A stretch of DNA of 23,288 nucleotides from a virus: positions 1 through 23,288 of the IMG/VR virus record IMGVR_UViG_3300034418_006042. One strand, 5' to 3'. The position numbers and the translations under genes are program-made. Each line of letters starts with the position of its first letter. The stretch's first letter is position 1. Positions 1-23,288 of this stretch are shown here, one piece after another. The notes under the pieces are model-generated. The model was not told the DNA's origin. It saw only the letters and a program-made list of their open reading frames with translations, and did not search any database.

Positions 1-1738
1 CACCGCTGTTGAGTAATTGGTCTGAAGTGGCCATATCCTGTCTTTGGTTCAACACCACGTTGGCCTTGTTGTCCTCGATCACCATTTGTTGTATCCTCTG
101 CTTGTCTGGATTGAACCCTGGGTCCTCTGGATCATACATCGGTGGTGGTTTTGGTCGTTCGTTGTTCTCTGGATCTATCACATTCCTCCTGACCCGATCC
201 AGGTATATGGCATCATCTATGATCTCCATTTTAGTTTTTAGATCTGTGACCAGTTCCCTGTATGGAAAGTCTCTTACAGGCAATTCGGGTATTTTGTCGT
301 TGATGTTGTAGGTCTTGTTTTCAAAAGTAAACTGTTGTAGATTTTTGGCCTTGGCCTCTTCCAACCTGGTCTCCCAGTTTTTTAGACGTGCCCTTTTTTC
401 TGCCAGCACGGTGGCCTCTGATTTCTTGGCAGGGTCAAACGGTACCTTTGATATCTTGTAGAATTTTCCTATGTTACGCTCTATGTCTATGCCCAGTTCC
501 GGATCAGGCACAATCTCAAACGTGTTGTTCCTGTCATACAAGGTGTTGTCTAGTGCGTCCAGATCTGCCCTGAATTGACGTTTCTTGTTTATGTATTTCG
601 AAAGATCATACCATGGCTTGTCAGCATTGGTCCTAGCATCCAGTTTCTGCTGTGCGGCTGGTATGTTGGTTTGTATCCATGCCGCGATGCCGTCCTTGTT
701 TAATCGCACCGCTGATGTATCGTTGGGTCTGATGTCATAGATGACTTTGCCGTTGGTCTCATCCGTCTTTTCCACAATCGTGCTTAACACTTTGAGGATG
801 CTGTCGGTCGGCCCAGAGATGATCTTTGAACCATCATCCTGTGAAGTAATTTTAACATCACGCTCTGTTGATTCTGCTTTGATGAATTTCCTACGTCCCG
901 CGGTGTCAACCCAGAAGTCCTCCACGCTGTCCTGTGTGAACGTGTGTTTCCTTATGCTGTCAAAATCCAGTTGGTCTCTTGTCAGCACATCATTTGATAT
1001 GAGATCACGAGTAGCGTTGTCGTAGTCGTAGTCTGGGTACTGCTCCTTGGTGGTCTCTATGTATCTGCTCAACGGACTTAATTTGTTTAATCTCGCGGCC
1101 CTTAACTTGGCCAGTTGATATCCACCACCCCTCATGACAGTGGTCAGTCCACCACCCACGACGAATGCCAAACCCATTTGGTTGACCAGGTCCTCGTATT
1201 CGTATTCTCCAAGTCCACGTTGTTTCCATGATTCCTTTACTATGGGATATAATGGTAATTCTAGTGCGGAGTTGAATGCTCCCACTGACAGTGCTTGTTT
1301 GGTAAAACTAGTGACCCCCTTCAGGAAAGGCACGGGTATGTATGTGACTGGATCCAGTAGTGCGGCACCAAAAGTGCTGGCTATGAACGCACCCTTGTCT
1401 AGCAATCCACCCTGTTCCCATTCGGCCGCGTACTTGGCCGCTTCCATACGTGCCTGTGACATCTCGTAGAGATGTTTGTAACTGACCCCTTGGTCTATGG
1501 GTAGATCCTCGATGTAGAAAGGATGTCCTGGTTTGTATGTGTCTGGGTCAACCTGATCAAACGGATTGTTGGCCATCTCCTGGCCTTCCGCTATGCTTGG
1601 TAATAGGCTGAACACCACGTTTTCATTGAGGCCACTCTTGAACCCTGCCTTGATGCTTCCCAGGAACGATCCAGTCTTCCTGCTGTAATCATTTTCAATG
1701 GTGTCAACCGTGGGTGTCTGTATTGTCTCTAGAGCCAT
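1..1738 (-). CDS. gp16-like internal virion (ejection) protein, N-terminal part, cut by window edge
   Basis: The minus frame is open from an ATG at 1738 to the window edge, giving 579 codons without a stop; the C-terminus lies outside. The start overlaps the stop of the preceding gene as TAATG. The N-terminal 250 residues contain two hydrophobic Gly/Ala-rich stretches: one around residues 115-140 with the motif ALLDPVTYIP, and one around 190-205 (QMGLAFVVGGG). The later part is charged and probably helical. Its position after gp14-like and gp15-like genes, its size and the membrane-active segments fit the largest T7-type inner core protein, which is ejected into the envelope to build the DNA conduit. 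I saw no obvious lytic transglycosylase motif in the visible part, whereas T7 gp16 carries one at its N-terminus. The role rests on gene order and general character. Confidence 0.75.
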   Translation of the reverse strand, partial: MALETIQTPTVDTIENDYSRKTGSFLGSIKAGFKSGLNENVVFSLLPSIAEGQEMANNPFDQVDPDTYKPGHPFYIEDLPIDQGVSYKHLYEMSQARMEAAKYAAEWEQGGLLDKGAFIASTFGAALLDPVTYIPVPFLKGVTSFTKQALSVGAFNSALELPLYPIVKESWKQRGLGEYEYEDLVNQMGLAFVVGGGLTTVMRGGGYQLAKLRAARLNKLSPLSRYIETTKEQYPDYDYDNATRDLISNDVLTRDQLDFDSIRKHTFTQDSVEDFWVDTAGRRKFIKAESTERDVKITSQDDGSKIISGPTDSILKVLSTIVEKTDETNGKVIYDIRPNDTSAVRLNKDGIAAWIQTNIPAAQQKLDARTNADKPWYDLSKYINKKRQFRADLDALDNTLYDRNNTFEIVPDPELGIDIERNIGKFYKISKVPFDPAKKSEATVLAEKRARLKNWETRLEEAKAKNLQQFTFENKTYNINDKIPELPVRDFPYRELVTDLKTKMEIIDDAIYLDRVRRNVIDPENNERPKPPPMYDPEDPGFNPDKQRIQQMVIEDNKANVVLNQRQDMATSDQLLNSG

Positions 1739-4728
1739 TAACCCCTTCCAGATCTTACCGTGGTAGTGTCAATATCAATTTCTGTGTCGTATTGACTGCT
1801 TCCAGGGTTGTCTTTTATGGTTTTGACCAAGGCCTGTAACACGTCCATCCTCACTGGTGTGTCAGTGTTTGTGGTCAGGTTCTTGATCTTGTCAAAATTA
1901 TCGTTCCATAATTTTACAACTTCTATGCTGGATGACCTTGGATCTCTGCCCGCTGTCAGGTAATCACTTTTGCTCATCAGCCACTGTACCATCCATGGTT
2001 GTCCTTTGTTCTGTGCGAATGCCATGCTGATACCGTGTGCTATGGCTTGGTCCGGGACACTGGTTGGAAATAGTTTAGTGGAAAATGGATCCTCGTATAT
2101 CATTGACACTGTTTGCTCCTCCAGAGCGTAGTCAACCCCATCCTCGATATTCTGTTTCAGTATTCCGTTCTTTTCTAGGAACTTCCAGAATTCAACTGCC
2201 TTGTCATCTAACGTGGCATTGACACTGCCCTCCACTTGCGTTAGGTTGGTCTCATCCAACGCGTCAACGTCATACTGTAATCTTTTGACGGTCTTTGGTT
2301 CCTTGAATTTTCCTATGTCTACGGTGTGGTCGTATTCCCATGTCGTGCTTTCATCCTCGTAGGCAGTGGCCATTTCGCTCTCTGGTCTCACTGGCACGCT
2401 CAAATCAGTGTAGAACATGGTGTTGTAGGCACTGGGCCTCTTGGTCAGTACCGTGAACTTGGTCAAAGATCCACTCTCCTTTGTGACTAATTTTATGGTG
2501 TTACCTATCATGACGGCCTTGTATCCGTCCCTGTCTCCACCAACCCAGTCGTCTATGCTCTTACCAAGCACCGTGAGGTTGTGTTCCTCTGGTCTGTTGT
2601 AGGTGCTGTTGATCTGGTCAGCCAAGGATTTCTTGGCCATCTGTAGTTGCTGTTCATTGACGCTGGCATCCTGCGATGCTTCAAACTCACCCATGAGTTG
2701 GTTGTAACTCACGTACAGGGTGTTGTATTCTGTCTCGATCTCCACCAAGCCGTTCATCACAAAGTCTTTTGATTTCTTTGCGGCTTCACTGGCAGAGTTG
2801 CCTTTGGTCCTGTAGTAGTCATACATCATGTCATATTCTGCCTTGACCGCTGTGCCGAAATCGTTGTCAAACTCATACAATCCATCTTGTATGCTCTTAA
2901 AGAATGCTTGTTTGTTTTCGGTGTCTGCGGAATCCTTGGTGTAACCGTTTTGGAATGATTCCTCGTAGTTGGCACGCACATTGAACAATAATTTCGTGTT
3001 ACTGTGTGTTGGATTACGTCTGGCACGTTCCGACAATCTCCTGTCCACGTACTTGAACGTGTCCGCGTTGCCCTTCCTGTGTGCCACTGATATCATGGAA
3101 CCAACCAACGATCTCTGTCTGTTGATCATGTCATTGTTGAAACGTATGAAACTGTTGTAGTCCTTGTTGTCTATGGCTGAACCTAATTTGTCATATTCTA
3201 TCACTGATTGTGTCTCGCTGGGACCTATCTGGTACACGCTCTGGTTGGTCAGTGTAGCGGCCTGTGTCATAGCATTCACCTGTCCTTCGTAGGTGTCTAG
3301 CCCTGTGGTGGTTATCTTATTCTGTGTGATCATGTAATCAACCGCACCACCGTTTTTCAACACCTCGCTCCTGGTGTCCTGTATGGCCTGTATCATTTCT
3401 ATGGCCTTGGTACGCTGTTTGATGTAGATGTTCTTGTCGTGGTCTGTGAGTTCTAGGTCGTTGACTACCTGTATCTCTGATCTCAATTTGGTTATCTGCG
3501 ATTGTATGCTGGTGGTACTGCCACTCTTGGCTATCTCTGATTCTTCCGCGGCAAATATGGCCACGTCATTCTCGTCCTGTAGATCCTGTGCCACGTCTGG
3601 ATCCCCACCATTTGCCACAAAACTGTCGTAATCAAACAGTGCCCTGGTCTTGTCTATGGAACCGTCTGACCTACGGAAGTTGTCCCAACCAGTTGCCAGC
3701 AGTTGCGTGTTGTTAGCCTGTGCCGTGTTCTTTTGCTTGGCAGACAATCTGGCCAGGTTGCTCTTGTCCTGTTTCCTCAAACTCTCCACATAACTTATTA
3801 TTGACTGCCTCTCTTGCCTGTTTAGTTTAACACCCCCCGGCATGACCTTGCTGAACATGTCCTCGTCACCTAGATCACCAACGTTCCATTCACCCTTGGC
3901 TATCTGGTCTATCCATGCGTCGTAGGCACCAGGTGTGTCTTTGATCTGCTCATACACGTGTGCCGCGGCACCCTCTGATATGATACGTTTCTGCTCACTA
4001 CGTAGTTTGGTCCTGTCCTCCAAAGAGAGACCAAAAATGTCCTTTTGTGCCTTGTTGTTCCTGTTCAATATGGCAAAATCATCGATCAAGGTCTCACTGG
4101 TCGATATGCCCTGGTATCTGATGTTCTGTGCTATCCTGTCTGCTATGGTTTTGTTCTGTTCCGTGAGTTGGAAACTGCCATCGATCATTTCCTTTTCACG
4201 TTTCTTGATCTCTAATTGCGTGATGTTGAGTGTGTTCTTTTTGTCAAAGTACGTGTTGAAATCACCAAAGAACTGCTCTGGTATCGCACTCATGAATTTA
4301 TTTTTGTAATTTTCAGCGGCCTTGGTGTATCCAGCGGTGTCAGTGGTCTCCAAGAAATCTGAACGTAGTTTCAACAACTCATTTTCAAGTTCAGTTTCTT
4401 TCTGTGACACGAATTTGGCATCCACACCCTGTTTGTATGCTTGTCCCGTTAGGGAGAAATTGAAACGATTACCAACGTATTCCTTGCTGATGCTCTGTGC
4501 TTTCTCACCCTTGGTCTTGGCTATGTCGGTTGCTATGGTCCTGTCTATGTCTGTGACGGTGTTGGTCAGTTGTTCGACCATGCCCAGTGCCTGTGTGTTG
4601 TAGTTGGGCATCGTGAGGTTTTCCCTCGGTGTCAGTTGACCACCACTGTAAGTGGGCACGTCTACCCTACGTCTGTTGTTTTGTGGTACGACCGGGTTAG
4701 ATGGTGGTGTTTGTGGTATCCTTGACAT
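1738..4728 (-). CDS. gp15-like internal virion protein (996 aa)
   Basis: A 996-residue, mostly polar and helix-rich protein without signal peptide or membrane segments. The first 40 residues are Pro/Asn/Arg rich and look disordered; a long alpha-helical body follows, with many Lys/Glu and Gln/Asn stretches. Gene order (tail nozzle, gp13-like, gp14-like, this gene, gp16-like) matches T7, where gp15 (747 aa) forms the middle of the ejected inner core; this one is longer. Both ends are TAATG overlaps, at 4728 with the gp14-like gene and at 1738 with the gp16-like gene, implying coupled translation and near-stoichiometric synthesis. No catalytic motif was recognised. The assignment is mainly from context. 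Confidence 0.75.
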   Translation of the reverse strand: MSRIPQTPPSNPVVPQNNRRRVDVPTYSGGQLTPRENLTMPNYNTQALGMVEQLTNTVTDIDRTIATDIAKTKGEKAQSISKEYVGNRFNFSLTGQAYKQGVDAKFVSQKETELENELLKLRSDFLETTDTAGYTKAAENYKNKFMSAIPEQFFGDFNTYFDKKNTLNITQLEIKKREKEMIDGSFQLTEQNKTIADRIAQNIRYQGISTSETLIDDFAILNRNNKAQKDIFGLSLEDRTKLRSEQKRIISEGAAAHVYEQIKDTPGAYDAWIDQIAKGEWNVGDLGDEDMFSKVMPGGVKLNRQERQSIISYVESLRKQDKSNLARLSAKQKNTAQANNTQLLATGWDNFRRSDGSIDKTRALFDYDSFVANGGDPDVAQDLQDENDVAIFAAEESEIAKSGSTTSIQSQITKLRSEIQVVNDLELTDHDKNIYIKQRTKAIEMIQAIQDTRSEVLKNGGAVDYMITQNKITTTGLDTYEGQVNAMTQAATLTNQSVYQIGPSETQSVIEYDKLGSAIDNKDYNSFIRFNNDMINRQRSLVGSMISVAHRKGNADTFKYVDRRLSERARRNPTHSNTKLLFNVRANYEESFQNGYTKDSADTENKQAFFKSIQDGLYEFDNDFGTAVKAEYDMMYDYYRTKGNSASEAAKKSKDFVMNGLVEIETEYNTLYVSYNQLMGEFEASQDASVNEQQLQMAKKSLADQINSTYNRPEEHNLTVLGKSIDDWVGGDRDGYKAVMIGNTIKLVTKESGSLTKFTVLTKRPSAYNTMFYTDLSVPVRPESEMATAYEDESTTWEYDHTVDIGKFKEPKTVKRLQYDVDALDETNLTQVEGSVNATLDDKAVEFWKFLEKNGILKQNIEDGVDYALEEQTVSMIYEDPFSTKLFPTSVPDQAIAHGISMAFAQNKGQPWMVQWLMSKSDYLTAGRDPRSSSIEVVKLWNDNFDKIKNLTTNTDTPVRMDVLQALVKTIKDNPGSSQYDTEIDIDTTTVRSGRG

Positions 4729-5399
4729 TAGGTTTTCGCTCCTGTTACTGTGTCTAATATGTTACGTGAAACTTTACGTGTAGTGGTCAACACGTTTTCT
4801 ATGTCCTTGGTACCAAGATCTTTGAAACCCCGTGTGCCAAGACTGCTTGCCGCATTGATGTAACCACCAACTTTGGCATACTCCGATTCTTTCTTTGTTA
4901 TCGCTGACTGTGTCTGTTTACTGTAGATGCTTTGGCTGGTGTTGAAATCGTCGATGTATTGATCTTCCGCGAATGCTGATCTCGTCTGTGCGAGTACATC
5001 ACCTGGTGATCCCTCCAACGTCACACCGGTCAATCCAAATTTGGCATTCTGTTGACCTATCGCTATGGCCAGTGCCCTATTACGTTTGGCCTCTCTCAAG
5101 GCACTAGACTCCCTCTCCATTTCAACTTCAAAATCTAGGAAATTGGCTTGTTGTGCCAAGATGCTTGATTTCATGTATCCTTGATAGATGTTACCTGCGG
5201 TGCTGATAACAGGCAGTGCCACACGTGCGGCATTCAATAATCCTGAAAGTGTTGATGTGGTGGTTACACCAGAGTTGGCTATGATGGCCGCTTCCCTGGC
5301 AGTGGTTGCCGCTGTGGATCCCAGTGATATACCACCAGTGGCATATGCCGCGGCACCGATTATGGCTAATTTTGCTAGATCATTCCTTGGAGCACACAT
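4728..5399 (-). CDS. gp14-like internal virion protein (223 aa)
   Basis: A 223-residue protein with small-residue-rich hydrophobic stretches at about residues 8-35 and 50-70, then a charged helical segment (about 80-115, with many Glu/Arg and the string ESSALREAKRNRALAIA), then a Gly/Ser/Thr-rich tail. This layout and the length resemble T7 gp14 (196 aa), which inserts in the outer membrane during ejection. It sits directly downstream of the gp13-like gene and overlaps the 996-residue gene by one base (TAATG). The ATG at 5399 follows a purine-rich AGAGAGGAAAAG stretch that is rather far upstream to be an ideal ribosome binding site. Function is inferred from order and composition. Confidence 0.7.
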   Translation of the reverse strand: MCAPRNDLAKLAIIGAAAYATGGISLGSTAATTAREAAIIANSGVTTTSTLSGLLNAARVALPVISTAGNIYQGYMKSSILAQQANFLDFEVEMERESSALREAKRNRALAIAIGQQNAKFGLTGVTLEGSPGDVLAQTRSAFAEDQYIDDFNTSQSIYSKQTQSAITKKESEYAKVGGYINAASSLGTRGFKDLGTKDIENVLTTTRKVSRNILDTVTGAKT

Positions 5400-5403
5400 A
5401 AGG

Positions 5404-5892
5404 TTAATTTCTTTTCCTCTCTACTATGAAAATCTCCTCGCTACCTTGGTAGTAACTGGAAATCCTTTTAAATTTTAACATATTTAGCCATGCCACACTC
5501 TGTGTGTGCTTGGACCAGACCTGTACTAGATGTCGTTTGTCTGGGTGTTTTTCCATGCTGTCGCGTATCAATCTCTCTGCCTCCTTTGATATCCTGACGA
5601 AGAAATCATTGGCCAGCGGTGTGCCTATGAACCAGTACCAACACTCCTTGGCCAGCACGTGTGTGCCCGCGGCCAGGAAAGGTGTTCCATGGTAAGTGCC
5701 CGTGACACCCCCCTCGAGGTCATCGAACTTGCGGATCAGTCTTGGTTTGGTGTAGCCCATCAGCATGATTTCGTATTCATCCACCTTCCTACAGTTGTTG
5801 ATAACGTATTCGTAGTGTTCAAAGTTTAGATCGTGTCTGACTGGTTGCCTAACCTTCTTCTTGTAGTCTTCCTGTTGATAATTTGATTTCAC
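5404..5892 (-). CDS. gp13-like small virion-assembly protein (162 aa)
   Basis: A 162-residue protein between the tail nozzle and gp14-like genes, the place of T7 gene 13 (138 aa). The middle (FLAAGTHVLAKECWYWFIGT, then HLVQVWSKHTQSVAWLNMLKF) recalls an acetyltransferase-like fold, which phage gp13-like proteins are reported to share; no acetyl-CoA loop is certain. The start is a GTG at 5892, which lies inside the end of the nozzle gene, so the two overlap by 44 bases in different frames. The only internal ATG choices would remove much of the conserved-looking N-terminus. A soluble protein; no signal peptide or membrane segment. Confidence 0.6.
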   Translation of the reverse strand: MKSNYQQEDYKKKVRQPVRHDLNFEHYEYVINNCRKVDEYEIMLMGYTKPRLIRKFDDLEGGVTGTYHGTPFLAAGTHVLAKECWYWFIGTPLANDFFVRISKEAERLIRDSMEKHPDKRHLVQVWSKHTQSVAWLNMLKFKRISSYYQGSEEIFIVERKRN

Positions 5893-7948
5893 TAGTGATA
5901 CTTAAAAGGGTTGACGGCAGTGGTGCGTCATTCGTGAAAGTGACCTGTGGTGTTGTCGTGTATCCGCTTAACCTAATGCGTTTCTGTCCCGTGTAACCTG
6001 TGATGCTCTGGTTGAGCAGTGTGCTACCAAAGTTCCTGAAAGGGACGGTGATGCTGTCCACCTTGAATGCTTTTGTGTCGTAAAGTTGTATCTCCGCGAA
6101 AACCTTCCTGACTTTCTCTCCTAGACTGGTTGTGCCACCTATGTTCAGTACCAGTGGCAGTGTCTTGCCAGTGGCTGTGTAGTTGAATCCCACCTGTGTG
6201 CTACTGCTGGTACGTGACAAAGTGAAATTACCGGCCGCATCAACAGTGACGTCTGGGTGTATCAGTCCGTCCGCTACCACGTTCACCGTCTGTCCTTCCA
6301 GTCCCTGTGCCCCCGTGAAACTTGATCCTGTGGCAGTCGTGCTGTGGAAACTGTCTAGGTATATCTCTTCCGTGGTCAGTTTTTCTAGGAAAACTCCAGT
6401 GTTCAGTGTTGATCCGTCGTTGTCGTATCTCTGTGTGAGTGCGTACAGGTTGTCATCCACTACGCACAGGTCCTTGAAATTACCATTTGTGTTCCATTTC
6501 ATCCATCCCACGACCGAGAATTCTGTGTTGACACCCAGCACACACAGGTCCCCGTCACCGTTGACGACGAAAACGTAGTTGGTGTTGGTGTTGTTGTAGT
6601 TGGTCAGGTAGGCCAGTTTGGTGGCATCCTGTATGATGTCATGGTGTACCAGTGAGTAGTTCTTGGCCGAGTACGCGTCAGTGTTGAAGTTGTAAACGAA
6701 AGCACGTAACTGCTTGCCACCCTTGGCCACGAACAGCACCTCGTTGTCAACCACCACGGGTGTCATGATGTTGCCATCCACACCGTACCTGGTCTGTTGT
6801 CTCACAAGCACGTTGGAAGGTGTAACAGGCTCTCCTGACATGTCAAACTCTCCATCCGATGTGTAAACGAACAGTGATTGTTGTGACACCAAGTGCCTGA
6901 TTATGTTGAGTTGGTCTGACGCTATGGTGAACTGGATGCCCGCGTCATCCGTGATCTCTCCAGTGACGTTGCCTGATCCATCCACGACCCTGGTGTAGTT
7001 GTCGAAGTTGAAAAAGTCCGCTGACTGTGATCCAAATATGGTCTGTGGTTTGTCCCTGCTACCACCAAATATCAATCTGTTCTGGTGGAACGTGACCGAC
7101 CTAGGCCAGCCCCCACCCAATGATGTTGAAAGGTTTGAGAAAGCATCTATCTCCCATTCGTGTCCCTGCGCGGTCTCCGTGTCCACTAGATCGTAGATCA
7201 CTTCGCACACTGCCACTGTGTCTGACGAAATGCTTTTTATTTCGGCCATGCCCCCGTTGACCAACAGTCTCATTCCCACGTGTCCGTTTGGATAAGAGGA
7301 ATTGACCCAACGATATGTGCCTCCGGCCAGCGTGAAGTTTGTGTTGTTGCCTGATGTGGACGCTGGTGTCAGCGTGGCATCGAAGTTGAAGTTGGCCTGT
7401 GGCACGTGATCAAAATCTATGTAGGTACAGGTCCAGTCCGTGTTGGTGGCACCCCTGATCAGTTCCATGGGCCTGATGTCTGAGTGTACCAGGATCATGT
7501 AGTCAAAGGCCTGTGCGTATCTGATCTGTGAGATGTTGCTGGTGGTGATCGGGAAAACGTTGCCGTCCACCCCGTTGGTCAGCACCTTGATCCTGCTGTC
7601 GTTGTAGTAGATGTGTATCTTGGCAGTGGTGCCCAGTCCAGAATCCGCTGGTTCAAATATCAGCACGTACTCCTGTCCGTCAGAGAACTTGAAAGGTATC
7701 AGTCTTGACTGTGCGTGGAAGCCCGTGGTGGTCAGTGGTGTGCTACCATCTGGTGTGTTGGTGTTGTCTGGATCCGCTGAAATGAACTGGAAACCCTTGC
7801 GTTTCTGTAATCCACCCTGCGGCAGTATCAGCCAGTTCTCGCAGGTCTCTAGCCCTGCCCCGTAGATTGGTGTGTCACCCCTACCGAATAGGTATGGTCC
7901 TACCTGTCCCTGTGTGAAGTTTGTCTGCGTTACACGTCTTATCGTCAT
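5849..7948 (-). CDS. Tail tubular protein B / tail nozzle (T7 gp12-like, 699 aa)
   Basis: A 699-residue beta-rich protein. Near the N-terminus (about residues 30-60) it has the recognisable pattern GLETCENWLILPQGGLQKRKG, typical of podovirus nozzle and stabilisation proteins, followed by repeated strand-turn segments rich in Gly, Asn, Thr and Asp. T7 gp12 is 794 aa. It follows tail tubular protein A after four bases and starts ATG at 7948 behind AGGACTTAATGG. It would form the distal tail that touches the cell surface and gates DNA exit. The 3' end overlaps the next gene by 44 bases. Confidence is high for a tail nozzle role, moderate for the exact family. Confidence 0.85.
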   Translation of the reverse strand: MTIRRVTQTNFTQGQVGPYLFGRGDTPIYGAGLETCENWLILPQGGLQKRKGFQFISADPDNTNTPDGSTPLTTTGFHAQSRLIPFKFSDGQEYVLIFEPADSGLGTTAKIHIYYNDSRIKVLTNGVDGNVFPITTSNISQIRYAQAFDYMILVHSDIRPMELIRGATNTDWTCTYIDFDHVPQANFNFDATLTPASTSGNNTNFTLAGGTYRWVNSSYPNGHVGMRLLVNGGMAEIKSISSDTVAVCEVIYDLVDTETAQGHEWEIDAFSNLSTSLGGGWPRSVTFHQNRLIFGGSRDKPQTIFGSQSADFFNFDNYTRVVDGSGNVTGEITDDAGIQFTIASDQLNIIRHLVSQQSLFVYTSDGEFDMSGEPVTPSNVLVRQQTRYGVDGNIMTPVVVDNEVLFVAKGGKQLRAFVYNFNTDAYSAKNYSLVHHDIIQDATKLAYLTNYNNTNTNYVFVVNGDGDLCVLGVNTEFSVVGWMKWNTNGNFKDLCVVDDNLYALTQRYDNDGSTLNTGVFLEKLTTEEIYLDSFHSTTATGSSFTGAQGLEGQTVNVVADGLIHPDVTVDAAGNFTLSRTSSSTQVGFNYTATGKTLPLVLNIGGTTSLGEKVRKVFAEIQLYDTKAFKVDSITVPFRNFGSTLLNQSITGYTGQKRIRLSGYTTTPQVTFTNDAPLPSTLLSITSEIKLSTGRLQEEG

Positions 7949-7951
7949 CCA

Positions 7952-8572
7952 TTAAGTCCTGCTGTGTCTCAATCTTCCTGTGGTGACACTAGCATTACCT
8001 AGATGTGCTTCAACGTATCTACCCACTGGTATGATGTTGGTTGGTGGGTTCTCCTGACCGTCCGCTATCCTGGCCGCTCGCAGTTTTGATTCGTAGTCAT
8101 TGGCCAGCCTAGTGGTCAGTGATCCTATGCCCGTGATGGCCTCGTTGATCTCCAGTGCCAGTTTGGCAACCAGTGCCTCTATGAAGAACGGGGGCATGTT
8201 GTCCTCGTCCATGTTCTGTACGTATTCTATGAAAAGGGTCTGTTGGTTGGAGAACACTTTCTGTCCCTCCACGCTGTAGTCTTCCTGGTACAGTCCCTCC
8301 GTGTCAAAGAAACCCTTGATCCTGATGATGTTGCCTGGTAGGCTGTGTGCGTATAGGAATTTCTTGTCAGTTGGTGTTTCATTCAATCTGTTCAGTGCCT
8401 GTTTCTCCATGCCGAAGTTCCAGAACGTGTAGTACAACAGTCCTTTCTTGACTGTTTGGTACATGATTGAACAGACGTTGGCCTCGTTGGTGCCATCCGT
8501 GAAACTTGATATGGTGCCAGCACCACATTTGGTCAGTGATTGATTTGATATTGATACTTGCGTTTCAGCCAT
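7952..8572 (-). CDS. Tail tubular protein A / head-tail adaptor (T7 gp11-like, 206 aa)
   Basis: A 206-residue protein, close in length to T7 gp11 (196 aa), located between capsid and nozzle genes as in T7. The sequence is consistent with the adaptor fold: an N-terminal part about finding Ser/Cys in the first helix (ISNQSLTKCGAGTISSF), a central helix pair, and the segment PPFFIEALVAKLALEINEAI characteristic of adaptor helices, with a flexible basic C-terminus. It would form the ring under the portal that carries the nozzle. The ATG at 8572 is preceded by AAAGGATCC, a good ribosome binding site. It is the first gene after the capsid-proximal terminator, so its transcription is read-through. 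Confidence 0.85.
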   Translation of the reverse strand: MAETQVSISNQSLTKCGAGTISSFTDGTNEANVCSIMYQTVKKGLLYYTFWNFGMEKQALNRLNETPTDKKFLYAHSLPGNIIRIKGFFDTEGLYQEDYSVEGQKVFSNQQTLFIEYVQNMDEDNMPPFFIEALVAKLALEINEAITGIGSLTTRLANDYESKLRAARIADGQENPPTNIIPVGRYVEAHLGNASVTTGRLRHSRT

Positions 8573-8604
8573 TTGTGTTGGATCCTTTAATGTTATTTAG
8601 TGGA

Positions 8605-8636
8605 TATAAAAGAAGACAGGCCCCGAAGGGCCTGTC
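8605..8636 (-). terminator. Intrinsic terminator after the capsid gene (UUCG tetraloop)
   Basis: On the minus strand a perfect 9-bp stem (GACAGGCCC / GGGCCTGTC) closes a C(UUCG)G tetraloop and is followed by TTCTTTTATAT. It begins about 30 bases after the capsid stop codon and ends before the tail adaptor gene. This is a textbook rho-independent terminator. T7 has its T-phi terminator at the same place, between genes 10 and 11, where it keeps capsid mRNA more abundant than downstream tail mRNA. The plus-strand reading of the hairpin lacks a U-tract, so it works in the minus direction only. Confidence 0.92.
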
Positions 8637-8665
8637 GTGTGTGTGCCTGTGAGGGGTAACAGATA

Positions 8666-9541
8666 TTACTCTGTAACCTCCACTTTTACAACACCATCTG
8701 CGTCGATCACAGTTGAACCACCTGACATAGTACCTAAAATTAGGTGCGATGCTTTAGCGGGAACGTAATCGATCCTAGTGTTGATGTCAGCCGCAAGTGC
8801 TAAACCTACACTGTCTCTGTGTATCGCGTAACAATCTCTTTGAACTGAATTTTTAGTTAAAAGAGTTGACATGATCACGTTGAAACCGAACACATTTGGA
8901 ATGTATCCAGATGCTAGAGCCGTGTTTGACACAAGGCCGTCAGCCGCTGTCACAAGGTTGCTGTCCGTTAATAGGTCAGTTAACGCTTGTGGAGAGATGA
9001 TCACTGCTCTACCTTCAGTTGGTACGTCAAGAGCGTTCATCGCTTCGTGGATCTCTAAAAATTTCTCTTTAGTCAATCCTGAACCTGCTGACACAGTTGT
9101 AGTTGGACTACCTGCGTCAAGAGCGTCGATGATCTCTTGGTCAACTGCTCTGCCTAGGGCAGAAGCGATTGCTGATGCGAAAGTAGATCTTAAATCAATA
9201 TTAGTCTTGAATTGATCCATGTCATCCACGTACTCACCAGAGTGGAAGTTGTTAAGTGTAGTAGTCACGATTGAGTTCTGTGCTGTTCCACCCACGTATG
9301 TTCCACTGTTAGATTTTGAAGTATCAGACATTGCTGTGATATCTTCGTATCTGTTTTTGTTTTTGATTGATCCACCTTTAGATAGTTTGTGGAACTTGTA
9401 AGTTGAACCTACAACGTTTCTCACAACCCTAACGGCACCAACCAAGTTAGATGATGATTGTTGGTATGCTTGTTTTACATCATCTGAAAACATAGTAACG
9501 AATGAATTCGATACTGATGTTCCTGCGTTTGATAAAGCCAT
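8666..9541 (-). CDS. Major capsid protein (291 aa)
   Basis: A 291-residue protein with the features of an HK97-fold shell protein. It has an N-terminal helical arm (SNSFVTMFSDDVKQAYQQ), a basic extended-loop-like part (about residues 40-70), a spine helix region (DLRSTFASAIASALGRAVDQEI), an Ala/Gly-rich centre (KFLEIHEAMNALDVPTEGRAVII), and an axial-domain-like end. It starts with ATG behind AGGAGAAAGCAA, the best ribosome binding site in the structural module, and is followed by a strong terminator, as in T7. Base composition differs from its neighbours (positions 9301-9360 have 20 G+C in 60, against 32 in 60 at 7561-7620), and codons end in A/T more often, as expected for the most highly expressed gene. 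The exact capsid subfamily is not certain. Confidence 0.85.
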   Translation of the reverse strand: MALSNAGTSVSNSFVTMFSDDVKQAYQQSSSNLVGAVRVVRNVVGSTYKFHKLSKGGSIKNKNRYEDITAMSDTSKSNSGTYVGGTAQNSIVTTTLNNFHSGEYVDDMDQFKTNIDLRSTFASAIASALGRAVDQEIIDALDAGSPTTTVSAGSGLTKEKFLEIHEAMNALDVPTEGRAVIISPQALTDLLTDSNLVTAADGLVSNTALASGYIPNVFGFNVIMSTLLTKNSVQRDCYAIHRDSVGLALAADINTRIDYVPAKASHLILGTMSGGSTVIDADGVVKVEVTE

Positions 9542-9689
9542 TTGCTTTCTCCTGTTAGTTGTTATTGTTTTTGTTCAACGCTACGAATTGTGTTTTTGTG
9601 TTCCGGGTCTCGCGATTGTCCGTACTAGCAAGGAACGTTCTTTGCTTGTAGAATCATATCTCTACCAAATAACCAGAGATTATCTGATG
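9542..9689 (-). promoter_or_regulatory. Capsid gene leader and probable promoter region
   Basis: There is no gene here. The minus-strand leader holds an imperfect palindrome GCAAGGAACGTTCTTTGC (plus-strand positions about 9628-9645), an inverted pair ATCTCT/AGAGAT around 9658-9680, and a long A/C-rich unstructured stretch just before AGGAGAAAGCAAATG. The 17-mer at 9605-9621 repeats, with two mismatches, at 9695-9711 inside the end of the upstream gene (core TCGCG-TTGTCC). No convincing sigma70 promoter was found on the minus strand, so a phage-specific promoter or processing site is more likely. That is inference only. Confidence 0.4.
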
Positions 9690-10184
9690 TCAGTGGGCCT
9701 CGCGGTTGTCCACGCTGATATTTATTCGTATCTTGGGATAGTATTCTAGTATTTTTTTGAAGTTGGCCAGGTATCTGTCCACGGTGGGGTGCGTGATCAC
9801 ACGTTCCTCACGATACATGCTGACCGGACCACCGTCGAACGCTATGAGATCCATGTGCGTGAATCCTTTCTGTGCGGCCAACACGATGGCCTGCTCCCCC
9901 GTGAACCATGAGTTCATCCTGTAGTAGGGGAATCTGATCTCCCGCATGTCGTGGCACTTGGTGTAGGTGTCCTCGTGATAACGTCTGTAACTCTCCTGTG
10001 CGACCCAGACCGGCTCCGTCATCCTGTCCTCACGCATCTGGTGTAGCACTTCTCGATCCTGTGCCAACAGGTAATCGGGCTGGAAGTCGTGGTATATCTG
10101 GTTACAACCAAAGGTTGGGTACGCGATCTGGTCCAGTGGTAGCAGTTTGCGACTGGGTCCGTTGCCAATTATGACGCAACGCAC
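9690..10184 (-). CDS. Putative DUF115/MAF- or sialyltransferase-like Rossmann enzyme (164 aa)
   Basis: A 164-residue protein starting with a hydrophobic strand and the glycine-rich turn VIIGNGPSR (residues 4-12). Next comes FGCNQIYHDFQPDYLLAQD, and later the pattern SWFTGEQAIVLAAQKGF then MDLIAFDGG (about residues 92-120). GNGPS, then a Cys/Asn-containing strand, then (S)G-x-QA-I-LAA-GF recalls DUF115/MAF-type and GT29/GT42-type sugar-nucleotide enzymes that phages carry. The protein is short for a whole glycosyltransferase. The start is GTG in a TAGTG overlap with the upstream 50-residue gene. It lies just before the capsid gene, so modification of a virion component is conceivable but unproven. 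Confidence 0.5.
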   Translation of the reverse strand: MRCVIIGNGPSRKLLPLDQIAYPTFGCNQIYHDFQPDYLLAQDREVLHQMREDRMTEPVWVAQESYRRYHEDTYTKCHDMREIRFPYYRMNSWFTGEQAIVLAAQKGFTHMDLIAFDGGPVSMYREERVITHPTVDRYLANFKKILEYYPKIRINISVDNREAH

Positions 10185-10336
10185 TAGTATCCTCGGTGTG
10201 TTTTCGTGGTCTTGAAGGTGGCTTTCCGGACGGCACCTCGGTGTGGTCGGTATGTGCCTTTCATCAGGCTGTATGATGAGCCTTTCTTCATCCAGTGGAA
10301 GCCCCTAGGTGCTGAAACTTTTTTTGATCTTGTCAT
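10184..10336 (-). CDS. Basic micro-protein, 50 aa, no acidic residues
   Basis: An ATG at 10336 preceded by AAAGGAGCAAT (a good ribosome binding site) opens a 50-residue frame ending in a TAG that overlaps the GTG of the next gene (TAGTG). The protein has 14 Lys/Arg and no Asp or Glu, plus aromatic and Gly/Ser residues (for example GFHWMKKGSSYSLMKGTYRP). No membrane segment. Not recognised. With the 34- and 47-residue neighbours it forms a set of acid-free proteins between the control region and the capsid gene. A nucleic-acid-binding or capsid-inner role is a guess from charge. Confidence 0.65.
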   Translation of the reverse strand: MTRSKKVSAPRGFHWMKKGSSYSLMKGTYRPHRGAVRKATFKTTKTHRGY

Positions 10337-10391
10337 ATTGCTCCTTTATGGTATTTAAGAATCGCTCCCCGGGTATGTCCATGGGGTTCAT
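10305..10391 (-). CDS. Possible 28-aa peptide
   Basis: A short frame (begins MNPMDIPGERF, ends with a Lys-rich amphipathic stretch KEQYDKIKKSF) fills the gap between the 78-residue gene and the 50-residue gene and overlaps the latter by 32 bases. Its composition looks like protein, but the ATG at 10391 lacks a convincing ribosome binding site and lies 12 bases after the preceding stop. It may be translated by coupling, or it may be chance. Weakly supported. Confidence 0.25.
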   Translation of the reverse strand: MNPMDIPGERFLNTIKEQYDKIKKSFST

Positions 10392-10402
10392 CCAGTCGTT
10401 GA

Positions 10403-10639
10403 CTAGTCTTGGTTGCTGTCTGGGACGGCTGTGAATGGGATAGAGTGCCATGGAGCGGTCAGTCCGTGGCTGTTCTTGTACAGTTCCCCGGTGCTGGTGC
10501 TCTGTGCGGCCATGAATTCCCTGGTGCCGTTGCCAAACCTCTTGCGAGTGACCACCCTGGTGGGCCTCCACTCGTGTCCCCGAGCGTAGTATCGCTGGTG
10601 ATTCTGGGGTTGACCCTTGCGGGTCTTGATGCCTGCCAT
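10403..10639 (-). CDS. Small basic protein of unknown function (78 aa)
   Basis: ATG at 10639 behind GGAGGCAGACC (strong ribosome binding site). The 78-residue product begins MAGIKTRKGQPQNHQRYY, is rich in Arg, His and Gln in its first half (HEWRPTRVVTRKRFGNGTREF), and has a Ser/Thr/Pro-rich second half. No membrane segment or known motif. A longer 118-residue frame overlaps it in another register, but that frame begins inside this gene, lacks a ribosome binding site and is low in complexity. This frame is therefore preferred. It belongs to the run of small genes ahead of the capsid operon. Confidence 0.6.
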   Translation of the reverse strand: MAGIKTRKGQPQNHQRYYARGHEWRPTRVVTRKRFGNGTREFMAAQSTSTGELYKNSHGLTAPWHSIPFTAVPDSNQD

Positions 10640-10670
10640 GGTCTGCCTCCGTTATTTCCATGCCCTGCGA

Positions 10671-10775
10671 CTAGTACTTCCGCTTCTTGCCTTTTGATTT
10701 GGTTTTCTTCTTCTTTGACATGGCCTTGGTTGCCCTCATGGCACCCCTAGCCATCCTTGATCTCACTGCTTTCAT
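10671..10775 (-). CDS. Lys/Arg-rich micro-protein, 34 aa (protamine-like composition)
   Basis: ATG at 10775 preceded by GGAGGAACCACC, an excellent ribosome binding site. The 34-residue product has 16 Lys/Arg and no acidic residue: an N-terminal Met/Ala/Arg segment (MKAVRSRMARGAMRATKAM) and a C-terminal Lys-run (KKKKTKSKGKKRKY). The composition resembles protamine or histone tails. Such tiny Lys-rich frames do occur in aquatic phages, with no assigned job that I know of. It could bind packaged DNA, RNA or the inner capsid surface; this is inference. Easily missed because of its size. Confidence 0.6.
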   Translation of the reverse strand: MKAVRSRMARGAMRATKAMSKKKKTKSKGKKRKY

Positions 10776-10810
10776 GGTGGTTCCTCCCGCGTTAGCGTTT
10801 TTTTTTTGCG

Positions 10811-10954
10811 TTAGATTTTTATCCTGGGCAGTTTGCGTCCCACCTGTTTCAATTTGCGTAAACCAGATTTCTTCCTCCCGGTGCCGCGTTTGCGTCTCCT
10901 GCCAGAATAACTGGTGGTGAAAGTGTTGGGTATGGTGCTACCTGCCGAGTTCAT
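10811..10954 (-). CDS. Basic micro-protein, 47 aa, no acidic residues
   Basis: The frame runs to 10993, but the better start is the ATG at 10954: CAGGAG lies about 10 bases upstream, and the preceding gene ends at 10959, so the longer form would overlap it. The 47-residue product has a Ser/Thr/Asn-rich first third and then a dense basic region (SGRRRKRGTGRKKSGLRKLK), 15 Lys/Arg in all and no Asp or Glu. Not recognised. Position and composition link it to the 34- and 50-residue proteins. Confidence 0.6.
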   Translation of the reverse strand: MNSAGSTIPNTFTTSYSGRRRKRGTGRKKSGLRKLKQVGRKLPRIKI

Positions 10955-10958
10955 AGTG

Positions 10959-11294
10959 CTATTTACTCCTGGGTCCGCGGAATATCTCACCACGTGCCTG
11001 TAACCTGACGTTGTGCTGGCTCCATGGTTTCAGCGGGTCCTTCCTAGCGATGTTGAGGCTGTCCCACCTGCGACCACGCTGGTGCCACCGGCCGGACCAT
11101 ATGCGTTGGAACTCCGCAAAGGTCAGCGACCACGCTTCCCCACGGTAGCGTGCCTGGCAACGCTTGGTGGTGAATGCCCGCAACTGCTCGCGTGCCTCCT
11201 GGCTGGGACCGTGCTTCCAGCGTTCAGGCCTTGGCCCAGTCTTGCGGAAACGCTGATCTGGCTGTCCGTCCTTGCGTAGGGGTAATTGCTCCAT
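10959..11294 (-). CDS. Small Arg/Trp-rich protein, possibly HNH-like or DNA-binding (111 aa)
   Basis: A 111-residue very basic protein, first gene on the minus strand after the control region. Residues about 50-105 contain a Trp/Arg pattern (EAWSLTFAEFQRIW, WHQRGRRWDSLNIARKDP, PWSQHNVRL). This recalls a family of phage HNH-related or endonuclease-like small proteins in which a W-LT-EF--IW element is followed by RG-R---L--AR-D--GPW---NV-L. The classical HNH catalytic residues are not clearly complete, so nuclease activity is uncertain. The ATG at 11294 has only a weak ribosome binding site (CGGCAAC). CATAAATA, close to a TATAAATA box, lies a few bases upstream. Confidence 0.5.
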   Translation of the reverse strand: MEQLPLRKDGQPDQRFRKTGPRPERWKHGPSQEAREQLRAFTTKRCQARYRGEAWSLTFAEFQRIWSGRWHQRGRRWDSLNIARKDPLKPWSQHNVRLQARGEIFRGPRSK

Positions 11295-11570
11295 GTTGCC
11301 GATATTTATGGTCAGGAACGGACCCCACTTACTTAAAACGGTGGCCGAGAAAAATCGAACTTACTACACAGGTCAGATTACCAAATTTTTTGGGGTGTCC
11401 AACTAGTCACAACGTAGGTCAGAGCCAGACCATGGGTACCCCCATCTTACCACCGTGCCGCACCGTGAGTGAGCGTGATCGCAACGCAGTCGCACGGTCA
11501 GACCACCGTGATCACCCTAGGCACCATATCAGGATGGTAGGGGGGTTGGCACGGTGAACGCACGGTTGAC

Positions 11571-11622
11571 CCAGATTGGAACCAGATTGGAACCAGATTG
11601 GCCCCCAGGTTGGAACCAGGTT
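11571..11622. repeat. Iteron-like array, five copies of an 11-bp unit
   Basis: CCAGATTGGAA occurs at 11571 and 11582, CCAGATTGG at 11593, CCAGGTTGGAA at 11605 and CCAGGTT at 11616. Spacing is 11, 11, 12 and 11 bases, close to one helical turn, so bound proteins would line up on one face of the DNA. Each unit contains the small dyad CCA---TGG. Arrays like this serve as replication initiator or repressor binding sites. No candidate binding protein could be recognised in the window. Confidence 0.75.
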
Positions 11623-11793
11623 ATGGACGGAAATGGTAAAATTCGCACGCTTAACGGTAGGCAGGCTCAATCATTCAGGCAGGCTACAGCCATCGTAAAA
11701 TAAACATCATATGAGCGGAAATTACCACACCAGGTGATGGTATATGGATACTAGACCATCACACCAGCGTGATCACTTTGTAGTAGTAGCACG

Positions 11794-11822
11794 ATTATAG
11801 CACGGAAACCCAGCCAAGTCAA
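11794..11822 (-). promoter_or_regulatory. Sigma70 promoter, minus strand (TTGACT-N17-TATAAT, extended -10)
   Basis: On the minus strand: -35 TTGACT (11817-11822), 17-bp spacer, -10 TATAAT (11794-11799) preceded by TGC, which makes an extended -10 element. Expected start near 11787. It points toward the 111-residue gene and the micro-protein cluster, with a leader of roughly 490 bases crossing the iterons and palindromes. It faces away from the plus-strand promoter at 11849-11877; the two -35 boxes are 26 bases apart. Confidence 0.8.
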
Positions 11823-11848
11823 GCGGTAATCTAAATTGAATCTAGGGG

Positions 11849-11877
11849 TTGACTAGACCGCATTTGAGTGCTATTAT
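11849..11877 (+). promoter_or_regulatory. Sigma70 promoter, plus strand (TTGACT-N17-TATTAT, extended -10)
   Basis: -35 TTGACT at 11849-11854, 17-bp spacer, -10 TATTAT at 11872-11877 with TGC immediately before it. Expected start near 11884, about 35 bases before the ATG at 11919. It should drive the five-gene plus-strand island. Because the -10 box lies inside a frame that could start at GTG 11868, it also fixes the translation start of the first island gene downstream, at 11919. Confidence 0.85.
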
Positions 11878-11918
11878 TTACAAATAGTATAAATACAAAC
11901 AAATTCAATATTGGCACT

Positions 11919-12338
11919 ATGAATCACATTGACGAGACTAGCACATACACACAATTGAGCCGTAGGCTGTTGAAGCATCAGGGTCGCAATTACCAACGAC
12001 TAGCACAACGCAATCTTACAGCACTAGAGCGATCACCATATGGCTTCAGTGAGCGTTTGAAGTTTGCTTTGCTAGATCAATTGAAGCAACGATCTAGATT
12101 GATCACACTCACATTCTTACCAGAACCAGTTTACCAGCAACACAGGAGGGCCGCGGGGCAACGCAACATAGAGCGTCAACAAACACAATCAATCATAGAT
12201 CAGATCAACGCAACAGGCACGGACATCGAGACTATGAAGCGATTGATTGATCAATTGAAGCGTGATGATTTACCAGCATACAAACGATTTATGAAGCGAT
12301 ATGACGAGGGGGCATACAACGATGAATTCAGGAATTAG
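11919..12338 (+). CDS. Island protein 1, basic helical, unknown function (139 aa)
   Basis: A 139-residue soluble protein, rich in Gln, Arg and Leu and probably all-helical (for example QLSRRLLKHQGRNYQRLAQR; later IIDQINATGTDIETMKRLID and RDDLPAYKRFMKRYDEGAY). The ATG at 11919 is preferred over GTG at 11868 because the latter lies upstream of the expected transcription start. A good ribosome binding site is lacking (ATATTGGCACT). First gene behind a near-consensus sigma70 promoter, so probably expressed early. No family recognised; the basic, helical character allows nucleic-acid binding, which is a guess. Confidence 0.7.
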   Translation: MNHIDETSTYTQLSRRLLKHQGRNYQRLAQRNLTALERSPYGFSERLKFALLDQLKQRSRLITLTFLPEPVYQQHRRAAGQRNIERQQTQSIIDQINATGTDIETMKRLIDQLKRDDLPAYKRFMKRYDEGAYNDEFRN

Positions 12339-12343
12339 GACGA

Positions 12344-12368
12344 CCAAACCAAACCAAACCAAACCAAA
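12344..12368 (+). repeat. (CCAAA)x5 simple repeat upstream of a ribosome binding site
   Basis: Five perfect tandem copies of CCAAA sit between the stop of island gene 1 and the AGAGGT ribosome binding site of island gene 2. Copy-number change by slippage would alter leader length without touching the coding frame. Related ACCAAAAA units recur at the far end of the island (13892-13916). Confidence 0.85.
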
Positions 12369-12382
12369 AGAGGTAAAACCAT

Positions 12383-12916
12383 ATGATACGCACAAACACG
12401 GACGCACTACATAGTCTACTACGCACGGGTCATCTAGCCCGTTATTCACAGGTCACACAGGTCAGGGATCACCTAGCACGGGTGACCAAACACATCACGG
12501 ACACGGAGCCCAACACCGCACCGCTAGAGATTAAATTCACTTACAGGCCAACGGGCTACTATGGGTCTACCGCTAGGAGCCGTAGCATCATCTATTCAGC
12601 GGGCCGGGACGACGCTAGGTTGACGGTAAATCTGTACACGCACCAGCGGCACCTAGATAAATGGGGTCAGACGGGGGACGCGGAATTGACCGCATTCATC
12701 AGGAGCATATTCACCAGTATGGTATGGACGATCAGTTACCATCAGGCAGAGCGACGCAGACGAGCGGGGGAGCAGATCAATTCCAAGCGATACGCGGAGT
12801 TACGCAGGGAGCAACAGGACACCATAGTAGATCAATGGCTGTGCCCCTTATACAACTTCATAAGAGGACACGCAAACACAGGAGGCAACTATGACGACGC
12901 AACAACAAACGATTGA
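12383..12916 (+). CDS. Island protein 2, unknown function (177 aa)
   Basis: A 177-residue protein starting ATG at 12383 behind AGAGGTAAAACCAT. The N-terminal half is rich in Thr, His and Arg, with a Tyr/Arg/Ser stretch (YRPTGYYGSTARSRSIIY, about residues 55-72). The middle contains an aromatic helix (FIRSIFTSMVWTISYHQAERRRRAGEQ, split here as about residues 104-130), followed by charged helix and a Gly/Asn-rich end. The Ser-Met-Val-Trp-Thr-Ile part is mildly hydrophobic but too short and interrupted for a confident membrane span. Not recognised. Its last 26 bases overlap the next gene. Confidence 0.7.
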   Translation: MIRTNTDALHSLLRTGHLARYSQVTQVRDHLARVTKHITDTEPNTAPLEIKFTYRPTGYYGSTARSRSIIYSAGRDDARLTVNLYTHQRHLDKWGQTGDAELTAFIRSIFTSMVWTISYHQAERRRRAGEQINSKRYAELRREQQDTIVDQWLCPLYNFIRGHANTGGNYDDATTND

Positions 12917-13295
12917 ACACAAGCACCAGGACGGTAGATGGGTACGGGAACACATTGACCGTGATGGGGGCATCACTTACACCAGCAACTTTGATCACGA
13001 GGCTATGCTACGGGATGATCGTCTATGGCAGATACACGGCTGTGATGACATCAAGCATTACGGTAATCTAGATGGCTACTACACTAAATTCACAGAACTA
13101 CACAGGTCAGAGGTCATCTATCTTTACCAGCAATGGAGGGACTATGTACAGGAAGGACACACTATGGCCAGTTTTGAACAATGGTTGGAATGGGAGATCA
13201 ACGATGGTGATGACCTTTATGAACAGCGGGATCTAGCACAAGACACGCTGTATGACGAAATCACGGAGTGTTTAGAACGGGAAGGTTTCAATTGA
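12891..13295 (+). CDS. Island protein 3, strongly acidic, unknown function (134 aa)
   Basis: A 134-residue soluble protein with about 30 Asp/Glu against 12 Lys/Arg, and many Trp, Tyr and His (for example YLYQQWRDYVQEG, FEQWLEWEINDGDDLYEQRD). ATG at 12891 within the end of gene 2, behind the perfect ribosome binding site ACAGGAGGCAACT, a leader repeated exactly before island gene 4. High negative charge, small size and an early promoter are traits of phage proteins that mimic DNA to block host restriction or other defences, such as T7 Ocr, but there is no sequence resemblance. The stop codon TGA forms part of the -35 box of the next promoter. Confidence 0.75.
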   Translation: MTTQQQTIEHKHQDGRWVREHIDRDGGITYTSNFDHEAMLRDDRLWQIHGCDDIKHYGNLDGYYTKFTELHRSEVIYLYQQWRDYVQEGHTMASFEQWLEWEINDGDDLYEQRDLAQDTLYDEITECLEREGFN

Positions 13296-13320
13296 CACAC
13301 CAGTTTGAATGTGCTACAAT
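13292..13320 (+). promoter_or_regulatory. Sigma70 promoter inside the island (TTGACA-N17-TACAAT, extended -10)
   Basis: -35 TTGACA at 13292-13297 overlaps the TGA stop of island gene 3. A 17-bp spacer follows, then -10 TACAAT at 13315-13320 preceded by TGC. Expected start near 13327, just ahead of the ribosome binding site of the 77-residue gene. The three island-associated promoters (11794, 11849, 13292) share the 17-bp spacing and the TGC before the -10 box. Confidence 0.82.
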
Positions 13321-13338
13321 CAACAACAGGAGGCAACT

Positions 13339-13572
13339 ATGATAACAACGACTATGACGCGTGATCAATTCAACGCACTAACACAACAGGAACTGATAGC
13401 CAAGGGCACTCACTATGAACGCATAGACCTTACGGACGAGGTTGGGTGTCTATGGGCCAGCATCACACCTAAATTACAGGGCAGGGAGATGTATTGGACG
13501 GTCAGATGGGCCAACGAGCGACCCGAGGTGCTGTCTATAGAAGAGGCCATCACTAGGGGTGAGATCGTATGA
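13339..13572 (+). CDS. Island protein 4, unknown function (77 aa)
   Basis: ATG at 13339 follows ACAGGAGGCAACT, identical over 17 bases (through the start) to the leader of island gene 3. A start at 13309 would lie upstream of the expected mRNA start and is rejected. The 77-residue product has a Thr-rich start, a short beta-rich core (EVGCLWASITPKLQGREMYW) and an acidic C-terminus. Its TGA overlaps the ATG of the next gene (ATGA). Not recognised. Confidence 0.72.
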   Translation: MITTTMTRDQFNALTQQELIAKGTHYERIDLTDEVGCLWASITPKLQGREMYWTVRWANERPEVLSIEEAITRGEIV

Positions 13573-13886
13573 CGGAACCGCTCACGGCAGAACAGAAAAC
13601 ACTAGAGATACTACGGGGCAATTACCCTTACACATTCAAGACCTTACCGCTAGAGGTCTACACGGAGATCTGTGAGGGATCAGAGAGCACCGCGGAACTG
13701 CTACGCGATATGCTCCAACAGAGCGAGGGCCGTCGTGATTTCTGTCAAGCGTGGGTTGAATATATGAGCGGGTTTGATGGTGATTGTAGTGAGGTTGAGC
13801 GGCAACACAACAACTATGAATGGGCTATGGAACTATGGCAGGAAGTGACGGACACCGTGTATTATCTAAATAACCCGCAGGGTTGA
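13569..13886 (+). CDS. Island protein 5, acidic, unknown function (105 aa)
   Basis: A 105-residue acidic helical protein (about 20 Asp/Glu against 7 Lys/Arg) with Trp/Tyr-rich segments (WVEYMSGFDGDCSEVERQ, YEWAMELWQEVTDTVYYL). Starts at the ATGA overlap with island gene 4, so translation is coupled. Last gene of the island; the end of the frame contains the small hairpin AACCC-GCA-GGGTT across the stop codon. No family recognised. As with gene 3, the charge suggests an inhibitor or DNA-mimic type role, which is only inference. Confidence 0.72.
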   Translation: MTEPLTAEQKTLEILRGNYPYTFKTLPLEVYTEICEGSESTAELLRDMLQQSEGRRDFCQAWVEYMSGFDGDCSEVERQHNNYEWAMELWQEVTDTVYYLNNPQG

Positions 13887-14005
13887 TCTCTACCAAAAAC
13901 ACCAAAAATACCAAAATTTTTTCCAACAAAGGTCAGACATAGGTCAGATGATTACATAGGTCAGACCTAATTTTTTACATAGGTCAGATGATTACATAGG
14001 TCAGA
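13887..14005. repeat. Convergent intergenic repeats: ACCAAAAA x3 and AGGTCAGA x5
   Basis: This lies between the plus-strand island and the minus-strand oxygenase gene, with its last bases inside the end of the latter. ACCAAAAA recurs every 9 bases at 13892, 13901 and 13910, running into TTTTTT. AGGTCAGA occurs at 13930, 13941, 13958, 13981 and 13998. Within this a 29-bp segment (starting ACATAGGTCAGATGATTAC) is directly repeated at 13937-13965 and 13977-14005. The copy at 13958 is part of AGGTC-A-GACCT, a small palindrome. No clear intrinsic terminator is visible. Confidence 0.8.
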
Positions 14006-14573
14006 TGAACCATACGACCAACACGTATCTCTCACCGTCAGTGACCGGTCGTACCTCATGTGGGAAACAGAAGTTGCTGGGAAACACGATGGCATCTCCA
14101 GTGCCTTGGGCAGGACTCGTGTATTGGCCCTGCCAGAAAGACAACTCTCCACCCTCGTAGTCAGTATTTAAAAGTATGCTGGTGCTCAATATACGCGGTG
14201 CTCCACCGTATGAGTCCACGTGCTCCTCGAACTTGTGTCCATTGCCGTACCTTATCAGGCTCACACCCGTGTGTTCGGTGGCCTTGTGTAGGTATGGATA
14301 GTGCTCCAGGATGTGTAGCAGTCCCAACTCTATGCGATCCCAACATGGTCCCCTGTCTGGTCCCAGCATGGTGAATTCACACTGCCTGGATTTGGTCACA
14401 CGCTCCGTTGTGTTGTCAACCGCACTCTTGGCCACTTCCCAACCCTCCCAGGCCGTGTCGGCCTCGGGTTCACTCTTGCTCCATTCTATGATCTGTTGGC
14501 AGGTGTCAAAGTTCAGCAGGTTCTGGAACGTTATGATGTAGTCTCGCAGGTCCGTGCTGTCTGCGATACGCAC
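14001..14573 (-). CDS. 2-oxoglutarate/Fe(II)-dependent oxygenase, prolyl-hydroxylase-like (190 aa)
   Basis: A 190-residue protein with the full 2OG-Fe(II) signature. The metal ligands His118 and Asp120 lie in EEHVDSYGG, distal His172 in FPHEV, and Arg182 ten residues later binds 2-oxoglutarate. Hydrophobic strands of the jelly roll are visible around residues 103-108, 128-135, 143-147, 161-165 and 183-189. It belongs to the small P4H-like oxygenases carried by many aquatic phages, with an unknown substrate, often thought to be a protein side chain. The start is GTG in a TAGTG overlap with the scaffold gene, so it is co-expressed with virion proteins, which favours a virion or late target. The N-terminal 100 residues are less typical. 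Confidence 0.85.
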   Translation of the reverse strand: MRIADSTDLRDYIITFQNLLNFDTCQQIIEWSKSEPEADTAWEGWEVAKSAVDNTTERVTKSRQCEFTMLGPDRGPCWDRIELGLLHILEHYPYLHKATEHTGVSLIRYGNGHKFEEHVDSYGGAPRILSTSILLNTDYEGGELSFWQGQYTSPAQGTGDAIVFPSNFCFPHEVRPVTDGERYVLVVWFI

Positions 14574-15337
14574 TACTGATTGCCTTCCAGCCTAGTCAGT
14601 TGTTCATACAGGGCATACAGCCTCTGTCTGTGTGCTTCTCCCACGGGATCTCCCGGTGGCAGTTTCATCTTGTCGTCCATACGCATGTTCCTTATGTCCT
14701 CACGCACGGTGCCCACGTCCCTAGCGGGAGCGGTCTGTGTGTTGGTCAATGGGTTTGGCATCCTCTTGTTCTCCATCAACGATTCCAGGAACTGTATTCC
14801 TTCCGCTGTGTCAACCAGTGGTTGGTACAGCACCCTGTCTGGCAGTGTGCTTGAGAACTTCTTGATGTTCTCTAACCTGTTCACGTACTCGTCACCCCAT
14901 TGTTGTTTGAGTGCCTGTTCCTCGGCCTTTAGATCCACCTGTTGTGGCTGTTGCTGTGCCATCTTGCCCAGTTGGTCTGAATACAGTGCCAGTGCTGTTT
15001 TGACTTGGTCCTGTGTGAAGTTGGCTTTCTTGAACACTTCGGTGACTTCCTTTGATAGGTCCTCTGGTATCTCATCCAGTCCGAACTCCTGGGTCACTGA
15101 CCAGTCGTACTGCTCTGGTACCTTGTTGGTCAATTTCTTTTCCAATTCCGTGTATGATTTGGCCAGGTCCTCTGGTGATTTGAATTTTTCTGGTAACCAG
15201 TTGGGTCTGTCCTCTTGTGTTTCCGCTGGTTGCTCACCGGCCTTGGGCACGGTGTCCACTGGTTCCTGTATTTCCTTGTCTATAAGATGTCCTGTGGCTG
15301 GTGCCTGTGTGGTCTGTGTTACTTGTTCTTCGCTCAT
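14573..15337 (-). CDS. Capsid scaffold protein (254 aa)
   Basis: A 254-residue hydrophilic protein. It has an acidic, Gln/Thr/Pro-rich start, then the motif NWLPEKFKSPEDLAKSYTEL (residues about 46-65) that is typical of T7-type scaffold and assembly proteins. A helical middle rich in Gln and Lys follows, then a charged C-terminal helix that would contact the shell. T7 gp9 is 307 aa. It sits two genes after the portal. The ATG at 15337 overlaps the upstream stop (ATGA) behind AAGGAG. In T7 the capsid gene follows directly; here the oxygenase, the plus-strand island and the small-gene cluster separate the two by about 5 kb. Confidence 0.82.
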   Translation of the reverse strand: MSEEQVTQTTQAPATGHLIDKEIQEPVDTVPKAGEQPAETQEDRPNWLPEKFKSPEDLAKSYTELEKKLTNKVPEQYDWSVTQEFGLDEIPEDLSKEVTEVFKKANFTQDQVKTALALYSDQLGKMAQQQPQQVDLKAEEQALKQQWGDEYVNRLENIKKFSSTLPDRVLYQPLVDTAEGIQFLESLMENKRMPNPLTNTQTAPARDVGTVREDIRNMRMDDKMKLPPGDPVGEAHRQRLYALYEQLTRLEGNQ

Positions 15338-15573
15338 ACTAGATGCTCCTTGTCATTGTCATTAGCCACGTTACGCTCTTTACACATGTTCCTTATCCTC
15401 CTGACCAGTTGTTGCTGTGCCACCACGTACACCGCTGAATACGGGTTGGGTGAGTCTGAAGTTATACGGGTCTGGTTGATTATGCGTTCTAGATCGTCTA
15501 ACACCTGCTTGCCTGCTGGTGATTCAAACACCTGTCTATAGAACTGCTGTAGTTGTGCCGAAGTGGGCTTCAT
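15334..15573 (-). CDS. Conserved-type small protein between portal and scaffold (79 aa)
   Basis: A 79-residue helical, soluble protein (for example QQFYRQVFESPAGKQVLDDL) with a short hydrophilic tail. It occupies the same position as a small gene seen between portal and scaffold in other aquatic T7-like phages; no function is known to me. Its TGA overlaps the scaffold ATG. A TATAAATA box lies 42 bases upstream of its ATG, immediately after the portal stop. The ribosome binding site is weak (AAAAGAAAC). Confidence 0.65.
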   Translation of the reverse strand: MKPTSAQLQQFYRQVFESPAGKQVLDDLERIINQTRITSDSPNPYSAVYVVAQQQLVRRIRNMCKERNVANDNDKEHLV

Positions 15574-15611
15574 GTACTATTTGTTTCTTTTGTTGTTAAG
15601 TTTAGTTGTGT

Positions 15612-15625
15612 AGATATTTATATCT
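15612..15625 (-). promoter_or_regulatory. TATAAATA box within an AT dyad after the portal gene
   Basis: The minus strand reads TATAAATA at 15615-15622 within the dyad AGATAT-TT-ATATCT. It is followed by an A/C-rich leader (ACAACTAAACTTAACAACAAAAG) before the 79-residue gene. The octamer equals the late-promoter box of T4-type phages. Whether it works as a promoter here is unknown. Confidence 0.35.
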
Positions 15626-17138
15626 AAACTTGCGGTGGTGTGGGATTTTGTTGTAACTGCTGTGCCAGGGCTTGGAGTGCCTGTGCCTGTTGTTGCTGTG
15701 ACTGTTGCTGTAACTCTTCCGCTACCTCGTCCTCGCTTTTGATCACCTCTGGACTCATGTCACCATCACGCAGGATCTTACGTGCCAGTGCCTGTAGGTC
15801 TACGTTCACTAGAGCGTTTGGTCCCAGTTGGTTCAGCGTCTGTACCAGTTGTAGGTCCCTTGATATCTCCGTCAGTGCTATGCCTTTCTTGACCGCACTG
15901 TTGACTATGATCTCGCTGATTGGGCCATACTGCGTGAAGTCCTGTACCTCTCCCCTCATCTGTAATCTCTTGATCAGGTTACTGATGATTGGACGCAGGA
16001 ACTCTTTCTCCAGACGCAGTCCATATGGACCCAGTCGTCTGTAGAACTCTGCCTGTCTGATCTGTACTTCCGTGGCCGTTTGGTATTTTGATTCGTCTGG
16101 TGGTAGTATGGAATCATTGAACAACATCCTCCTGATCTGTTGCCTGTGATCTTGTATGGTTGCTTCAGTGACGTTTAGTTGTCCCGGGAATGGTACCGCT
16201 TGTAAAGGGGAATCCACTGTGATAACATCCCCAGGACGCAACTTCATGTTACTGAAGTTGACTGCTGTGTCGGAATTGACCTGCCAACTACCCAGTGCTA
16301 GGTAACTCGCGGCCTCCATGAATAACATCTGTGCCTCGTTGACCACACGTATGTGCGGCAGTGCCATACGCACTGGGCTCTCACCGTACACTGATCCAAC
16401 GGTTTTTCCAAACCTGAAGGGTGTGAACATTTGTACGGGCATTTTCTTGGTCATCAATATTTCTTGTCCCTTGCTGACCTGTATGGTGTATGTGAATTCC
16501 TTGTCCATGGGCAATCTCAAACAACTCTCTAGTACCTTGTGCGTCTTGTATGGTTCCTTGACGCAGGCATCCACTAGTTGGTCTCCCATCTTGTCCCTGT
16601 AGTTTTCTATCAGGAAGTGTCCTGGTAATTCGTGCTCTCTGAATACTGTCTCTATGGTGCCATTGTGGTTGTCCAGGAAGTACAATTGGTAACTTGGTAT
16701 GGCTATGAAATCAATCTGGTTGGTCTCCTCGTACATGCCCAAACATCCAACACCGGAAATCACGGCATCGGTCAGTGCTTCACTGGCCGCGACGTAGAAA
16801 TTGCTGTCCCTTATGGTCTTGAACACGGTCCTGTTGGCCACGTCTAATGCTTTCTTTACATCTGTAGCCACCCTTTCCTTAAGGTCTTCTCGCACGGACA
16901 AAGTGGCCCACTGACTGTTTTGCGGAATCAGTAGATTCAGTATCGTGGATACTAGATTCTGGACACCGTCTGGTGCCGTTGAATCGAAAATCCTTGTCCT
17001 GTCAGTGGTGTTAGCGTCCTGTCTGAAAAGATCCCTGTTGGGTCTCGTGTATAGGTACGCTTCCGAAATCTCACTTTCGTGTTTGTCGCGTTCTTGCTTG
17101 GCTAGTTTGAATGCCTTTGCGATGTAATCTTTGATCAT
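15624..17138 (-). CDS. Portal (head-to-tail connector) protein (504 aa)
   Basis: A 504-residue portal of the T7-like head-tail connector family (T7 gp8 is 536 aa). The N-terminus has the typical helix and AYLYTRPNRDLF, then TRIFDSTAPDGVQNLVSTIL with the NLLIPQNSQWATL segment. The centre has GESPVRMALPHIRVVNEAQ (about residues 255-275) and the clip/crown helices. The C-terminus is a Gln-rich tail (QQQSQQQQAQALQALAQQLQ) that probably lies inside the capsid. The ATG at 17138 overlaps the stop of the upstream gene (TAATG). Forms the dodecameric vertex through which DNA is packaged and ejected. Confidence 0.93.
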   Translation of the reverse strand: MIKDYIAKAFKLAKQERDKHESEISEAYLYTRPNRDLFRQDANTTDRTRIFDSTAPDGVQNLVSTILNLLIPQNSQWATLSVREDLKERVATDVKKALDVANRTVFKTIRDSNFYVAASEALTDAVISGVGCLGMYEETNQIDFIAIPSYQLYFLDNHNGTIETVFREHELPGHFLIENYRDKMGDQLVDACVKEPYKTHKVLESCLRLPMDKEFTYTIQVSKGQEILMTKKMPVQMFTPFRFGKTVGSVYGESPVRMALPHIRVVNEAQMLFMEAASYLALGSWQVNSDTAVNFSNMKLRPGDVITVDSPLQAVPFPGQLNVTEATIQDHRQQIRRMLFNDSILPPDESKYQTATEVQIRQAEFYRRLGPYGLRLEKEFLRPIISNLIKRLQMRGEVQDFTQYGPISEIIVNSAVKKGIALTEISRDLQLVQTLNQLGPNALVNVDLQALARKILRDGDMSPEVIKSEDEVAEELQQQSQQQQAQALQALAQQLQQNPTPPQV

Positions 17139-17428
17139 TATTGATTTGATAGGCTACCGAATCCAACTCCAGTGGGTGCGATCGTGGAAGTTGCTACACC
17201 ATCATCTGATATCCCAAACAGTCCCGTTCTCCTCTGTGAAATTAGACTTGATCTTCCTCTTCTTCCTCTCCTGGATCTCTGTTGTTCGAGTCTGGCTTTC
17301 TTCCTTTCGTCCTCTAACTCCGAGGCCGCTCTAGAATCAGCATCTGCCTGTAGTTGTCTTTGTACTTCAAGTTGTTGCTTTGCCTGTTCCTCTGGACTAG
17401 GCATGCTTGGTGCTTTAGGTAAACACAT
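17138..17428 (-). CDS. Small Arg/Gln-rich protein upstream of portal (96 aa)
   Basis: A 96-residue protein with the start MCLPKAPSMPSPEEQAKQQ, a helical Gln/Glu/Arg segment, an Arg-rich cluster (RSRRGRRGRSSLISQRRTG) and a Gly/Ser-rich end. Proteins of this build (Cys-Pro start, basic RRGRRG middle, Gly-Phe-Gly end) are common between terminase and portal genes of aquatic podoviruses, without a known role. The start follows AGGAGGAGG and is a TAATG overlap with the polyproline gene; its own stop overlaps the portal start in the same way. Confidence 0.7.
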   Translation of the reverse strand: MCLPKAPSMPSPEEQAKQQLEVQRQLQADADSRAASELEDERKKARLEQQRSRRGRRGRSSLISQRRTGLFGISDDGVATSTIAPTGVGFGSLSNQ

Positions 17429-17793
17429 TAGTAGCCTCCTCCTAACAGTCTCAACACGTTCCTTGCCGCTGTGGCAACTGTCGTGGTTGGTTGTAATAGA
17501 CTCTGTCTTGTTCCTAGGTCATCGGCTTCACCTGAAACTCCAAGTGCTGTCCTCCTAGTGATCAACACACCCCTTCCGGCCTGTGAAGCGGCCTTCCTTT
17601 TTCCAACTCCCCTCGCTGGTGCGGGTGGTGGTGTTGGACTTGGTGGTGGTGGTGGAGGTGGTGGTGGTGGGGGTGGTGGGGGTGGTGGGGGTGATGAACA
17701 CATCATCATGGCCACTGGACCCTTGTACTCCGAACTCACTTCCTCTATGATATTGAAATCTTTGTCCCAAACGATCTTTGAATATATTTTCAT
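17428..17793 (-). CDS. Polyproline-run protein (121 aa)
   Basis: A 121-residue protein. The first 34 residues (MKIYSKIVWDKDFNIIEEVS onward to CSS) form a compact beta-like start seen in small proteins near phage terminase genes. Residues 35-51 are 17 consecutive prolines, then a Pro/Ala linker, a basic stretch (GVGKRKAASQAGRG) and a short C-terminal helix. A run this long would stall ribosomes without EF-P and may act as a stiff rod between two parts. ATG at 17793 with AAAAGGAG upstream; TAATG overlap at its end. The opposite strand shows a Gly-run frame here, which is only a shadow. Confidence 0.7.
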   Translation of the reverse strand: MKIYSKIVWDKDFNIIEEVSSEYKGPVAMMMCSSPPPPPPPPPPPPPPPPPSPTPPPAPARGVGKRKAASQAGRGVLITRRTALGVSGEADDLGTRQSLLQPTTTVATAARNVLRLLGGGY

Positions 17794-17903
17794 TTGTCTC
17801 CTTTTCGCGTGTGCGTGTGTTTTTATATATCAACCTTTTCGCGTGCGTCACGCGTATGTGTTATTATATATAAATAACTTTATCAACCATTGTATTTACC
17901 GGT
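17794..17903 (-). repeat. Tandemly duplicated leader between terminase and polyproline gene
   Basis: Minus-strand reading shows two related units ahead of the polyproline gene. Each begins GGTTGATA, passes through a TATATAA-like AT stretch and AACACA, and ends ACGCGAAAAGG. The ends CCTTTTCGCGTG lie at 17800-17811 and 17834-17845; the TATCAACC starts lie at 17828-17835 and 17881-17888. The upstream unit is longer and contains GCGTGACGC, also present ahead of the terminase genes. It may be a duplicated promoter/leader; no sigma70 spacing fits well. Confidence 0.55.
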
Positions 17904-19376
17904 TCAATTGATTTTGTAACTGGTTCCAGAGCGTGTCAGAGGGTTATAAACCTTGGCCACCTTGCTCACATCTACGGCCAATTCAGGCAAGTGGCTTATC
18001 GCTTCACTGACCGAGTCAATACAGTCATCCTGTTTGCTACGCGGAAACGCTTGTAATTCATCCATGAAAGGTGTCTTGTCTCGCACACGCTCGTGTACGA
18101 ACATACGACCGATCTTGATTATGGGCTCCAGCGTCTGTGCTATGAACACCATCTTGTTCTTGGTCCTGAATGTAGGCACCACCTGTACCATCGTTTTCAT
18201 CTCCCTGGCAACACGTCTCAACTCGTTGGCCAACGCACTGGAGAAGTTTTCTTCCACGTACACGTGTGATATCTTGTGATAGGCACAGGCATGGATTATC
18301 TCTCGGCACTGGTTGGTGAAACTCTTTGTCTCCACGTCAACGGCACTCAACACGACCACGTCATGTATGAAGGTGTTACCCTCGCTGTCCCTCGCACAGA
18401 TTGACAGAACAGAGTTGTCACGTCCCTTGAGCCCAGAGGCACTGTCCCAGGCCCCGCATATCCGCTCTATGTTGTGTTTTCCTAGTTTACAACTGGTCAC
18501 ATATCCCCCGAAAGGTTGCGATATACTGCTCCATTGTAGTTCGTCGCTGTAGTATTTGATGTTCTCTAACTGTACCAAGGGTTGGAATGTGGTCTGTGGT
18601 ATCAGCATGTACTGTGAGTTGAAGTCCCCCTCCGTGGTCTCCAACCTCTGTTGGTCCAACCACTTGTAGGTGAACATGCCTTCCGGGTGATCAGGCCATG
18701 CCAGGTACTCCTCCTGTTCCACAGTGCTGTCTGGTAATCTCTTTTCCCGTGTACGCAGTATTGGAATCTTTTTCATCTTGTAGCCCACGTCCTCTAGGTG
18801 ATTGTATATGGTCTCCTCGTGGTGCGGTGTGCCGAACATCAGGATCTGGTTTGATAACTTACCAAACTCTGCCACCCTCTCCTTGTTACGCTCACGCTGG
18901 TCCATCGTTATGACGTTGTCAGATGTCTCGATGTCGTCAGCGATAACCATGGTGGCATGGAAGCCCGTGAATGACGCACCCAGTGAACTCACCGTCACTG
19001 ATGGGTTCAACTGTAGTATGGGCCTGTCAACAGTGAATGTCTCTGACTTCCAGGTGAACAGGTCTGACTTCATGTGCTGTAGCAGGGGATGGTTCTCGAT
19101 CATGTTCCTGATGTACAGGGAGTTACGCAGGGCCAGGTTACGCTTGGCCGATATCAGCAGGCAGGTCCAGTTGGGGTCATTGAGCAGTTTCCAACACACG
19201 TAGGCACCCATCAGGTAACTCTTGCCCACGTGCCTGAATGCCTGTAGTATCCTACGCGGCTCGTGGTCGGTCTCCTCCAACCAGTCCGCTATCTCTTGGT
19301 GTACTTCGGGTGTGGTCTGATTACTGACTATGTTTAACGTGTCCAGGAACACCTTGAATGATAACTTCTGCTCCAT
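17904..19376 (-). CDS. Large terminase subunit (490 aa)
   Basis: A 490-residue DNA packaging motor. ATPase part: Walker A-type loop AFRHVGKS (residues 46-53), Walker B with catalytic acids MVIADDIE (143-150), and coupling motif ILMFGTPHHEE (178-188). Nuclease part: RNase H-like with first Asp in GAWDSASG (Asp311), Glu in VYVEENF (375-376) and Asp in DDCIDS (451-454). T7 gp19 is 586 aa, so this is a shorter member. Starts in a TAATG overlap with the candidate small terminase, the same partner order as T7 genes 18-19. The C-terminus is a short basic tail. Confidence 0.93.
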   Translation of the reverse strand: MEQKLSFKVFLDTLNIVSNQTTPEVHQEIADWLEETDHEPRRILQAFRHVGKSYLMGAYVCWKLLNDPNWTCLLISAKRNLALRNSLYIRNMIENHPLLQHMKSDLFTWKSETFTVDRPILQLNPSVTVSSLGASFTGFHATMVIADDIETSDNVITMDQRERNKERVAEFGKLSNQILMFGTPHHEETIYNHLEDVGYKMKKIPILRTREKRLPDSTVEQEEYLAWPDHPEGMFTYKWLDQQRLETTEGDFNSQYMLIPQTTFQPLVQLENIKYYSDELQWSSISQPFGGYVTSCKLGKHNIERICGAWDSASGLKGRDNSVLSICARDSEGNTFIHDVVVLSAVDVETKSFTNQCREIIHACAYHKISHVYVEENFSSALANELRRVAREMKTMVQVVPTFRTKNKMVFIAQTLEPIIKIGRMFVHERVRDKTPFMDELQAFPRSKQDDCIDSVSEAISHLPELAVDVSKVAKVYNPLTRSGTSYKIN

Positions 19377-19690
19377 TAGTCATTCTTTTTCTGTAGCCTC
19401 TGTTGGGCCATGTCTATGAGTTTAGCGGCCTGTTGCTTCTCTTCCTGTTTGTTTTCACCAGTGGGGTGTACGGCACCGCTAGCGGCCTGTGCCAGATACT
19501 TCAGCATCTGTAGTTTGGCACGCTTGGCATTGTCGATGAACGTGGTCTTCTTGATGTAGTCCTTGTCATCGCGGTCTGGATATTGGGTGTCGAACAGTTG
19601 ATGTGCCTCGTCCAACTCCTTGCCCCAGTAGCCGTCAGCGAACTGTTTGAGTATCTCGAGCCACTGCTCCTCTACCCTATTTTTTGCCAT
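19376..19690 (-). CDS. Candidate small terminase subunit (104 aa)
   Basis: The frame is open to 19747, but the best start is the ATG at 19690, which lies in the end of the upstream 56-residue gene with AAGGA just ahead. The 104-residue product (MAKNRVEEQWLEILKQFADG onward) is charged and helical with a C-terminal coiled stretch (KQEEKQQAAKLIDMAQQRLQ). Length and position directly before the large subunit fit a T7 gp18-type small terminase (89 aa). I cannot see a definite DNA-binding motif, so the call is from context. Confidence 0.6.
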   Translation of the reverse strand: MAKNRVEEQWLEILKQFADGYWGKELDEAHQLFDTQYPDRDDKDYIKKTTFIDNAKRAKLQMLKYLAQAASGAVHPTGENKQEEKQQAAKLIDMAQQRLQKKND

Positions 19691-19847
19691 CTTCCTTGGC
19701 CTCTGGTTTTGGTAACATTGATGTGATCTTGTTGAATAATTCTCCAACCGTGGTCATGTCAGCGGCACGGAATATGCCCTTCTGTGTGGCCACGTCTATG
19801 ATGTTGGCTATGATTGCGAGTTCTTGGTCTGTAAGTGTCTGTTTCAT
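19677..19847 (-). CDS. Small conserved-looking protein upstream of terminase genes (56 aa)
   Basis: ATG at 19847 with AAAGGAAATCATCAA ahead; ends TAG at 19677 inside the start of the small terminase gene (14-base overlap). The 56-residue product begins MKQTLTDQELAIIANIIDVA and continues with an amphipathic helix and a Lys-rich end. TL(T)DQEL- then I-N-I--A is a pattern I associate with a very common tiny protein of aquatic tailed phages, function unknown. It is too short for routine gene callers. Confidence 0.65.
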   Translation of the reverse strand: MKQTLTDQELAIIANIIDVATQKGIFRAADMTTVGELFNKITSMLPKPEAKEDGKK

Positions 19848-20062
19848 TTGATGATTTCCTTTGTTTTTCTGTTAGTTTTATGCGGACGCTGATACGAGCA
19901 CGTTTGTATGTCAGCGTCACGCAGGGTATTTATAATGTTTGATTGGGGGTGTGTTTTAACTGTGCGTGGTATTGTAGCATGGCAACTAGATAGAAACACA
20001 CGCACAGCCTTTAGAGTAACACAGTGAAAGGAGTATATACGTAATCACCGTGTTACTATTAA
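19848..20062. repeat. Cluster of long dyads ahead of the terminase operon
   Basis: No gene is present in 215 bases. Inverted repeats: GACGCTGA/TCAGCGTC (19885-19892 and 19911-19918); CTGTGCGTG/CACGCACAG (19960-19968 and 19999-20007), with GTGTGTTT/AAACACAC nearby; AGTAACACAGTG/CACCGTGTTACT, 11 of 12 paired (20015-20026 and 20046-20057); and ATTATATCT/AGATATAAT (20062-20070 and 20077-20085), which overlaps the stop of the upstream gene. TATAAATA occurs on the minus strand at 19927-19934, and TGC-TACAAT (extended -10-like, no good -35) at 19971-19979. None has a proper U-tract, so these are more likely processing sites or protein sites than terminators. Confidence 0.65.
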
Positions 20063-20296
20063 TTATATCTTTTTAGAGATATAATCAAAAAAGTGGTCCA
20101 GGAACTTCTTGGCACGGCTCTCCGCTGTCCTAGATCTTATCAGGTTCAGAATGTCCTCTGCCCTCTGTCTGCTCCCAGCACTTACCTCGGGTGTCTCGTC
20201 CTGGTGTAGTTCGTTCAGCAGTTGCCTCAACCTGGTCTGCTCTTGTTTTATTGTTTTTGGCTTCTGCCTCTTGTTGTTTCCTTTTGCGTCTTTCAT
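20063..20296 (-). CDS. Helical basic protein, possibly second half of a split gene (77 aa)
   Basis: A 77-residue frame with a good-looking ribosome binding site (CAGGAGATCT). The N-terminal 14 residues are Lys/Asn-rich and the rest is a convincing helical protein (EQTRLRQLLNELHQDETPEV, then RAEDILNLIRSRTAESRAKK and a C-terminal FLDHFFDYISKKI). It overlaps the 82-residue frame by 167 bases in the +1 register. Removing a single A in one of the A runs at 20246-20249 or 20254-20258 (T on the plus strand) would fuse the two into one 104-residue helical protein. Either an overlapping gene or the true C-terminal half. Function unknown. Confidence 0.55.
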   Translation of the reverse strand: MKDAKGNNKRQKPKTIKQEQTRLRQLLNELHQDETPEVSAGSRQRAEDILNLIRSRTAESRAKKFLDHFFDYISKKI

Positions 20297-20378
20297 AGAT
20301 CTCCTGTTGTTGTTGTGTTTCGATTATTGCCCTCACGAACATGTTTTGGTCCTGTTTGTGTTTTTCATTTTCCGTCAT
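20130..20378 (-). CDS. Gln/Lys-rich helical protein, possibly first half of a split gene (82 aa)
   Basis: ATG at 20378, within the last bases of the upstream gene (14-base overlap, AAAGAGGACAAGAACA ahead). Residues 1-45 are helical and charged (FVRAIIETQQQQEIYERRKR, then KQQEAEAKNN). After about residue 45 the sequence becomes Thr/Gly/Arg-rich without structure (TTPGRDTRGKCWEQTEGRG), as expected when reading the wrong frame of another gene. That makes a frame change into the 77-residue frame attractive. No signal peptide or lipobox, so this is not the T7 Rz/Rz1-type overlapping pair. Confidence 0.5.
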   Translation of the reverse strand: MTENEKHKQDQNMFVRAIIETQQQQEIYERRKRKQQEAEAKNNKTRADQVEATAERTTPGRDTRGKCWEQTEGRGHSEPDKI

Positions 20379-20859
20379 TGTTCTTGTCCTCTTTCTTGAA
20401 CAGTTTGTCAAACTGGTCATTGGTCTTGGGTGCCGCGGGCACCATCTGTATCTGGAAGGTGCGGGCTGGTTTTATGTTGCTACCGGTGGCACTCAACAGA
20501 CGTGTCCTGATTGCCACTATCCTAGCGATGGTGGTGTTGTAGTTGTTGACCTGGGGCACGCTGAAACGGGCCGCTGTGTTTGATCCCATGGGTGTGTAGA
20601 ACTGGCTCATCAGTTGTGACGTGAGGCAGAACACGCTGGGGTTCCACAGGTACTGTCCTTGGGCATACTTGACCTCTGATCCCAGCAGGTCCACGTATTT
20701 CTTCCAGTGACGTGTCTTGGTAAATTCATTCTGCCTCTCCAGCATCCTGCCCAACACGTTCAGCATCGTGGTGCCTAGTGTGCGGTAGTCCTCCTCGGTT
20801 TGGTCGTAGTATTGTGTCGTGCCTATGGGCATTATTTTGGTGTAGTGTATTTGTATCAT
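20365..20859 (-). CDS. Unknown protein upstream of terminase cluster (164 aa)
   Basis: The frame is open to 20907, but the ATG at 20859 (MIQIHYTKIMPIGTTQYYDQ) is preferred. It follows the AGGCAACTAACAACA leader, and the longer form would be translated across the inverted repeat. The 164-residue soluble protein has a Tyr/Thr-rich start, a central helical part (TMLNVLGRMLERQNEFTKTR), a Ser/Thr/Asn-rich beta-like part and an acidic/Lys C-terminus. No recognised family. Location between holin-like and terminase genes suggests a late role. Confidence 0.65.
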   Translation of the reverse strand: MIQIHYTKIMPIGTTQYYDQTEEDYRTLGTTMLNVLGRMLERQNEFTKTRHWKKYVDLLGSEVKYAQGQYLWNPSVFCLTSQLMSQFYTPMGSNTAARFSVPQVNNYNTTIARIVAIRTRLLSATGSNIKPARTFQIQMVPAAPKTNDQFDKLFKKEDKNNDGK

Positions 20860-20954
20860 GTTGTTAGTTGCCTTTCTTATAGAAATATTTATCACCTGAT
20901 TGATCACTCATAAATATTTCTGGACAAAAAAACTGGAACAGGCAACTAACAACA
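20859..20954. promoter_or_regulatory. Inverted duplicate promoter/leader cassette
   Basis: The 15-mer AGGCAACTAACAACA reads on the minus strand at 20873-20859, as the leader and part of the start context of the 164-residue gene, and again on the plus strand at 20940-20954. Inside lie the perfect 12-bp arms AGAAATATTTAT (20881-20892) and ATAAATATTTCT (20910-20921). Thus on each strand ATAAATATTTCT is followed by AGGCAACTAACAACA, at distances of 7 and 18 bases. The arms contain GATAAATA (minus) and CATAAATA (plus), each one base from TATAAATA. This looks like a divergent pair of duplicated promoter-leaders. Confidence 0.7.
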
Positions 20955-21164
20955 ACTCATAAAAGGGATTAAAGAACGATCCTCCCGCATGACGGGGAAC
21001 ACACACGGGTGTACATAACCAAGTGATAATGTGTGAACCATCTAGGACTCAACCGGTCCAAGGGAATAAACACTCAAGTGATAAACTATGCGGTTGATTT
21101 TTTGAGAGATCAAAAAATTTTTACGTTCTGATGTCTTGACTGGAGTAAAGTGAAAGGAATGAAA
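20860..21164. other. Gene-poor stretch ahead of the second plus-strand island
   Basis: Apart from the inverted cassette at its left end this stretch holds no convincing gene. CAAGTGATAA is repeated at 21020-21029 and 21075-21084. An AT hairpin TTTTTTGA-GAGA-TCAAAAAA (21098-21117) runs into TTT on the plus strand and, by symmetry, would also give a weak U-tract on the minus strand. A frame on the minus strand at 21042-21224 reads as low-complexity Phe/His/Ser and is regarded as a shadow. Confidence 0.5.
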
Positions 21165-21317
21165 ATGAAAGGAGAAATACAAGGACTGAACGAAGTGAAG
21201 GACTTGGAGATGAGCAAGGCTCATCTACTCACTGCTGACGCAGTTCGTAAAGACTACGTCTTCCTCTTGACATCAAATGTGCGATCATGTATAATCAACG
21301 ATGAAGGAGTAATATGA
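21165..21317 (+). CDS. Possible 50-aa protein leading the second island
   Basis: ATG at 21165 with AAGGA six bases upstream; the product starts MKGEIQGLNEVKDLEMSKAH and ends with a beta-like stretch (DYVFLLTSNVRSCIIND). Its TGA overlaps the ATG of the next gene (ATATGA), a coupling pattern used throughout this phage. Against it: a perfect sigma70 promoter lies inside, so most transcripts of the next gene would not include this frame. The stretch also contains a perfect 8-bp hairpin (AGATGAGC-AAG-GCTCATCT, 21208-21226) that may reflect RNA structure instead. An in-frame ATG at 21159 would have too close a ribosome binding site. Confidence 0.38.
   Translation: MKGEIQGLNEVKDLEMSKAHLLTADAVRKDYVFLLTSNVRSCIINDEGVI
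21267..21295 (+). promoter_or_regulatory. Perfect-consensus sigma70 promoter (TTGACA-N17-TATAAT)
   Basis: -35 TTGACA at 21267-21272, exactly 17 bases, -10 TATAAT at 21290-21295: both hexamers match the bacterial consensus fully. Expected start near 21302, just before AAGGAGTAATATG of the 81-residue gene. A promoter this strong on the plus strand, opposite to the late genes on both sides, points to expression by host RNA polymerase right after infection and to a bacterial host with a standard housekeeping sigma factor. Confidence 0.92.
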
Positions 21318-21559
21318 GGAACAAATTCAACAAATATAGAAGAAACAAAGCCAAGAGGTCTGACGTGCCCAAGCACACCTGTAAGGACACCTGCCAGATG
21401 GTGCTGTTGGAGAGGCCCTACAATCAACTCAACAAGTGGGACCTACGATGTCGAGTCAGCAACAGGCACTACAAGTGGTTGAGCAAACAAGAGGCCAGCC
21501 ACATATGGGACATGGTGCCCCACAGGACCATGATGTCCAGAAAAAAAGTGGCACCATAG
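21314..21559 (+). CDS. Basic Cys/His-containing protein, probably 5' part of a split gene (81 aa)
   Basis: ATG at 21314 behind AAGGAGTAAT, directly downstream of the consensus promoter. The start is very basic (MRNKFNKYRRNKAKRS), followed by a Cys-x3-Cys pair (HTCKDTCQM) and a third Cys (WDLRCRV), and Trp-rich helices (HYKWLSKQEASHIWDMV). The frame ends TAG three codons after a run of seven A (21541-21547). Just there the +1 frame is open for a further 95 codons and ends neatly at the neighbouring convergent gene. A 173-residue product would result if one A were absent or if the ribosome skipped one base. Zinc binding is possible from the Cys/His content. Function unknown. Confidence 0.7.
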   Translation: MRNKFNKYRRNKAKRSDVPKHTCKDTCQMVLLERPYNQLNKWDLRCRVSNRHYKWLSKQEASHIWDMVPHRTMMSRKKVAP

Positions 21560-21836
21560 CCGCAGACTAAATAGTTTTGCTGTCAACGACGGCAATCACG
21601 TGTGTGTGATCCATTTCGAACTTTATGCCAATATTGTCCAACAAGGTCACACACCGTTGAAAAATTTCCTAACAATCATATTGAGATACGGCTACCACAG
21701 GTGCCGCAACAGACACATCGACAAACAGATGGGCAAGGGCAACTCGCACAGATGTACCGCACAGCACCACACGTGTGGATTCGTGCTCCATCCCAAGCCC
21801 AGGTACGAGACGATTAAATTATGGAAGCGTTTCTAG
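21534..21836 (+). pseudogene. Open continuation of the 81-aa gene in the +1 frame (about 95 aa, Cys/His-rich)
   Basis: The frame is open from 21534 through the A7 run to TAG at 21834-21836. Without its own clear start (a GTG at 21600 has no ribosome binding site), it is best read as the continuation of the 81-residue frame. Its C-terminal part is protein-like and rich in Cys/His/Arg (ILRYGYHRCRNRHID, then SHRCTAQHHTCGFVLHPKPR), resembling a zinc-ribbon-type tail. Its stop shares the bases CTAG with the stop of the convergent holin-like gene, an economical junction that supports a real gene end here. The cause may be a sequencing indel in the homopolymer, a real mutation, or programmed frameshifting. 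Marked as pseudogene only because it cannot be read as one frame. Confidence 0.5.
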
Positions 21837-22000
21837 GACATCATCTTCCAACTGATGCCCAGTAGGAAAAATAGTATTGTGTATAGCAACCATTCGTTGC
21901 GTCGGATACGTCCGTCCAGGTGTGACAGGTGATTGTCCATCAACAGGTTGATCTTGTCCTCCAATCTCTGTAGTCTCTGCTGTATGGTCAATCTCTTCAT
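21833..22000 (-). CDS. Holin- or anchor-like small membrane protein (55 aa)
   Basis: The frame is open to 22042, but the ATG at 22000 is chosen because it overlaps the fibre stop as TAATG, the coupling used across this genome. The 55-residue product has a charged helix with heptad spacing (LTIQQRLQRLEDKINLLMDN, residues 4-23), a short loop and one C-terminal membrane segment (WLLYTILFFLLGISWKMM, about residues 37-54). N-terminal coiled coil plus C-terminal membrane span resembles XhlA-type haemolysin/holin-associated proteins. T7 places its type II holin (gp17.5) right after the fibre gene, the same spot. A lysis role is likely but not proven; no endolysin is in the window. Confidence 0.6.
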   Translation of the reverse strand: MKRLTIQQRLQRLEDKINLLMDNHLSHLDGRIRRNEWLLYTILFFLLGISWKMMS

Positions 22001-23288
22001 TACACTGTGTCCGTCTTTATGATCCTGTAGTAGTTGCCGCACGTGATCATGGCAACCCCATCCCCAAACCTCACACCAGATATGTTGCCCGCTGGCACCG
22101 TGCCTAGGTTGATGGCATCATTGGTCCTGGTTATGGTCGGTGGTGTTGATGTCGATGACGAAACACTGAACGTGCTGATGTATGCCGTTGTTGATTTCCT
22201 CCAGACCACAGCGAACTGATTACCGTGTAATTTGAACAGGCAGGCCGCGTCTGGGTCGAATGCGGTCGAAGTTGAGTCCGTGCCGTTGGTGACCGACACC
22301 GCTATGCTGTTGGACGCGTGTGACTCTGGGGTGGTCTGGTCGTCCGCGTTGATGTAGTTGAGTGCGTAGTTCTCGTAGATGTCGTACAACCTCTCACCCG
22401 TGAGCGATGTGGCCGTAAGGTACAGGTTACCACCCTTGGTTCCAGTGGTGTCGGGATACATGCCCACCCAGATGTTAGAACCAATCTGTATGGCCTGGAT
22501 GAAGTCCTCACCCAGTTCCGTGGCAGACCTGCCCGTGTCGCTGATGTAGGCCACCCTGTCGTTGTTGGCTATCCTTGGCTCTGAATAGGTTGTTGGGTAG
22601 GTGCCATCAAAAGGGCTGTCCAGCGATCCCTCCGTGCTGGATCTGTCCGTATTGACACTACCCACGTTGATGTTGTTGTTGGTGGTGTTGTAATGGATCT
22701 GTGATTCGTTCCTGACACCCTGTTGTTGTGCCACCTGTGCGTTGTACACCGTCCAGCCCACACGCAGTTGGTCCCCGCTGGAACCGAACCTTATGCCCCT
22801 CCAGTCCACGTTGGTTATGTTGATGGGAGCATTGATTTCGGCCTTGCTCATGTAATCATAGTAACTGCCAAACTCGGCCACCAGTGCGGCCAGGTAGGTG
22901 TTGGAGTTCATGGCATTGAATGGCCTAACGATCTGCCTCATGTCACCCTCGTAGTTGAGACCATCGTAGTTGGCAAACGTCCGGTCTGAACTGGCACTGT
23001 TACTGCCGTCTATGGTGCCCAGCGTGGATGCGTGGAATGAGGTAACCGGCAGGTACGCGTTCTGTGCCCTATTCGTGTAAGCACTATTACCCGGAGGACT
23101 TATGGTCCACCATGCCCCTCCCGATCCCGACTGTAGTTCCGTGATGTGGTCTATGCTGTTGACCGCTGACGTCCTGGTCAGCATGTCGTTCCTGATGGTG
23201 TTGATGTTGGAGTCCGATGGTGGGTTGGCCAGGTCCCTGCTCCAGTCAAAGGTGGCATAGCCCCTAAAAGTGGGCACGTTGGTGTTGG
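22000..23288 (-). CDS. Tail fibre or tail-associated beta-rich protein, C-terminal part, cut by window edge
   Basis: The minus frame is open from the window edge to TAA at 22000, at least 428 codons. A GTG at 23277 could be a start, but in-frame codons continue upstream to the edge without a stop, so the real N-terminus is probably outside. The sequence is rich in Ser, Thr, Asn, Gly and Asp with short strand-turn repeats (for example NNNINVGSVNTDRSS, GSNIWVGMYPDTTGTKGGN). It ends in a Cys/Tyr-containing strand (AMITCGNYYRII). Such composition is typical of receptor-binding fibres or beta-propeller tips. Position before a holin-like gene and the terminase genes matches T7 gene 17. No catalytic motif seen. 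Confidence 0.65.
   Translation of the reverse strand, partial: NTNVPTFRGYATFDWSRDLANPPSDSNINTIRNDMLTRTSAVNSIDHITELQSGSGGAWWTISPPGNSAYTNRAQNAYLPVTSFHASTLGTIDGSNSASSDRTFANYDGLNYEGDMRQIVRPFNAMNSNTYLAALVAEFGSYYDYMSKAEINAPINITNVDWRGIRFGSSGDQLRVGWTVYNAQVAQQQGVRNESQIHYNTTNNNINVGSVNTDRSSTEGSLDSPFDGTYPTTYSEPRIANNDRVAYISDTGRSATELGEDFIQAIQIGSNIWVGMYPDTTGTKGGNLYLTATSLTGERLYDIYENYALNYINADDQTTPESHASNSIAVSVTNGTDSTSTAFDPDAACLFKLHGNQFAVVWRKSTTAYISTFSVSSSTSTPPTITRTNDAINLGTVPAGNISGVRFGDGVAMITCGNYYRIIKTDTV

Follow-up and report, generated by a model that had tools for sequence, protein, structure and literature searches.

Genome Context of the Gene-Free Region

The window, which is the entire 23,288-bp IMG/VR virus record analysed here, is a near-complete podovirus contig from an uncultured tailed phage that is probably marine. 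It contains virion, packaging and small late genes together with small reversed clusters. The minus strand encodes TerL, portal, a scaffold-like protein, a 2OG-Fe(II) oxygenase, the major capsid protein (MCP), tail tubes and further virion-type proteins, and about 8 kb that hold virion genes in relatives are missing. The relatives that close as circles measure ~31 kb. Circular closure was found in two of them, G001 and G005: both ends of G001 (30.8 kb) fall within a single proline-rich gene, the frame of which continues across the junction, and the two ends of the G005 contig share a repeat of ~100 bp. The window also has a long proline run (17624-17693), which belongs to the product of the gene immediately downstream of TerL, and the G001 assembly breaks at the same place. 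G001 and G005 contain virion, packaging and small late genes and the reversed module described below. The relatives gave no match to DNA polymerase A or DnaB, and a search for a phage RNA polymerase, run without a positive control, was negative. The group appears to consist of podoviruses with ~31-kb genomes and without RNA and DNA polymerases of their own.

Judged by MCP or tail tube, the closest isolates are pelagiphages (HTVC010P type, Hodr), Methylophilales phage MEP301, Yersinia YeP phages and 31-32-kb Vibrio phages, with 27-37% amino-acid identity, and membership in any known family is not proven. No host was found, as the MCP has no relative in prokaryote genomes, and the literature searched held no description of the phage group, only mechanisms for comparison. 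Contig L093/G007, which entered the comparison via a 111-aa protein, was set aside as an unrelated phage type. Several small genes were observed in passing. A 78-aa frame in the window (10403-10639, minus strand) is probably a real small late gene, rather than the overlapping 118-aa frame (10305-10661), and similar frames occur in L006 and G005. The small late genes of G001 include an S-adenosylmethionine decarboxylase-like protein (L096:7168-7629, plus strand; Pfam 1.2e-10), and those of G006 a protein that starts with the SPPYNIG motif typical of DNA methyltransferases (L104:1271-2047, minus strand).

Positions 11295-11918 are gene-free as originally predicted, and the short ORFs within them show no conservation as a set. 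The region had been placed between the scaffold and capsid genes, which requires correction: the 2OG-Fe(II) oxygenase gene, a five-gene plus-strand module and several small minus-strand genes also lie between the scaffold-like and capsid genes. Its location, which had been called unexpected, is so when compared with known isolates but is normal for the group. In all relatives whose contigs cover this place, a segment of ~2-4.5 kb is coded on the opposite strand, bounded by the 2OG gene on one side and by the small genes ahead of the capsid gene on the other. Early-type genes are thus found on one side of the divergent promoters and virion genes on the other. The coordinates of the features are collected in Table 1.

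Table 1. Features in and around the gene-free region, in window coordinates.
Feature	Position	Strand	Remarks
First late gene	10959-11294	-	111 aa, without assigned function
Untranslated late leader	11294-11787	-	predicted transcript from P_late to first late gene; ~490 nt to ATG at 11294
E1, GTAAGTTCGATTTTTCTCGGCCACCGTTTTAAGTAA	11329-11364	-	single match per genome where found, upstream of first late gene
Two AGGTCAGA copies	11370-11423	+	at 11370 and 11416; related repeats at 13926-14008
HP4, CACGGTGGTCTGACCGTG	11492-11509	-	mutually exclusive with outer stem of HP3
HP3, nested stems ACCGT/ACGGT, ACTCT/AGAGT (ACCC/GGGT in window), ACCA/TGGT	11502-11555	-	weak
11-bp repeat array, CCAGATTGGAA	11571-11622		tandem repeat, ~4.4 copies
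90-nt block identical in window and L006	11646-11735	-	holds E2; pairwise alignment, mid-leader, flanks much poorer
E2 core, AGCCTGCCTGAAT	11673-11685	-	one leader copy per close relative
HP1, start-proximal hairpin	11723-11773	-	includes GTGATGGT/ACCATCAC and one GTGATCAC; loop TATCCATA kept, window vs L006
Late promoter P_late, TTGACT-17-TGCTATAAT (TATAAT)	11794-11822	-	11/12, extended -10
Early promoter P_early, TTGACT-17-TGCTATTAT (TATTAT)	11849-11877	+	10/12, extended -10
Reversed early module P1-P5	11919-13886	+	five proteins: 11919-12338, 12383-12916, 12891-13295, 13309-13572, 13569-13886
Internal early promoter, TTGACA-17-TACAAT	13292-13320	+	extended -10, upstream of P4

The five proteins of the reversed module in the window, P1-P5, gave no informative Pfam or PHROG hit, and the gene content of the module varies among relatives. 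The P1 family is common to eight contigs and is usually encoded by the first early gene; its predicted structure has a mean pLDDT of 48 and no recognisable fold. The module of G001 encodes a protein that matches the clamp loader of DNA polymerase (PHROG E 3.8e-36; Pfam AAA 1e-19), and that of L086 an AAA+ ATPase. These two proteins support the assignment of the reversed module as early and replication-related. Both ATPases stand alone (L014:4650-5393, minus strand, of the clamp-loader type in L014/G001, and L086:5549-6187, minus strand, of the AAA+ type), and no DNA polymerase was found in these phages.

Divergent Promoters

The original prediction described two back-to-back sigma70 promoters with 17-bp spacers and extended -10 boxes. 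Both are present and go well beyond chance, with two such promoters in the 11295-11918 region in 0/1000 dinucleotide shuffles. The whole window holds three extended -10 promoters that match at least 10 of 12 positions with a 17-bp spacer, namely P_late, P_early and the internal promoter at +13292, which has similar counterparts in L006, L012, L025, L055 and L036/L091. A slightly wider scan of the window adds a perfect 12/12 promoter at +21267, which precedes a small plus-strand gene (21314-21559) in a second reversed cluster; G006 has the same promoter with a similar gene.

Comparison with relatives revealed that the divergent pair is kept at similar spacing. A late-strand promoter with 10-12 of 12 matches and an adjoining early-strand promoter is found at the matching place in L006, L091, L055, L012, L027, L025 and L026, and the window and relatives have in common the sequence TTCCGTGCTATAATCrTrCTA, which covers the end of the spacer and the start region. 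A strong sigma70 late promoter at the matching place is absent from G001, G005 and L065. Relative to the window, L006 features an insertion of ~116 bp (L006:7210-7325) between P_late and HP1. P_late probably feeds most of the ~27-28 kb of late genes in the circular genome, because the late strand of the window has no other strong promoter; L006 and G006 likewise have a single strong promoter on that strand.

Predicted Untranslated Leader and Its Conserved Elements

A minus-strand leader of roughly 490 bases had been proposed as a long regulatory RNA. For the predicted transcript this length and the untranslated state are confirmed, and the leader is without a conserved ORF and untranslated in all close relatives. 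A regulatory RNA is plausible given the conserved elements and some compensatory changes, although its folding energies depart only mildly from those expected. Between the -10 box and E1 there are 429 nt in the window and 521-641 nt in relatives (eight contigs, ~430-640 nt). The leader is not universal, because L065 and L110 keep E1 and are missing the long leader. A search of the leader's minus strand for intrinsic terminators gave none at the threshold used.

The most conserved parts of the leader are E1 and E2, new group-specific non-coding elements that were not visible to the original prediction. Both are conserved in relatives whose remaining non-coding DNA is barely alignable. E1 is always located on the late strand, with the early promoters on one side and the first late gene on the other, is kept even at 62% MCP identity and has an A-tract 20-30 nt upstream in most genomes that carry it. 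A degenerate E1 pattern matched 15 stretches among 2.9 million viral contigs, every one of them in this phage group, and gave no match in 84,980 prokaryote genomes. Matches to E2 that are weaker were found in L089 and L034. Along the leader, E2, the repeat arrays and HP3 are ordered in position.

Other assignments of these elements were considered. E1 as a promoter for a phage polymerase was rejected in view of its single match per genome and the negative search for an RNA polymerase (which had no positive control), and E1 as an attachment (attP) or tRNA-like site in view of the absence of matches in the 84,980 genomes. The E1 frame is open to TAA in most relatives, as MCVTSIF[LH]DHLLS*; a conserved short peptide is unlikely, since the window has no ATG, GTG or TTG start and L034 breaks the frame. 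E2 may hold a mini-ORF (window 11640-11690, minus strand, and relatives) that consists of ATG ATT/ATA, 4-5 codons and TAA, with the candidate peptides MIEPAYR* (window), MIANSA, MIANLA, MIDSLT, MITMVA and MIQPTA. Long-range pairing of E2 (GCUUAAA) with the end of E1 (UUUAAGU) is broken in the window and L006 and was given no weight. Around the A-tract there is a hairpin that is good in L025, partial in others and lost in the window, and local folding near E1 is not unusual. TAAATA boxes, tried as T4-type late promoters, show no consistent excess over shuffles.

RNA structure in the leader is treated as likely but unproven, because the folding scores are modest, the compensatory pairs are few and Rfam gave no match. 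Compared with shuffles, whole-leader folding has z values of -1.85 (window), -2.81 (L006) and -0.78 (L091), so that it is slightly more stable in the window and L006 and not in L091. In HP1, two pairs are changed on both sides between the window and L006. HP3 features one double-changed pair in 2/8 sequences, which is weak evidence, and the shuffle control reached it in 21/500 cases.

Repeats and Palindromes

The 11-bp array described as iterons consists of CCAG(A/G)TTGG at 11571, 11582, 11593 and 11605, with spacings of 11, 11 and 12. Duplicated 9-mers in the region number 18 against 1.0 expected, which was reached in 0/1000 shuffles. Tandem arrays with a 10-11-bp period are present in the leaders of all nine close contigs and once in L089; L065 has no such array. 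The iterons are therefore conserved in relatives as arrays, but not as sequence: the units differ between phages (CTGGTTCCAAT, GATCACCCTG, GATCACGGTA, TGGCTCACGG) and the copy number varies even in near-identical contigs, with 7.1 in L025 and 4.1 in L026. An array that persists while its unit turns over fits either protein-binding arrays or slippage.

The two copies of GTGATCAC, at 11508 and 11769 (2 against 0.01 expected), correspond to a reported palindromic 9-mer; the copies are real, but the 9-mer CGTGATCAC is not itself palindromic and only its inner 8-mer is. Palindromes of 6-8 bp in general are not enriched in the region relative to shuffles. The pair GTGATGGT/ACCATCAC, reported by the same prediction, is present as an inverted repeat. 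At the far end of the reversed module, where the early module and the 2OG gene converge, there are five AGGTCAG copies (13930, 13941, 13958, 13981 and 13998), partly in 17-bp tandem repeats at 13926-14008. At the place of these repeats L006 has a different hexamer repeat.

Proposed Control of Late Transcription and Alternative Explanations

The proposal that the region is an early control locus is well supported by divergent promoters that are conserved and separate the reversed module from the late genes, and by the clamp loader that the module encodes in a relative. Judged from these features, a role in early/late control is very probable. P_late is near consensus and would fire at once upon infection, which would mean that the gate on late expression lies further downstream or consists of operators within the leader. 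The protein that binds the array and/or E1-E2 would be an early product, with the P1 family as the strongest candidate, and once bound it would either block or release host polymerase, like lambda Q at PR' or Xp10 P7. In phages that depend on host polymerase, late genes are commonly gated after initiation. Such gating is carried out by lambda/21 Q (PMC6606751) and by Xp10 P7 (PMC6624301). As no intrinsic terminator was found in the leader, a target for antitermination is not visible and repression is as possible as antitermination; the sequence cannot decide which of the two would form the gate. A gating mechanism in the leader has about an even chance of being correct, and we give similarly balanced credence to the combined reading, in which the region would be the master early/late transcription control of the podovirus group with late transcription gated in the leader.

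The region had also been regarded as perhaps an origin, which is unproven: the GC skew has no turning point and follows the coding strand in the window, G001, G005 and G002, and no initiator gene was found. Two kinds of origin can be envisaged. In an RNA-primed origin the transcript from the minus-strand promoter would act as a preprimer: it would form an R-loop and, close to the A-tract and E1, prime host DNA polymerase, as ColE1 RNA II does. Such an origin would suit closed genomes in which no initiator or polymerase gene was found, as well as a transcript of 430-640 nt, the clamp loader in the G001 module and the conserved A-tract just before E1, the most conserved element. RNA-based origins with ~400-500-bp non-coding regions exist in mycobacterial prophages (PMC7157519), and this precedent, together with the A-tract before E1, keeps the idea in play. 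It is nevertheless rather unlikely, given that the skew does not turn, that E1 persists in L065 without the long leader, that the window has no overlapping antisense promoter and that there is no Rfam match at all, and hence no known ColE1-type family. In an iteron origin an early protein would bind the 10-11-bp arrays, open the AT-rich stretch at the early promoter and recruit the host replisome. The presence of helical-phase arrays in every close relative and of a replication-type gene in the reversed module of G001 is consistent with this, but the array unit differs between phages, the copy number differs between L025 and L026, L065 has no such array, the region has no perfect DnaA box, the skew lacks a turn, and the nearest thing to an initiator gene is the clamp loader, in G001 alone. 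These observations make an iteron origin quite improbable.

Two further explanations give the region a more modest role. It could be an ordinary intergenic region with strong promoters, in which the repeats are functionless slippage products and selection acts on the promoters alone. Drifting array units and copy numbers and the lack of enrichment of general palindromes would be expected in that case; the 90 identical mid-leader bases in the window and L006, and the conservation of E1 and E2 where other non-coding DNA is barely alignable, would not, which renders this explanation very improbable. Alternatively, E1 and its surroundings could be a packaging (pac/cos) or other DNA-processing site next to ordinary promoters. 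E1 is single-copy, strongly conserved and kept where the leader is absent, as such a site might be, but it lies ~8 kb from the terminase genes and the contig ends give no pointer to it, so that a packaging site is highly unlikely.

Transcription control with a gate in the leader is the preferred reading. If the region is the sole master control, and perhaps also the origin, it shows how a ~31-kb phage without a recognised polymerase, primase, helicase or initiator runs on host machinery. It is also conceivable, although quite doubtful, that the leader is a bifunctional phage RNA that would both prime replication via an R-loop at the A-tract and E1 and control the entry of host polymerase into the late operon. 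In that case one 600-bp region would run the cycle of a tailed phage of 31 kb that has no recognised enzymes for replication or transcription.

Comparison with Known Systems

The HTVC010P-type pelagiphages, Hodr, MEP301 and the 30-32-kb Vibrio phages have virion genes related to those of the window at ~27-37% amino-acid identity. Unlike the group studied here, HTVC010P, MEP301, YeP5 and Vibrio phage 448O51-1 have no reversed module between scaffold and capsid. The RNA origins of ColE1 and of the mycobacterial prophages Alma and LadyBird likewise feature an untranslated transcript of several hundred nt and no initiator gene found. The leader differs from ColE1-type origins in that its transcript runs into the late operon, the window has no promoter for an antisense regulator and there is no Rfam match.

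The put RNA of HK022 is ~70 nt long and forms two stem-loops on early transcripts (PMC9378689). HK022 and the phage studied here both have a hairpin (a predicted one in the latter) right after the promoter and an apparent reliance on host polymerase, whereas here there is one predicted start-proximal hairpin on the late transcript together with distant elements, and no Rfam match. As with P7 of Xp10, an early protein is expected to redirect host polymerase into the late genes; the difference is that no P7 relative and no terminator before the late genes were found.

A further comparison is with late control by lambda Q at PR'. The early module (P1-P5 and the modules of relatives) gave no family hit to a Q-type or other antiterminator protein, and the leader differs from lambda in that no terminator was found on its minus strand, at the threshold used, between the late promoter and the first late gene. 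The spacer end TTCCGTG is conserved, with no 6-bp direct repeat there by eye and no clear Q-binding repeat. The late leader of lambda is 2-3 times shorter than the leader of this phage. What the two systems share is a strong host promoter, an untranslated leader, one late operon and a small early protein that is expected to act as activator.
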